Source: Spartobacteria bacterium
Lineage (GTDB): Bacteria > Verrucomicrobiota > Verrucomicrobiia > Chthoniobacterales > UBA10450
Length of the DNA stretch: 64,000 nt
Assembly (NCBI GenBank): GCA_003169695.1
Contig: PNAS01000073.1
Span: 107,098-171,097, forward strand
Direction of reading: 5' to 3'
Shown here: positions 1 through 64,000 of the stretch, piece after piece
Layout: each line of letters begins with the position of its first letter
Position numbering within the stretch: the first letter of the stretch is position 1
Program-made: the position numbers and the translations under genes
Notes under the pieces: generated by a model
Database searches by the model: none
What the model saw: the letters and a program-made list of their open reading frames with translations, nothing else
Told to the model about the DNA's origin: nothing

Positions 1-414
<414 letters not shown>

Positions 415-3400
415 ATGCCTGCTGATTCCTTCGTTCACCTCCACCTCCACACGGAATATTCCTTTCTCGACGGGGCGGTGCGGATGAAGGAGCTGATGAA
501 AAAGGCGGCAGAATTCGAGATGCCCGCCGTTGCGATAACCGACCACGGGAACCTGCACGGGGCGATCGAATTTTATCAGGCGGCGAAGGACAAGGGGATC
601 AAGCCGATCATCGGTTGCGAGGCGTACATGGCGCCGGGATCGATCAAGGACCGGCCGAATAATCAACGCGACGCGGCTTACCATTTCACCCTCCTGGCGA
701 AGGACGAGACCGGATATCGCAATCTCGTCAAGCTGATCTCCACGGCGCACCTCGACGGATTCCATTACAAACCGCGGATCGACAAGGAACTTCTCGCGGC
801 GCATTCGACCGGTTTGATCGGATTGAGCGGTTGCCTCAGGGGCGAAATCAACATGGCGATCCAGTCGGACAATCTCGCCAAAGCGCGCCAGAGCGTGGCG
901 GAATTTCGCGACATTCTCGGCGCGGAAAATTTCTTCCTGGAAATGCACGACCACGACATCGAGGCGCAACACAAGTGCAACCAGATGCTGCCGCGCCTCG
1001 CGCAGGAATTCGGGCTCGGGTTAGTCGCGGCCAACGATGTGCATTTTCTGGAGCGGAGCCACCACGAGACGCACGACGTGATGGTCTGCATTGGCACCGG
1101 CAAGATGGTGCAAGACGAAAGGCGGATGCGTTACACGCCGGAGCTTTACTTCAAATCGGCGGACGAAATGAGGGCGCTTTTCCAGGACCATCCCGAGGCG
1201 AGCTCGAACACGCTCGAGATCGCCGATCGCATCGATCTCGCCCTCGAGTTTGGCGTGTCAAAATATCCTGAATACCCGATGCCGGAAGGCAAGACGCGCG
1301 AGGCGTATCTGCGAGAGCTTTGTTATAAGGGTCTGCACGATCGCTACGGCGAACGCGCGGGAACTGATACAGAGTTGGTCAAGCGGCTCGATTACGAAGT
1401 GGACGTGCTCGAGAAAGCGGGCTTCGTGAGCTATTTCCTGATCGTCTGGGACTTCATCCATTTCGCGAAACAGCGCGGGATTCCAGTCGGCCCCGGCCGC
1501 GGTTCGGCCGCTGGCTCCCTGGCGGCTTATGTTCTCGGAATTACCGATATCGATCCGTTGCAATTCGGGCTCATCTTCGAGCGGTTCTTGAATCCAGAAC
1601 GCGTTTCGCCGCCCGATATCGACGTTGATTTCTGCAAGGAACGGCGCGGAGAAGTGCTCGAGTACGTTCGCCAAAAGTACGGCGAACGCCGCGTCTCGCA
1701 GATCGTGACTTTCAACAAGATGAACGCGAAAAGCGCTGTGCGTGACGTCGGGCGTGTCATAGGGCTTTCCTATGGAGATGCGGATCGACTCGCGCGCATG
1801 ATTCCAGCGGGACCGGGCCAACAAAACATCACACTCGCGGAAGCAGCGGCCGCGAATCCGGAGTTGCGACGCGCAATCGATACGGAACCGGCCACGCGGC
1901 AATTGTGGGATCACGCGATTTTATTGGAAGGCCGGTCGCGTAATTTCGGAGTGCACGCGGCCGGCATCGTCATCGGCGACCGCGATCTTTCGGAATACGT
2001 TCCGTTGCGTCGAGACCCGAAGGAAAAGGAAGTAATCACGCAATATCCGATGGGTCCGCTGAACGACCTCGGCCTGCTCAAAATGGATTTCCTTGGGTTG
2101 CGGACGCTGACCGTCCTGCACGATGCGGTGGAACTAATCCGGCAACGGTTCCCGGAATTCTCACTGGAACAGATTCCGATGGATGATGCGGGGACTTTCG
2201 CCCTCCTGAACCGCGCCGAAACCATCGGCATCTTCCAATTGGAAGGCGGCATGACCGGGTTTTGCAGACAGTTCGATTTCAAATCGATCGACGACATCAT
2301 AGCGTTGAGCGCACTTTATCGGCCCGGACCGATGGATCTGATCCCGGATTACATCAAGCGGAAGAAGGGTTTGGCGAAGATCAAATACGAGCATCCGTTG
2401 CTCGAAGAAGTCTGCTCGGACACTTACGGCGTGATGATTTACCAGGAACAGGTCATGGCCGCGGCGAGCCGGCTGGGCGGTTACTCGTTAGGCCAGGCCG
2501 ATCTGCTCCGGCGGGCGATGGGCAAGAAGGACCGCGAGAAGATGGGGATGGAACGCGCCAATTTCATCGAGGGCTGCGCGCGGACAAACAAGATCCCGGA
2601 GAAAAAGGCAAACGCGATTTTCGATCTGTTGGAGAAGTTTGCCGGCTATGGATTCAACAAGAGTCACAGCGCGGCTTACGGTTTGATCAGTTATCAGACC
2701 GCATATCTGAAGGCGAACTATGCAGTCGAATTTATGGCCGGTTTGCTGAGCAACGAGATCAACAACACGGACAAGATTTCGACTTTCGTCGGTGAGTGCA
2801 AGCGCATGGGAATTCCAATCCTCCCGCCCGACGTGAACCGGAGTGGATTGAAGTTCAGCCCGGAAAGTAGCGCCAGCTTCCAGGTTGCGAATCAGGAGGG
2901 TGCAAGCAGGGATGCTTGCGCTACTTCAATTCGCTACGGCCTGGCCGCGATCAAGAATGTCGGACAGGGCGCGATGGAATTGGCGATCCGGGAGCGAGAG
3001 GAGAGGGGAGAATTCACATCGCTGGAAGACTTTTGCCGGCGGCTCGATTCGCGCATCGCCAATCGCAAAATGCTGGAGAGCCTCGTGAAATGCGGCGCTT
3101 TCGATTTTCTCGGGCGGGAGCGCGCAAAGCTCTTCGGATGTATCGATGAGTCACTTGCGGCTGCGCTGGCCACGCACAAAGACAGGGCCAGCGGGCAAGT
3201 CTCGCTGTTCGATGACATGCCGCCACCCGCGTCGAAACCGAGCGCAAAGCGGGTGGTCCCGTGGACAGAGCACGAGAAGATGTCTTACGAGAAAGAGTTG
3301 TTGGGGTTTTATGTCACCGGACATCCACTCGATGCCTATGCAGCCCTGCTCTCTGATGGGAAATATCAAACGATCGCATCGCTGAATGAGCTCCCGGATC

Positions 3401-3945
3401 GCGCGTCGTTTCGAATTGGCGGCGCGATTGTGCAGGTCGACAAGAAGTTCACCAAGAAGGAGGGGAAGCCGTTTGCGGTTGTCTGGCTCGAAGATCTGAC
3501 CACTACGCTCGAAGTCGTTTTGTGGAATGAAGTTTACGTGACGATTTCTGACGCTCTCGCACTTGGACGCGTCATTTCGGTCCAGGGAACGCTCGATAAG
3601 CGCGACGATGCGCTGCGCGCGGTGGCGCAGAAGGTCAAATTTTTGGCGCCGGCCAATAGTCAGCCGCGTTCGCCTAACGAGTCAAATGGCAACGGCCGCG
3701 CGGACAGCGAAGCGCCGCTGGTCCTACGCTTCTCGCCCACGGCGAGCGCTGATGAATTCCGGCAGGTGCAGGCGGTGCTGGCGGCGTCACCGGGAACGCG
3801 GCCAGTGAGATTAATGTTCTGCCGTCCCGATGGGGAATCGTTGCAGATGGAAGCGGGCATCAATCTGCGGGTGGAGATGACCCCGGAACTGCGCGACAAA
3901 CTCGCGCCGTGGTTGGAGCGGGAAGCATTCGTAGCTATTACCTAG
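415..3945 (+). CDS. dnaE: DNA polymerase III alpha subunit
   Basis: This is the replicative polymerase of the DnaE1 type, 1176 aa. The N-terminal PHP domain starts with HLHLHTEYSFLDG at about residues 8-20. The family-C palm follows, with PDIDVDF near residue 400 carrying the catalytic aspartates. After the fingers come a helix-hairpin-helix region and an OB fold (about 990-1070). The ATG at 415 is chosen because any later start would remove the PHP motif, and no upstream start is in frame. An oddity is a low-complexity stretch near residues 817-837, between the conserved ILPPDVN and YGLAAIKNVG segments. It is encoded by a palindromic repeat (2865-2926) that has become part of the gene. The reading frame stays open throughout. 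Confidence 0.97.
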   Translation: MPADSFVHLHLHTEYSFLDGAVRMKELMKKAAEFEMPAVAITDHGNLHGAIEFYQAAKDKGIKPIIGCEAYMAPGSIKDRPNNQRDAAYHFTLLAKDETGYRNLVKLISTAHLDGFHYKPRIDKELLAAHSTGLIGLSGCLRGEINMAIQSDNLAKARQSVAEFRDILGAENFFLEMHDHDIEAQHKCNQMLPRLAQEFGLGLVAANDVHFLERSHHETHDVMVCIGTGKMVQDERRMRYTPELYFKSADEMRALFQDHPEASSNTLEIADRIDLALEFGVSKYPEYPMPEGKTREAYLRELCYKGLHDRYGERAGTDTELVKRLDYEVDVLEKAGFVSYFLIVWDFIHFAKQRGIPVGPGRGSAAGSLAAYVLGITDIDPLQFGLIFERFLNPERVSPPDIDVDFCKERRGEVLEYVRQKYGERRVSQIVTFNKMNAKSAVRDVGRVIGLSYGDADRLARMIPAGPGQQNITLAEAAAANPELRRAIDTEPATRQLWDHAILLEGRSRNFGVHAAGIVIGDRDLSEYVPLRRDPKEKEVITQYPMGPLNDLGLLKMDFLGLRTLTVLHDAVELIRQRFPEFSLEQIPMDDAGTFALLNRAETIGIFQLEGGMTGFCRQFDFKSIDDIIALSALYRPGPMDLIPDYIKRKKGLAKIKYEHPLLEEVCSDTYGVMIYQEQVMAAASRLGGYSLGQADLLRRAMGKKDREKMGMERANFIEGCARTNKIPEKKANAIFDLLEKFAGYGFNKSHSAAYGLISYQTAYLKANYAVEFMAGLLSNEINNTDKISTFVGECKRMGIPILPPDVNRSGLKFSPESSASFQVANQEGASRDACATSIRYGLAAIKNVGQGAMELAIREREERGEFTSLEDFCRRLDSRIANRKMLESLVKCGAFDFLGRERAKLFGCIDESLAAALATHKDRASGQVSLFDDMPPPASKPSAKRVVPWTEHEKMSYEKELLGFYVTGHPLDAYAALLSDGKYQTIASLNELPDRASFRIGGAIVQVDKKFTKKEGKPFAVVWLEDLTTTLEVVLWNEVYVTISDALALGRVISVQGTLDKRDDALRAVAQKVKFLAPANSQPRSPNESNGNGRADSEAPLVLRFSPTASADEFRQVQAVLAASPGTRPVRLMFCRPDGESLQMEAGINLRVEMTPELRDKLAPWLEREAFVAIT
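2865..2926. repeat. Palindromic REP-like element inside dnaE
   Basis: The 62-bp segment is bounded by a perfect 9-bp inverted repeat, AAGTAGCGC at 2865-2873 and GCGCTACTT at 2918-2926. It contains an inner hairpin GCAAGC-AGGGAT-GCTTGC at 2902-2919. Its left half matches the reverse complement of the intergenic segment at 39541-39596 at about 23 of 28 positions. This supports a dispersed repeat that has entered dnaE and is translated. Confidence 0.7.
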
Positions 3946-3955
3946 AGACCACTCA

Positions 3956-3988
3956 AGGTGGATCGCGCGCGGAGTGCACAATCCACCT
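3956..3988. repeat. GGTGGATCG-family palindrome, short form
   Basis: AGGTGGAT at 3956-3963 and ATCCACCT at 3981-3988 form a perfect 8-bp inverted repeat around GC-rich sequence, between convergent dnaE and the AsmA-like gene. It appears to be an internally deleted member of the family seen in longer form at 17108, 24829, 43735 and 55420. Its position would allow a hairpin at the ends of both transcripts. Confidence 0.7.
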
Positions 3989-3996
3989 CGCGCACT

Positions 3997-6798
3997 TCAG
4001 GGAAAGGGAAGCCGGGCGACTCCGAGCGTCAACGTTTTCCCAGGCGGCTGGAGGTCATGGCAAATTGGAAATGTCCGCGATGAACCGCCTCGCAGTAGCG
4101 TCTCGAGTGGATCGTCCGAATGCTTTTCACTCAACGAAATCGTCCAGTCCGGCGCGAAAAGGCCGCCGCGAAAATCGAGTTCGTCTATGCGCTGTCGTCC
4201 CAATCCGGCAACGCCACTGGGTGAAAGTTCGATCCCATTGACGCAATCGCCGGGTTCCAGAGGCGTCAATACGGCTATCGGTCCACTCGGAAAAATTCTC
4301 GCCGCAATGTCGGTCAATTCGCGGAAATCAAGTCCGCCGCGCGCGCCATAGCGGACGCTATTTTTGGTGAGCTGCGCGAAATCAATCGCGGCAGTCTGAC
4401 CTCCGAATGTGATTCCCACCGAGAGCGACAAACCACCAACGAACCGGCCGTTGATCAGGTGGATGTCGCCGAGCAGATGCGGGTGGAGCAGCGAATTTGA
4501 AAGGGCCAGGTGACCGCTCAAGATTCCGTCGACAAATATCCCACGGGAAAGATAGCGTGGTAATTTCGACAACAAAACCGCAGGGAAACTCAGTGTCGCA
4601 GAAAACGGTCCATCGTTAATAAGAGAGTACCCTGACTCCCGCTTCTCGAACTTGTATGGGATCGACCCCTCGAGATTCACCGGATCCGACCCGGAAGCGA
4701 CCGCGGTTGCTTTTCCGTTGAGTATTCCAACGCTGGCTCGCGTTTCGAAATCTGCGGAAACGCGCCGTTCATTTCCGAAAACAAAGTCGCGCAGGTGAAT
4801 GATCGATTTCCCCTCGAGCGAAGCAGGCGTCCCATGAACTTCAAGGTTGCCAGACGCCTGTCCTGACATTTTCGGCTGCGTTGTCACCGCGCCTGCCAGT
4901 TCCGCGAGGTCCATCGGGTCGAGGGTGACGTCCAGATCGAAATTGGGATCGGCGCTCAACGCAGCCAACCAATTGCCCTGCGTGTGCAGTTTCGAGAGAG
5001 ATAATGGGAAGAAAATATTGCCTTGTAGCCTGGGTTTGCCGTTCAAATCCAAACGAAGCGTCTGCAGTTGAAAATAATCTTTCGCTACGGTGACGAAGGC
5101 GCTGAAGGCGGCGTGCTGATTTGAGAGATTGAATTGCCGGAAGAAAATATTGTCCGGCGAATAGTCGCCTTCGAATTCCGCATCGAAAGGGATGACGGGA
5201 GACTCCAGCGGATGGAGACCGTGTCCCCGCGCGTGAAACGTGCCAGAATGCGTCGCCTCCGTCCCATTTCCCGTCCAATTCAAGTCGAGGCTCCCGCCGA
5301 TTTGAAAAGCCTGCAGCGCCTCCGGTATCAGAGCGACGTAATCCGCGACATCAGCGACTGAACTCGTGACAGTGAACGAGTAACGGTGATCGCTAGCCAA
5401 ATCCAGGCTCGCCTGGCCGCGAAAAGAATCGTTTTTGCGGCGGAGTTCGAAGTTCGCAATTTCGAGCCGTGATTCTTCCAAGCTGAGCTTTACGCTTAGT
5501 GATTCGAAGGGCGCTCGAAACAAAATGAGCGAGTTGCCGGAGACCGAAAGTTGGCCGGCGAGTTTTCGCTCCCGAGCATTGACGTATCCGGCGATGTCGA
5601 TTTTGCCGGCAAAATCGGATGGACTGGCTCCAAAAAGACGCGCGAAATCGCCTAGATCCTTGATCGATGCTGAAATGTCTCCGTGGAAATCGGGATTCAG
5701 CCAGTCGGACCATTTCTGGGGCAGGGCGGATTCACCGCTTAGAGTAAACTGATTACTGCGCTGCTTAACGAAAAGCTGCTCAACCTGCACCTGGTGGTTG
5801 TAGAGCGAGGCGCCGATCATGATCGTATCGGCCGTGCGATCGCGCCACGTCAGTCCCGTGACCTCAGCCCAAATTGTGGCAGTCGCTTCTCGAAGATTCG
5901 GCACTTCCCCGCGGAAAGTGAACTTGCAGGCGTGCAATGAACCGCTGGCGCGATCCGCCAGCTCGAGCGCATCGGACATTTGGGCGAGAGAGATTTCGGA
6001 GGCGGTTCCAGCCGCATCCCAGGTTCGTTTGTCCGCGCGATCCTCGCTGGAAATGCGGGCCCGGAGTTTTCCTCCAAACGCATCCATGGCCATCTCCAGA
6101 CCAAGCCGGCTCTCGCCGATGTGCGAGAGGTCGATGCTGACTGCGTCGAGGTCGAGACCGCGCGTGAGCGTCAGCGCGCCGACGGTGAGTCGGCTCTCCT
6201 GCCATGAAGTCGCGCCGCGCAGTTGCGAGAAGGTTTTGCGAAACCAGGGCGATGCGATCGTGATGTTACTCGCGCTGAAAACGCCGGCTTCGATCTGGGC
6301 GCCGGAAAGCACGCCATTGTGCAGATCGACGACCGTATCCCCATTTTCGACATGAAGCTCTACTCCTGAAAGTTTGAAATTGTCCGCCAAGGAATCCTCG
6401 AGGATTCGCCAGGCGAAACGTTGCGGCGTGGGGGGAGGTTGCAGATTTCGGCGAATGTCCACACTGATTGCTTCCACTGTAAGGGAGCGGAGGAAGCGGC
6501 CGCGCGATCGATCGAAGATGGCGGTGAAATTCAGATCAAGTTCGACGCGGGGGGCTTCGATCATTACGCGAAACGGCGCGTCCGTCTGGCTGGTGATTTG
6601 GAGCTTGTGTACGACTACGGGACGCAGCAGCGGCGCCTCGATTTTTTCGAACTCAATGCGTAACCCTTCCTGTCGAGCGGTGCGCGCGATCCAGAGGCGC
6701 AATCCGCCCGCCACCACCAATGGCGCCAGGCAAACGGCCAGAACGCCGGCGACAAGCAGCGAACCGCAAGAGAGGAGAAGAAATTTTTTGAACCGCAT
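3997..6798 (-). CDS. AsmA/YdbH-like envelope protein
   Basis: The 933-aa protein has an N-terminal membrane anchor at about residues 5-28. The long remainder is dominated by alternating hydrophobic beta-strand patterns, as in AsmA-like, YdbH and TamB proteins that bridge the periplasm and are linked to lipid transport to the outer membrane. The C-terminal part, a glycine-rich segment followed by short repeated strands, is compatible with YdbH-like proteins. The gene converges on dnaE. A DUF4230-like gene on the same strand lies upstream, separated by a palindromic repeat. The fold class is reasonably supported, but the exact subfamily is an inference. A second protein of this type (TamB-like) is encoded at 18800. 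Confidence 0.65.
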   Translation of the reverse strand: MRFKKFLLLSCGSLLVAGVLAVCLAPLVVAGGLRLWIARTARQEGLRIEFEKIEAPLLRPVVVHKLQITSQTDAPFRVMIEAPRVELDLNFTAIFDRSRGRFLRSLTVEAISVDIRRNLQPPPTPQRFAWRILEDSLADNFKLSGVELHVENGDTVVDLHNGVLSGAQIEAGVFSASNITIASPWFRKTFSQLRGATSWQESRLTVGALTLTRGLDLDAVSIDLSHIGESRLGLEMAMDAFGGKLRARISSEDRADKRTWDAAGTASEISLAQMSDALELADRASGSLHACKFTFRGEVPNLREATATIWAEVTGLTWRDRTADTIMIGASLYNHQVQVEQLFVKQRSNQFTLSGESALPQKWSDWLNPDFHGDISASIKDLGDFARLFGASPSDFAGKIDIAGYVNARERKLAGQLSVSGNSLILFRAPFESLSVKLSLEESRLEIANFELRRKNDSFRGQASLDLASDHRYSFTVTSSVADVADYVALIPEALQAFQIGGSLDLNWTGNGTEATHSGTFHARGHGLHPLESPVIPFDAEFEGDYSPDNIFFRQFNLSNQHAAFSAFVTVAKDYFQLQTLRLDLNGKPRLQGNIFFPLSLSKLHTQGNWLAALSADPNFDLDVTLDPMDLAELAGAVTTQPKMSGQASGNLEVHGTPASLEGKSIIHLRDFVFGNERRVSADFETRASVGILNGKATAVASGSDPVNLEGSIPYKFEKRESGYSLINDGPFSATLSFPAVLLSKLPRYLSRGIFVDGILSGHLALSNSLLHPHLLGDIHLINGRFVGGLSLSVGITFGGQTAAIDFAQLTKNSVRYGARGGLDFRELTDIAARIFPSGPIAVLTPLEPGDCVNGIELSPSGVAGLGRQRIDELDFRGGLFAPDWTISLSEKHSDDPLETLLRGGSSRTFPICHDLQPPGKTLTLGVARLPFP

Positions 6799-6863
6799 TT
6801 GCGTCCTATTGCTTTAGCGGGAAACGAAACAGGCTGAAAGCGGCTTCTCGGGATCAAATACAT

Positions 6864-6950
6864 TAGCGGCGATCTATGACCGCCGAAAACACGGCCAAAT
6901 CAGGTAGCTTGCTTTGGCAACGCTCCCTTGGCGGTCATAGACCGGCGCCA
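6864..6950. repeat. Inverted repeat with CTATGACCGCC arms
   Basis: The left arm ends CTATGACCGCC and the right arm begins GGCGGTCATAG. The two pair over about 11 bp plus flanking GC-rich bases, with a spacer of about 45 bp. The repeat lies between the DUF4230-like and AsmA-like genes. A related element with CTATGAGCGCCG is at 30891. Confidence 0.6.
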
Positions 6951-6973
6951 CAGACGAGGGCAATCGCGCGCGC

Positions 6974-7660
6974 CTAATCTTTGATCGGCGTATTTTGGAA
7001 AACGAGGGTGAAATGCCGCCCGGCGTGCACGCGCTCGCCGAGCTGCTTTTGCAAGGCGGTTTCCGCTTCGACCAAAATCCCGCTCTCAGCGGCTTTCCGG
7101 CGCGCGAGATCAGGGAGGACTGCGAGCTCATTCTCCAGGTCGGCTGCTGAGATTCGATTCCAAAATCCATTTTCGAACGCGAGCACTTCTGTCTGTTCTT
7201 GTTCAACCCCCAGAATCGACGCGTGCGGCAGCCGGACCGTGATTTCATCCGGGCGCAGGTCGACGGCGACGTCTTGTTGCAAATCGAAGCCAGCTTTGGC
7301 CGTGAACGTACCGTGCAGCTTCACCCGCTTCGTGCTCCCTGCCCATGTGTGGAGCAATTCGTGTTCGACTTCGATCTGCCGCGAGAGAATCGCGAGCTGA
7401 GCCGTGGCCGTCGTTTTCTCCAGGTAGACACGGTTGTTGATCGTGATGCGAGGTTGCAGGTGCGCGACTTCCACAAACGCATCGCGCACGTCCCGGCCGA
7501 CGCGTTCAAGTTCCGCGGTGCTTTGTTTTGCGGTGCGTGCGGGCCAGCTCTCCAACCGGAGGAAAATCAGCGTGAGCACCGCGGCGCCGATTAAGACGAT
7601 CAGCGTGAGCGCGAGTGGCCAGGAAAATTTTCGCCGCGGTTCAAGGGATGCCGGGTTCAT
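6974..7660 (-). CDS. DUF4230-like membrane-anchored protein
   Basis: The 228-aa protein has one N-terminal transmembrane segment (about residues 12-33) and a soluble C-terminal domain. That domain has strand-rich segments and an ending typical of DUF4230 proteins, whose function is unknown. The ATG at 7660 was preferred to a longer reading frame starting at 7753, because the extra 31 residues contain no recognisable feature and the membrane segment then sits at a normal position. The domain assignment comes from pattern recognition only. The neighbouring AsmA-like gene on the same strand may be cotranscribed, although a repeat lies between them. Confidence 0.55.
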   Translation of the reverse strand: MNPASLEPRRKFSWPLALTLIVLIGAAVLTLIFLRLESWPARTAKQSTAELERVGRDVRDAFVEVAHLQPRITINNRVYLEKTTATAQLAILSRQIEVEHELLHTWAGSTKRVKLHGTFTAKAGFDLQQDVAVDLRPDEITVRLPHASILGVEQEQTEVLAFENGFWNRISAADLENELAVLPDLARRKAAESGILVEAETALQKQLGERVHAGRHFTLVFQNTPIKD

Positions 7661-7834
7661 AAAGACGTGCCCCAAAAAAAGTACCGCCCCCCACGTCCGA
7701 TGGACATGAAGGGCGGCTGTTCCCCCCAGAACATTTTTGAAACTGCCGACCAATAATCGAGCTTGCGCTCGGTGGCAAACAATTTCGTAATGAACTTATG
7801 CGACGCCGGGGGGTGAATGCAATAAGTTGTTTTA

Positions 7835-8686
7835 ATGAAATTGGGGCTGCGTTATCAGACGACCTACCGGTACGAGGAAGCGGTCGGCTTCTCGCCGCAC
7901 AATGTTCGCCTTTTTCCACGGAGCGATCGGTTCAGCCGCGTCCGCCGCCTGGATTTTACGACAATGCCCAAAGCGACCGTGCGATTTTCGCGCGATGTCT
8001 TCGAAAACACCGTCGCCTCCTGTTTTTTTCCAGAACGGTCGAAAGAGTTGCAGTTCCGGCTCGCGATCAATCTGGACCTGGACGAGAAGGATCCGTTTCA
8101 TTTTATACTGGAGAAGGACGCGGTCGAGACGCCGTTTCAATATGAGACGACGATTGCCAAACTACTCGCGCCTTACCGGGAGAGGCGCACGAAGGATCGG
8201 CTGGTCGTGCCGGGGTGGGCACCGCCGACCAGCAGAAATCGCCGGGACACGGTCACGACGCTGGTTGAGCTCAACAAGACGTTGCATGAATGCATCGGCT
8301 ACGAGCGGCGCGAAGAAGGCGCGGCGCTCTCACCCGCGGAAACTCTGCGGCTCGGTCGTGGCGCATGCCGTGATGTGACGGTGTTGCTGGGGGAGATCTT
8401 GCGTCAGATGGGATTCGGGGCGCGCCTCACGAGCGGTTATCTGCGCGAGAGCGACGCGGAGACGCGGCGCGCGGAAGGTTCGTTGCATGCGTGGACGGAA
8501 GTTTTTCTTCCGGGCGCGGGCTGGATTGGTCTCGACGCGACCAACGGTGTTTTCTGCAATCATAACTTCATTGGGGCCGCGGTCGGCCTTACGCCCGCCG
8601 ACATCACGCCGATTAGCGGAATTTATTTTCACAAGAAACGAATTCCCGCGCAGATGACGAGCAGGCTCCAACTGATCAATTTGTGA
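7835..8686 (+). CDS. Transglutaminase-like cysteine protease family protein
   Basis: The 283-aa protein has the bacterial transglutaminase N-terminal beta region (about 1-85) followed by the papain-like core. The expected triad is visible: Cys178 in GRGACRDVT, His218 in GSLHAWTEV and Asp234 in GLDATNG. Such proteins are cytosolic peptidases or amidases of mostly unknown substrate, often encoded beside circularly permuted ATP-grasp or alpha-E genes. Those partners are not present here. recF follows downstream after a palindromic repeat. Confidence 0.85.
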   Translation: MKLGLRYQTTYRYEEAVGFSPHNVRLFPRSDRFSRVRRLDFTTMPKATVRFSRDVFENTVASCFFPERSKELQFRLAINLDLDEKDPFHFILEKDAVETPFQYETTIAKLLAPYRERRTKDRLVVPGWAPPTSRNRRDTVTTLVELNKTLHECIGYERREEGAALSPAETLRLGRGACRDVTVLLGEILRQMGFGARLTSGYLRESDAETRRAEGSLHAWTEVFLPGAGWIGLDATNGVFCNHNFIGAAVGLTPADITPISGIYFHKKRIPAQMTSRLQLINL

Positions 8687-8701
8687 GTGCGATCGTCGTC
8701 T

Positions 8702-8763
8702 TGTAGCCGCGGAGCGCTGTCGCCGCGCAACCGAATGGCGCCCTGACAGAGCGGGGCGGCTAC
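8702..8763. repeat. Inverted repeat with TGTAGCCGC ends
   Basis: TGTAGCCGC at the left end and GCGGCTACA at the right end form a perfect 9-bp inverted repeat enclosing about 44 bp of GC-rich, partly self-complementary sequence. It fills the gap between the transglutaminase gene and recF. Confidence 0.65.
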
Positions 8764-8780
8764 AACACTGAATAACATCC

Positions 8781-9833
8781 ATGCTCGCTGACCTACAGCT
8801 CCGGAATTTTCGCTGCTTCGAATCCCTCGGGATCGAATTTTCTCCGGGGTTCAATTTTTTTGTCGGGCGAAACGGGCAGGGGAAGACGTCGATCCTGGAA
8901 GCTGCTTGCGTTCTTCTGCGGCTGCAATCGCAACGCAGCTCCACGCTCGCGCCTATTGTGCGCTTCGGAGAGAAATCGTTTGCTGTTTCTGGTCGCGGCG
9001 AAGATCACCTGCTGGAATTCCGCTACAGTCCGCTGCGTCGAAGAGCTGCTTTCGATCATGTCGAACAACGCATGCTGAACGAATATCTCCGAGTCGCGCG
9101 CGTCGTCTCGTTTGCAAACACGGACATCGAACTCGTCCGCGGCGGTTCGGAAACGCGGCGCCGTTATCTCGATTTTCTCGCCGCGCAAATTGACCTGCTC
9201 TACCGGCCGACTCTCCGCGCGTACGAACGCGCGCTTCGCTCACGCAACGCACTTCTGAAATCGCCCCACCCGCGTTCGCGAGAGCTTGCCGCGTATGACC
9301 CACCACTGCTGGAATACGGTGCGAAGTTATCGGCGATGCGAGCACGGCTGGTCGAGCGACTGGCTCCCCTCGCCACCGCCGCGTATCGCGAGATCAGCGG
9401 CGCCGGCGAAAGATTGGAGCTCAAGTTCTCGCCGGGAAATAGTGACGATTTCGCGCGTGATCTGGCAGATTCCCGCGCGCAAGAGTCGCGATTCCGCCAG
9501 ACCGTCATCGGTCCGCATCGCGACGATATTCAAATTCTCGTGGAGGCGCATCCTGCAAACGGATACGCATCCGAGGGTCAGCAGCGCACCGTCGCGTTGG
9601 CGTTGAAGATCGCGCAGTCGCGAGTTTTCAGGATGGAAGAGGGCACACCGCCGCTGCTCTTGATCGACGATATTTTCGGAGAACTCGATCCGGTGCGCCG
9701 CAATTCGCTCTTGCTGCATTTGCCGGCTGACGCCCAAAAACTCGTCACGGCTACGACCATGCAATGGCGCGAGAATGGCGTGGAAGGACCGATTTCCAAA
9801 TTGGAAGATGGCCGACTGCATCGGTCGACGTGA
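8781..9833 (+). CDS. recF: DNA replication and repair protein RecF
   Basis: This is a 350-aa SMC-like ATPase that loads RecA at gaps together with RecO and RecR. The Walker A motif GRNGQGKTS is at residues 29-37, and a Walker B-like LLLIDDIFGELDPVRR lies near residue 300. Length and start (MLADLQLRNFR) match the family. dnaA, dnaN and gyrB, its common neighbours, are not in the window, so this is not the classical origin cluster. Confidence 0.95.
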   Translation: MLADLQLRNFRCFESLGIEFSPGFNFFVGRNGQGKTSILEAACVLLRLQSQRSSTLAPIVRFGEKSFAVSGRGEDHLLEFRYSPLRRRAAFDHVEQRMLNEYLRVARVVSFANTDIELVRGGSETRRRYLDFLAAQIDLLYRPTLRAYERALRSRNALLKSPHPRSRELAAYDPPLLEYGAKLSAMRARLVERLAPLATAAYREISGAGERLELKFSPGNSDDFARDLADSRAQESRFRQTVIGPHRDDIQILVEAHPANGYASEGQQRTVALALKIAQSRVFRMEEGTPPLLLIDDIFGELDPVRRNSLLLHLPADAQKLVTATTMQWRENGVEGPISKLEDGRLHRST

Positions 9834-9888
9834 CGCGCCATCTCAATCTCGCCCTTGCGGAGACTGGTTACGCGTATTCTACTTTCCC

Positions 9889-10449
9889 ATGCGTAACCTC
9901 GGGGATGGAATGCCGCTGAGTTTGGCGGGTTCGTTGCTGGTCGCCCATCCGAATATGCTCGACCCCAATTTTCGTCGGGCCGTGCTTTTTATTTATGAGC
10001 ACGATTCGAACGAAGGAGCGGGCGGCCTCATTATCAATCGCCCTCTCGATAAACAAGTGGTTGATTTGGTGAACGAGGCGCCCCCGGAGGGTCTCGCCGA
10101 CGTGCCGGTGTTTCTCGGCGGCCCGGTGGGGAAGAATCAATTGATGTTCGCCGCCTTCGAATGGGAGGCGGGCGCGGGTCTGAAACTCAATCACAATGTC
10201 GGAGTAGACGAAGCGCATCAACTTACCGGCGAGGACCCCACTTCCATCCGGGCGTTTGTCGGATACGCCGGTTGGAGCGCTGGCCAACTCGAAGCTGAGA
10301 TGAAGCAAAAGGCCTGGATTTTGCAGCATCCAACCCGCGAAGCTCTCACTCCCGACCGTCTGCCGAAGCTTTGGTTTGAGATTATGCGCGGTCTCGGACC
10401 GTGGTACAAAATGCTGGCCGCGGCGCCGGATGACCCATCATTAAACTAA
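9889..10449 (+). CDS. YqgE/AlgH family protein
   Basis: The 186-aa protein belongs to the DUF179 family, proteins of uncertain function with a compact alpha/beta fold. Typical features are SLLVAHPNMLDPNFRRAV near the start, GGLIINRPL and a GWSAGQLE segment. The ATG at 9889 is chosen because the family starts just before this motif. An upstream start at 9775 would overlap recF and add 38 unrelated residues. The gene begins about 55 bp after recF on the same strand. Confidence 0.88.
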   Translation: MRNLGDGMPLSLAGSLLVAHPNMLDPNFRRAVLFIYEHDSNEGAGGLIINRPLDKQVVDLVNEAPPEGLADVPVFLGGPVGKNQLMFAAFEWEAGAGLKLNHNVGVDEAHQLTGEDPTSIRAFVGYAGWSAGQLEAEMKQKAWILQHPTREALTPDRLPKLWFEIMRGLGPWYKMLAAAPDDPSLN

Positions 10450-10539
10450 TGATTCATGATTAGTGAATAGTGATAGGTAAATTCAGCTAGTCACGCGGCT
10501 CGATTTCCACTTATCACTAGTCACCGTTCACCAATCACC
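10450..10539. repeat. AT-richer inverted repeat
   Basis: The left arm contains TGATTAGTGAATAGTGATA and the right arm contains TATCACTAG followed by CACC-GTTCACCAATCA. The arms are partly complementary around a GC-rich centre. This composition differs from the other repeats in the window. It fills the gap between the YqgE gene and ald. Confidence 0.5.
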
Positions 10540-10549
10540 CGCTAACTTC

Positions 10550-11647
10550 ATGATCATCGGCGTTCCGAAAGAAATTAAGGAGCAGGAGAATCGAGTCGGC
10601 CTCCTGCCTTACACGGCCAAACTACTGACTCGCCGAGGGCACACGGTCCTCGTGCAGAAGAACGCGGGTGTCGGCTCCGGCTATCCCGACGAAGATTACG
10701 TCCAGGCCGGCGCAAAAATCGTCGAGAAAGCGGAGGACGTTTTCGGCCAGGCCGAAATGATCGTGAAAGTAAAAGAGCCGCTCAAAGCGGAGTGGGGATT
10801 GTTGCGCAAGGGTCAGATTCTTTTCACGTATCTCCATCTTGCCGCGAGTAGAGAGCTTACCGAAGCGCTGCTTAAATCCGGAGTCACGGGCGTGGCCTAT
10901 GAGACGATTCAGGTGGGCAACAAATTGCCGCTGCTCGAGCCGATGAGCGAAATCGCTGGGCGCATGTCAATCGTGATGGGGGCCTATTACCTGGCGAAAC
11001 ATAATGGCGGTAACGGCGTTCTGCTCGGCGGTGTACCCGGGGTCTTGCCGGGAAAAGTGGTCGTGCTCGGTGGTGGAACGTCTGGCGTCAATGCAGCGCG
11101 GATGGCGGTTGGACTCTGCGCCGATGTCACCATCCTCGAAGTGGACGGAGAGCGGATGCGCTTCCTAGATCTCACCATGCCGAATGCGAACACCCTTCAT
11201 TCCAACGAAGCGCATTTGAACGAATTGATGCCGACGACGGACCTGTTGATCGGCGCCGTGCTCGTTCCCGGAGCCAAGGCGCCGAAACTCATCACGCGGG
11301 CGATGTTACAAAAAATGCGACCCGGCAGCGTGCTCGTCGATATTGCGATCGATCAAGGAGGCTGCGTGGAAACATCGCGCCCGACGACGCACCTCGATCC
11401 CGTTTACGTTGAGGAAGGCGTGACGCACTATTGCGTGGCCAACATGCCGGCGGCCTATGCGCGAACGTCCACCCAGGCGCTGACAAACATTACGTCGCGC
11501 TACGTGGAATTGCTGGCTGATCTCGGATTGGAAGGTGCTTGCAAAAAAATGCCCGCGCTCACTGGCGGCATCAATACACGCGACGGCCGGATGACTTATG
11601 CAGCGGTCGCCGAAGCGCACGGATTGAAATACGAAGCCCCGTTCTAA
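10550..11647 (+). CDS. ald: Alanine dehydrogenase
   Basis: The 365-aa enzyme catalyses NAD-dependent interconversion of L-alanine with pyruvate and ammonia. It starts [16 protein letters not shown], the family hallmark. A Rossmann loop [16 protein letters not shown] lies near residues 171-186, and the substrate-binding [11 protein letters not shown] is near residue 130. Length is normal. It could serve alanine catabolism or ammonium assimilation. The next gene on this strand is a small lipoprotein about 110 bp downstream. Confidence 0.95.
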
Positions 11648-11756
11648 GCGGATCGGCGAAAGGCAGATGGCCCGCGAAAGATTTGCTTGAGCAAGGCCGG
11701 AAACTCGCCTTGTTCCGATTCAGGCTTGGTCCCAAGACGACAACCAATCCACAACT

Positions 11757-12005
11757 ATGAAAAAATTAATCTGCATTCTGGCCAGCGCCGCGCTTCTCGG
11801 AGCGTGCGAGCAAAAAACCGAAACCGTTGCTCCAGCCGCGCCGCCTGAGAAGAAAACTGAGAACAATACCACCGTGGTAAATCCTCCTGCCAACACGAAG
11901 GCGAACGACGTCACGAACACCATAAACACGGAGTCCACGCCAGCCACCAGCACCGAGACGAAGACCGACTCCACCACCACGACGACTTCGAGTCCGAACC
12001 CGTAG
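11757..12005 (+). CDS. Small Thr/Asn/Pro-rich lipoprotein
   Basis: The 82-aa product has a classical lipoprotein signal, MKKLICILASAALLGAC, with the acylated cysteine at residue 17. The mature part has no domain: it is rich in Thr, Asn, Pro, Lys and Glu and is probably unstructured. It sits where a ribosomal protein L34 gene is often found in front of rnpA, but it is unrelated to L34. A good terminator follows at 12029. Function is unknown. Confidence 0.7.
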   Translation: MKKLICILASAALLGACEQKTETVAPAAPPEKKTENNTTVVNPPANTKANDVTNTINTESTPATSTETKTDSTTTTTSSPNP

Positions 12006-12028
12006 TCTTACAGGCTTCAGTCGAAAGT

Positions 12029-12059
12029 CTTCCCGTGGCATTTCCGCGGGGAGATTTTT
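12029..12059 (+). terminator. Rho-independent terminator
   Basis: The 10-bp stem CTTCCCGTGG / CCGCGGGGAG, with two G-U pairs, closes a CATTT loop and is followed by ATTTTT. It ends the lipoprotein transcript and separates it from rnpA. Confidence 0.75.
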
Positions 12060-12105
12060 GCTGTACGGATGTGGGGACAGTGTTGGCAATTATCGATTCT
12101 GACCG

Positions 12106-12474
12106 ATGAGCTCCACAGCCCGCAGATTGCTTTTTCCAAAAACGCGACGCCTCACGTTGACGTCGCAATTCGCCCGCGTGCGGACGGAGGGTCAGAACGT
12201 TCGCGGCCGATTGTTAATTCTTGGATTCCTCCGCACAGAAAGAACCGAACTTTGCCAGGCCGGCTTCGTGACCTCGAAGAGGATCGGCGGGGCCGTGGTG
12301 CGAAATCGTGTTCGTCGACGGCTGCGCGACGTCGTTCGCACGCAACAGGGGAGGTTGCGGGAAGGTTTTTGGTTCGTTGTGATCGCCCGTCCGGCGGCGG
12401 CGCACGCATCTTATCACGCACTGAAAGATGAGTGGTTGCGCCTCGCGGAGCGTGCTTCTATTCTAGCGCCCTGA
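12106..12474 (+). CDS. rnpA: Ribonuclease P protein component
   Basis: The 122-aa basic protein matures tRNA 5' ends together with the RNase P RNA. The RNR signature is clear ([18 protein letters not shown]). Its stop codon overlaps the yidD start by one base, giving the conserved rnpA-yidD-yidC-jag order. rpmH is not immediately upstream, where it commonly occurs. Confidence 0.93.
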
Positions 12475-12746
12475 TGCTCTTGCTCGTGCGTTTTCTGATT
12501 CGCGGTTATCAAATGCTCGGTTCGCCTGTGTTGTCTTTTCTTGGTGGACCTGGCTCCGGATGCCGTTTCCAACCGACGTGTTCGGTCTACTTCCTTGAAG
12601 CGCTCGAGAAGCACGGTTTTCTTCGCGGAACGTGGCTGGGATTGCGCCGTCTTGGTCGCTGTCATCCCTGGGGCGGACAGGGTTACGATCCCGTCCCGCA
12701 TTCCCACCGAGGAGCGAACGCAGCCGCGCGTTTTGTTTGTGAATAG
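12474..12746 (+). CDS. yidD: Membrane protein insertion efficiency factor YidD
   Basis: The 90-aa protein contains the family motif [20 protein letters not shown] followed by [15 protein letters not shown], typical of this small membrane-associated factor that aids YidC-dependent insertion. The ATG at 12474 overlaps the rnpA stop (TGATG) and places the hydrophobic segment [13 protein letters not shown] at the N-terminus. A longer frame from 12432 would reach into rnpA. Gene order strongly supports the call. Confidence 0.92.
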
Positions 12747-12763
12747 CCTCTGGGGCAGCCCTT

Positions 12764-14515
12764 ATGGATCGACAAGCATGGATTGCCGTCACCCTTTGCG
12801 TAATTGGGTTCGTGGCGTTGCAAATCTACAACGTGAAACATACGCCGCCTCCTCTCGTGCGAGCAGCGGCCTCGCCGACGCCGACCGCGGTGCCAGAAAA
12901 TCAATCCTCGGCCACTGCTTCGCAGGCACCCTTAGTTAGTCCTTCTCTCGGAGCGATTTCAACGCCTTCGCCCATAGCTTCCATTCCCTCTTTTACCGAG
13001 AAATCGGAGGCGCTGCGGAATGAAGACGTCGAACTTCGCCTGACGAATCGGGGTGCCGGGATTAGTGAAGCTGCGCTGCTCAAGCATGCCGTGGAAAACG
13101 GCCAGCGCGTCGTCCTGAATTCGGCGGATCATACGCCGATTGGCGCAATCATCGAGCAACCGGCGGCCCCTGCACTGCCCGAGTTTGCGATCGTCCGAGG
13201 GGATGACGGGAGCGTGCAGTTTGACCGCAAGACATCCGATGGGGTAAACGTCCACAAGAAGTTTTTCTTCCCTCCGACCTCGGAAAAAAACGACAACTTC
13301 GTCGCGGAAATGGATATCGATTTCCGGAACGACGGAGCGCAGCCTTATAGCAACGCCGGCTATTTCGTCTCACTAGGTTCGACGAGGCCACTGCATCCCC
13401 GTGATATGCCCGCATACACCCGTCTCGTCTGGTGCATCGACGGCAAAGTGAAGGCGACCGACGTGAGTTGGTTCGCCGCGCAAAATTATCCGTTCGTTGG
13501 AGTCCAAAAACGCGCGGAGCAGCCGATGTTCCAGGAAAAGGTGAATGGCGCGGAATGGGCCGCCATGACGAACCAGTTTTTCACCACCATTGTCACAGCA
13601 CTCAACGCGAAAGCGGGCGAAGTCTGGGCGCAGCCCTTCGACATCAAGCGGGCGGATGGCCCAAGCCTGCGGGGAATGGATGGCGCGATGGGGATGCCGG
13701 GGTTTCAGCTTCAGCCTGGCCAGGCGGCTACGGTGCGTTTTCAACTTTACGTCGGGCCGAAGCTATACGGCCGCATCGCGAAGCTCGAGCACGACGAGGC
13801 AGAAATCATGAATTTCGGGATGTGGAAGTTAGTGAGCCAGGCGCTCCTGAATTTCATGAATTTCCTCTATGGCATCTTTGGAAATTACGCGGTCGCCATC
13901 GTCGTTTTGACCGCTTGCGTCAAAGGCGTTCTCTGGCCGCTTCAGAACAAGGCGAACAAATCGATGCGCAAGATGTCGGCCCTCGCGCCCAAGATGCAGG
14001 AGCTGAAGGAAAAGTACAAAGACGATCCGACGCGGATGAACCAGGAAGTCATGAAGCTCTACAAAGAGCACGGTGTGAATCCGGTTGGCGGCTGCCTGCC
14101 GATGATGATCCAGATTCCCATCTTCTTCGGATTATTCAGCATGCTCGGGCAGGCGGCCGAACTCCGAAACGCATCGTTCCTCTGGGTGCATGATCTTTCC
14201 CAGCCGGACACCGTGGCGCATATCCCCGGCCTGGGCTGGCCAATCAACATTCTCCCGCTCCTTATGGGAACAACGAACATCTGGCTCATGCGCATGACGC
14301 CGAAGACTGGCGACAGTACGCAACAGCGCGTTATGATGTTCATGCCGCTGATCTTTTTATTTTTCTGCTACAATTTCGCGGCGGCGCTGGCATTATATTA
14401 CACGACGCAGAACCTGTTCACGATTCTGCAGCTTTATCAGAACCGGAAACAGCCGTTGCCGATTCTCGAGAAAGTTGCGCCGGCAGGGAAGAAGTCGCGC
14501 AAAGGACGATCATGA
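12764..14515 (+). CDS. yidC: Membrane protein insertase YidC
   Basis: The 583-aa protein is of the Gram-negative type. A first transmembrane helix (about 5-24) is followed by a Pro/Ala/Ser-rich linker and a large periplasmic domain to about residue 340. The conserved five-helix insertase domain follows, including NPVGGCLPMMIQIPIFFGLF near residue 445. It inserts and folds inner-membrane proteins alone or with SecYEG. It lies 17 bp after yidD, and its stop overlaps the jag start (ATGA). Confidence 0.96.
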   Translation: MDRQAWIAVTLCVIGFVALQIYNVKHTPPPLVRAAASPTPTAVPENQSSATASQAPLVSPSLGAISTPSPIASIPSFTEKSEALRNEDVELRLTNRGAGISEAALLKHAVENGQRVVLNSADHTPIGAIIEQPAAPALPEFAIVRGDDGSVQFDRKTSDGVNVHKKFFFPPTSEKNDNFVAEMDIDFRNDGAQPYSNAGYFVSLGSTRPLHPRDMPAYTRLVWCIDGKVKATDVSWFAAQNYPFVGVQKRAEQPMFQEKVNGAEWAAMTNQFFTTIVTALNAKAGEVWAQPFDIKRADGPSLRGMDGAMGMPGFQLQPGQAATVRFQLYVGPKLYGRIAKLEHDEAEIMNFGMWKLVSQALLNFMNFLYGIFGNYAVAIVVLTACVKGVLWPLQNKANKSMRKMSALAPKMQELKEKYKDDPTRMNQEVMKLYKEHGVNPVGGCLPMMIQIPIFFGLFSMLGQAAELRNASFLWVHDLSQPDTVAHIPGLGWPINILPLLMGTTNIWLMRMTPKTGDSTQQRVMMFMPLIFLFFCYNFAAALALYYTTQNLFTILQLYQNRKQPLPILEKVAPAGKKSRKGRS

Positions 14516-14988
14516 CGCCCAAGGAATTACTCGACACAATTCTCGGTTATCTCGGTTTCGTCGTGCAAATCGACGAGACGCAAAGCGAAGGGGGAAATCC
14601 GACCTTGCAGATCTACATGGAGGAAAGCCACACGTTGATCGGCCGCGACGGGGAGACGCTGGAAGCAATCCAATTTCTGCTCAACCGCTTGATTCAATCG
14701 AAGGACAAAGACGCCCCGAAAGTAATTGTCGATTGCGAGCATTACCGCTCGATGCGTGAAGATCGCATCGTGCAGCGGGTGAGAGAACTGGCCGAGCGCG
14801 TCCGCATTTCTGGTCGTTCACTGCAGCTCGAGCCGATGAATTCCTACGAACGGCGAATCGTGCATAACGCATTCAAGGACGATCCCGATGTTGCGACGTG
14901 GAGCCCTTCGGATTCCGCGCGGATCAAGCAAATCACTCTCCTGAAGCGCCAGCCGAAACACGAACCGGCACAGCAGCAGCAGCAGTAG
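14512..14988 (+). CDS. jag: KH/R3H RNA-binding protein (Jag/KhpB-like)
   Basis: The 158-aa protein has a KH domain (about 20-80, with LIGRDGETLEAIQFLLNRL) and an R3H domain (about 90-145, with ERRIVHNAF). It lacks the Jag-N domain of Firmicutes proteins, as is usual outside that phylum. The C-terminus ends in a run of five glutamines. Translational coupling to yidC by a 4-bp overlap fits the conserved block. Related proteins bind RNA and influence cell envelope growth. Confidence 0.88.
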   Translation: MTPKELLDTILGYLGFVVQIDETQSEGGNPTLQIYMEESHTLIGRDGETLEAIQFLLNRLIQSKDKDAPKVIVDCEHYRSMREDRIVQRVRELAERVRISGRSLQLEPMNSYERRIVHNAFKDDPDVATWSPSDSARIKQITLLKRQPKHEPAQQQQQ

Positions 14989-15022
14989 TCGGAGCGACGA
15001 CTGCAGGATTGCGGTGAGCGCA

Positions 15023-15183
15023 TGTCATCCCGAGCCGCGCAGGACGGCGAGGGACCTCAACAATCAGGCACCCGCTTGCTTGCGCGAAGCTCGCGCTGCG
15101 CCTATGGCTCGGCGTCGTAGGGCGCAAGCTGACCCGCTCTGCAAACGTGAGGTCCCTCGCCGTCTGCGCGCCTCGGGATGACA
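15023..15183. repeat. TGTCATCCCGA-family inverted repeat, long form
   Basis: The arms of about 35 bp start TGTCATCCCGAGCCGCGCAG and are repeated inverted at the right end (CGCCTCGGGATGACA). Both arms contain the word GGCGAGGGACCTCA or its complement. The spacer is GC-rich. Further copies lie at 35580, 51891, 54557 and 63940. The element lies between the convergent jag and MECR-like genes. Confidence 0.85.
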
Positions 15184-15201
15184 GAGCGCGCCGGCCTGAG
15201 C

Positions 15202-16197
15202 TCAATCCTCGAATCGGAACACGATTTTCCCGGCGCGTTTCCCCTGCGACGCGTGTGCCACCGCAGCCTTCGCCTCGGAGAGCGGATAGGTTCTTTCCAC
15301 TTTCGTGCGCAACAGTCCGCGCTGCGCCATTTCAAAAAGCGGCGCAAAAGTTTCTGAGCGCTGATTGGGAGTGGCGCCGTCGTACCACTTGTTCACCCAG
15401 AATCCCGTGAAGCGAAGGTTCTTGAAAATGAGCATTCCGTTCGGAATGCATATCGGCTGCAAGCTCATCGCGCCGTACGTCACCATCGTGCCTTCCGGAG
15501 CCAGCGTCTTCGCCATCCGCATCGCGTTTTCCCCACCGACCGCATTCAAAGCTAATCGAATCGGCGCGCTCTGCGTTGCTGCTGCCACTTCGTCGCGGAC
15601 GCTTTCTCCATCGAGCAACACCACGTCACCACCTTCGGTTCGGAGTTCCTCAACGAGTTCCTCGCGTCGAACAATATTGACGGTCTTGTATCCGAGCTCG
15701 CGCGCGATCTGAATGGCGCAACGTCCCGCCGCCGAATTCGCCGCGTTCTGAATCAACCAGTCGCCGGGTTGAAGCGAAACAAAATCGTGGAGAACTCGCC
15801 ACGCAGTGATTGGATTTACTTTCAACATTGCCGCCTGGATCGGTTCGATTCCCGCCGGAACCGAGACGAGCTTCTCCGCCGGGACTGCGCACGCCTCACG
15901 CCACGTCCCCAGACCGTGTGGCAAAATCACCTGTGCCCCGACTGCGAGATTCCGAACGGCGGATCCCAGTTCAACTACAACTCCGGCGCCCTCCATTCCC
16001 GGCGTTGTCGGCAGCGCGGGCCGAACCGGATATTTACCCTCGATCGAATTCAGGTCGGCCGGATTAATCGGAGCCGCCGCCATCTTTACAATCACTTCAT
16101 CTGGCGCCGGCTCGGGCCAGACTTGGTCGACAATTCGCAGGACCTCCGACGGATTTCCGTGCGTTTCGTAGATCGCGGCCTTAAAACTTTTGGTCAT
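15202..16197 (-). CDS. MECR-like enoyl reductase (MDR family)
   Basis: This is a 331-aa zinc-free medium-chain dehydrogenase/reductase. The signatures INPADLNSIEGKYP, KVNPITAWRVL and QNAANSAAGRCAIQIA resemble 2-enoyl thioester reductases of the MECR/Etr1 type, which reduce trans-2-enoyl-ACP or -CoA with NADPH. A general quinone oxidoreductase remains possible. The start lies only 2 bp from the first possible start of the divergent CDF gene. Confidence 0.8.
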   Translation of the reverse strand: MTKSFKAAIYETHGNPSEVLRIVDQVWPEPAPDEVIVKMAAAPINPADLNSIEGKYPVRPALPTTPGMEGAGVVVELGSAVRNLAVGAQVILPHGLGTWREACAVPAEKLVSVPAGIEPIQAAMLKVNPITAWRVLHDFVSLQPGDWLIQNAANSAAGRCAIQIARELGYKTVNIVRREELVEELRTEGGDVVLLDGESVRDEVAAATQSAPIRLALNAVGGENAMRMAKTLAPEGTMVTYGAMSLQPICIPNGMLIFKNLRFTGFWVNKWYDGATPNQRSETFAPLFEMAQRGLLRTKVERTYPLSEAKAAVAHASQGKRAGKIVFRFED

Positions 16198-16199
16198 AG

Positions 16200-17108
16200 A
16201 TGCCGCAGTCGTTTCATCCTACATCGAACGATCCGGCCAGCAATATGCAAACGGGTGCGCGTGTGGCCCTCGCTGGGATGATTGTGAATGTCTTTCTCGC
16301 CGCGGCGAAAGTTACCGCCGGTTTGGTCGGACACTCTTATGTGCTGATTGCGGATGGGATCGAATCCGTGCTCGATATCGGCGGCTCCGCGGTGATTTGG
16401 GGAGGCCTTAAATTTGCCTCGCGGCCACCCGATGCAACACATCCCTACGGCCACGGCAAAGCCGAGCCGCTGGCTGCGGGGGTCGTAGCCGCGGGCGTGC
16501 TCCTGGCCTCGCTCGGTCTCGCCATCCAGAGCGCGCGGGAAATTTTTCTGCCGCACCACGCCCCGGCGCCTTTCACGTTGATCGTTTTGATCGTCGTGGT
16601 TGCCGTGAAGGAATTTCTCTATCGATCCGTGATTCGCCTCGGGAAGAACGTGGAGAGCACGGCCGTTCAAACCGACGCCTGGCACCACCGGGCGGACGCG
16701 ATGACTTCGATCGCCGCTTTCATCGGCATTTCGATTACCTTGATCGGCGGCGAACGCTGGCAAAGCGCGGATGCCTGGGCCGCGCTTTTCGCGTGCGCAA
16801 TCATCGGCGCGAACGGCTATCGCCTGCTTTTTCCGGCGTTGCACGAGATGCTGGACACCGCGCCGCGCGGCGAAATCGTAGCCATTATCAAGAGAGCGGC
16901 GATCTCGGTTCCGGGAGTTCTTGAAGTTGAAAAATGTCTTGTCCGCAAAATGGGTCTTTCATTCTACGTTGATCTGCATGTCGGCGTGGATGGCGGAATT
17001 TCGGTGCGCGATGGGCACCACATCGCGCATCGAGTAAAGGACGCGATCAAACGAGCCGATTCGCGGATCGTTGATGTCCTCGTCCACGTCGAACCGACAG
17101 GTTCGTAA
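16200..17108 (+). CDS. Cation diffusion facilitator transporter
   Basis: This 302-aa CDF efflux protein has six predicted helices and a C-terminal ferredoxin-like metal-sensing domain (about 210-300, ending IVDVLVHVEP). Transport-site motifs are ADGIESVLD (52-59) in helix 2 and HHRADAMTS in helix 5. HPYGHGKAEP lies in the connecting loop. The Glu in the first motif replaces the His seen in zinc transporters, so the metal is uncertain. The ATG at 16200 is 2 bp from the divergent gene, and ATG at 16245 (MQTGARVALAG) is a plausible alternative start. Confidence 0.88.
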   Translation: MPQSFHPTSNDPASNMQTGARVALAGMIVNVFLAAAKVTAGLVGHSYVLIADGIESVLDIGGSAVIWGGLKFASRPPDATHPYGHGKAEPLAAGVVAAGVLLASLGLAIQSAREIFLPHHAPAPFTLIVLIVVVAVKEFLYRSVIRLGKNVESTAVQTDAWHHRADAMTSIAAFIGISITLIGGERWQSADAWAALFACAIIGANGYRLLFPALHEMLDTAPRGEIVAIIKRAAISVPGVLEVEKCLVRKMGLSFYVDLHVGVDGGISVRDGHHIAHRVKDAIKRADSRIVDVLVHVEPTGS

Positions 17109-17197
17109 GGCGGATCGCGCGCTCCGGCGCGCGATGACAAGACTGGCGGCGAAGCCGCGTCGAATAAACATCGAGCGACAGAGCGCTCGATCCACCT
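17108..17197. repeat. GGTGGATCG-family palindrome, full form
   Basis: The outer arms AGGCGGATCG and CGATCCACCT enclose a second arm pair (GCGCGC / GAGCGCTC region) and an inner GGCGGCGAAGCCGC hairpin. About 90 bp of nested inverted repeats sit between the convergent CDF and phosphorylase genes. The layout matches the copy at 24829. Confidence 0.8.
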
Positions 17198-17201
17198 CCC
17201 G

Positions 17202-17927
17202 TCAGGCCAAATCGACCCGCAAAAGTCTGTCGAGCGCCGATGTAAGCGACTTTCGGGCGAGTGCTACACGTTGCCGAAAAGCATTCAAACGCATTAACGC
17301 GCCCGGATGTGTCACCAGATAGAACGCGAGACGGCCGAAGTCTGTTTTTTGCTTCTCAAGATCGAACAACACATTCGGCGGAGCAGCGAACGGTTCCGAT
17401 GGTGTATCGCTTATCACCCGCAACGACAGCATCGGGACCCGGTGCGCTGCGCACGCCGCCGCGATGAACTCCGTTTCCATATCGACCGCCGCAGCGCCAC
17501 TTTCCGTCGCCCAGCGAGCGCGCTCGGCTTTAGAATCAATGACCCCCGGCACGGTCGCCAGTTTCCCCACGAAAGGCCCAGTCTCCGCGAAATCGAGATG
17601 CGGGGAGCCCAAGAGCTCCGGGCTCGAGAAATTTTCCGAGAGCAGCAAATTCCCGATCTGCAATTCCTCGTCCAGTGCTCCGGCAAACCCGGCGCTTATC
17701 AAGTATTTGAACCGTTGCTGGTGCAGGAAGTTCTCGATGTTCGCCCGGCAACTTTTCTCGCCGACGCCGGTGTGAAAGACCGCGACCGACCGGCCGTGAA
17801 TTTGGCCGCGAATGCTTTCTACACCGTCGCGAGCGTAAATAATTGGCTTCGTGAGCAAGCGCACGAAGTCCGAACTTTCCGCCGGTAAGGCGAATGCAAT
17901 CGCGATCATCGGAGCGCCGTCGCTCAC
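17202..17927 (-). CDS. Nucleoside phosphorylase / MTAN-like protein
   Basis: The 241-aa protein belongs to the PNP_UDP superfamily. A substrate-site VDMETEFIAAACAAHRVP and a following LRVISDT segment resemble 5'-methylthioadenosine/S-adenosylhomocysteine nucleosidase, where Glu and Asp of these motifs bind and protonate the purine nucleoside. The start GTG at 17927 overlaps the upstream stop (GTGA). An ATG at 17909 would begin MIAIAFALPAES, the usual family start. Substrate is unproven. Overlap with the upstream anti-sigma-like gene suggests cotranscription. Confidence 0.75.
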   Translation of the reverse strand: MSDGAPMIAIAFALPAESSDFVRLLTKPIIYARDGVESIRGQIHGRSVAVFHTGVGEKSCRANIENFLHQQRFKYLISAGFAGALDEELQIGNLLLSENFSSPELLGSPHLDFAETGPFVGKLATVPGVIDSKAERARWATESGAAAVDMETEFIAAACAAHRVPMLSLRVISDTPSEPFAAPPNVLFDLEKQKTDFGRLAFYLVTHPGALMRLNAFRQRVALARKSLTSALDRLLRVDLA

Positions 17928-18619
17928 GGATTCGGAGGCCGCAGCGCCTGGGTGATCCGTACGTAGATATTTACTCTTTGCTTGGCGGTGGGCCTTTCTT
18001 TTCGCGGCGTCGGAGAGGAAAAATCCGCCTGAGCGAGCGGTGCGAGCGCTCGCCGGAATTCGTCCTCCCGGCTGGCAGGAAGGTCTGCCAGGACTGTGAT
18101 ACCCGTATCGTCAGCCGGAGCTTTCGCGGCGGATCCTCCGCATTGGCTCGCGAGCATGACGACGTTATTGGCAATCGCTTCGCGCTCGTTCGCTGAAGCG
18201 GACAAATGGATTTCATCGGCTTCGAGCGTGGGCGCAGGCATAGCGGTCTCCGCCGTTTTTTGAAGCGAGGCCGTAAGTTGCTGGCGAATGGCCAATTCCC
18301 TGGCGCCAAGGTCGGCCGACTTTTCTGGTTTTTTCCTGCCGATGATGAATGCGATGCCGACGAGCACATTAACCAGAACTAGAAGGACGAAGAGAGTGAC
18401 CAGGCGCCGTCCTAGTTTGCCACTCCGGGGCGATGGAATGTCGATATCCTCGCTTTCTCCGAGGACTTCGCGCGACCCGCGGGAGCGCCGGTGCATTTCA
18501 CGTGCGATGGCGAATTCGCGTTGCAACTGCGGATCGATCGCCAGCTGCGATTCAAGCTGCGCGCGTTCCTCTGCGGCGAGATTTCCCTCCAGATAATCGA
18601 ACAGTCTTTCCGGGTTCAT
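17924..18619 (-). CDS. Single-pass membrane protein with anti-sigma-like N-terminus
   Basis: The 231-aa protein starts MNPERLFDYLEGNLAAEERAQ, the helical layout of anti-sigma/RskA-like cytoplasmic domains, but lacks the His-Cys-Cys zinc motif. A transmembrane helix at about 73-92 is followed by a periplasmic part with no recognised domain. No sigma factor gene is next to it. Its stop overlaps the start of the phosphorylase gene, so they form an operon. The anti-sigma suggestion is weak and based on layout only. Confidence 0.6.
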   Translation of the reverse strand: MNPERLFDYLEGNLAAEERAQLESQLAIDPQLQREFAIAREMHRRSRGSREVLGESEDIDIPSPRSGKLGRRLVTLFVLLVLVNVLVGIAFIIGRKKPEKSADLGARELAIRQQLTASLQKTAETAMPAPTLEADEIHLSASANEREAIANNVVMLASQCGGSAAKAPADDTGITVLADLPASREDEFRRALAPLAQADFSSPTPRKERPTAKQRVNIYVRITQALRPPNP

Positions 18620-18799
18620 GGGCTAGCGGCAAGACCGTCATGCGGAGCAACCTCATGCGCAAATCGCATGCACCAAGTGAGGCTGTGGGTGTGATGTCTC
18701 CTCAATTCGCGACCGCAGGCCCGGATCGTCTCCTTCCTCCAAGCTCTTGGTTCCTTCGGCTATTGCTCTTTAGCCTCGTGGAAATAGATTACCGCCCTC

Positions 18800-21700
18800 G
18801 TGGATGAAGACGGCAAGGTACTTGTTCAAAGGCGTCGACGGTGGCCCCGGCTGGTTGGGCGGGCTCTGCTCGTTTTGCTCGCAGTCGTCCTGATATTTCA
18901 CCGGCCGATCCTCTTTGGCGTCGGGCGTTCCGTGGCAAATCGTTACGCGGCCAAGGCAAACCTGAAGATCGATTGCTCCCTCGGAGGAACGATTTTTACC
19001 GGCCTCGTCGTGCGAAATCTTCACGTGGTGCCGATCGGTCCTACCGTCGTTGAGTCGATCGATGTCGATTACATCCGGGTGGATTACAGCCTGCTCGATT
19101 GGTGCCAACGCGGCGCAACGGAGGTTTTGAAAAACGCCGAGGTGCGGACGGCGCGGATCGTTCTAAACCCGGCCAAAGCCTCGTTGAAGCCAAAGATGCC
19201 CCGGCCTGAAGAGAGGATCACGCTGTTTCCGGTTTATCCGGAGCGGCTCCGTCTCTCCGACGTAAACCTTCTCGTCCGGACGACAAAGCAGGAGCAGGAT
19301 TTTGTTTTGGAGCATTTCGATCTCGATCTCGATCCGAAAAATCCCGGTGCACTCCGCATCGCCACACTGCAGCTCCCGAACGCCCCAGCTTGGAGATCAA
19401 TTTCTGGTCGGACTTCCTATACTAAGAAGAATCTCATCCTGGGCGGTCTGGTTTTGGACGACGAGAACCAGATTCGCTTGCTCGCGTTTGACGCCTCGCA
19501 CATTCGATCGAAATCGCTCGAGGTAGTACTCGACGCTTCCCTCGCTCACGGAACAGTGGCCGGATCGGCGGCTCTGAGCGAGACGGCGCGCTCGCTCAAG
19601 ACAAGGCTCCGGCTGGTCGCTGAAAACGTTTCGCTCGACACGCTCCGCGGTTATCTCGGCCGGCCCGCGGAATTCCTAACTGGCGATGTTGAACACCTCG
19701 CCATTGAGTGCAGCGGAGCGATCGATGCTCCACGAACGTGGAACGGCACGCTCGAAGCGCAGATTAAGAATCTGCGACAGGAGAATCTCTTCTTCGACCG
19801 CTGTCTCTTGAACGTGACGGCGCGCGACGGTTTCGCCACGCTGACTACCGGCGAAGCGACCAAAGGCTTGAACAAGATCCAACTGAAAGGCTCCACGGAA
19901 CTGCCGGAACATATTCGTTCATTTGGCCAAAGTCCGGCTACCTTCGAGGTCACCGGACTGCTGCCGGATCTGCAAGCGATCACTGCCGGACTTCCTCAGC
20001 CGCTCACGGGCGCTGCGACTGTAAACGGCCGGGCGGAGATTAGAGACGCCGTGCTCCGTGCGGATTTGCGCTTCAGCGGCGGTCCGATCGGATTCGGCAA
20101 CGGCGAGGTCGCACAGGTCAATGGAACTCTGACGGCCTCGAAGAAGATGCCTCCGACCAACGCGGCGAAAGCTTATTACGCCGATCTCCAGTCGGAGATT
20201 CATCTGGAGATGACCGATCTCCATTCCGGCGAGTACCTCATGGATTCGGTTCACGCGGACGTGAAAAGTGAGGGCGCGGCGGTCAAAGTCGAGCGGGTCG
20301 TGGCGGTTCGAAAACAAAACAACATCGCCGTGGTGGGCGAATATCTTTTGCCCGACGATTTCACACAGGTCCGGACGCAGCCGGCCAAGTTTGAGGTGTC
20401 GTTAGGCGCGCCCGACCTCGCCGATTATTGGATCGTCGATTCTCAAAACAAAATCACCGGCCCGCTTCAAATCAGGGGTGAGGTGACGCTTCGCGAGGGG
20501 AAGGCGCAAGGGCAAATGTCGGTTTACGGGTCCAATTTAAGGTGCCGAAATCTGATCATCCCGCAGCTCAGCGCGCAGGCCTCGATCTGGAACAACGTCG
20601 TTTATCTGAACGATTTCACCGCGAACCTGAACGAGCGGGATTACATGGGCGGAAGTGGTATTTTCTCGCTCGACAAACCGTATCACTACAGCGGCAAGGT
20701 TTACGCGAATGTGGCGGAGCTCGCGCGACTGAAGCCACTCCTGATCGCGGCCGGCAACAACAATGAAATCGCCGGTTCGCTCGTGATCGACTGGGAAGGA
20801 AGCGGCGAGGCGGCCGAGTTTAGGAATTCCGGAAAGTTGAAACTGACGCTCGAGAAAGGGCGTTACGCGAACTTGCAGGCGCTCCAGGCGAACATCGACG
20901 CGAGCTATTCGCCCGACGGCCTCGATGTCCCGACCATCTTCCTCGGGAGCGATAAGATGGATTTCCAAGCCATCCTTGCCGCGAAAGGTTCGACGCTGGA
21001 AATCTCGAAAATCCAAATCGATCAGGGCAAGGCAAAATACGCGTCGGGTTACGTTTCGTTGCCGTTCGTCTGGAAAAACATCGGAACCAGCGAGTCGCTT
21101 TTTCCTCCCGACGGGAAGGTCCTGGTGACATTTCAGTCCGAAAATCTGGATCTGAAAAAGCTTTTTGAGGACCTCGGGACAAAGCCGCTCGCCACTGGGT
21201 TGATGAACGTGAAGCTCGATGCTCGGGGCACGCTCGCGCAACTGGGCGGGCGACTTGGTGTGCAAATGAGCGATCTCCACAGCTCGGACTATCCGAAACT
21301 CGAGCCGGCGACTTTCGATCTCGTTGCGGAGCTGCAAAACAATCAACTCGCTTTCAATGGCAAGTTGCAACAAACCAAAATCCAACCGGTGCAGATTACG
21401 GCGAACCTTCCCTTCGACGTTTCAAAAATTATTGCAGAGAGAAAGTTCGATGAGGAGACGCCGTTGACCGCGAAAGTTCAATTGCCCCGCAGCTCCGTGA
21501 ACTTCCTGCGGCAATTTCTTCCGGCCATCACTCAACTCGACGGCGACCTGGCGCTGGATGTCAATGTCAATGGAACGATCGCAAAACCGGTCCTGAGCGG
21601 CTCGGGCGATATCACGATCAACATGGCGCGCTTCAGCAACGCGACGTTGCCGGCCCTGAGTGGATTCCACTCACGTCTGACGTTTGATCGCGATGTGGTC

Positions 21701-22687
21701 AACTTCGAGCGCTTCAACGGCGATCTCGCCGGAGGGCCCTTCACGATCTCGGGCCGCGTCACGTTCCCGAGGCTCACGGAACCGAATCTCGATTTCCAAC
21801 TCAAGGCGCAAAGTATTCTGGTTGCTCGAAACGATTCGCTTACCGCGCGGGCCGATGCCGACTTACGAGTGATTGGTCCGTGGGCAAGCGCGACTGTGAC
21901 AGGCAACGTCGCCCTGACGAACAGTCAGTTTCTCAAGAATATCGATCTGATTCCGATCGGTCTGCCGGGGCGTCCGGCGCCGCAGCCGCCTTCCGATCGT
22001 CCTGATTTTTCTGTCACCGAACCGCCGATTCGCGATTGGAAATTCGACATCGCCATCAAAACCAAGGACTCATTTCTCATTCGAGGAAATCTCGCGAATG
22101 GCGGAGCCATCGTGGACTTGCATCTAACCGGCACCGGATTGCAGCCCGCTTTGCAGGGCCAGGTTCGCCTTGAAAACGTGGAAGCAACTTTGCCCTTCAG
22201 CCGGCTGGAAATCGCCCAGGGCTTTCTCTATTTTGATCCGGGCGATTCGTTCAATCCAAAGATCGATTTGCAAGGCACGTCTCTCATTCGCGATTATACC
22301 GTCCACGTTTACGTCTATGGCACATCGCTTTCACCGGAAGCCCTTTTCAGCAGCGAACCGCCTTTGCCTCAGGAAGAAATTATTTCGCTTCTCGCGACCG
22401 GCGTCACGCGAGGAGAATTGATCGGGAACAACAACGTTCTCGCCGGACGCGCGGCCATGCTCCTGGTTCAGCAACTTTACCAAAAGGTCTTCAAGAAGGG
22501 TCAGGCAACAAAGAGCAATTCCGTTTTTGACAGGTTGCAAGTGGACATCGGACAGGTCGATCCGCGTACCGGACAGCAAACGGCGACCGCTCGTCTGAAA
22601 GTGAATGACAAGTTTGTCCTCGTCGGCGATCTGGGCGTGGGCGGAGATTTTCGCGGCATGGTGAAGTATCTGATTCGATTCAAGTGA
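18800..22687 (+). CDS. tamB: TamB-like translocation/assembly protein (DUF490)
   Basis: The 1295-aa protein has an N-terminal anchor (about 20-37) and a very long beta-rich periplasmic part. The conserved C-terminal DUF490/TamB domain includes the EEIISLLATGVTRGEL segment near residue 1192. TamB-type proteins form a groove linking the inner membrane to an Omp85 partner and are involved in outer-membrane protein assembly and phospholipid transport. The start is GTG. The stop overlaps the ATG of the following Omp85 gene (ATGA), which fits a TamA-TamB pair. Confidence 0.85.
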   Translation: MDEDGKVLVQRRRRWPRLVGRALLVLLAVVLIFHRPILFGVGRSVANRYAAKANLKIDCSLGGTIFTGLVVRNLHVVPIGPTVVESIDVDYIRVDYSLLDWCQRGATEVLKNAEVRTARIVLNPAKASLKPKMPRPEERITLFPVYPERLRLSDVNLLVRTTKQEQDFVLEHFDLDLDPKNPGALRIATLQLPNAPAWRSISGRTSYTKKNLILGGLVLDDENQIRLLAFDASHIRSKSLEVVLDASLAHGTVAGSAALSETARSLKTRLRLVAENVSLDTLRGYLGRPAEFLTGDVEHLAIECSGAIDAPRTWNGTLEAQIKNLRQENLFFDRCLLNVTARDGFATLTTGEATKGLNKIQLKGSTELPEHIRSFGQSPATFEVTGLLPDLQAITAGLPQPLTGAATVNGRAEIRDAVLRADLRFSGGPIGFGNGEVAQVNGTLTASKKMPPTNAAKAYYADLQSEIHLEMTDLHSGEYLMDSVHADVKSEGAAVKVERVVAVRKQNNIAVVGEYLLPDDFTQVRTQPAKFEVSLGAPDLADYWIVDSQNKITGPLQIRGEVTLREGKAQGQMSVYGSNLRCRNLIIPQLSAQASIWNNVVYLNDFTANLNERDYMGGSGIFSLDKPYHYSGKVYANVAELARLKPLLIAAGNNNEIAGSLVIDWEGSGEAAEFRNSGKLKLTLEKGRYANLQALQANIDASYSPDGLDVPTIFLGSDKMDFQAILAAKGSTLEISKIQIDQGKAKYASGYVSLPFVWKNIGTSESLFPPDGKVLVTFQSENLDLKKLFEDLGTKPLATGLMNVKLDARGTLAQLGGRLGVQMSDLHSSDYPKLEPATFDLVAELQNNQLAFNGKLQQTKIQPVQITANLPFDVSKIIAERKFDEETPLTAKVQLPRSSVNFLRQFLPAITQLDGDLALDVNVNGTIAKPVLSGSGDITINMARFSNATLPALSGFHSRLTFDRDVVNFERFNGDLAGGPFTISGRVTFPRLTEPNLDFQLKAQSILVARNDSLTARADADLRVIGPWASATVTGNVALTNSQFLKNIDLIPIGLPGRPAPQPPSDRPDFSVTEPPIRDWKFDIAIKTKDSFLIRGNLANGGAIVDLHLTGTGLQPALQGQVRLENVEATLPFSRLEIAQGFLYFDPGDSFNPKIDLQGTSLIRDYTVHVYVYGTSLSPEALFSSEPPLPQEEIISLLATGVTRGELIGNNNVLAGRAAMLLVQQLYQKVFKKGQATKSNSVFDRLQVDIGQVDPRTGQQTATARLKVNDKFVLVGDLGVGGDFRGMVKYLIRFK

Positions 22688-24813
22688 TGAGCCGCGTCTT
22701 TTTCATTATCTTTTGCAGCGGATTGCTGATGGGAACCGCGCCGGCTCAAACCGCAGTGAAGGTTCCGCGACCGGAAGAAAAAGATCGTGCCGAACGCGCG
22801 GTGGCCAAGCAGCAGGAGAAGAAGGCGCAGCATACCAACGCGATCGAGTTCCGCGGACAGGCGGCCTTCGACGAGAAGGCTCTACGCTCCCATCTGAAGG
22901 AGCAGATCACGACCATCGACGAATACGGATTGACGCCGGCGCGCGGTGATGACGCCGCATTTTTTCTCGAGCTGTTCTATCGCAAACACGGTTACGCCAA
23001 GGCGAATGTCCGTTACACGATCGAATCAGGCGATCGTTTACGGCTTGATATAACCGAAGGTCCGCTCGTCACTCTTGGCCTGGTAAACTTCGTCGGCAAT
23101 CAGAGTCAGCCCACCGAAGTTATCTTCGACTACGCGGTCGGGCCAACGCGAGAACGTTACTCGAAGCTCCAGAAGAAGCTTCCCTTTGTCGCGTCCGACG
23201 TGGAAGAAGGGGCCGACCTCGTTCATCGTCTTTATGTCTCGCAAGGCTTTCTCGACGCGAAAGTCGATCCGCCGATTTATCACTACGCCGAGGACGGCTC
23301 GCACGTGGACGCAACGATTCCGATCACAGAAGGACGGCAATATTTTTTCGGTGAGCTGACTTTCGCCGGGCAAACTCTCTACGGACCCGAGGCGTTGCGC
23401 GGTCAAATGCTCGACCTGGTCGAGCAGCCTTACACCGATAGCCGCCTCGCGGATATACCCCGCCGGTTGCAAGCGTACTACAGAGCGCGCGGGTACTATG
23501 AAGTGAAAGTGGACGCAATAGGCGACCCACCTGCATCTAGCAATGGCAAGGTGCCGGTTCAGGTGACAATTACGCCCGGACGGCTTTATCACTTTGATGG
23601 CGTGACGGTGAAAGGTCTGGTCCGGCTGCGCCCGAGCTACCTCTCCCGCCGGTTCAGCAAGTTCAGCGGCAAAACCTACAGTCCCGACCTTGTCGACGAA
23701 AAGTTCCGTGAACTGATGCGGTCCGGGTTGTTCAACGTCCTCCAGATCAAACCGACCCCGATCGGTGGCGACGCGCTACGGCTCGACATCTCCGCCGAGG
23801 AAGCAAAAAGCAAGGAGTTCGGTTTCTCCCTGGGCTACGGCTCGTACGAGGGCGCGATTGTGGGCGCGAGCTTTCGGGACCGCAATCTTTTCGGATACGG
23901 ACGGCCGCTCACGACTTCAGTCGAATTGTCGGAACGTGGCTACAAAGGCGAAGTGCTTTGGGAAGACCCCTACATTTTCGACACGGAGTTTGGTTTCAAA
24001 GCCCGACTTGCCGCGCTCACTTTTGATTATGATGGCTACACGAAGTTTGAGGCTGGCACGCGCTTCGATCTGACTAGAAAGCTTTCGAAAAATTATGAGG
24101 TGGGGCTCGTCCTTGCCGAACGGCACGTCGAGGTCACGAGCGCTTCGATCGATCCGCAATTTCTCGGGCGCACCTCGTATTTCGTCAGCTCGATCGGTCT
24201 GACCCAATCTCTCGATCTCCGCGACAGCAAGGTGAATCCGAGCCGAGGCCTGATTTTCAACAACACTTTGGATTTTGCCTCGAGTGCGATTGGAAGCCAG
24301 ATCGATTTCATTCGGAGCACCGCGCGTTTCACGTATTTCCAGCCGATCGGCCGCGAGCCAAAACCGGGGGAGCCGGACCATCGCACGTTGCTGGCGTTCG
24401 GTGCACGGGCTGGCGTCATTCACAGCTTGAGTGGCGCAAATGGGGTCGCGGACATTCCGATCGACGAAAGATTCTTCAATGGCGGCAGTACCACCGTTCG
24501 CAGCTTCATCGAGCGCGACCTCGGACCACACGACGGTGACAATCCGATTGGCGGCGAGTTCTTTACCGTCTTCAATGTGGAATACACTTTCCCGATTTAC
24601 GGCGAATTGCAGGGCGCTGCGTTTTTTGACGCCGGCAATCTTCTGCCGAGCTCCGAAGATCCAGGTTTTGATGACATGCGCTACGCGATAGGATTGGGAT
24701 TGCGTTACAAACTCCCGATCGGTCCCATCCGGCTTGACTACGGCTACAATCCCGACCGGCGCGCCGGTGAAGACGTTGGCGCGTTCCAGTTCAGTTTTGG
24801 CTTCGCCTTCTAG
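22684..24813 (+). CDS. Omp85-family outer-membrane protein (TamA/BamA-like)
   Basis: The 709-aa protein has a signal peptide (about 1-22, cleavage near APAQ-TA). POTRA domains span about 50-390. A C-terminal 16-strand barrel contains the GGSTTVRSFIERDLGP segment and ends in phenylalanine (FSFGFAF), as outer-membrane barrels usually do. Pairing with the upstream tamB-like gene by a 4-bp overlap suggests the TamA role rather than BamA. The number of POTRA domains was not counted exactly. Confidence 0.88.
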   Translation: MMSRVFFIIFCSGLLMGTAPAQTAVKVPRPEEKDRAERAVAKQQEKKAQHTNAIEFRGQAAFDEKALRSHLKEQITTIDEYGLTPARGDDAAFFLELFYRKHGYAKANVRYTIESGDRLRLDITEGPLVTLGLVNFVGNQSQPTEVIFDYAVGPTRERYSKLQKKLPFVASDVEEGADLVHRLYVSQGFLDAKVDPPIYHYAEDGSHVDATIPITEGRQYFFGELTFAGQTLYGPEALRGQMLDLVEQPYTDSRLADIPRRLQAYYRARGYYEVKVDAIGDPPASSNGKVPVQVTITPGRLYHFDGVTVKGLVRLRPSYLSRRFSKFSGKTYSPDLVDEKFRELMRSGLFNVLQIKPTPIGGDALRLDISAEEAKSKEFGFSLGYGSYEGAIVGASFRDRNLFGYGRPLTTSVELSERGYKGEVLWEDPYIFDTEFGFKARLAALTFDYDGYTKFEAGTRFDLTRKLSKNYEVGLVLAERHVEVTSASIDPQFLGRTSYFVSSIGLTQSLDLRDSKVNPSRGLIFNNTLDFASSAIGSQIDFIRSTARFTYFQPIGREPKPGEPDHRTLLAFGARAGVIHSLSGANGVADIPIDERFFNGGSTTVRSFIERDLGPHDGDNPIGGEFFTVFNVEYTFPIYGELQGAAFFDAGNLLPSSEDPGFDDMRYAIGLGLRYKLPIGPIRLDYGYNPDRRAGEDVGAFQFSFGFAF

Positions 24814-24828
24814 CGGCATGTCTCAAGA

Positions 24829-24915
24829 AGGTGGATCGAGTGTTCCGCGCTCGATGGCAAAGAGTGGCGGCGCAGCCGCGACATAAACATCGCGCGACGG
24901 AGCGCGCGATCCACC
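24829..24915. repeat. GGTGGATCG-family palindrome, full form
   Basis: The outer arms AGGTGGATCG and CGATCCACC enclose GAGTGTTCCGCGCTCGAT-like and CGCGCGACGGAGCGCGCG arms and an inner GGCGGCGCAGCCGC hairpin. The order of segments is the same as in the 17108 copy. Confidence 0.8.
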
Positions 24916-25040
24916 GATTGAAACGATCTCACGCGTGGCGGATATCAGTTCGGCAATAAAATCTTGTCGAAAGGAATCGGACACGATTGGGTGAGTGAAG
25001 GAAAAATCGCGTCCGAAAGCGTAGCACGACAACCAAACGA

Positions 25041-26486
25041 ATGAAGCGAGACTCGAAGAAATCCCTATCTCAACTCGGCGATATCCCGGCGGATGTTTTT
25101 CGCAAACATCTTCACGAAGTAGCGGACTGGATTGCGGACTACAGGGAAAACATCTCGGCACGGCGGATTTCTCCCAACGCGAAGGCCGGCGCGATTCTGG
25201 CTGCCTTGCCGGCAAATCCTCCGGAGGATCCGGAAGCGCTCGAAGAGATTTTCGCGGATTTCGAACACCTGCTTCTGCCCGGCGTCGTCCATTGGGCGCA
25301 TCCTCAATTCATGGGTTATTTCGGTTCCACCACCACCGGACCGGGCATCCTGGCTGAGCTCATCACCGCGGCACTGAATGTAAATGCCATGACGTGGCGC
25401 ACCTCTCCGGTTGCGACCGAACTCGATACGCTTGTTCTCGATTGGTTGCGGCAATGGCTTGGACTGCCTGACGAGTTCTCTGGAGTGGTTTACGATACCG
25501 CCTCGATCGCGACGATGCACGCCCTCGCCGTCGCGCGAGAAGAAGCGAGCACCTCGGTTCGCACTCTCGGGCTCTCCGGCCGGTCCGAGCTGCCGATCTT
25601 CCGCATTTACGTTTCGGACCAGGCGCATAGCTCGATCGACAAAGCGGCGATCGCGCTCGGGTTGGGGGAGCACAATGTCCGAAAGGTTGCGAGCGATTCC
25701 GAGTTTCGGATGACCGTGGCCGCGCTGCGCGAAGCGGTGGTCGCTGATCTCCGGAAAGGATTCAAGCCTTTGGCGGTCGTTGCTTCGGTCGGCACCACTT
25801 CCACAGCCAGCGTCGATCCGGTGCCGGAAATCGCGGCCATCTGCGGTGAATATCAGATGTGGCTCCACATTGACGCGGCTTACGGCGGCGGGTTGGCCCT
25901 CTTGCCGGAATGCGAATGGGTCAAACAGGGCTGGAGCGAAGCCGACTCGCTCGTCATCAATCCGCACAAAATGCTCTTCGTCCCCTTTGATTTCAGCGCG
26001 CTCTATGTGCGCGACATCCAACGGCTGCGGCGGGTCTTCACGCTTGTCCCTGAATATCTGCGCGGCGACGCGGCCGGCGCGGAGATCAACTATATGGATT
26101 ACGGCGTCCAGCTCGGCCGCCGCTTTCGCGCTCTAAAAGCATGGATGGTCTTCCGGACCTTTGGACGAACCGGACTGGCCGCGCGCATTCGCGACCATCT
26201 GCGGCTGGCGCAATTGTTCGCCGGTTGGGTAAGGGAAGACGCGCGCTTCGAGTTGTCCGCGCCGGTGGTCATGGGCGTGGTTTGTTTTCGACTCAAAGGC
26301 GCCGATGATGCCGAGTCGGATCGCAGGAACGCGAAGGCCGTCGAGTCGATCAACGCAGCTGGTGAAGCCTATCTGATGCAGACCAAACTCCGAGGCCGGA
26401 TCGTGATGCGACTTGGGTTGGGAAACCTGCTCACGACTGAAGAACATCTTCGCCGCGTCTGGGAAATCATTGGCGAAGCGGTGTAG
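25041..26486 (+). CDS. PLP-dependent aromatic amino-acid decarboxylase-like protein
   Basis: This 481-aa group II decarboxylase carries the PLP lysine Lys310 in VINPHKMLF. Asp278 (HIDAAYGG) contacts the pyridine nitrogen and His196 (DQAHSSIDKAA) stacks on the ring. The family decarboxylates Tyr, Trp, DOPA, Phe or related amino acids, and some members are amine-forming aldehyde synthases. Substrate cannot be read from the sequence. The position, 203 bp before hpd on the same strand and in an aromatic amino-acid region, favours an aromatic substrate. Confidence 0.85.
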   Translation: MKRDSKKSLSQLGDIPADVFRKHLHEVADWIADYRENISARRISPNAKAGAILAALPANPPEDPEALEEIFADFEHLLLPGVVHWAHPQFMGYFGSTTTGPGILAELITAALNVNAMTWRTSPVATELDTLVLDWLRQWLGLPDEFSGVVYDTASIATMHALAVAREEASTSVRTLGLSGRSELPIFRIYVSDQAHSSIDKAAIALGLGEHNVRKVASDSEFRMTVAALREAVVADLRKGFKPLAVVASVGTTSTASVDPVPEIAAICGEYQMWLHIDAAYGGGLALLPECEWVKQGWSEADSLVINPHKMLFVPFDFSALYVRDIQRLRRVFTLVPEYLRGDAAGAEINYMDYGVQLGRRFRALKAWMVFRTFGRTGLAARIRDHLRLAQLFAGWVREDARFELSAPVVMGVVCFRLKGADDAESDRRNAKAVESINAAGEAYLMQTKLRGRIVMRLGLGNLLTTEEHLRRVWEIIGEAV

Positions 26487-26689
26487 CGTGCTCGAGGCTG
26501 TCCCCGAGCGTGTGAAACAGGCCGCGTCCTTCACCCGGCTGACGCAGCCGTTTCCCGGTGAACCTGTTCTGATGTTCCGATCTTCATGGCGTAGTTAGAG
26601 ACCATGATTCATTACTCGCCCTCTCTGGCGCCGTTTGAAAGCTGTTCGCAGTGGGTTAACGTGGCTCGTCCCAAAAAATCTAAACCGCC

Positions 26690-27823
26690 ATGGAAACAAC
26701 AATCGCCGCCCCGAAAGCCAGCTCGTCCGCCCAAACCGATTTCCTGCCCTTGCAAGGGACCGATTACGTGGAGTTTTACGTTGGAAATGCCAAGCAGGCA
26801 GCGCACTTTTATAAAACGGCGTTCGGCTTTCAGAGCCTTGCTTATGCGGGACCGGAAACGGGAACGAAAGACAGAGCCAGCTATGTCATTCGTCAGAACA
26901 AGCTCACGTTTGTTCTCACGACACCGCTCAGGCCGGACAACCCGATCGCAGACCACATCTATCAGCACGGGGACGGGGTCAAGGTGATCGCGTTGAAGGT
27001 GGAAGACGCGACCTCCGCGTGGAACGAGACTACGAAGCGAGGCGGGAAGAGTTATCTGGACCCCGTCACACTTTCGGACGACGACGGCGAAGTAGTCATG
27101 AGCGGCATCCACACTTACGGAGATACCGTTCATGTTTTTGTCGAAAGGAATGATTACAACGGGGTGTTCATCCCCGGCTTTAGGAAATGGGAGTCTGCGT
27201 ATCAACCTTCGGATACTGGCTTGTTGTATGTCGATCATTGTGTCGGGAACGTCGGTTGGAACCAGATGAATCCCTGGGTGCAGTTCTACGAGCAGGTGAT
27301 GGGTTTTCGCAACATCCTCACGTTCGATGACAAAGATATTTCCACCGAATACTCGGCTCTGATGAGCAAGGTGATGAGTAATGGAAACGGCTTCGTAAAG
27401 TTTCCGATCAACGAGCCGGCAGAAGGCAAGAAGAAGTCCCAAGTCGAGGAGTATCTCGATTTTTATAACGGCGAAGGCGTTCAGCATGTGGCGATCGCCA
27501 CGAACGATGTCGTCAGGACAGTGACCGACCTTCAGAGGCGGGGCGTTGAGTTCTTGAAGATACCGGCAAGCTATTACGCCACCGTTCTGGACCGGGTGGG
27601 CCATATCGACGAAGACCTTGGCCCCTTAGAAGAGCTGGGCGTCCTGATCGATCGTGATGACGAAGGTTATCTGCTGCAAATCTTCACCAAGCCGGTGGAA
27701 GACCGGCCGACCCTCTTTTTCGAAATCATCCAGCGCAAAGGCGCGAAGAGTTTTGGTAAAGGTAATTTCAAAGCTCTCTTTGAGGCGTTGGAAAAAGAGC
27801 AGGACGCGAGAGGCAATCTCTAA
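26690..27823 (+). CDS. hpd: 4-hydroxyphenylpyruvate dioxygenase
   Basis: The 377-aa Fe(II) enzyme turns 4-hydroxyphenylpyruvate into homogentisate, the second step of tyrosine degradation. It has two vicinal-oxygen-chelate halves. The iron ligands appear as His183 (LLYVDHCVGNV), His266 (GVQHVAIATND) and Glu345 (LFFEIIQRKG). The stop codon TAA overlaps the Shine-Dalgarno sequence of hmgA, so the two genes are almost surely cotranscribed. Confidence 0.95.
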   Translation: METTIAAPKASSSAQTDFLPLQGTDYVEFYVGNAKQAAHFYKTAFGFQSLAYAGPETGTKDRASYVIRQNKLTFVLTTPLRPDNPIADHIYQHGDGVKVIALKVEDATSAWNETTKRGGKSYLDPVTLSDDDGEVVMSGIHTYGDTVHVFVERNDYNGVFIPGFRKWESAYQPSDTGLLYVDHCVGNVGWNQMNPWVQFYEQVMGFRNILTFDDKDISTEYSALMSKVMSNGNGFVKFPINEPAEGKKKSQVEEYLDFYNGEGVQHVAIATNDVVRTVTDLQRRGVEFLKIPASYYATVLDRVGHIDEDLGPLEELGVLIDRDDEGYLLQIFTKPVEDRPTLFFEIIQRKGAKSFGKGNFKALFEALEKEQDARGNL

Positions 27824-27829
27824 AGGAGG
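27822..27829 (+). promoter_or_regulatory. Strong ribosome binding site of hmgA
   Basis: AAAGGAGG lies 6 nt before the hmgA ATG at 27836 and overlaps the hpd stop codon. It is the best Shine-Dalgarno sequence noticed in the window and implies high translation coupled to hpd. Confidence 0.8.
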
Positions 27830-27835
27830 AACGAC

Positions 27836-29020
27836 ATGCCGTATTATCAGAAGCTCGGGCAGATTCCGAAAAAACATCACATCTGGTTTCATCGCAATGG
27901 AAGCGGACCCTCCTTCAAGAATGAGGGGATCGCTTACGAGCACGTCATCACGACGGAAGGGTTTGATGAAGCGTATTCCATTATTTATCATCTTCGGCCG
28001 CCGACCCGCGTGCGGAACGTCGAGTTGATAAAGTATTGGGCGCCAAAGAAAATAACGGAAAGTCCCCTGCGCCATCACCACATCAAGACCGCCGAGATTC
28101 CGCGGCGGGGTGATCTCTACACGGGCCGCATCCCCATGCTCTTCAACGCGGACATAACCGCTTACCGCGCGCGCCCGGAAAAGGCTTATGGCGAATTCGA
28201 ATATTACAAGAACGGCGGCGCCGATGAAGTCATCTTCGTTTTTCATGGCGGCGGCACGCTGGAGACGGTTTTCGGAAAACTGCGTTATCGAGCGGAAGAT
28301 TATATCGTCATCCCGCGCGGCATTACCTATCGCCTCGTGCCCGACAAGGTAGAGGAGGAAGATTACCTGATTCTGGAATCAACCGGTCCGGTGCGGATTC
28401 CGCAGCGTTATCTGAACCACGAAGGCCAGATAAAAATGGGCGCGCCATATTCAGAGCGCGATTTCCATGCGCCCACTGAAATGCTCACGATCGATCGCGA
28501 AGAAGACGTGGAAGTTTTGGTCAAGGATGGTCCGCGCCTAACCCGCGTCACCTTGGCGCATCATCCGTTCGATGCGCTCGGTTGGGATGGTTATCTCTAT
28601 CCATTCACTTTTAACGCCGCCGATTTCGAACCGATCACGGGCACAGTGCACCAGCCGCCGCCGATCCATCAGACGTTTGAAGTGCGCGGTTACGTCATCT
28701 GCACGTTCGCGCCGCGGTTTCTCGATACGCATCCCGAAGCCGTGAAAATTCCATGGGTGCACGACAATGTGGAAGCTGACGAAGTTTTATTTTATGTGCG
28801 CGGAAATTTCGGATCGCGGCGCGGCATCGAAAGCGGATCGATCACTCTGCATCCGCGCGGGATTCCGCACGGGCCGCATCCGGGCACGATCATGGCGAGC
28901 AAGGATGCGCTGCGCACCGAGGAGTTGGCCGTGATGTTCGACACAGCGCACACCCTCGAGCTCACAGAAGAATCCCTCGCCCTCGACGATCCAAAATACC
29001 CGCTCAGCTGGCTGGATTAG
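27836..29020 (+). CDS. hmgA: Homogentisate 1,2-dioxygenase
   Basis: The 394-aa cupin-fold enzyme cleaves the homogentisate ring to maleylacetoacetate. Conserved parts include [19 protein letters not shown] and the metal-site region [13 protein letters not shown] with the expected His residues. An earlier segment, [18 protein letters not shown], lies in the substrate-pocket region. Length fits the shorter bacterial form. It is the second gene of a tight hpd-hmgA-folE-PTPS run. The downstream maleylacetoacetate isomerase and fumarylacetoacetase genes are not in the window. Confidence 0.95.
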
Positions 29021-29028
29021 GAAATTAC

Positions 29029-29658
29029 GTGGCCCTGCAGAATCACGAGACCGAGCTCGAGGCAGCGGAGCGTCGAATCAGGAGCCTGCCTCGCTGCGGG
29101 GCTGCCAAGCTCGCCGGAATGGAGCGCTCGTTCCAGGATTTGCTCGAAGCGGTCGGCGAAGATCCGCAGCGCCAAGGCTTGTTGAAAACGCCTAATCGCG
29201 CGGCGCGGGCCTTCGAATTCCTAACGAACGGCTACAGGCAGAGTCTCGATGAAGTCGTGAACAATGCGATTTTCGATTCGGACGTGAGTGAGATCGTTTT
29301 GGTGAAGGACATCGAGCTCTACTCGATGTGCGAACATCATTTGCTGCCGTTTATCGGCAAGGCGCACGTCGCCTACATCCCGAACGGGAAGGTGATCGGG
29401 CTTTCCAAAGTGGCACGCATTGTCGACGTCTTCGCCCGCCGGTTGCAGGTCCAGGAGCACCTCACGCTCCAGGTGGCGGATGCGTTGATGAAGGTTTTAC
29501 ATCCCAGCGGTGTTGCCGTCGTCATCGAGGCAAAGCACCTCTGCATGATGATGCGCGGTGTCGAGAAACAGAACTCTGTGATGAAAACGTCGTGTCTCCT
29601 CGGCTCATTTAAAGAGGACGCGCGGACTCGTTCAGAATTTTTCGCGTTGTTGGCCTAA
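29029..29658 (+). CDS. folE: GTP cyclohydrolase I
   Basis: The 209-aa enzyme converts GTP to 7,8-dihydroneopterin triphosphate, the first step of both folate and tetrahydrobiopterin synthesis. Zinc and active-site motifs are present: [17 protein letters not shown] near residue 102 and [13 protein letters not shown] near 168. The start is GTG at 29029, 8 bp after hmgA; an internal ATG at MERSFQDLL is an alternative. The position behind hmgA and before a PTPS gene indicates a role in pterin cofactor supply for phenylalanine hydroxylase rather than folate. Confidence 0.95.
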
Positions 29659-29672
29659 CGAGCTGTAACGTC

Positions 29673-30893
29673 ATGCTCCTGACGGTCAGCAAAAGGCTCG
29701 AATTCTCCGCGTCGCGGCGCGTGTTCGTAAAAGAGTGGAGCGATGCGGAGAACCTTGCCGCTTTCGGACCGGAAACATCGGCGCGCTACGGCACGGGGCG
29801 AAACTACGTTGCGTATTTCATTTTTTCCGGTGTCGTCGATCCCACGACGGGAATGCTGATGAATATCAGCGAAATTAAGGAGCGGGTCGGCCGGGTTTTG
29901 CGGAACGGCTTCGACCACAAATTCTTGAATGCGGACAACAAGGCGTTCACGGCCGTTCCTCCGACCACGGAAAACATTGCTCGCCAGCTTTTCACGGATG
30001 CCGCGCCTCTTTTCAGCGATGCGAGCGCGAAACTCGTTGCGTGTCACTTGTCGGAGTCAGAAAAACGGAGCGCGACGTACTTTGGGACCGGCGCGTCGGA
30101 GTCCAATTACTGGTTCGAATTTTCCGCGGCACGCCAAACTACGTCGCCGCGGCTTACGTCTGAAGAAAATCAAAAACTGTTTGGCGTTGCTGCCTCGCCA
30201 TTTGGCCATGGACACAATTATCGTGCACGGCTGACTTTTCGGGGTGAGCCAAACGTGAGCGCCCTCCCATTTGTGCGCTTTAGTGACGTCCAAAGCTGCC
30301 TGGAATCGTTGCGCAACGAACTCGATCACAAGAATTTGAATCACGAGGTGTTGCCCCTCATAGATCAACCGATTACGACCGAAAATCTCGCGCGTCACAT
30401 TCACGAACGGGTTGGCGAAAAGCTGCAGATCAATCGAGTGCGATTACACGAACGCGACGATTTTTTCGCCGAGCATTGGGACGGAGGGAAATATTTTCTT
30501 GGATTGCAAATTCCGTTCAGCGCCGCCCATCGATTGCACAGCGGCAAACTCGCCGCGGAAGACAACGTTGCACTTTACGGGAAATGCAATAACCCGCTCG
30601 GGCACGGCCACCGTTACCTGACGGAAGCGACGATTAGCGGTCCGTTCGACGAACGCAGTGGCACGCTGATGGATTTCGTGGCGTTCCAAACCGCAATCAC
30701 CGAGGCCGTGCAACCCTGGCAGGACAAGCATTTGGATTTCGAGATGGAAGAATTCCGGGACAAGCCGTCAACGGGCGAGAACATTGTTCATGCGCTTTGG
30801 CCGCGATTTGACTCGCGCCTGGATTGCCGGCTCGTGCGCCTCCGTCTTTGGGAAACCGTGAACAATCGCTTCACCTTGCGCAAGATTCTGTAG
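29673..30893 (+). CDS. Triple-domain 6-pyruvoyl-tetrahydropterin synthase-like protein
   Basis: The 406-aa protein, about three times the family's usual 120-140 aa, contains three tandem PTPS/QueD-like units (about 1-135, 145-268, 275-406). Only the third is complete: zinc ligands His286, His311 and His313, catalytic Cys305 in LYGKCNNPLGHGHRY, the acid-base DKHLD (His353) and pterin-anchoring Glu394 in LWETVNN. Unit 2 keeps GHGHNY but has Arg for the first His and Ala for Cys. Unit 1 has GTGRNY instead of GHGHNY. The gene lies 14 bp after folE. A PTPS making 6-pyruvoyl-tetrahydropterin for BH4 is favoured over a queuosine QueD by context. Confidence 0.85.
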   Translation: MLLTVSKRLEFSASRRVFVKEWSDAENLAAFGPETSARYGTGRNYVAYFIFSGVVDPTTGMLMNISEIKERVGRVLRNGFDHKFLNADNKAFTAVPPTTENIARQLFTDAAPLFSDASAKLVACHLSESEKRSATYFGTGASESNYWFEFSAARQTTSPRLTSEENQKLFGVAASPFGHGHNYRARLTFRGEPNVSALPFVRFSDVQSCLESLRNELDHKNLNHEVLPLIDQPITTENLARHIHERVGEKLQINRVRLHERDDFFAEHWDGGKYFLGLQIPFSAAHRLHSGKLAAEDNVALYGKCNNPLGHGHRYLTEATISGPFDERSGTLMDFVAFQTAITEAVQPWQDKHLDFEMEEFRDKPSTGENIVHALWPRFDSRLDCRLVRLRLWETVNNRFTLRKIL

Positions 30894-30944
30894 CGGCGCT
30901 CTATGAGCGCCGAAATCCAACGGCGGGCGTCACAGACCGCCGCT
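30891..30944. repeat. Inverted repeat after PTPS gene
   Basis: TAGCGGCGCTCTATGAGCGCCG at the left contains a GGCGCTCTATGAGCGCC hairpin, and AGACCGCCGCT ends the element. It is related to the repeat at 6864 by the CTATGA(G/C)CGCCG core. It starts at the PTPS stop codon. Confidence 0.55.
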
Positions 30945-31020
30945 CCAGCAGAGCGCTCTTGCGCTCCCTCAATTCGGTGTTGGACGTTCGGCGTTCGACA
31001 TTGGACGTTCGATCTCATCG

Positions 31021-31282
31021 ATGAAGCGTTATTTCATCACCGGCGCAAGTCGCGGCATCGGGCGCGCGATCGCACAGAAACTGGCGGGTGCCGAGCACAG
31101 GCTGCTTTTACACGGACGTGACCAGGAGGCGCTCGCGACGACTTGCAGCCTAATTGAAGCAAAATCGGCCAAGACAACCCGCTTTGTGTTTGTGGCACAC
31201 GGAATCGATTGACAAGATGATCGAAGAGGTTGGCTGCTTACGCGCCCTCACGTCCCGCCTAAGTCGGAATGGAAAATATTGA
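31021..31282 (+). pseudogene. Short-chain dehydrogenase remnant (possible former pterin reductase)
   Basis: An ATG at 31021 opens a reading frame starting MKRYFITGASRGIGRAIAQ, a perfect SDR nucleotide-binding motif (TGxxxGIG). It stops at 31212 after 63 codons. In the +1 frame the sequence continues as ESIDKMIEEVG up to a stop at 31282, which looks like the next SDR segment after a frameshift near 31190. The NNAG and YxxxK catalytic parts are absent. Behind folE and PTPS, a sepiapterin reductase would be the expected third BH4 enzyme, but the remnant is too short to prove this. Confidence 0.6.
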
Positions 31283-31340
31283 CCCGCAAAACCTGGCGGG
31301 CCGGTTCTAGAATTGACTTCCTGGAATCACCTGAAAGCAA

Positions 31341-32180
31341 ATGATTAAAGGCAGCGACATCACCATTAATGTCATCGCGTCGATCATTGCATCAGTCATC
31401 TTGCTGATCGCCGGATTTCTTTGGGGAAAATATAAAGAGCGTCGGCGCTTCGGCCGGAATTTGGAGGAATACGATTTCTATCCTTACACGATCAATCGGG
31501 ACAATCTGCCCGAGTTCAATCTCAAGGATTTCCGGTTGGGCATGCATTATTTCCTGAAGAACAACGACTACACCGCCGCGCGAGCGCTCATTTTCATCGG
31601 GGAACAAAATAACGTGCGCACGCAGCTCGAACCGGCCGAGCAGAAAGCTTACGCGAAGCTTTTTGAAAAATACGATGGCAAGAAAATCGCGGACGACACA
31701 ACGGAGTATTTGGAAAATTACGCGCGCATTGTTCGCTTGATTGGCAAGTCATTCCCAAACATTGGCATGGAGATTTTGCTGCATAATCTGGCGGACCCGT
31801 CGCATTCCCTCATTTGCCTGGAGAACAATGCCACCGGCCGTCACTTGCGTGATGGGACAACTAATCTGCTCATCGATTTGAAGAAGCGGCAGCTTCAGAA
31901 CGAGGACAAGCTGAACTACGAGTTGAATATCGGAGCGCGGAAATTCAAGTGTACCAGCATCCCGATCTACCGCCCGGAATTTGGATTCGTCGGCGCGATC
32001 TGCATCAACCTCGATGTCAATTATCTGACCGACGAAGTAATGAGCAGCCGTGACCGCATCGAAGCGTTCTTCAAAAATTTTTGCCGCACCAATATGCAAC
32101 TCGATGAAAATATTCTCAGCAAGGACGAGTATGCCAAAGCGCTGAAGGGCAAACGGCACTTCAAGGACGAAAGCGTTTGA
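31341..32180 (+). CDS. Membrane-anchored protein with YheO-like PAS domain
   Basis: The 279-aa protein has an N-terminal transmembrane helix (about 9-28), a helical middle region (55-135) and a C-terminal segment (about 140-226). That segment resembles the YheO/DauR PAS sensor: LLHNLADPSHSLICLENN, then GRHLRDGTTNLL, then FVGAICINLDV. Typical YheO-like proteins are cytosolic and carry a C-terminal helix-turn-helix; neither property is seen here. It may sense a small molecule at the membrane. It lies between the pterin genes and the converging phenylalanine hydroxylase gene. The family match is by motif recognition. Confidence 0.6.
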   Translation: MIKGSDITINVIASIIASVILLIAGFLWGKYKERRRFGRNLEEYDFYPYTINRDNLPEFNLKDFRLGMHYFLKNNDYTAARALIFIGEQNNVRTQLEPAEQKAYAKLFEKYDGKKIADDTTEYLENYARIVRLIGKSFPNIGMEILLHNLADPSHSLICLENNATGRHLRDGTTNLLIDLKKRQLQNEDKLNYELNIGARKFKCTSIPIYRPEFGFVGAICINLDVNYLTDEVMSSRDRIEAFFKNFCRTNMQLDENILSKDEYAKALKGKRHFKDESV

Positions 32181-32192
32181 TCCGTCGCGGTC

Positions 32193-33980
32193 CTACAGAG
32201 CGCGCGCGGCGGGCTGCAGATTTGTTTTGTGATAGGTGACGAGGCGAAAACCCCATTCGATGAGCGTCGCGTTATCTCTGTCGAGCGCTTTCCTGCCGTT
32301 TAGAAAGGTCATGACATGCTGCTTGAGCGCGTTTTGCAGGCCGGTTTCATCGAGGATCTCGAAAATCTCCATCGAAAGAAGCCAATCGTCGGCGTGCTCC
32401 TTCTGCTGCGTTTCCCAGATTTCGCCGAGACGTTCGTACCCAACCTTGCGCTCGCGGATATCGCGGACCTGCGCGTAAAGGCTTTCCAGTCTCTTGCGCT
32501 TCGCGTCCGAGGGCGATTTGATCGTGCGCTCGCGCGGAATCAACGCGACCTGATTGTAGGCATCCTTGTCGGCTGCGCCGTTGAAGACCGACCTGATCCG
32601 CGCGCCCACCGCCATATCGAAGGTGCCCCACGCCGGTTCGAACAAAACCCGATCGCCGAACTCTACCCGGCAATTCGTAAAAGTGATGAGCAACAGTTTG
32701 CCCTCGCGCCGCAAAATGTTTTTGGCGCGGCCCTTGACGACAACGCCGCTGGCGAACTCCACCGTGGAGTCTTTACCAGTCGTAATTCCCAGCGATGTCA
32801 GCTCGTCGTCGGTGAGTGTTTCTGGTGACTTGTCTGTCGATTTCCAATTGCCGATCGGCGCGCCAAAGCCTTCCGCATGGTAATCGCGACCGTGCCCGGG
32901 GAGTTCCTTGTTCCCGAAAGCGAGCGCGCTGGCCCCAGTCGTGCACAGATAAACTGCGTCGCCTTCGTGCGCGATCACTTCGGTGAAAACACCGGAGACT
33001 TGCAGCCCGGACGAATACTCACCCGTCGCCGTGTTTTTGCATTCGATGGCCTTCGTAACTCCCTCGAGACCGCCGACGCGGAACGCCATCTTGCTGGCGA
33101 ATTGCTCGAGCACTTCAGCGAGCTGCTCGAAATCGCGTGTGACAAAAAGCTGCGGCTGCTTTGTCGTGATATCGAACCGCACATTCTGCGCGTCGAGCGA
33201 ATACGGAATCTTCTTCACGTTGGGCTCTAGGCAGCTCACTGATTCGCCAATCGAGGAAAGCAGACCGGCGCCGTAGATCTTTGGCTTATCGAGCGGGCCA
33301 ATCAGGCCGTATTCGACTGTCCACCAATGGAGGCGCGACAATAGTGCCATCTCGGACGGCTCGCCCAGATTTGTTTGCCGTTCCTCCACGAGCTTCGTCG
33401 CTTTCTCAAGCGCCTCGGTGTCTGGATTTGGCTGCTCTTTCAAAATCGAGAGATGCCGGATCGCTTCGTAGAGCTCGAAGTCTTTCTGCGAAGCCATCGC
33501 CTTCGCGCCGACCTCTCCGAACCGCTGCAAATAGTCCGCGTATTCCTGGTCGACAATGATCGGCGCATGACCCGCCGCTTCGTGCACGATGTCGGGCGCC
33601 GGCGTGTACTCGATGTGATTGATCTGGCGCATATCGCACGCGATCACGAGCACGCGATACGCCTGAAACTCCATGAACGCCGCCGGTGGAATAAAACCGT
33701 CCACCGCCACGCCGCCCCAGCCAATCTTCCCAAGGATCTCGTTCATCTCTTCGATCCGCGGAATGCGGTCGAAGGAAATCCCGGTATCGAGGAGGCCCTG
33801 GAAGTAGAGTTTGTGCGCATATTCTTTGAGGAAGAAAATGTTCTGCCGCATGATGAAGCGCCAGACGGCGTGATCGACCGGGGTGTAATCGTCGTGGCGC
33901 TGGTCGACAGCGAACTGGAGGAGATGTTTCGGAAGCGAAGCCACCGCCTTGTTGTTCATCGAAACAGGGTTTGATTTCAT
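32193..33980 (-). CDS. phhA: Phenylalanine hydroxylase, long form
   Basis: The 595-aa pterin-dependent aromatic amino-acid hydroxylase turns Phe into Tyr. The non-heme iron triad is visible: His133 and His138 in HEAAGH, Glu223 in WWTVEYGL. The catalytic region ends near residue 300. The remaining ~290 residues form a C-terminal extension absent from the ~270-aa proteobacterial enzymes and of unknown role. ATG at 33980 is chosen because AAAGGA (33991-33996, complement) lies 10 nt upstream; a longer frame from 34115 adds 45 unrelated residues. It converges on the pterin/tyrosine-degradation run. No PhhB carbinolamine dehydratase is seen. Confidence 0.92.
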   Translation of the reverse strand: MKSNPVSMNNKAVASLPKHLLQFAVDQRHDDYTPVDHAVWRFIMRQNIFFLKEYAHKLYFQGLLDTGISFDRIPRIEEMNEILGKIGWGGVAVDGFIPPAAFMEFQAYRVLVIACDMRQINHIEYTPAPDIVHEAAGHAPIIVDQEYADYLQRFGEVGAKAMASQKDFELYEAIRHLSILKEQPNPDTEALEKATKLVEERQTNLGEPSEMALLSRLHWWTVEYGLIGPLDKPKIYGAGLLSSIGESVSCLEPNVKKIPYSLDAQNVRFDITTKQPQLFVTRDFEQLAEVLEQFASKMAFRVGGLEGVTKAIECKNTATGEYSSGLQVSGVFTEVIAHEGDAVYLCTTGASALAFGNKELPGHGRDYHAEGFGAPIGNWKSTDKSPETLTDDELTSLGITTGKDSTVEFASGVVVKGRAKNILRREGKLLLITFTNCRVEFGDRVLFEPAWGTFDMAVGARIRSVFNGAADKDAYNQVALIPRERTIKSPSDAKRKRLESLYAQVRDIRERKVGYERLGEIWETQQKEHADDWLLSMEIFEILDETGLQNALKQHVMTFLNGRKALDRDNATLIEWGFRLVTYHKTNLQPAARAL

Positions 33981-34023
33981 AACCAGTGGCTCCTTTGCGC
34001 GACGCAGCTTAAAATATGGTCGA

Positions 34024-34923
34024 TTGGAAACGGAGCAAGCGCATTCACCGGGGTGGACGGCAAGGCGTGAAGCGAGCGTCGCGGTAGCGCGAGTTGCGCC
34101 TTCGACCTGGCTCAACCTGGTTTGTCTCGACGCTCCTCTCGTGTCCGTCGCCTGGTTCTGGCTCTTCGCCAGAACTTTTTATGCGACCGTTGATCCAGTT
34201 AATTGCGCCGCGCTGTTTCTCACCGTCTGGTTGATTTACCTCGCTGATCGCCTGGCGGACAGCTCCTCGCTTCAGGATGGCGGGCCGCGATCGCTGCGCC
34301 ATAAATTTTGCCTCAACCATCGCCAGATCTGGATCGGCGCGCTGGCCGTGATCGCCGCCACCGATGCCTATCTGATCTGCTGGGGCATCGGTGCCGAAAC
34401 TTTTGTCGCCGGCGCTGTCATCGGCACGCTCGCTTTGATTTACCTGGTGCTTAATCACTCATTAGGTGGGGCGTGGCCACCTCTTCCGCTGAAAGAACTC
34501 GCCATCGGATTCCTCTTTGCCGCAGGCACGCTTGTGGCTCTGTTCCCGGTTTTTCCGCCGATCACCGGCTCGTTGGTATCCACAGGAATCGCGTTCGCGG
34601 GGCTCTGCACGCTCAACTGCATCAGCATCGCTTTTTGGGAAAGAGAGCTGGATGAGGCGCAGCAAAAGGTTTCCTGCGCGACGCGTTATCCCGGTCTCGA
34701 TCGGCATTTGGGAAAGCTTTCGATCGCTCTCACGTTGGGCTCGGGTGTGGCGGCAATTGTTTACAGCGAGGCTGCGCCGATTTTCGGATCCGTGAGCGTG
34801 AGCGCGCTTCTCCTGGCGTTGCTCGATTCCTACCGCGAAAAAATCGGCCGGGATCAACGAACGGCGCTGGCGGATCTTGTTTTGCTCACACCACTGCTCG
34901 CGCTGTTTCTCATGAACGCGTGA
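34024..34923 (+). CDS. UbiA-like polytopic membrane protein
   Basis: A hydrophobic protein of about 300 aa with about eight membrane helices. A segment VWLIYLADRLAD in the first loop resembles the Asp-rich NDxxD-type motif of UbiA prenyltransferases in reduced form, so it may be a divergent member. The start is uncertain. TTG at 34024 avoids overlap with the divergent phhA (ATG 33980), whereas an ATG at 33949 would overlap it. The stop overlaps the next start (GTGA). Substrate is unknown. Confidence 0.55.
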   Translation: METEQAHSPGWTARREASVAVARVAPSTWLNLVCLDAPLVSVAWFWLFARTFYATVDPVNCAALFLTVWLIYLADRLADSSSLQDGGPRSLRHKFCLNHRQIWIGALAVIAATDAYLICWGIGAETFVAGAVIGTLALIYLVLNHSLGGAWPPLPLKELAIGFLFAAGTLVALFPVFPPITGSLVSTGIAFAGLCTLNCISIAFWERELDEAQQKVSCATRYPGLDRHLGKLSIALTLGSGVAAIVYSEAAPIFGSVSVSALLLALLDSYREKIGRDQRTALADLVLLTPLLALFLMNA

Positions 34924-35564
34924 GCTTCGACGCGCTTGCGCCCTGGTATCGGACGTTGGAGTGGATCGCCTTTGGTGATGAGCTCCAGCGTTGTCGCGTC
35001 GCATGTCTCGGAGAAATCGCCGCGCCGCGACGTGCGCTCATCATAGGCGAGGGGAATGGAAGATTTCTTTGCGAATTGTTGCGGTTCCATCCGGAGGTCG
35101 AGGTTGATTGCATCGACGCGAGCCACCGGATGCTGCAATTGGCGCGGAAGCGCATCGCCGATGAACTGGGCAATCGTTTAGAACGCGTCCATTTTCTGCA
35201 TGACGACATAATGTCGTGGAGTCCACCCAAGCATCACTACGATCTGGTGGTGACGCATTTTGTTCTCGATTGCTTTCCGGAAGCTGTGGTGGCTGGGATC
35301 ACAAAGAAGCTGGCCCTCGCAGCGATGGCGGATGCGAACTGGTTGCTCGCGGATTTCTGTGTTCCGCGCAATGGAATGGCGCGATTCTGCGCTCGCAGCC
35401 GGTTGGCTATGATGTATTTATTCTTTCGCCTCATGACCCGAATCGAGGCGCGCGAATTGGTCGATCCGACGCCATTGATGCGAGCCGAGGGCTTCGTCTT
35501 GGCACGGCAGCATCCTTTCCGAAAGGGGACGCTGAAGTCGGAGATGTGGCGCAGAAATCGGTAG
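34920..35564 (+). CDS. Class I SAM-dependent methyltransferase
   Basis: The 214-aa protein has the Rossmann-type SAM-binding core: motif I ALIIGEGNGRFLCELL (about 39-54), the acidic DCIDAS after strand 2, and HDDIMSW after strand 3. The substrate is not evident. The GTG start overlaps the stop of the UbiA-like gene, so they are translationally coupled. A UbiA prenyltransferase with a methyltransferase is reminiscent of quinone biosynthesis, but this is only a suggestion. Confidence 0.82.
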   Translation: MSFDALAPWYRTLEWIAFGDELQRCRVACLGEIAAPRRALIIGEGNGRFLCELLRFHPEVEVDCIDASHRMLQLARKRIADELGNRLERVHFLHDDIMSWSPPKHHYDLVVTHFVLDCFPEAVVAGITKKLALAAMADANWLLADFCVPRNGMARFCARSRLAMMYLFFRLMTRIEARELVDPTPLMRAEGFVLARQHPFRKGTLKSEMWRRNR

Positions 35565-35579
35565 GCATGTTTTTCCCGC

Positions 35580-35615
35580 TGTCATCCCTCGCCGTCTGCG
35601 CGGTTCGGGATGACA
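35580..35615. repeat. TGTCATCCC-family repeat, 36-bp deletion derivative
   Basis: TGTCATCCC is joined directly to the complete right arm (TCGCCGTCTGCG...GGGATGACA). Compared with the long copies, the rest of the left arm and the spacer are missing. It lies between the convergent methyltransferase and DUF4349 genes. Confidence 0.75.
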
Positions 35616-35660
35616 CGCATTTTGCCCACCGCATTTGCAGCGGGCATTGGCGCGAAGCTC

Positions 35661-37769
35661 CTAGCTCAATCCGTCCTGTTCCTCTGCGTGCTGTTTGCGA
35701 GCGCGTCGCGCCCGTGAGATGCGCCGCATCACCCAACCAATACCCACAAGCGCCAACACCCAGGGTGCGAGAAACGCGAGCGCTACGCCGATCATGCGCG
35801 CGCTCCACATTAAGGCCGTCGCGCCTTGTCCGATCGTGTGGCGTAATGTGGCAACTATCCCCGTCTCCTGGGAGACGATGTTGCCCTGGCTGTAAACCTG
35901 AATTGTGATATCGGTCGGCGCGTCCGCTTGGTTTACTTGCGAGTCGGGCCGGTCGTCGCGGCGAACAGTCACGTCTTCGACTCTACCGAGTGTGTTCAGC
36001 GATTGCATCAGCGCGCTGTAATTCTTCATTGGCACGCGCAACGAAACATTGGCGTACTCGCGCCCGTTCGAATCGCGCGAGAACGACGAACTGCGGATTC
36101 GGCCGTTCTGTTTCTCCGCGAGATCTCGCAGTTCCTTGGTCTTGTCGTTTACCTCGGATGAGCGAATCCGAAGCGTTGTTTGCTGCAGCGATTGCTCCTG
36201 TTCTTCCCGCGAGATCGTGATGTTCAAGACCACTTTGTCGCGCTCGGTCTTCGCACTCTCGCCGAGACCGTCGCCGCCTTGCGCGACGCGTTCGGTCTGC
36301 ACCTGGAAGTTCTCGACGCGGGCCATGGCTTTCACGCGTGAGATGATGGCTTCGCTCTCTTCGGGCGCGATCAACATATACACGTAGCTGGAAACACGCC
36401 CGGTGTTGTCGCGATTGATCTGCGCATTGGTGATCTGCACTTTCGGCGAGGCGAGTGCCTTGATGTCGTTGTAGGTCTTCTCGACTTCGGTCGCGTAGAG
36501 CGCGAGCTGCGCGCGCTCCTTCAAGAGGAACGCCGCCGGGATGTTCATGTTCTTCTCGGAAAGCTGAATGGTCACAGCGGCGAACTGCACCTGGGAATCC
36601 ATGAACTTCAGTTCGCCCTGCATCGTCTCGATTTCCTCCCGCACCCGTCCGAGTTCTTTCTCGACCTCGAGCAAATCCGCGACGTCCTTACTTTTTGTTT
36701 TCAGGATCTCGATCAAGCGCTGCTCCATCAGGCGCGCGTTCTTCATTCGCGATTCCGTGTCGAAGTATTGTTTCGTCACGTCTTCGGTGGTCAGCGCCTG
36801 GTTCTTCAGCTCGCCGAGCCCGCGCAGTTTCAGCAAGAAGCGGTCAAGGTTGTCAGGAAGGACCTTGACCACGACCTGGCCGCGCAGTTTTCCGTTAGCC
36901 TGCTTTTCGGAACTGCTGGTCGAGACGTAACCTTTCTCGTCCGCCGCAAACCCGGTAATTTTCTGAACGGCTTCTTCGAAGCTAACAACCTCGAGCTCTG
37001 CCGTCGCGTTTCGGACAAGTTTGCGATTCGCGGTGGGGCCGGCGGTCGTCGAGGTCGACTCCGAAGGCTCTGGCTCTGAAGTAGCAGCATCAGTCTTACT
37101 GCGCTCATCCTTTGTCTCCGCCTTTTTCGTTTTAGGGGCCGTTGACGCTTGCCGAGTCAATACGTCCGCGCTGTAGACCGTCACGGGAAGCGGCGTCTCT
37201 GTTTCGGGTTTATCCTGTGGCAGTGGAGCTGGATTCTGCGCCACTATTCCAGCAACGGAGGTCCATTTGGCTGCGGACTCGTCGGCACCGCGCCCGGGCG
37301 AATCGCTCTTATAAGCCAGCACCCCGGAATCACGCGTGACGCTGGAAGGCGACTTCGCGAGTTCGGATTCCCTAACGGACCTCGAAGCATCGAGGCTCAT
37401 CAATCGCAGAGCGGATTCTCCCGTGATCACTCGTCCCATCTGGATCATGGAGAGCAACAGCGCCGCCGCGGCGGTGAGCTGGACGGCGCGAAGCCGAACA
37501 AGATTTGTTACCAGTTGAATCAGACCGGGGCGTTGCGGAACGCGATCGCGAAAGCGTGAGACCATGCGTTGCTCGAATCCGGCATCGGCTTTCTTGTCGG
37601 CGATAGTTTCGTTAAGAAGTTTGTGCATATTTTTTTCCTCCTGAAAGGCGTGGCGGCAGTCCGCGCATTCGACGAGGTGCGCATGAAACGCATCGCGTTC
37701 GGCGCCGCTCAGCTCACCGTGGAGATCTGCGGCGAGTAACTCGTCAATTTGTTCGTGGATGGTTGACAT
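35661..37769 (-). CDS. zf-HC2 anti-sigma / DUF4349 membrane protein
   Basis: The 702-aa protein starts with a zinc anti-sigma domain (His31-x3-Cys35-x2-Cys38 in HLVECADC). A transmembrane helix at about 93-113, a Ser/Thr/Glu-rich linker, and a large extracytoplasmic part follow. That part includes a DUF4349 domain with a coiled coil (about 250-430) and a second partly similar half (about 430-640). Another transmembrane helix lies near 662-684, before a basic tail. The ECF sigma gene ends 6 bp upstream on the same strand, so this is very likely its membrane-bound regulator. Confidence 0.85.
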   Translation of the reverse strand: MSTIHEQIDELLAADLHGELSGAERDAFHAHLVECADCRHAFQEEKNMHKLLNETIADKKADAGFEQRMVSRFRDRVPQRPGLIQLVTNLVRLRAVQLTAAAALLLSMIQMGRVITGESALRLMSLDASRSVRESELAKSPSSVTRDSGVLAYKSDSPGRGADESAAKWTSVAGIVAQNPAPLPQDKPETETPLPVTVYSADVLTRQASTAPKTKKAETKDERSKTDAATSEPEPSESTSTTAGPTANRKLVRNATAELEVVSFEEAVQKITGFAADEKGYVSTSSSEKQANGKLRGQVVVKVLPDNLDRFLLKLRGLGELKNQALTTEDVTKQYFDTESRMKNARLMEQRLIEILKTKSKDVADLLEVEKELGRVREEIETMQGELKFMDSQVQFAAVTIQLSEKNMNIPAAFLLKERAQLALYATEVEKTYNDIKALASPKVQITNAQINRDNTGRVSSYVYMLIAPEESEAIISRVKAMARVENFQVQTERVAQGGDGLGESAKTERDKVVLNITISREEQEQSLQQTTLRIRSSEVNDKTKELRDLAEKQNGRIRSSSFSRDSNGREYANVSLRVPMKNYSALMQSLNTLGRVEDVTVRRDDRPDSQVNQADAPTDITIQVYSQGNIVSQETGIVATLRHTIGQGATALMWSARMIGVALAFLAPWVLALVGIGWVMRRISRARRARKQHAEEQDGLS

Positions 37770-37775
37770 AAAAAA

Positions 37776-38318
37776 TCAGGCGATGGACGCGAGGGCGGGT
37801 TTGAGTCTTCGGCGCATGAGTCCTAGAGCGCGGCCGAGAATTCCGCGGAGTGCCCCGTTGGTTAGGCCGAGCGTTCGTTCGATTGTCGCGTAATCCAGTT
37901 CCTCGAAGTAACGGAGCGTCACCGCCATCCGGTGCAGTTCAGGTAACTGCGAGAGGGCGGCATGGACTTCGGAATCAAGGTCGGCGTTCTCGGTTTCGGT
38001 CTTCGCTGCAACAGTCTCGGTAGATTCGAAATCGTGCGGCAGCGGCTCCGGGCGCCGGCGCCGGGCGAGATCGCGGGCGCGGTGACGCGCGATGGTCGAG
38101 ATCCACGCCGGAAACTTTTCGGGATCGCGCACACGCCAACGGGACTTCCACGCCTTGACCAGCGTATCCTGCACTACGTCCTCCGCCTCTTCGCGGTTTT
38201 GCAAAATGCCGTAGGCGATGGCGAAAAGGTTTCGGCTGAAAGAGCGGATGATCATCTCGAAAGCGTCGCGATCGCCCTGGATGGCTGCGCGAAATGTGGC
38301 GTGTTCATTTGAGTCCAT
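37776..38318 (-). CDS. ECF-family RNA polymerase sigma factor
   Basis: The 180-aa protein has sigma region 2 (about 18-62, with NREEAEDVVQDTLVKAW) and region 4 (about 115-165, with ELDYATIERTLGLTNGALRG), typical of extracytoplasmic-function sigma factors. Region 4 has LRGILGRA in place of the usual VKSRLHRA form. Six bp downstream lies a zf-HC2 membrane protein that probably holds it inactive. Target promoters and signal are unknown. Confidence 0.92.
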   Translation of the reverse strand: MDSNEHATFRAAIQGDRDAFEMIIRSFSRNLFAIAYGILQNREEAEDVVQDTLVKAWKSRWRVRDPEKFPAWISTIARHRARDLARRRRPEPLPHDFESTETVAAKTETENADLDSEVHAALSQLPELHRMAVTLRYFEELDYATIERTLGLTNGALRGILGRALGLMRRRLKPALASIA

Positions 38319-38491
38319 TGCGTCGATCTAACAGCCTAGACGCACGAGATGCGGGTTCCGCGCGAAATTCTTTTGAAAATCGGTTCTCGCACGAAGGAGA
38401 CGGAGGCCGCGAAGGTTCCTGCCAGGTCACGCACCTGTGGCCTTTGTGCCCTTGGTGAGCTTTGTGCGAGGTTCCCTGGCCCGGCGGAAGG

Positions 38492-39484
38492 CTACTTAAA
38501 GATCGAAACCGGGTTGCCGACGCTCACCAGCTCTTTCAAGCGCGCGGCATCCCAATTTGCCGTGCGAATGCAGCCGTGGCTTGCGGCGCGCCCGATCGTC
38601 TCAGGATTATTTGTGCCGTGAATGCCGACGTGCGGCTTGTTCAATCCGATCCAGAGCACACCCACCGGATTATTTGGACCCGGCGGCAGGTTGAAGAATT
38701 GATCCGATTTCACACCGTGATTGAGCACGCCCTCGTCGTGGCGGAACACGGGCAGGGTCGCGATGCCGAGAATCTTCCAGAGGCCCAGCGGCGCGGGAAG
38801 CGTCGTCGATCCCGGCGTGATCGGAAACTCGGCGACGAGGTATTTGTCGTCGTAGATAAGGAGGAATCGTTCGTTCGTGTCCACAAAAACTCTCCGGTTA
38901 GCGAAAGCGGGGTTCGCCGGAACGAAACCTTCGTGAAGATCCTCGATCTTGAATGGCAGCACGTTCGGCACTTTGAGCGTGTCTCCCGGCTTGAGCGTGT
39001 CCAGTTTCATCCCCGGATTCAGCTTTCTGACAAAATCCTCGGCGGAATGATATCGCTCCGCCACCAGTTCGAGCAGCGAGCCGTATTTCAGCGCTTTGAG
39101 CTTCGACTGCTCTGACGGCTTGCTCGCCGTGGGTCCGACAAAGTTCTCGGCTTCGGGCGGGATAGTGAAAGTCGTGAACGTCTCTGGCACCTGATCGAGC
39201 AGCCATTGATCGACCGCGCCCGTCTCGGACATTCCGTGCGCGCGCTTGTAATGCACAAGTGCCTTGCGAAAAAACTCGCCCATTCTCCCGTCGATCTTCC
39301 CCGGGCCGAAGTCGTTGTTATCGAGAAAAATCTGGAGCTTCGTGGTGGTCTCCTCGTCGTAATTTGGCAGCGCTACTGGAATTGGAGCGGGGCCGGCGTG
39401 GGTCGCTGTCGGCGGCGCTTGTTTCACGGGTTTCGCGGCGATCGCCATTAGCGCGAGCAAAACGATAAGGATCCGGGATTGCAT
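38492..39484 (-). CDS. L,D-transpeptidase (YkuD) with peptidoglycan-binding region
   Basis: The 330-aa exported protein has a signal peptide (about 1-18) and a PG_binding_1-like helical repeat (about 45-90). A short LysM-like segment (about 130-170, ending LKPGDTLKVPNVLP) precedes the YkuD catalytic domain. The active-site motif is SHGCIR with Cys305, and the upstream partner is His289 in GIHGTNN. Such enzymes make 3-3 crosslinks in peptidoglycan or attach lipoproteins. It lies between the ECF sigma gene and the glycogen debranching gene on the same strand. Confidence 0.92.
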   Translation of the reverse strand: MQSRILIVLLALMAIAAKPVKQAPPTATHAGPAPIPVALPNYDEETTTKLQIFLDNNDFGPGKIDGRMGEFFRKALVHYKRAHGMSETGAVDQWLLDQVPETFTTFTIPPEAENFVGPTASKPSEQSKLKALKYGSLLELVAERYHSAEDFVRKLNPGMKLDTLKPGDTLKVPNVLPFKIEDLHEGFVPANPAFANRRVFVDTNERFLLIYDDKYLVAEFPITPGSTTLPAPLGLWKILGIATLPVFRHDEGVLNHGVKSDQFFNLPPGPNNPVGVLWIGLNKPHVGIHGTNNPETIGRAASHGCIRTANWDAARLKELVSVGNPVSIFK

Positions 39485-39540
39485 CGGCGAAGCCTTCTCC
39501 GTAATCGCGTCACAGGCAAACGGGCGATCAAGGAAAGGTG

Positions 39541-39596
39541 CCGCGAGCCTCTGGCTTGCATCCGCTTTGAATCGCGAGCTGGAAGCTTGTGCTACG
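39541..39596. repeat. Dispersed repeat related to the dnaE insert
   Basis: Read on the minus strand this begins GTAGCACAAGCTTCCAG. It matches the left half of the element at 2865-2926 (GTAGCGCCAGCTTCCAG) at about 23 of 28 positions, and again at TGCAAGC. It directly abuts the end of the debranching-enzyme gene. Confidence 0.6.
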
Positions 39597-41672
39597 CTAA
39601 GCCGTCTTCACCCAGCAGCGCAGCACTTCCGCCACGCTCCAAGCTTGGGCGATGCACCCGCCGGCGTGATGGGGTTCGCGGGCATCGAACACTTCGCTGA
39701 TTGTTCCTATGCCGTTGTCATTCATGCAGGCCGGAAAGTGTTCGAGAAATTTTCGCGCGCCCGTTTTGTCGCCTGGATGAACTTTTAACCACGCGTCGAT
39801 GAACGGCCCGATCAGCCACGCCCAAACCGTGCCCTGATGATAAGCGCCGTCGCGCGAGCGAAGATCGCCGGAATAAATCGGTTTGTATTCCGGGTCGTCT
39901 GGTGAAAGCGAACGCAGTCCGACCGGCGTGAGCAATTTGTTTTGGACAAGATCGATAACAAAAGCCCACCGCTCTGGATTGAGAACTGGATGTTCGAGCG
40001 AGATCGCAAAGATCTGATTCGGCCGGCAGGAAGCATCCTGTGTTCCCCGTTCGCCGTTGCAATCGACAACATCGTAAAGATAACCGCCGTCCGCGAACCA
40101 GAAGCGATTGTTGAATGAGTCGTGCGCGCGCGCTGCGAACTCGTCATAACGCTTCGCTGCTTCGTCCTCCATTTCGCGTAGCCAAGACGCGAGCAAGCGC
40201 AGCGCGTTGTACCAAAGCGCGTTGATCTCTACGGCCTTTCCGCGGCGCGGCGTGACAACCCAGTCGCCCATTTTCGCGTCCATCCAGGTGAGTTGGTAGC
40301 CATCCTCTCCTTGCACGAGCAGCCCATCGTCAGGATCGACATGAATATTGAACTTCGTTCCGCGCAAATGATGCTCAACGATGTCGATCAAATTCGGCAG
40401 CAAAAGTTTCAGCGTCGTCCAATCGTTCGTGCGTTCCAGATAACGGCCGAGCGCATGGAAAAACCAGAGTGTCGCATCCGCCGTGTGATAAAGTCCCCCC
40501 TTCTCGCGATCCGGGAACATGTTCGGGATCAATCCGTCACGCACATAGTCCGCGAAGGTGCGCAGGATATATCCGGCCTCAAGGGAACGGCCCGTAACGA
40601 GCGTAAGGCCTTCGAGGCTGATCATGGTGTCGCGTCCCCAATCGGTAAACCAATGGTATCCGGCGATGACGGTGCGAACTTCATCGCCCGCGGCGTGCGC
40701 GCGCGCCGCTTCTTCGAATCGGCCGTTAGGGGTAATGACAAACTGATCCGCCGCAAAGACCAATTCCGCCGCAACTCCGTTGCGCGCCTCAGGAATCGCG
40801 TTCTGCAATAGACGTGCACGCCGCTCGCGTTCCAAAGCAAGCGCAGCCTCTGGCGCGAGCACTTCGATGATCTCCCATTTCTCGGTCGAGCCGACCAGCG
40901 TCGCGCGATCATGTTGGCGCAGATCGACATGAAAATAACCCGGACTCCACAAATTCCCCTCGTGAGCATAACCACGACTCTGCTCGGTGCGGTAGATGAC
41001 CTGACGGATGTTCGCGGAAGCGATGGTGAAAGCCGATTCGCAGTCGTAAAGCTTCATCCGCAACGGAGGCAGCCGGCCCCGCGCAGACGTGATTTCATAT
41101 CGGCCCTCGACGGCCGCTAATTTGTATGGCGTGGTGGGACCTTCGTTGACCGGAGTTTCATGATGTCGAAAATGAAACGCGGGGCGCAATTCCAGGCGCG
41201 GCCGTTCCGCGCCTTCGAGGATGCGGTAACTCACATGAACCGTGTTCTGCAGATGCGGAAGCAAGACACGCTTCTCGAGCACCAGATCGCGCACGCGATA
41301 AGTCCAGACAGGCAGACCATCTTCGAGTCGAAATTCTCGCAAGAAATCGGCGCCCTGAAGATCGAGCTTTCCGCCGGCGCGTTCCTCGCCGCCGAGCGAA
41401 ACAACATCGTCATCGTCGAACCGCAGAAATTCAGAGACATGACTCCACATCACCATGCGTCCAAGCGGGGCGGCTAATGCGGCGATCAGCAATCCATGAT
41501 AACGCCGTGTGATTGCGCCGGAGACTGTGCCGGAGGCGTAACCGCCGAGACCGTTTGTGACGAGCCACTCGCGGTTGAGCAAGAGTTCGCGCGACATTTG
41601 CGAATTGTCCCAAGGCATTACTCGCGTAATCGATCCGCTAATCTCGCCTCGTTTATTCATGAGAGCGGGCAC
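39597..41672 (-). CDS. Glycogen debranching enzyme (amylo-alpha-1,6-glucosidase type)
   Basis: The 691-aa protein has the GDE N-terminal beta domain, starting near LLNREWLVTNGLGGYASGT (about 30-48) and running to about 280. A C-terminal (alpha/alpha)6 GH133-like domain contains YHWFTDWGRDTMISLEGL and LTWMDAKMGDWVVTPR, the catalytic acid region. It hydrolyses alpha-1,6 branch stubs of glycogen. The start is a GTG at 41672 or ATG at 41660. It lies 15 bp downstream of treZ on the same strand, so storage glucan and trehalose metabolism appear linked. Confidence 0.9.
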   Translation of the reverse strand: MPALMNKRGEISGSITRVMPWDNSQMSRELLLNREWLVTNGLGGYASGTVSGAITRRYHGLLIAALAAPLGRMVMWSHVSEFLRFDDDDVVSLGGEERAGGKLDLQGADFLREFRLEDGLPVWTYRVRDLVLEKRVLLPHLQNTVHVSYRILEGAERPRLELRPAFHFRHHETPVNEGPTTPYKLAAVEGRYEITSARGRLPPLRMKLYDCESAFTIASANIRQVIYRTEQSRGYAHEGNLWSPGYFHVDLRQHDRATLVGSTEKWEIIEVLAPEAALALERERRARLLQNAIPEARNGVAAELVFAADQFVITPNGRFEEAARAHAAGDEVRTVIAGYHWFTDWGRDTMISLEGLTLVTGRSLEAGYILRTFADYVRDGLIPNMFPDREKGGLYHTADATLWFFHALGRYLERTNDWTTLKLLLPNLIDIVEHHLRGTKFNIHVDPDDGLLVQGEDGYQLTWMDAKMGDWVVTPRRGKAVEINALWYNALRLLASWLREMEDEAAKRYDEFAARAHDSFNNRFWFADGGYLYDVVDCNGERGTQDASCRPNQIFAISLEHPVLNPERWAFVIDLVQNKLLTPVGLRSLSPDDPEYKPIYSGDLRSRDGAYHQGTVWAWLIGPFIDAWLKVHPGDKTGARKFLEHFPACMNDNGIGTISEVFDAREPHHAGGCIAQAWSVAEVLRCWVKTA

Positions 41673-41687
41673 ACGCCAAACAAATTT

Positions 41688-43625
41688 CTAACCACGCTTT
41701 CTCGGTTTGCGCCGCGGAGTTGTCTCGGGAATGAGTTTCAATGCGATCGCGGCTTCGCCGGGCAACGTCCAATTGTCTTGCGTTGCGACTGGAGTTGTTC
41801 CCGGTCCGCCGTAACGCTCGGAATCGCTCGACCATAGAGTAGTCCATTCGAAACCAAGCGGCGGAGCAAGAAGCGGCTCGGGCATGGGCTCGAGCAACTG
41901 AGTGTCGCCGAGATTTACCAGCAGCAAACGATCGTCATTTTTCTCCGTGAAATAACGGAGCACGAAACTTTTCGGTCCGAGGACAGCGCCATCCACGCCG
42001 CCGGTCTTTTGTTCCCTGAAACGCGAATCTTCGCGGCGTAGCTTAATAAGATCGATATGGAAATCGTAGAGTTGTTTGTTCTTTTTCCGTTCCGAGAAAT
42101 CCAACTTGCAACGTGTAAAGCTATTCGGATCGGTAGGTATCGGCAGTTGTTTCTGCGTTTCCGTGCTCGCGAGTGATGGAAACTGCGAGAGAAATTCGAA
42201 TCGGCCTTTGCGAATTGCTTCCCGAAGATTGTCGTCGCCGATGTCGCTGAAATAAAGGAATGGTCTCGACGTCCCAAATTCCTGGCCTTGAAAAAGCAGC
42301 GGCGTCCAGGGACCGAGCAGCAGCAGCGCGGTCATGGCGCGATATCGGCCGGGAGATGTTTCGAAGCGCACTCGCCGGCCGGCAATGGTGTTCGAAACTT
42401 GATCGTGGTTTTCCAGAAATGCCACGAAGGCTTCCGGCGGCGCGCCCAGAGCCAATGTCCCTCGAGGCGCTTCCTGCCAGGAATAGGGTTGTCCTTGAAA
42501 AAGATAACCGTACTTCACAGCCGAAATGAATTCCTGCGGAGCACCGAGATAGTCCGTGTAATACGCTTCGCGCCGGCCCCCAAGCGCAACAATCGCACTG
42601 TGATGAAGATCGTCATTCCAGACACCGTCGAGATCGTCGCCGCCTGCGCTGCGCGGCCGAATCAATTTTACTTCCTGGCGTTCGTTCTCCGCCACCAAAA
42701 TGATGGAACGCTCGCCAGCAGCACGGCGGGCAGCTCGACCGATAACGCCGATGATGTGCTCGTCCGATTTATCGAAGATGCTTTCTGTCGCGTCGAAGCG
42801 AAAGCCGTCGAAGTGAAACTCTTCGATCCAGTAGCGCCCGTTGGTGATAAAAAACTCGCGGACCGCCTCCGAATTCGGTCCGTCGAAATTGATGGAATCG
42901 CCCCAATCGTTCGCATTCCCGCGCCGGAGATAATAATCGGAGAAGACGCCGAGATAATTCCCGTCGGGGCCGAAGTGGTTGTAAACGACGTCGAGAACTA
43001 CCGCCAAGCGGAGCGAATGCGCGTGGTTGACGAAGTGGCGCAGATCATCCGGAGTTCCGTACAAATGCGTCGGCGCGAAAAGATCGACGCCGTCGTAACC
43101 CCATCCGAAGTTTCCGGGGAAATCCGCGATCGGCATGACTTCGATAACGGTGACGCCGATGCGCGCTAATTCCGGCAATTCGTCGGCGGCGGCGCGCCAG
43201 GTTCCTCCGGGCGTAAACGTGCCGATGTGCATCTCATAAATGATCTGGCCCTTTAATTTCACACCGGGCCAATCTGCGTCCGTCCATTTGAAGGTCGTTG
43301 GATCGATAACTTGCGACGAGCCATGCGGGCCATCCGGTTGAAAGCGCGACGCGGGATCGGGATGGAAATCTTTCGCGTCATTTATTCGAAATCGATAAAG
43401 CGCTCCAGTGGCCACGCCAGCGGTGCCGGAAAAGTATCCGCCAGGTTCCTCCGCCAGCTCCTGGAATGTGGGAGCGGCCTCGGTGCCGCGATCTTCTCCC
43501 CATTGCCCCTCCAGGACAACCTCGACACGTTTCGCCTTTGGCGCCCAGACCCGGAAATGCGTTCGGCCTTCGCCGATCAGTTCCGCCCCAATCGGGTAGT
43601 GCCGTTGGCTTATTGCATCCGTCAT
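41688..43625 (-). CDS. treZ: Malto-oligosyltrehalose trehalohydrolase
   Basis: The 645-aa GH13 enzyme releases trehalose from maltooligosyl-trehalose. An N-terminal CBM48-like domain (about 10-105) precedes the barrel. Catalytic residues are Asp278 (FDGFRFDATES) and Glu313 (LVAENE). The TreZ-typical YEMHIGTFTPGGTW is near 130. ATG at 43625 (MTDAISQRHYPIG) is preferred; a longer frame to 43787 runs through a palindromic repeat. The partner synthase TreY is not in the window. Confidence 0.9.
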   Translation of the reverse strand: MTDAISQRHYPIGAELIGEGRTHFRVWAPKAKRVEVVLEGQWGEDRGTEAAPTFQELAEEPGGYFSGTAGVATGALYRFRINDAKDFHPDPASRFQPDGPHGSSQVIDPTTFKWTDADWPGVKLKGQIIYEMHIGTFTPGGTWRAAADELPELARIGVTVIEVMPIADFPGNFGWGYDGVDLFAPTHLYGTPDDLRHFVNHAHSLRLAVVLDVVYNHFGPDGNYLGVFSDYYLRRGNANDWGDSINFDGPNSEAVREFFITNGRYWIEEFHFDGFRFDATESIFDKSDEHIIGVIGRAARRAAGERSIILVAENERQEVKLIRPRSAGGDDLDGVWNDDLHHSAIVALGGRREAYYTDYLGAPQEFISAVKYGYLFQGQPYSWQEAPRGTLALGAPPEAFVAFLENHDQVSNTIAGRRVRFETSPGRYRAMTALLLLGPWTPLLFQGQEFGTSRPFLYFSDIGDDNLREAIRKGRFEFLSQFPSLASTETQKQLPIPTDPNSFTRCKLDFSERKKNKQLYDFHIDLIKLRREDSRFREQKTGGVDGAVLGPKSFVLRYFTEKNDDRLLLVNLGDTQLLEPMPEPLLAPPLGFEWTTLWSSDSERYGGPGTTPVATQDNWTLPGEAAIALKLIPETTPRRKPRKRG

Positions 43626-43734
43626 CCCTCTCCTTCGACTCCCACGCGGGCTGTGGTCGTGAGTTTTTGTCGGTTTCGCGGGTCGGGCACCGAGGCGCAC
43701 AAAAGGCGATTGAACTTCGCGCTGAGTTGTCGGG

Positions 43735-43811
43735 GGTGGATCGTGCGATGATCTTCGCCCCAAAAGCTTTCGGGGCCACTTTGCCATCGAGCGTGGAGCG
43801 CTCGATCCACC
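43735..43811. repeat. GGTGGATCG-family palindrome with altered centre
   Basis: GGTGGATCG at the left and CGATCCACC at the right enclose GAGCGTGGAGCGCTCG and a different central hairpin (CCCCAAAAGCTTTCGGGG). The outer arms match the family, but the inner GGCGGCG hairpin is replaced. It lies between the divergent treZ and the FAD-ferredoxin fusion gene. Confidence 0.75.
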
Positions 43812-43915
43812 TCACGCTTCAAGAGATACATTGCATTAGTGGTCTCATAGCTTTTAAAAAAGTCTGAATTGTCGCGGCGCGTAGTTTCAACCAGAATGCC
43901 GCGAAGCTCGCGACC

Positions 43916-46312
43916 ATGCTCGGAATTATCGAACGTTACACGAAATGGCTGCATGCGCAGTGGCCTGCGGGCACAGTGGAAAAGCTTCCCGTCTCCGGCC
44001 CAGACGGTGTCACTGCTCAACCTGGCGTAACGATCGTGGGTGATCTGACTGGAATTCCGCTGCTGAAGTTTTCTTCGCACACTGGCGCGCAGGCGGTTCG
44101 AGCGATTTTGCGCGAGCCCAATTTTCAAAAGAACGGCCGGCGCGATTCAGGCACGCTGGATCTCGCGATCATCGGTGCGGGGGTCGCCGGTATTTCGGCG
44201 GGGATCGAAGCGAAAAAGGCGGGACTGAATTTCGTGGTCTTCGAAGCGACTGAAATTTTTTCCACGGTCGTCAACTTCCCGAAAGCAAAACCAATCTACA
44301 CCTATCCCACGGAGATGAAGCTTGACGGCGGTTTGCAATTTTCCGCCGAGATCAAAGAAGCGCTCCTGGTGGAAATGGAAGAGCAGCGGCGTGCGGCCGG
44401 AATCGAAGTGGCCTGTGCGCGAATTGAACGCATCGAGCGAAAAGGCGGCGAGCTGATCTTGCACAAGGACGACAAGACGACGATCGCGGCGCGCCGGGCC
44501 ATCGTCGCGATCGGACGCAGCGGAAATTTCCGCAAGCTCGGCATTCCCGGCGAAGAGCTCGACAAGGTTTATAACCGTCTTTTCGATCCGCACGAGTTTG
44601 CCGGCCAGGACGCGCTCGTGGTCGGCGGAGGCGACTCCGCGCTGGAGACGGCGATCGCGCTTACGACTTGCGGCGCACGCGTCACGCTCAGTTATCGCCG
44701 GCAAGAATTGTCGCGCGCGAAGCCGGCGAACATCGAGAAAGTCGAGATGCTCGTGCATGATGCGTCGGCCGATGTGCAAATCGAGAACCCCACGTCCGAA
44801 CGCGTAAACACGGCGTTGACCTCCGGGATGCGCGGTCAGAAATCCGCCGGATCGCTCAAACTCGCGCTTGGCACCGAAGTGACACGGATCGAGCCGAAGC
44901 GGGTTTACCTGAAGAACGGAACCGAGGAGGTGTTACCCAACGACGTCGTTTTCACCATGCTCGGACGGGAAGCTCCGCTGGAGTTCTTTCGGCGTTCCGG
45001 CATTGCGATTGCGGGCGAGGGGACGTTACTCGGTTGGATCGCGCTCGGCCTTCTCCTCGCGTTTTGCATTTTCGTTTATTCCTGGAAATCGGGCGGGTTC
45101 GCGGAGACGTGGTTGAACCCGTTCCCGGAAGACATGCCGGTCGTTCTCAGCTCGTTAGGCGGCTGGTTTCAGGCGCAAGTGGCGGATCGCTCGACCCTAC
45201 TCGGCACGCTTGCGGTCTCACTGAAGTCGCGCTCGTTCTACTACACCTTTCTCTACAGCTCATGCATCGTTGCTTTTGGCATCGCGCGAATCCGGCGGCG
45301 CAAGACCCCGTACGTCACGTTGCAAACCACCGTGCTCATGCTCGTGCAGGTGGTGCCGCTTTTTATCCTGCCCGAGATCGTTCTGCCGTACTTCGGCTAC
45401 AACGGCTGGTTCGATCAGGGACCGGGCAAGACGATCGCCGATCACCTTTTCGAATCTTACATTTCGGCCCAGCAATACGCCGCCCATCAATGGCCGGGCT
45501 GGGGACATCCGCGCGCGTACTGGCGCGCCTACGGCTTCATCCTTGCGTGGCCGCTCATGGTCTACAACGTCTTCACGGATGCGCCGCTCGCCTGGTGGCT
45601 CGTGATCGCGTTCGTGCAAACGTTCGTCATCATTCCAGCAATCGTCTGGCGCTGGGGCAAGGGCGCGTACTGCGGGTGGATCTGCTCGTGTGGCGCGCTC
45701 GCCGAAACGATGGGCGACGAGCAACGCCACAAAATGCCGCATGGCCCATTCTGGAACCGATTGAACATGGCGGGGCAGGTAATCCTGGCGGTCGCCCTTC
45801 TTCTTTTGCTCGTTCGCGTCGCCGGATGGCTCTGGCCGCAGTCGATCGCCGCGTCCGCTTTCCATTTGCTCCTCGAAGGAAAAAATAGCGATGGGAAACT
45901 GATCACCTACGCCAACTACAAATGGCTCGTCGATGTGTTCCTGGGCGGCATCATTGGCGTCGGTCTTTATTTCAAATACTCCGGCCGCGTTTGGTGCCGG
46001 TTTTTTTGTCCGCTCGCGGCGCTCATGCACATCTATGCGCGTTTCTCGCGCTTCAGGATTTTTCCGGAGAAATCGAAATGCATTTCCTGCAACGTTTGCA
46101 CATCGGTTTGCCATCAAGGCATCGACATCATGAACTTCGCGAACAAAGGTCTGCCGATGCAGGATCCGGAATGCGTGCGCTGCTCCGCGTGCGTGCAGCA
46201 ATGTCCTACGGGCGTTCTCGCTTTTGGATATTATGACGGCGGGCACCGCGTCGTCCTCGACAAGATTCCGGCCTCACCTGTGCGAATGCGCGAAGGCCAT
46301 CGTCGTGATTAG
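43916..46312 (+). CDS. FAD/NAD(P) oxidoreductase fused to NapH-like polyferredoxin membrane module
   Basis: The 798-aa fusion starts with an N-terminal ~75 residues containing PGVTIVGDLTGIPLL, the motif that normally ends thioredoxin-reductase-like FAD domains. A dinucleotide-binding oxidoreductase follows, with FAD loop GAGVAG (87-92), NAD(P) loop VVGGGDSALE (about 236-245) and no CxxC disulfide pair. Several membrane helices (about 380-690) include CGWICSCGAL and CRFFCPLAAL. Two 4Fe-4S clusters come last: Cys722/725/728/732 and Cys753/756/759/763. It probably passes electrons between NAD(P)H and a membrane acceptor or donor. The exact reaction is unknown. The next gene is a broken upp. Confidence 0.85.
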   Translation: MLGIIERYTKWLHAQWPAGTVEKLPVSGPDGVTAQPGVTIVGDLTGIPLLKFSSHTGAQAVRAILREPNFQKNGRRDSGTLDLAIIGAGVAGISAGIEAKKAGLNFVVFEATEIFSTVVNFPKAKPIYTYPTEMKLDGGLQFSAEIKEALLVEMEEQRRAAGIEVACARIERIERKGGELILHKDDKTTIAARRAIVAIGRSGNFRKLGIPGEELDKVYNRLFDPHEFAGQDALVVGGGDSALETAIALTTCGARVTLSYRRQELSRAKPANIEKVEMLVHDASADVQIENPTSERVNTALTSGMRGQKSAGSLKLALGTEVTRIEPKRVYLKNGTEEVLPNDVVFTMLGREAPLEFFRRSGIAIAGEGTLLGWIALGLLLAFCIFVYSWKSGGFAETWLNPFPEDMPVVLSSLGGWFQAQVADRSTLLGTLAVSLKSRSFYYTFLYSSCIVAFGIARIRRRKTPYVTLQTTVLMLVQVVPLFILPEIVLPYFGYNGWFDQGPGKTIADHLFESYISAQQYAAHQWPGWGHPRAYWRAYGFILAWPLMVYNVFTDAPLAWWLVIAFVQTFVIIPAIVWRWGKGAYCGWICSCGALAETMGDEQRHKMPHGPFWNRLNMAGQVILAVALLLLLVRVAGWLWPQSIAASAFHLLLEGKNSDGKLITYANYKWLVDVFLGGIIGVGLYFKYSGRVWCRFFCPLAALMHIYARFSRFRIFPEKSKCISCNVCTSVCHQGIDIMNFANKGLPMQDPECVRCSACVQQCPTGVLAFGYYDGGHRVVLDKIPASPVRMREGHRRD

Positions 46313-46318
46313 CAAGAT

Positions 46319-46391
46319 GGTAGGGCGACACTCCGTGGGGTCGAAACGGTCGGCCAAGCCGCGCCAAGGCGCGAAAGAATCTCGCCCTACC
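46319..46391. repeat. Inverted repeat with GGTAGGGCGA ends
   Basis: GGTAGGGCGA at 46319 and TCGCCCTACC ending at 46391 are perfectly complementary over 10 bp. The centre has GGCCAAGCCGCGCCAAGGCGCG-like pairing. The repeat occupies the gap between the fusion gene and the upp remnant, just upstream of the upp start. Confidence 0.7.
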
Positions 46392-46407
46392 AACACAGAC
46401 TCAAATC

Positions 46408-47032
46408 ATGGGCGAATACAGATCCTGGATCACCCTCTTGTCGCGACGGGACTCTCGATTCTCCGGGCAAAAACGACCACGCCCGATCTTTTTCGGCGCC
46501 AGTTGCAGGAGATCGCAATTCTTCTTTTCGCCGAAGCATCGCGCAGCTGGGGATCGCCCCGATTGTAGTTGAGACCCCGCTCGCATCATGCGCGGGAGCG
46601 GTTCTCGCAAAACCAATCGTTCTTGTCCCGATTCTCCGCGCCGGTCTCGGCATGCTAGACGGAATCATTCGGGTCGTTCCGGATGCGAGTATCGGCCATA
46701 TCGGACTTTATCGCGACGCCGAAACACTCCGGCCCGTCAGTTACTATGATCGTCTGCCGGTTAAGATCGCGGCCGCCGCAGTGCTGCTGCTGGATCCGAT
46801 GCTGGCGACCGGACACAGCGCCTGCGAAGCCGCCTCGATCTTAAAAGCGCAAGGCGCGCGGCATATCCAATTTCTCTGCGTGCTCGCGTGCCTGCCCGGC
46901 GTGCAGCAATTTCAGAGCGAACATCCGGACGTCCCAATCATCACTGCCGCGGTCGATCCCGGATTAAACAAGTTTGGTTACATCGTGCCCGGCCTTGGCG
47001 ACGCGGGTGATCGCTATTTCGGAACGGGTTAG
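46408..47032 (+). pseudogene. upp: Uracil phosphoribosyltransferase gene with frameshifts
   Basis: From ATG 46408 to stop 47032 the span is 208 codons, the normal Upp length, but the frame is broken. ILDHPLVATGLSILR from 46422 lies one frame away from the ATG. Translation then jumps again near 46546, where SRS meets LGIAPIVVETPLAS. Each jump fits loss of one base. The rest is intact, including VLVPILRAGLGMLD and the PRPP loop LLLDPMLATGHSA. The enzyme would convert uracil and PRPP to UMP. Either this is a recent pseudogene or the assembly has errors. Confidence 0.75.
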
Positions 47033-47122
47033 CGAAGAGGGTTCGGCAGTTTTGATCCAAGGTCAGTCGCCGGCTCTGAACGTGAGCTTGATTAGCCTGC
47101 CGCGAAAGTTTGAAATGCGGAC

Positions 47123-48076
47123 ATGAACGGGGATCAACCCAAGATAGAGATCTTTGAGCCGTTTGGCGCCGCGCTCGAAGTGATGAAGAGAATTCTCTTT
47201 CAGCCTTTCGACTTCGCAAAATGGTGCGTGATCGGTTTCGCGGCATTTTTGAGCGGTTCCTGGGGAACTGGCTTCCGGTTCCATTTCCCTTGGAACGGAA
47301 ATTGGAATTTCCGATCGACCAGTTACCATAATGTTCCGATCGCCGAGTCGCTGCCGTCATGGTTGCTCCCGTTCATTATCGCCATCGCGGTTTTCGTGCT
47401 CATCTGGATTTTCGTCCTCATGTGGGTCGTGGCGCGCGGCCGGTTTATCTTCACAGATTGCGTCGTAAAAAACCGCGCGGCGATCGTCGCGCCCTGGCGG
47501 GAGTACCGGCGCGAAGGCAACAGCTTCTTCTTGTTCTCTCTCGCGGTGGCGCTTCTGGCCATGGTGATAATGGTGGCGTTAGTTTTGCTGATCGTCGTGC
47601 CGTTGGGATTATTCCCCGGTGGAAAGGGGACGGCCGGGCTCGGTGCTGCGGCAGTGTTCGCGTTCGTCTTCATCGGGCTAGTGTGGCTGGCTTTCGCGAT
47701 CTTCTTCGCCGTCGTGAGCCAGTTCATGGTTCCAGTGATGTACCGTCGTCGCTGCCTCGCGCGAGCAGCGTTTTTCGATGTGTCGAAGCTTGTGCTCGCG
47801 CGGCCGGGTCCATTTGTTCTGTTCGTCCTGTTTGGGATTGTCCTCGTGATGGCGCTGGTCCTCGCCAGTATGATCGTTTCCTGCCTGACCTGTTGTATTG
47901 CGGGACTTCCCTATGTCAGCTCCGTGGTCCTTCTTCCCGCCTTCGTTTGGCTAATTGCGTTCAAGCTTTTGTTTCTGCAACAATTCGGGCCGGAATATGA
48001 CGTCTGGGCGGCTGCGGATGTCTCGCCGCCCGCTTCGCCGGCAGCGCCGTCGAATGTGCCTCCACCACTAACCTAA
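47123..48076 (+). CDS. Hypothetical polytopic membrane protein
   Basis: The 317-aa protein starts with a conserved-looking amphipathic segment (FEPFGAALEVMKRILFQPFDFAKW) and has about five to six membrane helices. A Pro/Ala-rich cytosolic tail follows. The pattern of large hydrophobic blocks separated by a short soluble RFIFTDCVV region resembles DUF4013/YciC-like proteins found in many bacteria. No catalytic motif is visible. It stands alone between the upp remnant and the convergent PHP-glycosyltransferase gene. Confidence 0.6.
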   Translation: MNGDQPKIEIFEPFGAALEVMKRILFQPFDFAKWCVIGFAAFLSGSWGTGFRFHFPWNGNWNFRSTSYHNVPIAESLPSWLLPFIIAIAVFVLIWIFVLMWVVARGRFIFTDCVVKNRAAIVAPWREYRREGNSFFLFSLAVALLAMVIMVALVLLIVVPLGLFPGGKGTAGLGAAAVFAFVFIGLVWLAFAIFFAVVSQFMVPVMYRRRCLARAAFFDVSKLVLARPGPFVLFVLFGIVLVMALVLASMIVSCLTCCIAGLPYVSSVVLLPAFVWLIAFKLLFLQQFGPEYDVWAAADVSPPASPAAPSNVPPPLT

Positions 48077-48137
48077 CGGAGTGATTTGCTCGTGAAGCAA
48101 CGCAGCCCTTATGGGTGCGCCACGGTCGTTCTGGAAT

Positions 48138-50540
48138 TCATAGACCGGTCGTATGCCAGAACTTCTGGAAGGCTCCCGGCCAGCTGCGATCCACCACGCT
48201 CTGGCGCGCTTTCTCTCCCATGCGCGCTCGCATTTTTTGATCGCCAACCAGAAGCGCAATCGCGCGCGCGACATCTTCTACATCGTGGGCTTTCGTCACC
48301 AGTCCATTGACTCCGTCCTCCACCAATTCCTTTGGGCCGCCGAGATCGGAGACGATCACCGGAAGTCCGGAAGCTTGCGCTTCGATGACCACGTTCCCAA
48401 AGGTATCGGTCGTGCTTGGAAAAACAAAAATGTCCGCCGATGCGTACGCCGTCGCGAGCGGCTCGCCCGTGAGATACCCCAGGAAAACCGCCTCGGGCAA
48501 CGCGGCCGCCAGCGCATCTGAGTGCGGGCCCTGCCCTACGATGAATAGCTGCACTGGCTGGCCCGCCTCGCGGATCTTGTCATAAGCTGCCGCCAGCACA
48601 TCGAGATCTTTCTCGCGCGAGATGCGGCCGACATATAGCAATCGAACGCTGCTGCCATTCGCTCCGAAGCGCTGCCAGTAGGATGGATCGCGCCGCGCCG
48701 GATGGAACAAATCGGTGTCGAGCCCGCGCGGCAGGATCTTCAACTTCTCCGGCGCAAACCCGCGGTCGATCCAGCATTTCCGGTATTGCTCCGAGTTCAC
48801 GAAGACCGTGTCGATCTGCCCGTAGAGCCACTGCATGTAGCTCCAGGCCAGGCTTTCGAGGAAACGGTCTTCTGTCAAAATGCGGACGTACTCCGGAATA
48901 TCGGTGTGATAAATCCCGCTGGTTTGCAGGTTCAACATCTTAGCGGCCAGCAATCCCGTGAGGCCAATCGGTCCGGGCGTGCTGATAATGATCTCGGTGA
49001 ATTGTTCCCGCTGAACGTAATCGAGGATCTGCATGATGGGCGGGAAGCTCAGCCGTTGCAGCTCGTACTCCGGCAATTCGAACTCGCCAATCGGCCTGAA
49101 ATTCTTGATCGGAATGTCGTCGACCTTTAGATCCCGGCGGGAGGTAATGACTATCAACTTTTCGCCGGCCGCAACGCCCGCCGCCGTCATCTTCCGAATC
49201 GTGTTTGCGACCCCATTCACGTCCTCGAGCGTGTCGGTAAACCACGCCCGCTTTCGGTTTTGCAGCGCAAGCGGAATCGAACCTGTCATCTGCAAGAAAA
49301 TCTCCCGCAGCCACCTGCGAGAAGGAGCCTGGCTATGGAAAGCGTAGATGTAGGGCGAGAGCAGAACTATGATCGGTGCGATCCCGCTCAATGCCTGCAT
49401 GCTTTCGATCACGTTCCCGGTTCTGATCTGCTGGACGAATTTCTCGAAGAAACGAAACGCGAGCTGTTCGCAAACCAGGTTCGCCATTAGGAAAGTTCGC
49501 CGCTCCGGCTCTGTCACGCCTTCCATCTCCTTGGCCAACTGCGCCTTCACTTTTGGGCGCGCGAAATGTTTCGAGAGGCCCTTCCAAAGCGAAACGTTCC
49601 CCGGTTTCGCCAGCTCGAAAATTTTTCCAGACATCACGCCTTGGGCGATGAAGGTGGCTTTTTCGCGCAAGGTGAATTCGGTCGGATCGCGCCCTTCCAT
49701 GAACCGCGAGAACATCGTCTCCAACAATGGAGCGCTCGGTCCGAGGCGTTCCGTGAAGCGGTCTTGGATAAAACAGGAAACGGTGTTGTAAAAACCGTGG
49801 GACAAGGCGAGCGGAGTGCCGCCCTCGCCCCGCGCAACGCATTTACCTTCGCGGACGTGCTGAAGAAATTCCTTCGCGGTTCGTGTGCGCGGTGTTTCCG
49901 TGTAAGAGCCGGCCACAAACTGTCCGCCGTGGTCGTCCGAGCCGCCGGTGAAGATCTTCTTCCATGGCTCGGCGTGGGTCGGTTGGAGATCATGACGGTT
50001 CGCCAGCTCCTCGATTTTTTGGGACGTCAGGCCGGAGAGGAGTTCCCGGGCCAGCACGCTCAGGAGTGCGTCGCGCAAGCCGTTGATGCCTTCAAAGTGT
50101 TTGAAAAGGAGAATCAGCCGTTCGAGGTGGGAAGCTTCGAGTTTGCCGTTGATGCTGTAGAGCGGGTGCGCAACCGAATGGCTTATCGCCGCTTTTTGGA
50201 GATAGCTTTGCAGGTCGTAGATGTTCTCTCGAAGAGCCGAGATTTCTGAATGCTGCGCTTCGGAAATTCCCCAGACGAGCAGGTGAAGTTTGCACGGATC
50301 GTGAGGAAAATACGTAGTAACTTCCTCACTGATAAAAGTATGATCAAGCTCTGCTATTGCGAGATTGCCATCGATCGTGTCGTGATCGGTGATTGTAACG
50401 AAATCCATTCCGCGCTCGCGAAGTAACCGATAGAGCTCTCGCGGATCGGTATAACTGTCTGGAAAATCGAACCGCCGAAAGAGCCACTCCTCGGACCGCG
50501 CGCTGAAGCGGGAATGAATGTGGAGATCGCAAAGGCTCAT
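48138..50540 (-). CDS. PHP-domain phosphoesterase fused to GT4 glycosyltransferase
   Basis: The 800-aa protein starts with a PHP domain (about 1-250): CDLHIHSRFSARS and TITDHDTIDG hold metal-binding His/Asp, and GSDDHGG a later ligand set. A linker follows, then a GT-B glycosyltransferase (about 440-800) with the GT4 donor site FPSTTDTFGNVVIEAQASG. The PHP part may be a hydrolase of a phosphorylated or nucleotide-linked sugar. Substrates cannot be read. The deacetylase gene upstream on the same strand (10 bp away) suggests a polysaccharide or glycolipid pathway. Confidence 0.85.
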   Translation of the reverse strand: MSLCDLHIHSRFSARSEEWLFRRFDFPDSYTDPRELYRLLRERGMDFVTITDHDTIDGNLAIAELDHTFISEEVTTYFPHDPCKLHLLVWGISEAQHSEISALRENIYDLQSYLQKAAISHSVAHPLYSINGKLEASHLERLILLFKHFEGINGLRDALLSVLARELLSGLTSQKIEELANRHDLQPTHAEPWKKIFTGGSDDHGGQFVAGSYTETPRTRTAKEFLQHVREGKCVARGEGGTPLALSHGFYNTVSCFIQDRFTERLGPSAPLLETMFSRFMEGRDPTEFTLREKATFIAQGVMSGKIFELAKPGNVSLWKGLSKHFARPKVKAQLAKEMEGVTEPERRTFLMANLVCEQLAFRFFEKFVQQIRTGNVIESMQALSGIAPIIVLLSPYIYAFHSQAPSRRWLREIFLQMTGSIPLALQNRKRAWFTDTLEDVNGVANTIRKMTAAGVAAGEKLIVITSRRDLKVDDIPIKNFRPIGEFELPEYELQRLSFPPIMQILDYVQREQFTEIIISTPGPIGLTGLLAAKMLNLQTSGIYHTDIPEYVRILTEDRFLESLAWSYMQWLYGQIDTVFVNSEQYRKCWIDRGFAPEKLKILPRGLDTDLFHPARRDPSYWQRFGANGSSVRLLYVGRISREKDLDVLAAAYDKIREAGQPVQLFIVGQGPHSDALAAALPEAVFLGYLTGEPLATAYASADIFVFPSTTDTFGNVVIEAQASGLPVIVSDLGGPKELVEDGVNGLVTKAHDVEDVARAIALLVGDQKMRARMGEKARQSVVDRSWPGAFQKFWHTTGL

Positions 50541-50550
50541 GCAGGAAGGG

Positions 50551-51393
50551 CTAAGCGCCGCGGCGGGTCCGCCTTTCCGCGATCCAGTCTCGATATGTCA
50601 TCGCGGTCCGATTTTCGACTAGTCGATCGGTCAGCCGCAGGATCTGCTGCCAGATCTCAGGGTGATCCCGATCGGGCGGGTGAATGCTCACGCGCGCGAG
50701 CGGCGCAACGGCGAGTTGACGGGCCAGCACACCATTCCACGCCAGGCTCGCGGTACGACGCCAGCCGCTCCGCACACTATAGGCGAGTGTTCGTGCGAAA
50801 AAATTGTCTCCAGAACGCAAGTCCCGCACCCCCGTCAATCTTGTCGTGTATTCCATTTCCGCTTCCGCAGCCGCCCGCTCCGCGGCCGAGCCAAGCAGCC
50901 ACGCGGGAGCGATGAAACCTCGCGGCGTCAGTCCCGCCCTGACAAATTCCTCGCGCGCGCGCATGATTCGACGAAATGCTTCGTCGTAGTCGAGGTCATA
51001 AAATTCCCCTTCGTCGTTGGTATAAAGCCGGGTGAAGAACTTTTCGTGCAGGTTTTCCCCGTTTCGACGCGGCCTCTCATGAAAGTAGCCGTGGATCACG
51101 ATCTCGTGTCCCTGCGCTTCTAAATCCTGGAGCCAGCGCACGAAACCGCGATCTTCCGTGGAAGAGCCACGGTGGTGATAGTTCGGTACCACAAGTAGTG
51201 AGCAAACCGAAACGCGATGGTGGGAAAGCTCCGCCACAATTTTTTCCGCCGCTGCTCGAGTCGCTGGCGCGACGTCATGCACTGAAACGATCAGAGCTTC
51301 GCGATCCGCTTCCGCCGAGAGAGCGAAGATGGAAGACAACGATGTCGCAGTGGCGCCGGTCACGCTGGATTTTCTATCCCAACCGCAAAGCAA
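50551..51393 (-). CDS. DUF2334-like polysaccharide deacetylase
   Basis: The protein of about 265-280 aa has SVHDVAPAT near residue 37 (Asp motif) and HEIVIHGYFH (His motif) as in the NodB-fold deacetylase superfamily, subtype DUF2334. The later RGFIAPAW segment matches the substrate/arginine motif. No signal peptide is clear. The start is uncertain: a TTG at 51393 is the longest option, and a GTG at 51363 is possible. It lies 10 bp upstream of the PHP-glycosyltransferase gene and is probably cotranscribed with it. Confidence 0.78.
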   Translation of the reverse strand: MLCGWDRKSSVTGATATSLSSIFALSAEADREALIVSVHDVAPATRAAAEKIVAELSHHRVSVCSLLVVPNYHHRGSSTEDRGFVRWLQDLEAQGHEIVIHGYFHERPRRNGENLHEKFFTRLYTNDEGEFYDLDYDEAFRRIMRAREEFVRAGLTPRGFIAPAWLLGSAAERAAAEAEMEYTTRLTGVRDLRSGDNFFARTLAYSVRSGWRRTASLAWNGVLARQLAVAPLARVSIHPPDRDHPEIWQQILRLTDRLVENRTAMTYRDWIAERRTRRGA

Positions 51394-51428
51394 ACAAGCC
51401 TAATCGCTTTAGTAGCTCGCGCTACATT

Positions 51429-51836
51429 TCAGCGCGCCATACGAAGAATCTCCTGAAACTCCACGCGGGTCAGTGCCTGGACCGATAAGCGCGACAGACG
51501 CAGCAGCGTCATCTCTTTCAGTCTCGGGTTGCCCTTGATCTCCTCGAGCGTCACGCGCCGCGGCACGGCTTTCTCTGGCGCAAGATCCACCGCGCTCCAA
51601 TCGCCCTCCGTCGCCGTCGGATCCGGATAAGCTTCCCGGATCACTTTAGCGATTCCTACGACGGCCTTCTCGCTCACACTGTGATAAAAAAGCACCGCGT
51701 CGCCCTTCCGCATTGCACGCAGGTTATTCCGCGCCGTGTAATTCCGGACGCCGGTCCAAGGCGTTTTGCCATCCGCGACGAAATTCGCCCACGAATAAGC
51801 GGACGGTTCCTGTTTCACGAGCCAGAATTGTTTCAC
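51429..51836 (-). CDS. EVE domain protein
   Basis: The 135-aa single-domain protein starts MKQFWLVKQEPSAYSW and contains GVRNYTARNNLRAMRKGD and VLFYHS. These are characteristic of EVE (PUA-like) proteins thought to bind modified nucleic-acid bases. A few are linked to restriction or RNA modification, but no such genes are nearby. It is followed on the same strand by the deacetylase gene after about 35 bp. Confidence 0.9.
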   Translation of the reverse strand: MKQFWLVKQEPSAYSWANFVADGKTPWTGVRNYTARNNLRAMRKGDAVLFYHSVSEKAVVGIAKVIREAYPDPTATEGDWSAVDLAPEKAVPRRVTLEEIKGNPRLKEMTLLRLSRLSVQALTRVEFQEILRMAR

Positions 51837-51890
51837 GCAGGTCTACCTAGAGCACCGGCAGCGATTCGACAACTGCGCGGCGAAAAATTC

Positions 51891-52013
51891 TGTCATCCCG
51901 AGCCGCGCAGACGGCGAGGGACCTCTCAATTGCAATGGCCGTCACCCAAATGAATTGGACGCGGAAATTTGCAGTTGAGAGGTCCTTCATCGTCTGCGCG
52001 ATTCAGGATGACA
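51891..52013. repeat. TGTCATCCCG-family inverted repeat
   Basis: TGTCATCCCGAGCCGCGCAG opens the left arm, and ATTCAGGATGACA closes the right arm. In this copy complementarity extends inward (CTCTCAATTGCAA against TTTGCAGTTGAGAG), giving a longer stem and shorter loop than the copy at 15023. It lies between the divergent EVE gene and tmk. Confidence 0.8.
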
Positions 52014-52094
52014 TCCTCGTTTTGCGTGCCTCGGCGTGCTCCATCATATCGTCACAATTCGACAACTGCGCTCCAGTGTTTCACACTCGCTCTG

Positions 52095-52778
52095 ATGTCA
52101 CGTGGCGCGTTTATCACGTTCGAGGGATCGGAAGGTTGCGGGAAATCAACGCAAGTGAAGCGACTTGCGTCGCGCCTCGAACAGGCCGGGGTGCCTGTGC
52201 TCATAACGCGGGAGCCGGGCGGCACCGCGATTGGGGAGAAGATTCGGGACCTCCTCCAGTTCGCGCCGGAAAGTTTTGCCATGGCGCCCGAGACCGAACT
52301 GTTGCTCTTCGAGGCAAGTCGCAGCCAGCTCGTGCGCGAAACCATCCGGCCGGCGCTGGAGCAGGAATCGGTGGTGATTTCCGATCGTTTTTTTGATTCG
52401 ACCACCGTTTACCAGGGCGTCGCGCGCAAACTCGAGCCGGGCATTGTCGAGAAGCTGAATGAATTTGCCGTGGGTGCAGAGAGACCAGACCTCACCTTTA
52501 TCCTCGATGTGAATGTCGCGACAGCCCGCGCGCGCATGTTGCGACGCGTGCGTCCCGTGCAAGCTCTCGATCGCATGGAACAGGAGCCGCTCGAGTTCTA
52601 TGAACGAGTGTGTGAAGGCTACCGCGAGCTTGCGCGCCGCGAACCCACACGGATTTACTTGCTCGATGGCTCCCTTTCACCCGATGAAATCGAAAGCAAA
52701 ATCTGGCGCGAAGTATCGGCACGTTTCCCCGCGATTTTAGCGCTGCGGAAAAAAGGGGACACGGCTCGCGCCTCGTAA
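52095..52778 (+). CDS. tmk: Thymidylate kinase
   Basis: The 227-aa enzyme phosphorylates dTMP to dTDP. The P-loop FEGSEGCGKST spans residues 9-19, followed by REPGGTAIGEKIRDLL and SDRFFDSTTVYQG (DRY-like motif), all standard. ATG at 52095 (MSRGAFITFEG) is the family start; an earlier frame start adds unrelated residues from the upstream repeat. It lies 5 bp before holB, a common pairing in bacteria. Confidence 0.95.
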   Translation: MSRGAFITFEGSEGCGKSTQVKRLASRLEQAGVPVLITREPGGTAIGEKIRDLLQFAPESFAMAPETELLLFEASRSQLVRETIRPALEQESVVISDRFFDSTTVYQGVARKLEPGIVEKLNEFAVGAERPDLTFILDVNVATARARMLRRVRPVQALDRMEQEPLEFYERVCEGYRELARREPTRIYLLDGSLSPDEIESKIWREVSARFPAILALRKKGDTARAS

Positions 52779-52783
52779 GATCG

Positions 52784-53755
52784 ATGGCCTTCACCCGCAA
52801 CGGCGCTTTCGAATATTTGAGCCGTTCCCATGAGAACGGCCGGCTGGCCCATGCTTATTTGATTTCTGGACCGCCGGGCAGCGGCAAGCGCGGACTTGCT
52901 TCCGATCTTTCCAGTCTCGTTACTGGAGCGACCGCGGCCGACGTTTTCGCCTCACAACCGCCGGGGGTTTATTTGGCCGAACCGGAATCGAAATCGCGTC
53001 GCATTGTGATCGATCAGGTGCGGGCTCTCGAGCATGCATTGCAAATGCGGAGCTCCGGAGGGCGCCGGAAAGTGGCGATCGTGGCCGAGGCAGATCGCCT
53101 TCAGCCCCAGGCGGCAAACGCTTTCCTAAAGACCCTCGAAGAACCGCCCAACGACTCGCTCTTGCTCTTGTTGAGTGCGATGCCGGAAGTCCTACCGGAC
53201 ACGATTCTTTCCCGTTGCATTGCCGTGCCGTTGGCTGCGGAGGCGAAAGCGGCGCCGTCGGTTGAAGAGAAGGAATTAGTCGAGCTGCTCGGCACGGTCG
53301 CCCCCCCGGCGGCGAATGGTGTGCAGGACGCTTATCACCTCGCACGAGGTTTCCATCGTTTGCTGGCGCAAATCCGCGAGGCGATCCAGGTGGAGAACGT
53401 CGCTGCTCTAAAGCGCGACGAGGTGCGCTACAAGAACACCACGGACGGAGCCTGGTTGGAGGAGCGCGAAGATTATTTCAAGGCCCTCACAGAAAGTCAG
53501 TACGTGCGACAGCGTTCGCGCCTGGTCGAAACGCTTTTTCTCTGGTGGTCCGACGTGCTTCGGGCGAACACCGGTGTCGCGCCACGCGAACTGCCGTCCG
53601 CCAGCGATCAAACGCGTATTCTCGGTCAAAAATTGTCGACGTCAGAAATCCTCCGTCGCATTCGGCGTCTGGAAGAAATGCGTGATCATCTTGGCCGAAA
53701 TATCCAGGAAGCGCTCGCGATCGAAGTCGCGTTTCTGAGCATCTTCACGTTTTGA
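52784..53755 (+). CDS. holB: DNA polymerase III delta' subunit
   Basis: The 323-aa AAA+ clamp-loader subunit has SGPPGSGKRG at about residues 24-33, a modified Walker A. The sensor region FLKTLEEPPNDSLLLLLS and SRC motif LSRCIAV are near 108-148. The zinc-binding Cys cluster of many delta' proteins was not seen. Coupling to tmk by a 5-bp gap supports the assignment over DnaX. Confidence 0.85.
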   Translation: MAFTRNGAFEYLSRSHENGRLAHAYLISGPPGSGKRGLASDLSSLVTGATAADVFASQPPGVYLAEPESKSRRIVIDQVRALEHALQMRSSGGRRKVAIVAEADRLQPQAANAFLKTLEEPPNDSLLLLLSAMPEVLPDTILSRCIAVPLAAEAKAAPSVEEKELVELLGTVAPPAANGVQDAYHLARGFHRLLAQIREAIQVENVAALKRDEVRYKNTTDGAWLEEREDYFKALTESQYVRQRSRLVETLFLWWSDVLRANTGVAPRELPSASDQTRILGQKLSTSEILRRIRRLEEMRDHLGRNIQEALAIEVAFLSIFTF

Positions 53756-53793
53756 TTTGAGCGCACACCACGCTGCCCTCAGAATGCCAGTTC

Positions 53794-54537
53794 ATGAGAT
53801 TCCAAAACCAGGTTGCAGTCGTGACGGGCGCGGGGCGGGGGATTGGGCACGCAATCGCTCTCCGGTTGGCCAGTGAAGGTGCACGCGTTGCGTCAGTCAG
53901 CCGAACGGAAACCAACGCTCAAAAAACCGCGGAAGAAATTAATGGCGCCCGCGCCGATGCGGCGAAGGCCTATGCCGTGGACGTCGCCGATCATGCGGCC
54001 GTGCAAAAAACCGGGTCGCAGATTCTCGAAGACTTTGGTCGCGTGGACATTCTGGTGAACAACGCCGGCGTGACGCGCGATGGCCTCAGTATGCGCATGT
54101 CTCTCGACGATTGGGACACCGTTTTGAATACGAACCTGAAAGGTGCGTTCAATTTCGTCCAAGCGCTTCAGCGGCCGATGATCAAGCAGCGGAGCGGCCG
54201 GATCATCAACATCAGCTCGGTTAGCGGATTGATCGGTAACGCAGGCCAGGCGAATTACTCCGCGAGCAAAGCGGGATTGATTGGTCTCACGAAATCGCTT
54301 GCTCGAGAATTGGCGAGCCGCGGCATTACCGTGAACGCCGTCGCTCCCGGATTGATCGAGACGGATATGACCGGAGTGCTCTCCGACGAGATTCGTCAGG
54401 CCATTTTGCAAAAGATCCCCCTCGGCAAACTGGGGCAGCCGGACGATATCGCGGCCGCTGTCGCATATCTCGCTTCCGCGGAAGCGAAGTATATCACGGG
54501 ACAAGTGCTGGCGGTCGACGGCGGCATGGTGATGTAG
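53794..54537 (+). CDS. fabG: 3-oxoacyl-ACP reductase
   Basis: This 247-aa SDR has the NADP-binding TGAGRGIG at residues 11-18, NNAGVTRDGL and an ISSVSG...YSASK active-site segment at about 138-157. The DGGMVM-type end is typical of FabG. It reduces 3-oxoacyl-ACP in fatty acid elongation. No other fab genes are adjacent, so a related SDR role is possible. Confidence 0.9.
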   Translation: MRFQNQVAVVTGAGRGIGHAIALRLASEGARVASVSRTETNAQKTAEEINGARADAAKAYAVDVADHAAVQKTGSQILEDFGRVDILVNNAGVTRDGLSMRMSLDDWDTVLNTNLKGAFNFVQALQRPMIKQRSGRIINISSVSGLIGNAGQANYSASKAGLIGLTKSLARELASRGITVNAVAPGLIETDMTGVLSDEIRQAILQKIPLGKLGQPDDIAAAVAYLASAEAKYITGQVLAVDGGMVM

Positions 54538-54556
54538 TTGTCGGTCATTAACAGAC

Positions 54557-54696
54557 TGTCACCCTGAGCCACGCAGGCGGCGAAGGACCGCGCAACCGGA
54601 GCGCCACGCTTCCTCCCGTCGCGTGCCGCAATTCGCAGGTGTGAGGTCAGCGCTTCTCCCGAGGTCGCGGTCCCGTCTGCGCGACTCGGGATGACA
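54557..54696. repeat. TGTCACCCTGA variant of the TGTCATCCC family
   Basis: The left arm TGTCACCCTGAGCCACGCAG has diverged by several bases; the right arm GCGACTCGGGATGACA is closer to consensus. Both arms are joined by a GC-rich spacer. It fills the gap between fabG and the next gene. Confidence 0.75.
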
Positions 54697-54780
54697 TCGA
54701 ATTCGATGGCGGACAGACAATTGTAGCCGAGCACCAAACCTGCTTTTCCAGTCATGGGCCCCTCGTTAGGCAAACCGCGA

Positions 54781-55413
54781 ATGAAAATTATCTCTGCTCT
54801 GCTGGCGATCGCGCTCGCGTTCTTTGTTTATTTCTATCTTCATCGCCCGATCAGTTATCCCGCTGGTGTTCTGGTCGACTCCGAGCCGGAACAACTCGCG
54901 ATCAGCGACGGTCAGGCGCTGATCGAGCACGGCGAGTATCACCTGAAACCGCTCGCGCGCTTTTCGCTCGATGCGCGAATCTTGCACCGGAAGGTTTACG
55001 GCTACGATCGGGAAGCGAAACTCGTGCCCGTTGATCTTGCGGTTGGCTGGGGTCCGATGTCCGACCAGGCCGTGCTCGATCAGATCAAAATCAGCCAGAG
55101 CATGCGTTTTTACTGGTACGAATACCAGTTCCCACCGCCGATTCCGAAAGATCAAATCATTTCGCACAGCACCAATCTGCATGTCATTCCGGCAACATCC
55201 GCAGTGGCGTCATTCTGCAAGTCGCTGCGACAAGGCGAGCTCGTTCATCTCCAGGGTGAACTGGTTGAGGCGACCGGTCCCGAGATCGGCACATGGCGCA
55301 GCTCACTTAGCCGGACGGACACCGGCAACGGTGCGTGCGAGTTGATGCTGGTGGAGGATTGTTCGAAGCTCGGTCGCGCACAAGGCAAACCCACCCCACT
55401 TGTTAGGCGCTGA
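54781..55413 (+). CDS. Hypothetical exported protein
   Basis: The 210-aa protein has an uncleaved membrane anchor or signal (about 3-20) followed by a soluble part. Recognisable but unnamed segments are [26 protein letters not shown] and [12 protein letters not shown]. They give the impression of a conserved family with no known function. No cysteine motif or enzyme signature is visible. ATG 54781 is used instead of 54754 because it puts the hydrophobic helix at the N-terminus. Confidence 0.6.
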
Positions 55414-55419
55414 TCTTTC

Positions 55420-55505
55420 GGTGAATCGGGCGCTCCGCGCGCGATATTTAGAGTCGCGGCTGCGCCGCCATTATTGTCATCGCGCGACGGAGCGCACGAT
55501 CCACC
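55420..55505. repeat. GGTGGATCG-family palindrome with inverted centre
   Basis: The outer arms GGTGAATCG and CGATCCACC match the family. The inner hairpin GTCGCGGCTGCGCCGCCAT is the exact reverse complement of the centre of the 24829 copy, so the middle part has flipped relative to the arms. It lies between the hypothetical gene and msrA. Confidence 0.8.
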
Positions 55506-55558
55506 GGACTGCCACAACGACATTTGCGCCCCCGCTCTTCTCGTTTCATGGTGAAAAC

Positions 55559-56035
55559 ATGACGACAGAAAAAGCGACATTTGGCGCCGGTTGTTTTTGG
55601 GGCGTTGAAGCGACCTTCCGGGCCACTCGAGGTGTGACGAATGCAACCGTCGGTTACGCGGGCGGCACGAAGGAAAATCCAACCTACGAAGATGTGTGCG
55701 CTCACGGGACCGGGCACGCTGAAGTGGTGAGGGTTGAGTTCGATCCCGCGATCGTCGGTTACAATCAGCTCCTCGATGTCTTCTGGTCGAATCACAATCC
55801 GACTACGCTGAATCGCCAGGGCCCCGATGTCGGCGACCAATATCGTTCCGTGATTTTTTATCACACGCCCGAGCAACGCGTAGCGGCGGAAGAGTCGAAG
55901 GCCAGCTTAGACAAGAGCGGCCGTTTTAAGCGGCCAATCGTGACGCAAATCGAACCGACGCCCACTTTCTATCCCGCTGAAGAGTATCATCAGCGCTATC
56001 TCGAACAGCGCGGCTTATCGCATTGCGCGGTTTAA
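55559..56035 (+). CDS. msrA: Peptide methionine sulfoxide reductase A
   Basis: The 158-aa enzyme repairs methionine-S-sulfoxide. The GCFWG active site with Cys12 is at the N-terminus, and a possible resolving Cys is near the C-terminal HCAV. The EEYHQRYL segment is typical. ATG at 55559 is chosen because the motif follows at the expected spacing; an upstream frame enters the repeat. It is followed 14 bp later by pgl. Confidence 0.94.
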
Positions 56036-56049
56036 CCCCGCCGGCACGC

Positions 56050-56745
56050 ATGAAGCCCGAAGTTATCCGCTCGAAAAACTTTGTGCCTGACGCAGCGGAG
56101 TTCATTCTCCAGCACGCCCGCGCCGCCTTGGCGGAACGAGACCAGTTTCGCATCGCGCTCTCCGGCGGAAACACTCCACGCCCGGTTTACACAGAACTGG
56201 CCAGAATCGGGCGGGACCTTCCGTGGGATCGCGTTTTTTTTACTTTCGGCGACGAGCGGTGTGTGTCACCCGAAGATGAGCAAAGCAATTTCCGCATGGC
56301 CCGCGAATTACTCTTTGTTCCCGCAGCCGTTCCGGAGAAATCGATCGCACGCATGCGGGGCGAAATCGATCCGCAGATCGCGGCGCAGGAATATCAGGAC
56401 GGGCTGGATCTTCTCGCGGCGCAACGCGGCGAAATGGTTTACCGGCACGACTTGATTCTCCTCGGGATGGGAGATGACGGGCACACGGCGTCTTTGTTTC
56501 CGGGCACAGCAGCACTGCAGGAAAAAACACGCAAGGTCGTTGCCAACTTCGTGCCAAAATTTAACGCCTGGCGGATCACCTTCACCTTCCTGCTTATCAG
56601 CCAGGCACGTCACATTTGCTTTTTAGCGAACGCGAACAAAAACGCGGCGCTTCTCAAGAGAGTGCTGCAAGGCGATCAGCAGTATCCCGCGGCTCAAGTA
56701 GAAGCGATGAACGGCGACCTTACCTGGATTCTCGGTGAGTCGTAG
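56050..56745 (+). CDS. pgl: 6-phosphogluconolactonase
   Basis: The 231-aa enzyme of the oxidative pentose phosphate pathway carries [25 protein letters not shown] and [15 protein letters not shown]. These are the standard DevB/Pgl signatures. An ATG at 56050 is preferred to 56023. No zwf or gnd is nearby. The following epimerase gene is about 30 bp downstream. Confidence 0.92.
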
Positions 56746-56777
56746 AACTCGGCACGACTCCAGCTTTGAGTTTTTCC

Positions 56778-57842
56778 ATGCGTAAGATCATCGTGACTGG
56801 TTCCGCGGGCCTGATTGGTTCGGAGACGGTCAAGCATTTCGCGAGCGATGGCTATCGCGTGGTCGGAATCGATAACGACATGCGAAGTCGTTTCTTCGGA
56901 GCGGAGGCCTCGACGCAGAAGACGCGCGATCTACTCGTTAAGACGGTCCGGGACTATGAACATCACGATCTTGATATCCGGGATGCGAAGGGAGTTCTTG
57001 AATTATTCAGAGAGCATCGCAACGACATCGCCGCCGTTGTGCACACCGCGGCGCAGCCTTCCCATGATTGGGCGGCGCGCGATCCGCAGACTGATTTCAC
57101 CGTCAATGCGAATGGCACGTTGAATCTTCTCGAAGCCGCCCGCGAAGTTTGCCCGGAGGCGCCTTTCGTTTTTACCTCGACGAACAAAGTCTATGGCGAC
57201 ACGCCAAATCGACTGCCGTTGCGCGAACTGCCCTTGCGTTGGGAAATTGCCGAGGGCCACGAGTACGAACCCGGAATTTCCGAAACAATGAGCATCGATT
57301 GCACGAAGCATTCGCTCTTCGGCGCGTCAAAAGCCGCCGCGGACATTTTGGTGCAGGAATACGGCCGCTACTTCGGAATGCCCACGGCCTGTTTTCGTGG
57401 TGGTTGCCTGACCGGGCCCGCGCACGCGGGAACGGAGCTGCACGGTTTTCTCTCTTACCTAATGATCTGCACGGTGACAGGGCGGCCTTACCGCGTCTTT
57501 GGTTACGGGGGAAAACAGGTCCGCGACAATATTCACAGCGCTGATCTCGTCGATGCCTTCGATGCCTTTATTTGCGCGCCGCGCGCAGGAGAAGTTTATA
57601 ACATTGGCGGCAGCCGCCACAGCAACTGCTCCATGCTCGAAGCGATCAACCTCTGCGAGGAAATCAGCGGCCGGCGCTTAACCTGGAAATACGAAGAGGA
57701 CAATCGCATCGGCGACCACATTTGGTGGATCAGCGATGTGCGAAAATTCCAGGAACACTATCCTGACTGGAAGTTTCGTTATGGATTGCGGGAGATTCTT
57801 GAAGAAATCCATCGCGCCGTGAGCGAGAGCCAAAACAGGTAG
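56778..57842 (+). CDS. NAD-dependent sugar-nucleotide epimerase, catalytic Tyr replaced by Phe
   Basis: The 354-aa extended SDR has [10 protein letters not shown] (7-16) and STNKVYGD near residue 134. In the catalytic motif Phe181 takes the place of the usual Tyr (FGASK, Lys185). The overall pattern ([27 protein letters not shown]) resembles CDP-paratose/tyvelose 2-epimerases and related NAD-dependent epimerases. The substrate is unproven. ATG 56778 gives the normal start. Confidence 0.85.
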
Positions 57843-57965
57843 GGACGCCTTTCCGAGGCGTCCGTCGAATTATTCTTTGGGACCGAGCGGGAAACAAGTC
57901 GGCCGTTTCGGCCTTCTGCGCGCCAAAGCCGCTCCGGCGGCGGAGCGAGAAACGTCCCTGCCTGT
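57836..57965. repeat. Inverted repeat with CAGGTAGGGACG ends
   Basis: CAGGTAGGGACG at the left and CGTCCCTGCCTG at the right pair over 12 bp with one mismatch. The interior contains short GGACGCC/GGCGTCC and GCCGTTTCGGC hairpins. It lies between the convergent epimerase and zinc-ribbon genes. Confidence 0.6.
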
Positions 57966-57968
57966 GTG

Positions 57969-58376
57969 TTAGTACTCTTCGCCTTCGTCCTTCTCCGTCG
58001 GCGCGACGCGGTCCTCGATGCCATAGACATGGAACATCACCGCAAACCAATAGATTGGGATCAAGGCAAGGCCGAATCCGGCGGTGGCTGTCGCGGCAAG
58101 TGCGCCAAGCAGAATCGCCCCAAACGCACCGGTCACGAAAAGAAGTCCGAGCAGTCTGTATCCTTTGTAAACATGTCCGAGTCCGGGAATCACACTCAGC
58201 ATGACCGCAACGAGATCGCTTGCCTTGCCTTCCGCCGTGTCAGCGTTGGGCGCCCGCACCCAATCGCAACGATCGCAGCTTCCCGCATCTTTCGGCAGGA
58301 CGTGCCCACAGAGCGGGCAAGCCATGCTGTCGGCAGCTATTGCCGGTTCTGAAGTTGGCGCGTCAGTATATTCCAA
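57969..58376 (-). CDS. Zinc-ribbon membrane protein
   Basis: The 135-aa protein has a Cys4 zinc ribbon near the N-terminus (Cys20, Cys23, Cys34, Cys37 in CPLCG and CDRCD). Two hydrophobic stretches contain a TM2-like SVIPGLGHVYKGY motif. An acidic C-terminus ends it. The layout is common in small hypothetical membrane proteins, and its role is unknown. Confidence 0.75.
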   Translation of the reverse strand: MEYTDAPTSEPAIAADSMACPLCGHVLPKDAGSCDRCDWVRAPNADTAEGKASDLVAVMLSVIPGLGHVYKGYRLLGLLFVTGAFGAILLGALAATATAGFGLALIPIYWFAVMFHVYGIEDRVAPTEKDEGEEY

Positions 58377-58526
58377 GAGATTTTTCCTCGGTTAACTCGG
58401 GAGACCTAACGGTCACAACAGGGAAAGATTTCGTCAAGCTCTCGATTGGGGAGCGCGGGTTTCCCAGCCCGCGCTTCCCCACTTCTGCGCGTGCATTCTC
58501 TGTTTTCTCCGCCCACAATCGGCCGC

Positions 58527-59282
58527 ATGCCACGGCTCAATCAGCTGGTCGATTATTGCCACGACCTCCTGCGGATCGGCGAAATTGCCGACTGGCCGAA
58601 TGCGAAGAATGGTTTGCAGATCGAAAACTCCAGCGCTGTGACCAAGATTGGCGCCGCGGTCGATGCTTCCACGTGCACGATCAACGCGGCGATCGAGCGT
58701 GGGATAAATTTTCTCATCGTCCACCACGGTTTGTTCTGGCCGGGATTGCAACCGATCACGGGCAGTCGCCGGCGAATGCTAGAACGCGCTTTCAAGCACG
58801 ACCTTGCACTCTACAGCGCGCATCTCCCTCTCGATATCCATTCGGTCCTGGGTAACAATGCGCAGCTCGCGCGCGCGCTGGGTTTTGAAAACACCGAACC
58901 GTTTTTCGAGCAGAAGGGGCAATGCGTCGGTCTGAAAGTGAAGGCGCAAGTTTCGCGTGCGGAACTTGCGCGCAAACTCGAACACTCGTTAGGCTGTCCG
59001 GTAAAGCTATTCGCTGCCGGACCAGAACAAACGGAAACGATCGCTCTGATCACCGGAGGGGCCGGCTCGGACATTTACGCCGTCGTCGAGGAAGGCATTG
59101 ATACGTTCATCACGGGGGAGGCGCCGCATTGGGCAGCCGTGGCCGCGGAGGAAATCGGCATCAACCTGCTGCTCGGCGGGCACTACGCGACTGAGACTTT
59201 TGGCGTGAAAGCATTGGCAGCTCACTTGTCCGATCGATTCGATTTGCCGTGGGAATTCCTCGATTGCCCGACGGGATTATGA
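58527..59282 (+). CDS. Nif3-like dinuclear metal-centre protein
   Basis: The 251-aa NIF3/YbgI protein has metal-binding motifs VHHGLFW near residue 70 and GGHYATE near 222. Family members form hexamers and may act as GTP cyclohydrolase-like or general hydrolases. ATG 58527 starts MPRLNQLVDYCHDLLRIGEI as usual. Confidence 0.9.
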   Translation: MPRLNQLVDYCHDLLRIGEIADWPNAKNGLQIENSSAVTKIGAAVDASTCTINAAIERGINFLIVHHGLFWPGLQPITGSRRRMLERAFKHDLALYSAHLPLDIHSVLGNNAQLARALGFENTEPFFEQKGQCVGLKVKAQVSRAELARKLEHSLGCPVKLFAAGPEQTETIALITGGAGSDIYAVVEEGIDTFITGEAPHWAAVAAEEIGINLLLGGHYATETFGVKALAAHLSDRFDLPWEFLDCPTGL

Positions 59283-59322
59283 TCGGCTTCCTCTGCCCCG
59301 GCACTGCACCGCACTGACTGTT

Positions 59323-62205
59323 ATGGACTCATCCGTTTGTCTCGGTCTCGTTGCTTTGCTGGTGCCGATCGCTCTGCTCGTGATCGGCGCGATCGAGGTG
59401 CACAAACTCAAAAAGACCGTGCGCCAGCTCGGTCGTCGCGTCGGCGAGTTGGAATCGGGCAGAGGACGTGTTGAGGTCGCGCCGCCTGCGCCCGCTGTTC
59501 AAACTGCGCCGACTTCTTCTCCATCGCTGGCAGTTCCTCCGCCGCTGCCACCCCGGCCGCCCATTCCAGAACTCGCGTTACCTAAGACATCGGTCGGCGA
59601 GCCGCCGCCGATAAAGCCTCCGCCCGCCCCGCGTCCTGCCCGGTCCGCGATCGATTGGGAAGCATTTCTGGGGGTCAAACTTTTCGCGTGGATCGGCGGC
59701 TTCGTTCTTTTCCTCGGCATCATTTTCCTCGTGAAGTACTCCTTCGAGAACAACCTCATCACTCCGGGGATGCGGGTGGTGATAGGCACCGTCGTCGGAC
59801 TCGCCCTCATCGTGACCGGCTGGCTTACGGCGACTCGGCGCTACCGCGTCTCCGGCCAGAGCCTCTGTGCGACCGGCGTCCTGGTTCTCTATGGAAATAT
59901 TTTTGCTGCCCACGTTTTCTACCATTTGATCGCGCTCGTTCCAGCGTTTGCTGCCATGGCGATTGTCACGGGCGCGGCGTTTTTCCTGGCCGTTCGCATG
60001 AACGCCCAAGTCATCGTCGTCCTGGGCTTATTGGGTGGTTTTCTCACCCCCATCCTCCTTTCGACTGGCGTCGACAATCCGACCGCACTCTTCGGCTACA
60101 TCGCGGTCTTGAATGTTGGCGTCGCCGCCGTGGCTCTTCGCAAGCGCTGGGATTATCTCGTCATCCTCGCCGCGGCCGGCACGGTGCTCATCGAGTTCGG
60201 CTGGGCCTATAAGTTTTTCGACTACCCTAAGGCAAATATTGCCTTGGCCGTTTTTCTCGGTTTCGAAGCCCAATTTCTCGCGATCTTCGCGCTCCAGCGC
60301 CGCGTTATTCCGACGGAGAACTGGACGGCGCGTGCGGTGATCACGCTCGGTTTCACCGCTCTGGCATGGGGATTCTGTCTCCTTAGCTATCCCGAACTCG
60401 GTCATCGGCCTGGCTTCCTTTTTAGCTACGCCTTTGTCGCGGAGGCCGGTCTGCTTGGCCTCGCTTTGTTTCTTCCGAGAACAAGGATACTCGCTCCCGC
60501 TAGTGGCCTTATCCTTTTTGTGTTCCTGGCCAGCTGGACAGGGCATTACCTAAACGACGCGTTGCTTTGGTGGGGACTGGGCGGTTACGTGGTCTTCGCT
60601 CTCCTGCACGCGAGTTTCGCGTTCTGGCCAAAAACGGACACCTCTGCTCTAAAAGGCGCGGCTTGGCAAAGTTACGTGCCGATACTGCCGCTCGTCCTCG
60701 TTTGCCTGTGCATTGGGAAAAACGAAACATCGGCGTCCGTCTGGACTTGTGTTCTCATTCTCGATTTCATCGCAATCAGTGTGGCGTTCGCGCGCCGTTC
60801 TCTCCCAGCGGTCGCAATCGCGTTGGTCGTAACCATCTTCGCCGCAGCCCTGTGGATTGTGACGGCGCCCCCCGAAATCGATCTCCGTGGATTTTTGATC
60901 GTCGCAGCTGGATCAGGGACGTTCTTTTTCTCGGCCGCGCTCTTCGCGGCCCGCAGGCTCTTTCCCGATTCAGAAAATGTTCGGCGGAATATTCCCGCGC
61001 TCGCGGCTTCGATGCCGTTCCTGCTCCTGCTCATGGCGATCGCGAAGCTGCCAATCGTGAATCCCACGCCTTTCTTCATCACGGCATTTTTCCTCGCGGT
61101 CCTTCTGCTCGGTCTCGGGGTTATTGCACGCACGAGCTGGATCGCGCTGATCGCACTTGCTTTCACGTGGGCCGTCGAAAGCGAATGGCAGGCTCTCCAT
61201 TTCACGAACAGTTACGGCGCGCTCGTCCTTGGGTGGCAAATCGCGTTTTTCCTGCTCTTTCTGGGCTATCCCTTTTTTACGGCAGAAGAACGCAAGCCTT
61301 TGCCGTGGGCCCTTGGCGCACTTTCCGGACCTCTGCATTTCTGCCTGGTCTACCAAATCATCCGCACGACATTTCCAAACCTGCGCAACGGATTGATCCC
61401 GGCCATTTTCGTCCTTCCGTATGCGATCGGCACGCTCTTCCTGGTGAAGGGAAAACAAGTGACTCCGGCATCCGGGGATGCGCGTCTCGCCTGGCAAGCT
61501 GGCGCCGCGCTGCTTTTCGTCAGTCTCATTTTCCCGATCCAATTCGAGCGCGAATGGATCACCTTAGGCTGGGCGTTCGAGGGCTTCGCTCTTCTTTGGT
61601 TGTTCCGCGTCGTGCCGCATCGGGGCTTGCGTTATGTCGGAGTCGGATTGCTCTGTCTCGCCTTCGTCCGTCTCGCCTTGAATCCCGCGGTTCTCGAGTA
61701 TCATCGTCGGAGCCCGACTCCGATTTGGAACTGGTACCTCGACGCCTACGGTTTCGCCGTCCTCTTTCTGTTCGTCGGAGCCTTGCTCTGTCGCGGGTCC
61801 CGACAATCGTCGTTCGAACGGACGGCGCCGACACTCTTGAACTCGTTAGGCGCCATCCTCACCTTCCTGCTCTTGAACATAGAGATCGCGGATTATTTCT
61901 CCGTTGGGCCCACGCTTACGTTCTCGTTCTCCGGCAACTTTGCCAGGGACATGACGTATTCCATTGGCTGGGCGCTCTTCGCCTTCGCGCTTCTTCTCGT
62001 CGGCATGAAACAAAAGACGAGCTGGGTGCGTTACGCCGGCGTCGCGCTCCTTCTGGTTACGCTCGTCAAACTCTTCTTGCACGATCTGGGAAATCTCAGT
62101 CAGCTTTATCGCATCGGCGCGTTCATCGGCGTCGCCATCATTCTTATCGTCGCCTCGTTCGTTTATCAGCGCTTTCTGGTTCCGAAAGCCGCATCCGATT
62201 CTTAA
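59323..62205 (+). CDS. DUF2339 large polytopic membrane protein
   Basis: This 960-aa protein has an N-terminal helix (about 5-25), a short coiled-coil-like KLKKTVRQLGRRVGELE and a Pro-rich linker (about 48-108). A signature WEAFLGVKLFAWIGGFVLFLG follows and marks DUF2339. About 20 or more membrane helices come after. Function is unknown. It precedes murJ. Confidence 0.88.
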   Translation: MDSSVCLGLVALLVPIALLVIGAIEVHKLKKTVRQLGRRVGELESGRGRVEVAPPAPAVQTAPTSSPSLAVPPPLPPRPPIPELALPKTSVGEPPPIKPPPAPRPARSAIDWEAFLGVKLFAWIGGFVLFLGIIFLVKYSFENNLITPGMRVVIGTVVGLALIVTGWLTATRRYRVSGQSLCATGVLVLYGNIFAAHVFYHLIALVPAFAAMAIVTGAAFFLAVRMNAQVIVVLGLLGGFLTPILLSTGVDNPTALFGYIAVLNVGVAAVALRKRWDYLVILAAAGTVLIEFGWAYKFFDYPKANIALAVFLGFEAQFLAIFALQRRVIPTENWTARAVITLGFTALAWGFCLLSYPELGHRPGFLFSYAFVAEAGLLGLALFLPRTRILAPASGLILFVFLASWTGHYLNDALLWWGLGGYVVFALLHASFAFWPKTDTSALKGAAWQSYVPILPLVLVCLCIGKNETSASVWTCVLILDFIAISVAFARRSLPAVAIALVVTIFAAALWIVTAPPEIDLRGFLIVAAGSGTFFFSAALFAARRLFPDSENVRRNIPALAASMPFLLLLMAIAKLPIVNPTPFFITAFFLAVLLLGLGVIARTSWIALIALAFTWAVESEWQALHFTNSYGALVLGWQIAFFLLFLGYPFFTAEERKPLPWALGALSGPLHFCLVYQIIRTTFPNLRNGLIPAIFVLPYAIGTLFLVKGKQVTPASGDARLAWQAGAALLFVSLIFPIQFEREWITLGWAFEGFALLWLFRVVPHRGLRYVGVGLLCLAFVRLALNPAVLEYHRRSPTPIWNWYLDAYGFAVLFLFVGALLCRGSRQSSFERTAPTLLNSLGAILTFLLLNIEIADYFSVGPTLTFSFSGNFARDMTYSIGWALFAFALLLVGMKQKTSWVRYAGVALLLVTLVKLFLHDLGNLSQLYRIGAFIGVAIILIVASFVYQRFLVPKAASDS

Positions 62206-62293
62206 TGGCCGATTTCGAGGCGCTCGCCGCGGCGAGCGCGCCCTGCATTGATTTCACTTTCGTAAATTACCACTCCGCTGTTCTGTTGCGTCC

Positions 62294-63901
62294 GTGACGG
62301 CAACCGCGAGTCCGAACAAAAGGGTGAGCACTCGCGCGACCGGCGTCGTCGGCATCGCAATCCTTTGTAGCCGCGTGCTTGGGCTCCTGCGGGAGGTGAT
62401 CTTTGCTTCGCTCTTCGGCGCGGGCAAAAACATGGACGCGTTTCTCACCGCCTTCCGCGCGCCGAACATGTTGCGCGATCTCTTTGCCGAGGGCGCACTT
62501 TCCACCGCCTTCGTCACGACCTTCTCCGGTCGCATCGCAACTGATGGCGATCAATCTGCCTGGCGGCTCGCGAGCAAAGTCGCCACCCTGACCGTTGTCT
62601 TCATGAGCGCCGTCACTGTGCTCGGCGTGGTTTTTGCGCCTGCGCTCATCACGGTCCTCGCGCCCGGATTCGCTCCGGAGAAAGCAGAGCTCACGATTTT
62701 GCTCACACGGATCATGTTTCCTTTCATTCTGCTCGTCTCGCTCGCGGCTCTCGTTATGGGAATGTTGAACGCGAAGAATGTTTTCGGGATGCCCGCAATG
62801 GCCTCGAGCTTTTTCAATCTCGGCTCGATTATCGGCGGCGTCGGATTTGGCTGGCTGCTGGATCCGCATTTCGGCAGTCGCGCGTTGATTGGCCTGTCGT
62901 TAGGCACGCTTGTCGGGGGATTATTGCAACTGCTCGTTCAGTTGCCGCCACTCGCGCGCGTCGGTTTCCGCTTCAAACCCGACTTCGACTGGCACGATCC
63001 TGGCGTGCGCAAGATCATCGCCATGATGGTTCCGGCGACGATCGCGGCGAGTGCCGTGCAAGTGAACGTCGCGGTGAACAGCGGATTCGCTTCCGGTCTC
63101 GGCGATGGCCCGATGACCTGGCTGAATATCGCGTTCCGATTGATGCAATTGCCGCTGGGTCTCTTCGGAGTCGCGATCGCCACCGTGACTCTTCCGCTCG
63201 TCTCACGCAGCGCCGCGCTCGGCAATACCGCTGAATTTCGCGGCGCGATTGCGCACTCTTTACGACTGGTCATGCTCCTGACGATTCCATCTGCGATCGG
63301 TCTGATCATCTTGGCGGAACCAATCATCAGTCTCATTTATCAACACGGGCGCTTCACGGCGGAATCGATGCGACAGACGGCTGCGGCGTTGCGCTTTTAT
63401 GCGATCGGTCTCGCCGCATATTCGGGAGTGAAAGTACTCGCGCCGGCGTTCTATGCGGTGGGCAAAAAGCAATTGCCGATGCTGGTGAGTTTGCTTTCAA
63501 TCGCCGTGAATTTTGGGCTGAACTGGTTTTTCCGGTTTCAACTTGGGTGGGATCATCGCGGTCTCGCGCTTTCCACCAGTCTGGTGGCGATCACAAATTT
63601 CCTGCTTCTTTATCTGATGATGCGACGACATGCGGTTCACCTCGAAACGCGCGCGCTGCTCTTCACGCTGGCAAAGCTGGCGATCGCTGGGGTAGCGCTC
63701 GCGCTCGTCTGCATTGGAGCGCAGTGGATATTTTTTCAATCGCTTCAAAGTTTGCGAGTCTGGCAAAAAGGCATTGAAGTCGTCGTCACCGTGGCAATTG
63801 GGGCAGCGGTGTTTTTCGGAGCGGCATATCTGCTGCACGTGGCGGAATTGCGGGATTTGGTGGTCTTGGTTCGGGGTCGCCTCACTCGCCTGCGTTCCTA
63901 A
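62294..63901 (+). CDS. murJ: Lipid II flippase MurJ
   Basis: The 535-aa MOP-superfamily transporter with 14 predicted helices moves lipid II across the inner membrane for peptidoglycan synthesis. The start CSRVLGLLREVIFASLFGAG and DAFLTAFRAPNMLRDLFAEG are canonical. The start codon is GTG at 62294. Confidence 0.93.
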   Translation: MTATASPNKRVSTRATGVVGIAILCSRVLGLLREVIFASLFGAGKNMDAFLTAFRAPNMLRDLFAEGALSTAFVTTFSGRIATDGDQSAWRLASKVATLTVVFMSAVTVLGVVFAPALITVLAPGFAPEKAELTILLTRIMFPFILLVSLAALVMGMLNAKNVFGMPAMASSFFNLGSIIGGVGFGWLLDPHFGSRALIGLSLGTLVGGLLQLLVQLPPLARVGFRFKPDFDWHDPGVRKIIAMMVPATIAASAVQVNVAVNSGFASGLGDGPMTWLNIAFRLMQLPLGLFGVAIATVTLPLVSRSAALGNTAEFRGAIAHSLRLVMLLTIPSAIGLIILAEPIISLIYQHGRFTAESMRQTAAALRFYAIGLAAYSGVKVLAPAFYAVGKKQLPMLVSLLSIAVNFGLNWFFRFQLGWDHRGLALSTSLVAITNFLLLYLMMRRHAVHLETRALLFTLAKLAIAGVALALVCIGAQWIFFQSLQSLRVWQKGIEVVVTVAIGAAVFFGAAYLLHVAELRDLVVLVRGRLTRLRS

Positions 63902-63939
63902 TCGGAGGGACGTGCTCCTGCGCGTCCCACTCTTTCGCC

Positions 63940-64000
63940 TGTCATCCCGAGCCGCGCAGAAGGCGAGGGACCTCACAATGGGTCAAACGCTAGCGCAATA
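63940..64000. repeat. TGTCATCCCGA-family repeat, cut by window end
   Basis: TGTCATCCCGAGCCGCGCAG and GGCGAGGGACCTCA form a full left arm just after murJ; the right arm would lie beyond the window. A short GGGACG/CGTCCC hairpin at 63907-63928 precedes it. Confidence 0.75.

Follow-up and report, generated by a model that had tools for sequence, protein, structure and literature searches.

A predicted circular permutant of the YpdA/thioredoxin-reductase superfamily joined to a NapH/NosR-type membrane ferredoxin, with a probable link to organoarsenical synthesis

The window, a stretch of 64,000 nucleotides from a Spartobacteria bacterium, contains at positions 43916-46312 of the forward strand a gene whose product is best explained, with a probability of roughly 0.72, as an NAD(P)H-linked flavoprotein in circularly permuted form, joined to a NapH/NosR-type membrane ferredoxin, which in many hosts probably feeds electrons into the synthesis of organoarsenicals. 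That the FAD domain is permuted is well supported by sequence comparison and structure prediction; electron transfer and the role in arsenic metabolism we infer. The protein appears to be a natural circular permutant of the YpdA/thioredoxin-reductase superfamily, in which the unit of strand, GD motif and helix has been moved to the N-terminus. This order is fixed across a widespread unnamed family, the record titles of which name many phyla, and its fixation suggests a structural reason: with the closing element at the N-terminus, the end of the oxidoreductase is free to enter a membrane module and a two-cluster ferredoxin. Among the open-access papers listed, none was on a natural circular permutation in this flavoprotein superfamily.

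Domain layout

The open reading frame begins with ATG, encodes 798 amino acids and has no internal stops; all features given below lie on the forward strand. A conserved N-terminal helix (residues 1-29, 43916-44002), with Y8, W11, L12, H13, W16, P17, G19 and E22 invariant in the 73 sequences of alignment A1, precedes the predicted transposed FAD-closing element (residues 30-66, 44003-44113), read from the N-terminal profile and the model as T..PG..I.GDLTGIPLLK plus a helix. Part 1 of the FAD domain (residues 79-208, 44150-44539), delimited by Pfam, NCBIfam and PDB matches and by the model, holds the first GxGxxG (residues 87-92, 44174-44191), and is followed by the NAD(P) domain (residues 209-330, 44540-44905; Pfam Pyr_redox at 233-275) with the motifs GGGDSA (237-242) and YRRxxxxR (260-267). 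Part 2 of the FAD domain (residues 331-369, 44906-45022) ends at GREAPLEFFRRSGIAIAGEG, the putative permutation breakpoint, without a closing GD, and the oxidoreductase is incomplete to both Pfam (Pyr_redox_3 85-367, Pyr_redox_2 82-367) and NCBIfam.

The polytopic membrane module (residues 370-715, 45023-46060) is recognizable by hydropathy and by long helices in the model (371-391, 439-461, 465-495, 559-580, 618-639 and 668-683). Its first cysteine motif, C586-x3-C590-x-C592 (45671-45691), is a NapH-type CX3C with S for P and one Cys extra and is found in 136/136 homologues; the second, C694-x3-C698 followed by P699 (45995-46009), is found in 135/136. Residues 716-770 (46061-46225), matched by Fer4_10, Fer4_9 and other Fer4 models, hold two [4Fe-4S] motifs with the ligands C722/725/728/732 and C753/756/759/763, each kept in 134-135 of the 136. 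In total, the C-terminal Fe-S module has 13 cysteines, each conserved in 134-136 of 136 homologues; the preliminary description had noted a polytopic module with CxxxC and two 4Fe-4S motifs.

Alignment A1 comprised the window gene and 72 of 80 loci, leaving out eight, two with frame breaks (L038, L088), one cut by a contig end (L036) and five that are near kin within the set (L030, L032, L033, L073, L078); alignment A2 comprised the window gene and 52 loci.

Position and conservation of the FAD-closing element

The superfamily features, that is the FAD GxGxxG, the NAD(P) GGG and the closing GD, are all present, in rotated order. The closing element T..PGV.IVGDLTGIPLLK occupies residues ~30-66, upstream of GxGxxG; within it, PGVTIVGDLTGIPLL spans residues 36-50 and the predicted flavin-binding GD is G42-D43 (44039-44044), which agrees with the initial observation that a GD motif stands before the first GxGxxG. 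G42 is present in 132/136 homologues and is also kept in the divergent homologues inspected, residue 43 is D or E in 133/136, and glycines 237 and 239 of the NAD(P) domain occur in 136/136. Across the family, a counterpart of the C-terminal element of TrxR-type FAD domains thus precedes the N-terminal one.

At the other end of the oxidoreductase, the chain continues after TMLGREAPLEFFRRSGIAIAGEG into a hydrophobic helix, the first of those in the model. That the oxidoreductase meets the membrane helices without a GD motif, as previously claimed, proved true: motif scan and alignment of the 136 homologues revealed no closing GD in the stretch that leads from the NAD(P) domain to the first membrane helix. 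A GD or GE dipeptide does occur within residues 352-392 in 117/136 homologues (here I.GE, G367-E368), but a hydrophobic-x-x-GD pattern in residues 344-392 fits only 2/136 rows, and G367-E368 is not taken for the closing element because it lies 17 residues past G350 and, in the model, is not immediately preceded by a strand of at least three residues.

Profile and alignment tests of the permutation

A profile of the N-terminal segment only, searched against all PDB sequences, gave 33 matches at E<=10, each of them weak on its own (best E 0.028) and some redundant with others, 27 of which are disulfide-reductase flavoproteins of the AhpF, LPD, GR, TrxR, mycothione or 2-oxopropyl-CoM reductase type, matched downstream of their NAD(P) domain; GD is visible in all five alignments listed. 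A reference profile of thioredoxin reductases was built from 23 sequences out of 31 loci, the other eight having been missed by the motif filter. Against it, hhalign placed the N-terminal T..PGV..GD at TrxR positions 265-276 with a score of 31.1, whereas none of 20 column shuffles exceeded 17.5. Aligned end to end in permuted order, the protein reached a global score of 129.0 versus 115.2 in native order, 114.9 without the N-terminal segment and 104.7-120.5 in 20 shuffles, all of which it exceeded. The local hhalign of the permuted order stops at residue 359 without reaching the N-terminal segment, and its score is about that of the native order (124.4 and 124.2). The top 100 of a shallow coupling analysis (136 sequences, Neff 112) include 7 of 8227 pairs between the N-terminal segment and FAD part 1, 8 of 18957 between it and the membrane module and 3 of 6035 between it and the NAD(P) domain; pairs 62-98 and 34-364 agree with the expected packing, but the membrane pairs rank equally high, and the analysis is therefore not counted as evidence.

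Predicted structure

AlphaFold2 models have a mean pLDDT of 85.5 at full length and 86.3 for residues 1-378, the latter with a pTM of 0.70. Residues 31-40 and 51-70 reach a pLDDT of 89-95, but across residues 41-50, where the GD lies, the value drops to 65 in the full-length model and 76 in that of residues 1-378. In both models, strand 38-41, followed by helix 50-66, is the sole strand of at least three residues within residues 1-78, positions 25 and 32 being single bridge residues. Since strand 38-41 has no partner within 1-78, its pairing partner is expected in the reductase domain, and with this one strand the segment does not look, in the models, like an independent sheet domain. The preliminary description asked whether residues 1-75 complete the FAD domain; the transposed element is read as residues ~30-66 only. 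Residues 1-20, the pLDDT of which falls from 80/68 to 65/49 once the membrane part is removed, probably pack against the membrane module.

By E-value, the best Foldseek matches are YpdA/Bdr (1.1e-17 and 3.7e-20). The TM-scores are modest, the top match 7a7b_A reaching 0.43-0.44 (target-normalised, rmsd 9-12 A) and the highest among the 50 matches listed being 0.58, the aligner being sequential and blind to permutation.

Relation to known proteins

YpdA/Bdr (PDB 7a76, 7a7b; TIGR04018), the best match by E-value in phmmer as well, with TrxR also matched, has the FAD and NAD(P) domains in common with the window protein at 22-25% identity, but carries its closing element at the normal place and is devoid of fused membrane and ferredoxin parts. 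As a family label YpdA/Bdr was rejected (126.9 bits versus a cut-off of 339.9), the Cys also being missing. The Cys beside the GxGxxG of YpdA has a functional role; where YpdA chain 7a76 has GGGPCG, the window protein aligns with GAGVAG, with A for C. Nor is the protein an ordinary thioredoxin reductase, as suspected earlier: TIGR01292 scores 77.6 bits, below its curated cut-off of 343.45, and the GD stands at residues 42-43 and does not follow the NAD(P) domain. The flavoprotein is devoid of a conserved thiol pair, no Cys column in residues 1-585 exceeding 73/136 rows and the commonest, C384, lying inside a membrane helix; a CxxC redox pair is absent from the NAD(P) domain, where the only Cys is C252 (50/136 rows). 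Ferredoxin-NADP reductases of the TrxR type have a TrxR fold, generally without CxxC, and ferredoxin as electron partner, but are generally soluble, with a separate ferredoxin and normal motif order; such enzymes (PDB 6gar, 5ygq, 3ab1) were matched by sequence and 6gar also by fold.

The NapH/NosR/RdhC module likewise has several membrane helices and two CX3C motifs, and PMC5928378 describes two C-terminal 4Fe-4S motifs for NapH and NosR. The window protein has two 4Fe-4S motifs and the second CX3CP, but its first motif is CX3CSC where the NapH/NosR type has CX3CP, and a FAD/NAD(P) flavoprotein stands in front where theirs is an FMN domain or none; NapH itself (TIGR02163) matches residues 570-770 with 50 bits versus a cut-off of 213.05.

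Two other readings of the flavoprotein part have to be weighed against the permutation. Residues 1-66 could be a regulatory or docking segment of a truncated FAD domain which resembles the closing element by chance, as the weakness of the individual profile matches, the low confidence of residues 41-50 and the pTM might suggest; the near-invariance of the GD, the concentration of 27 of 33 unselected matches in one superfamily, the scores above the shuffle controls and a strand that, in the models, needs a partner beyond residue 78 render this very improbable. A membrane-anchored disulfide reductase of the YpdA/TrxR type, to which the best matches would point, is scarcely credible in view of the lack of a conserved CxxC, the poorly kept Cys columns and the alanine at the YpdA cysteine. 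Motif order, profile and shuffle tests, conservation and predicted secondary structure together support the circular permutation proposed beforehand.

Association with arsenosugar genes and possible function

The family gene co-occurs with arsS in two phyla. In the window's phylum (288 genomes), arsS is present in 9/16 family-positive versus 9/272 family-negative genomes (p=1.4e-8, kinship ignored), and in the phylum of locus L075 (294 genomes) in 29/42 versus 61/252 (p=2.9e-8, kinship ignored), leaving 7/16 and 13/42 family-positive genomes without it; among the homologue genomes tested, arsS scored above the cut-off in 17/25. The linkage to arsS/arsM is recurrent: in 12 of 38 genomes with both genes, family gene and arsS are <=5 kb apart, with different contigs in 25 and a distance of 2.1 Mb in one, and at the close loci inspected both share a strand in 9/9. 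Locus L213 has the one-strand row TetR, DUF547, arsS, arsM-like, family gene, MTAP-like and TIGR04282. No ars genes lie near the window's gene, the arsS and arsM of its genome being located on another contig, and no arsenosugar-named NCBIfam model was among the best 25 of 157 families for the protein. A published role for such a protein in arsenosugar clusters (ArsS TIGR04167, ArsM, TIGR04282, TIGR04283) was not found among the open-access papers listed, nor was a redox partner for arsenosugar biosynthesis among those outside the primary ArsS papers; the genomic link makes the family a candidate for such a partner.

A one-polypeptide electron conduit from NAD(P)H via ferredoxin to the membrane, as initially put forward, is plausible. 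At the cytoplasmic face, FAD would be reduced by NAD(P)H and, by analogy with TrxR-type ferredoxin-NADP reductases, may deliver electrons one at a time to both [4Fe-4S] clusters of the same chain, from where clusters and CX3C motifs could pass them to a membrane-associated acceptor. In hosts with the gene in a cluster of arsS, arsM, DUF547 and glycosyltransferase genes, this acceptor would probably belong to arsenosugar synthesis, either as the radical-SAM enzyme ArsS or through the reductions that arsenic methylation entails. Tentatively, and at somewhat less than even odds, the family can be seen as a single-chain NAD(P)H-FAD-Fe-S-membrane carrier which arose through the permutation of the FAD domain and was recruited as a dedicated reductant source for the synthesis of arsenosugars and perhaps other arsenolipids, with ArsS or reductive methylation as the recipient.

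Alternatively, the protein might be an NAD(P)H:quinone oxidoreductase, or work in reverse, its membrane module trading electrons with the quinone pool in the manner proposed for NapH and the ars neighbourhood being incidental. The NapH-like membrane module with its NapH match, the quinol linkage of NapH-like proteins in some cases according to PMC8238504 and PMC5928378 and the many homologues outside ars clusters lend this some weight; the association with arsS in two phyla, by joint occurrence and by same-strand linkage, makes it unlikely on balance. Against it also stands that, in the flanks examined, no neighbour cluster occurs in more than 12 of the 80 loci, which means that there is no conserved operon partner and no conserved respiratory partner. 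Like the cupric reductase CcoG, the membrane ferredoxin part could also be a metal(loid) reductase that acts directly on arsenate or methylarsenate instead of feeding ArsS; clusters with arsM and arsS would fit, as would the repeated reduction that arsenic methylation requires, but the family is also present where arsS is absent, and we regard this as rather improbable.

The neighbours recurring across the 80 loci are DUF547 (12), GT87-like (9), debranching enzyme (9), treZ-like (8), GT2 CelA-like (6) and GT2 AglJ-like (5) genes, with arsS inside just four. The debranching and treZ-like neighbours mostly reflect synteny among close relatives of the window's genome.

Gene product and family

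The open reading frame at window positions 43916-46312 (+) encodes a protein of 798 aa, in which Pfam recognizes an incomplete pyridine-nucleotide oxidoreductase (residues 82-367) and a Fe-S membrane part. Among the nearest NCBIfam models, YpdA (126.9 bits, cut-off 339.9), thioredoxin reductase (TrxR; 77.6 bits, cut-off 343.45) and NapH (50 bits, cut-off 213.05) all stay below cut-off. Along the chain follow, in this order, GD (residues 42-43), GxGxxG (87-92), GGGDSA (237-242), GREAPLEFF (350-358), the first membrane helix (371-391), CX3CSC (586-592), CX3CP (694-699) and two 4Fe-4S motifs (722-763). Residues 1-25 (window 43916-43990), to which none of the listed Pfam matches corresponds, contain Y8, W11, L12, H13, W16, P17 and G19, invariant in 73 sequences.

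The gene is a member of a family and not an accident. One scan of genome contigs gave 186 pattern matches, 164 of which encode relatives, the best 80 being retained as loci. By record title, they come from Verrucomicrobia, Planctomycetes, Myxococcales, Acidobacteria, Latescibacteria, Gemmatimonadetes, Eisenbacteria, Krumholzibacteriia, Sumerlaeia, Desulfobacterota, Chlorobi, an Alphaproteobacterium and Alteromonas, although, as the records are mostly metagenome bins, these labels may be wrong. The family occurs in 16 of 288 genomes of Verrucomicrobiota, the window's phylum (E ≤ 1e-30), and, in the phylum to which the Planctomycetaceae bin L075 belongs, in 42 of 294 genomes (E ≤ 1e-60). Seven additional members comprise the close L144 and L145, L149 and L150 at 42-56% and L146-L148 at 34-44% in matched stretches; in these and in nine further members the GD element precedes GxGxxG, except in L194, where the contig end truncates the frame. 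Of 136 alignment rows, 132 have G at the position of G42, one has E and 3 are gapped; at D43, 128 rows have D, 5 have E and 3 are gapped. In the homologue at L207:12644-14905 (-), GE replaces GD in the transposed element (GELTGIPLL). A second subfamily with its own conserved pattern (L146, L148 and contigs G348:C179, G370:C6, G402:C2 and G509:C42) is mostly of the GDLAGAPVIK type and by eye lacks the WLH..WPAG start; genome G348 contains both types.

Probable circular permutation of the FAD domain

The preliminary description had proposed that the FAD-closing element, usually C-terminal in TrxR-type proteins, lies here at the N-terminus, and its observation that no closing GD follows the NAD(P) domain holds: we do not regard the GE at 367-368 as this element, because a preceding strand is absent and the spacing is too close. 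A profile of residues 1-67 only (53 sequences), compared with all PDB chains at E ≤ 10, gave 33 matches. Six are unrelated proteins; the other 27, among them several near-identical PDB entries, are AhpF, dihydrolipoyl dehydrogenase, glutathione, mycothione, 2-oxopropyl-CoM, thioredoxin or related reductases. All 27 are matched C-terminal of their NAD(P) domain, and the five displayed alignments show GD; the strength of these profile matches lies in their consistency, since the best E-value is only 0.028. Against a profile built from 23 TrxRs found in related genomes, a profile-profile search aligned residues 32-43 to TrxR 265-276 (E = 1.8e-4, score 31.1 versus at most 17.5 in 20 column shuffles). 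In global mode, the permuted order 79-369 + 20-70 scored 129.0 against TrxR end to end, compared with 115.2 for the native order, 114.9 without the N-terminus and 104.7-120.5 for 20 shuffles; in local mode, the permuted order gave no gain over the native one against the TrxR profile. Residue couplings (136 sequences) gave no clear signal for or against packing of the N-terminus on the FAD domain.

AlphaFold2 predicted the full-length protein (73 sequences) with pLDDT 85.5 and pTM 0.79, and residues 1-378 alone with pLDDT 86.3 and pTM 0.70. In both models, 38-41 is the sole strand of at least three residues within 1-78, residues 25 and 32 being single bridge residues. As a DSSP strand call requires a hydrogen bond to another strand and 1-78 offers no other, the partner of 38-41 should, judged from the printed secondary structure and not from coordinates, lie at residue 79 or beyond, in the reductase domain. 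Residues 31-40 and 51-70 reach pLDDT 89-95 in both models, while residues 41-50, which contain GD, have 65 (full-length) and 76 (1-378); confidence in residues 1-20 drops once the membrane part is removed.

Nearest known systems and proposed electron path

By E-value, the nearest structures in Foldseek are YpdA/Bdr (1.1e-17, 3.7e-20), but with target-normalized TM-scores of only 0.43-0.44; TrxRs come next, with TM-scores up to 0.58, and TrxR-type ferredoxin-NADP reductases are also among the matches. The flavoprotein has no CxxC, as previously noted, and no column of residues 1-585 has Cys in more than 73 of 136 rows, which makes thiol chemistry unlikely. All 13 Fe-S and CX3C cysteines are present in 134-136 of 136 rows. 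The simplest path would run from NAD(P)H through FAD and both [4Fe-4S] clusters into the membrane module, a path of which we infer the direction, nucleotide specificity and acceptor; the YRRxxxxR stretch hints at NADPH.

NapH, NosR and RdhC are described in a section of PMC5928378 as sharing a common membrane module with two CX3CP motifs, and a passage of PMC8238504 reports a proposal that NapH-like proteins shuttle electrons across the membrane, in some cases probably from quinol. The family is not described among the open-access papers listed on circular permutation in such flavoproteins (best 15 of 478) or on arsenosugar genes (best 20 of 35 and best 10 of 68). The component parts are of familiar types; new to us are their rotated arrangement, their fusion and the genomic setting.

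Association with arsenosugar genes

ArsS is, according to an excerpt of PMC12159101, which cites Cheng et al. 2021, a radical SAM enzyme that adenosylates arsenic in oxo-arsenosugar synthesis. In the 288 genomes of the window's phylum, arsS (TIGR04167) occurs in 18 and together with the family in nine (expected 1.0; Fisher p = 1.4e-8); in the 294 genomes it occurs in 90, one below cut-off, and with the family in 29 (expected 12.9; p = 2.9e-8). Both p-values ignore relatedness, although the nine double positives of the window's phylum span six family codes (f1, f4, f6, f15, f22, f34). The window's own genome carries arsS and arsM on contig C84. A purely arsenic role is counted against, because 7 of the 16 and 13 of the 42 family-positive genomes are devoid of arsS, and arsS exceeds cut-off in 17 of 25 homologue genomes tested from the 80 loci.

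In 12 of the 38 double-positive genomes the family gene lies within 5 kb of arsS (531 to 4859 bp; four near-equal in spacing and probably close kin); in the other 26 the genes are 2.1 Mb apart (one) or on different contigs (25). Both genes share the strand in 9/9 of the loci examined among the 12. In L207, opposite-strand genes intervene, so that arsS and the family gene are not one operon. Sequence clustering of nine close loci found arsM-like genes in five, DUF547 in six, TIGR04282-like in five, GT87-like in four and an MTAP-like phosphorylase in two; part of PMC8801600 calls a TIGR04282 gene arsenosugar-related.

In L212 and at L213:6926-14240 (by length the same contig as L087), an MTAP-like nucleoside phosphorylase belongs to what appears to be a row of arsenosugar genes, in which a DUF547 protein recurs. 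In L213, TetR, DUF547, arsS (420.6 bits, cut-off 300), arsM-like (181.1, cut-off 263), the family gene, the phosphorylase (132.8, cut-off 274.85) and TIGR04282 (180.6, cut-off 134) follow on one strand. The phosphorylase could plausibly remove adenine from an adenosyl-arsenical.

Gene surroundings

No neighbour is universal across the best 80 of 164 loci; DUF547 occurs in 12, GT87-like and debranching enzyme genes in nine each, treZ-like in eight, other glycosyltransferases in 5-6 and arsS in four. The window's copy is isolated; beside it lie an alpha-amylase-family gene that we read as treZ-like and a debranching enzyme gene on the opposite strand. Downstream, upp (uracil phosphoribosyltransferase; 46401-47029 (+)) is split into two frames, 46401-46550 and 46526-47029, as a pseudogene or by an assembly error; in L030, L031, L032 and L038, upp lies in one frame shortly downstream of the family gene. 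The 800-aa protein at 48138-50540 (-) is an unusual fusion, with a group 4/1 glycosyltransferase as C-terminal half (Pfam) and an N-terminus without Pfam match that by eye resembles PHP-type phosphoesterases.
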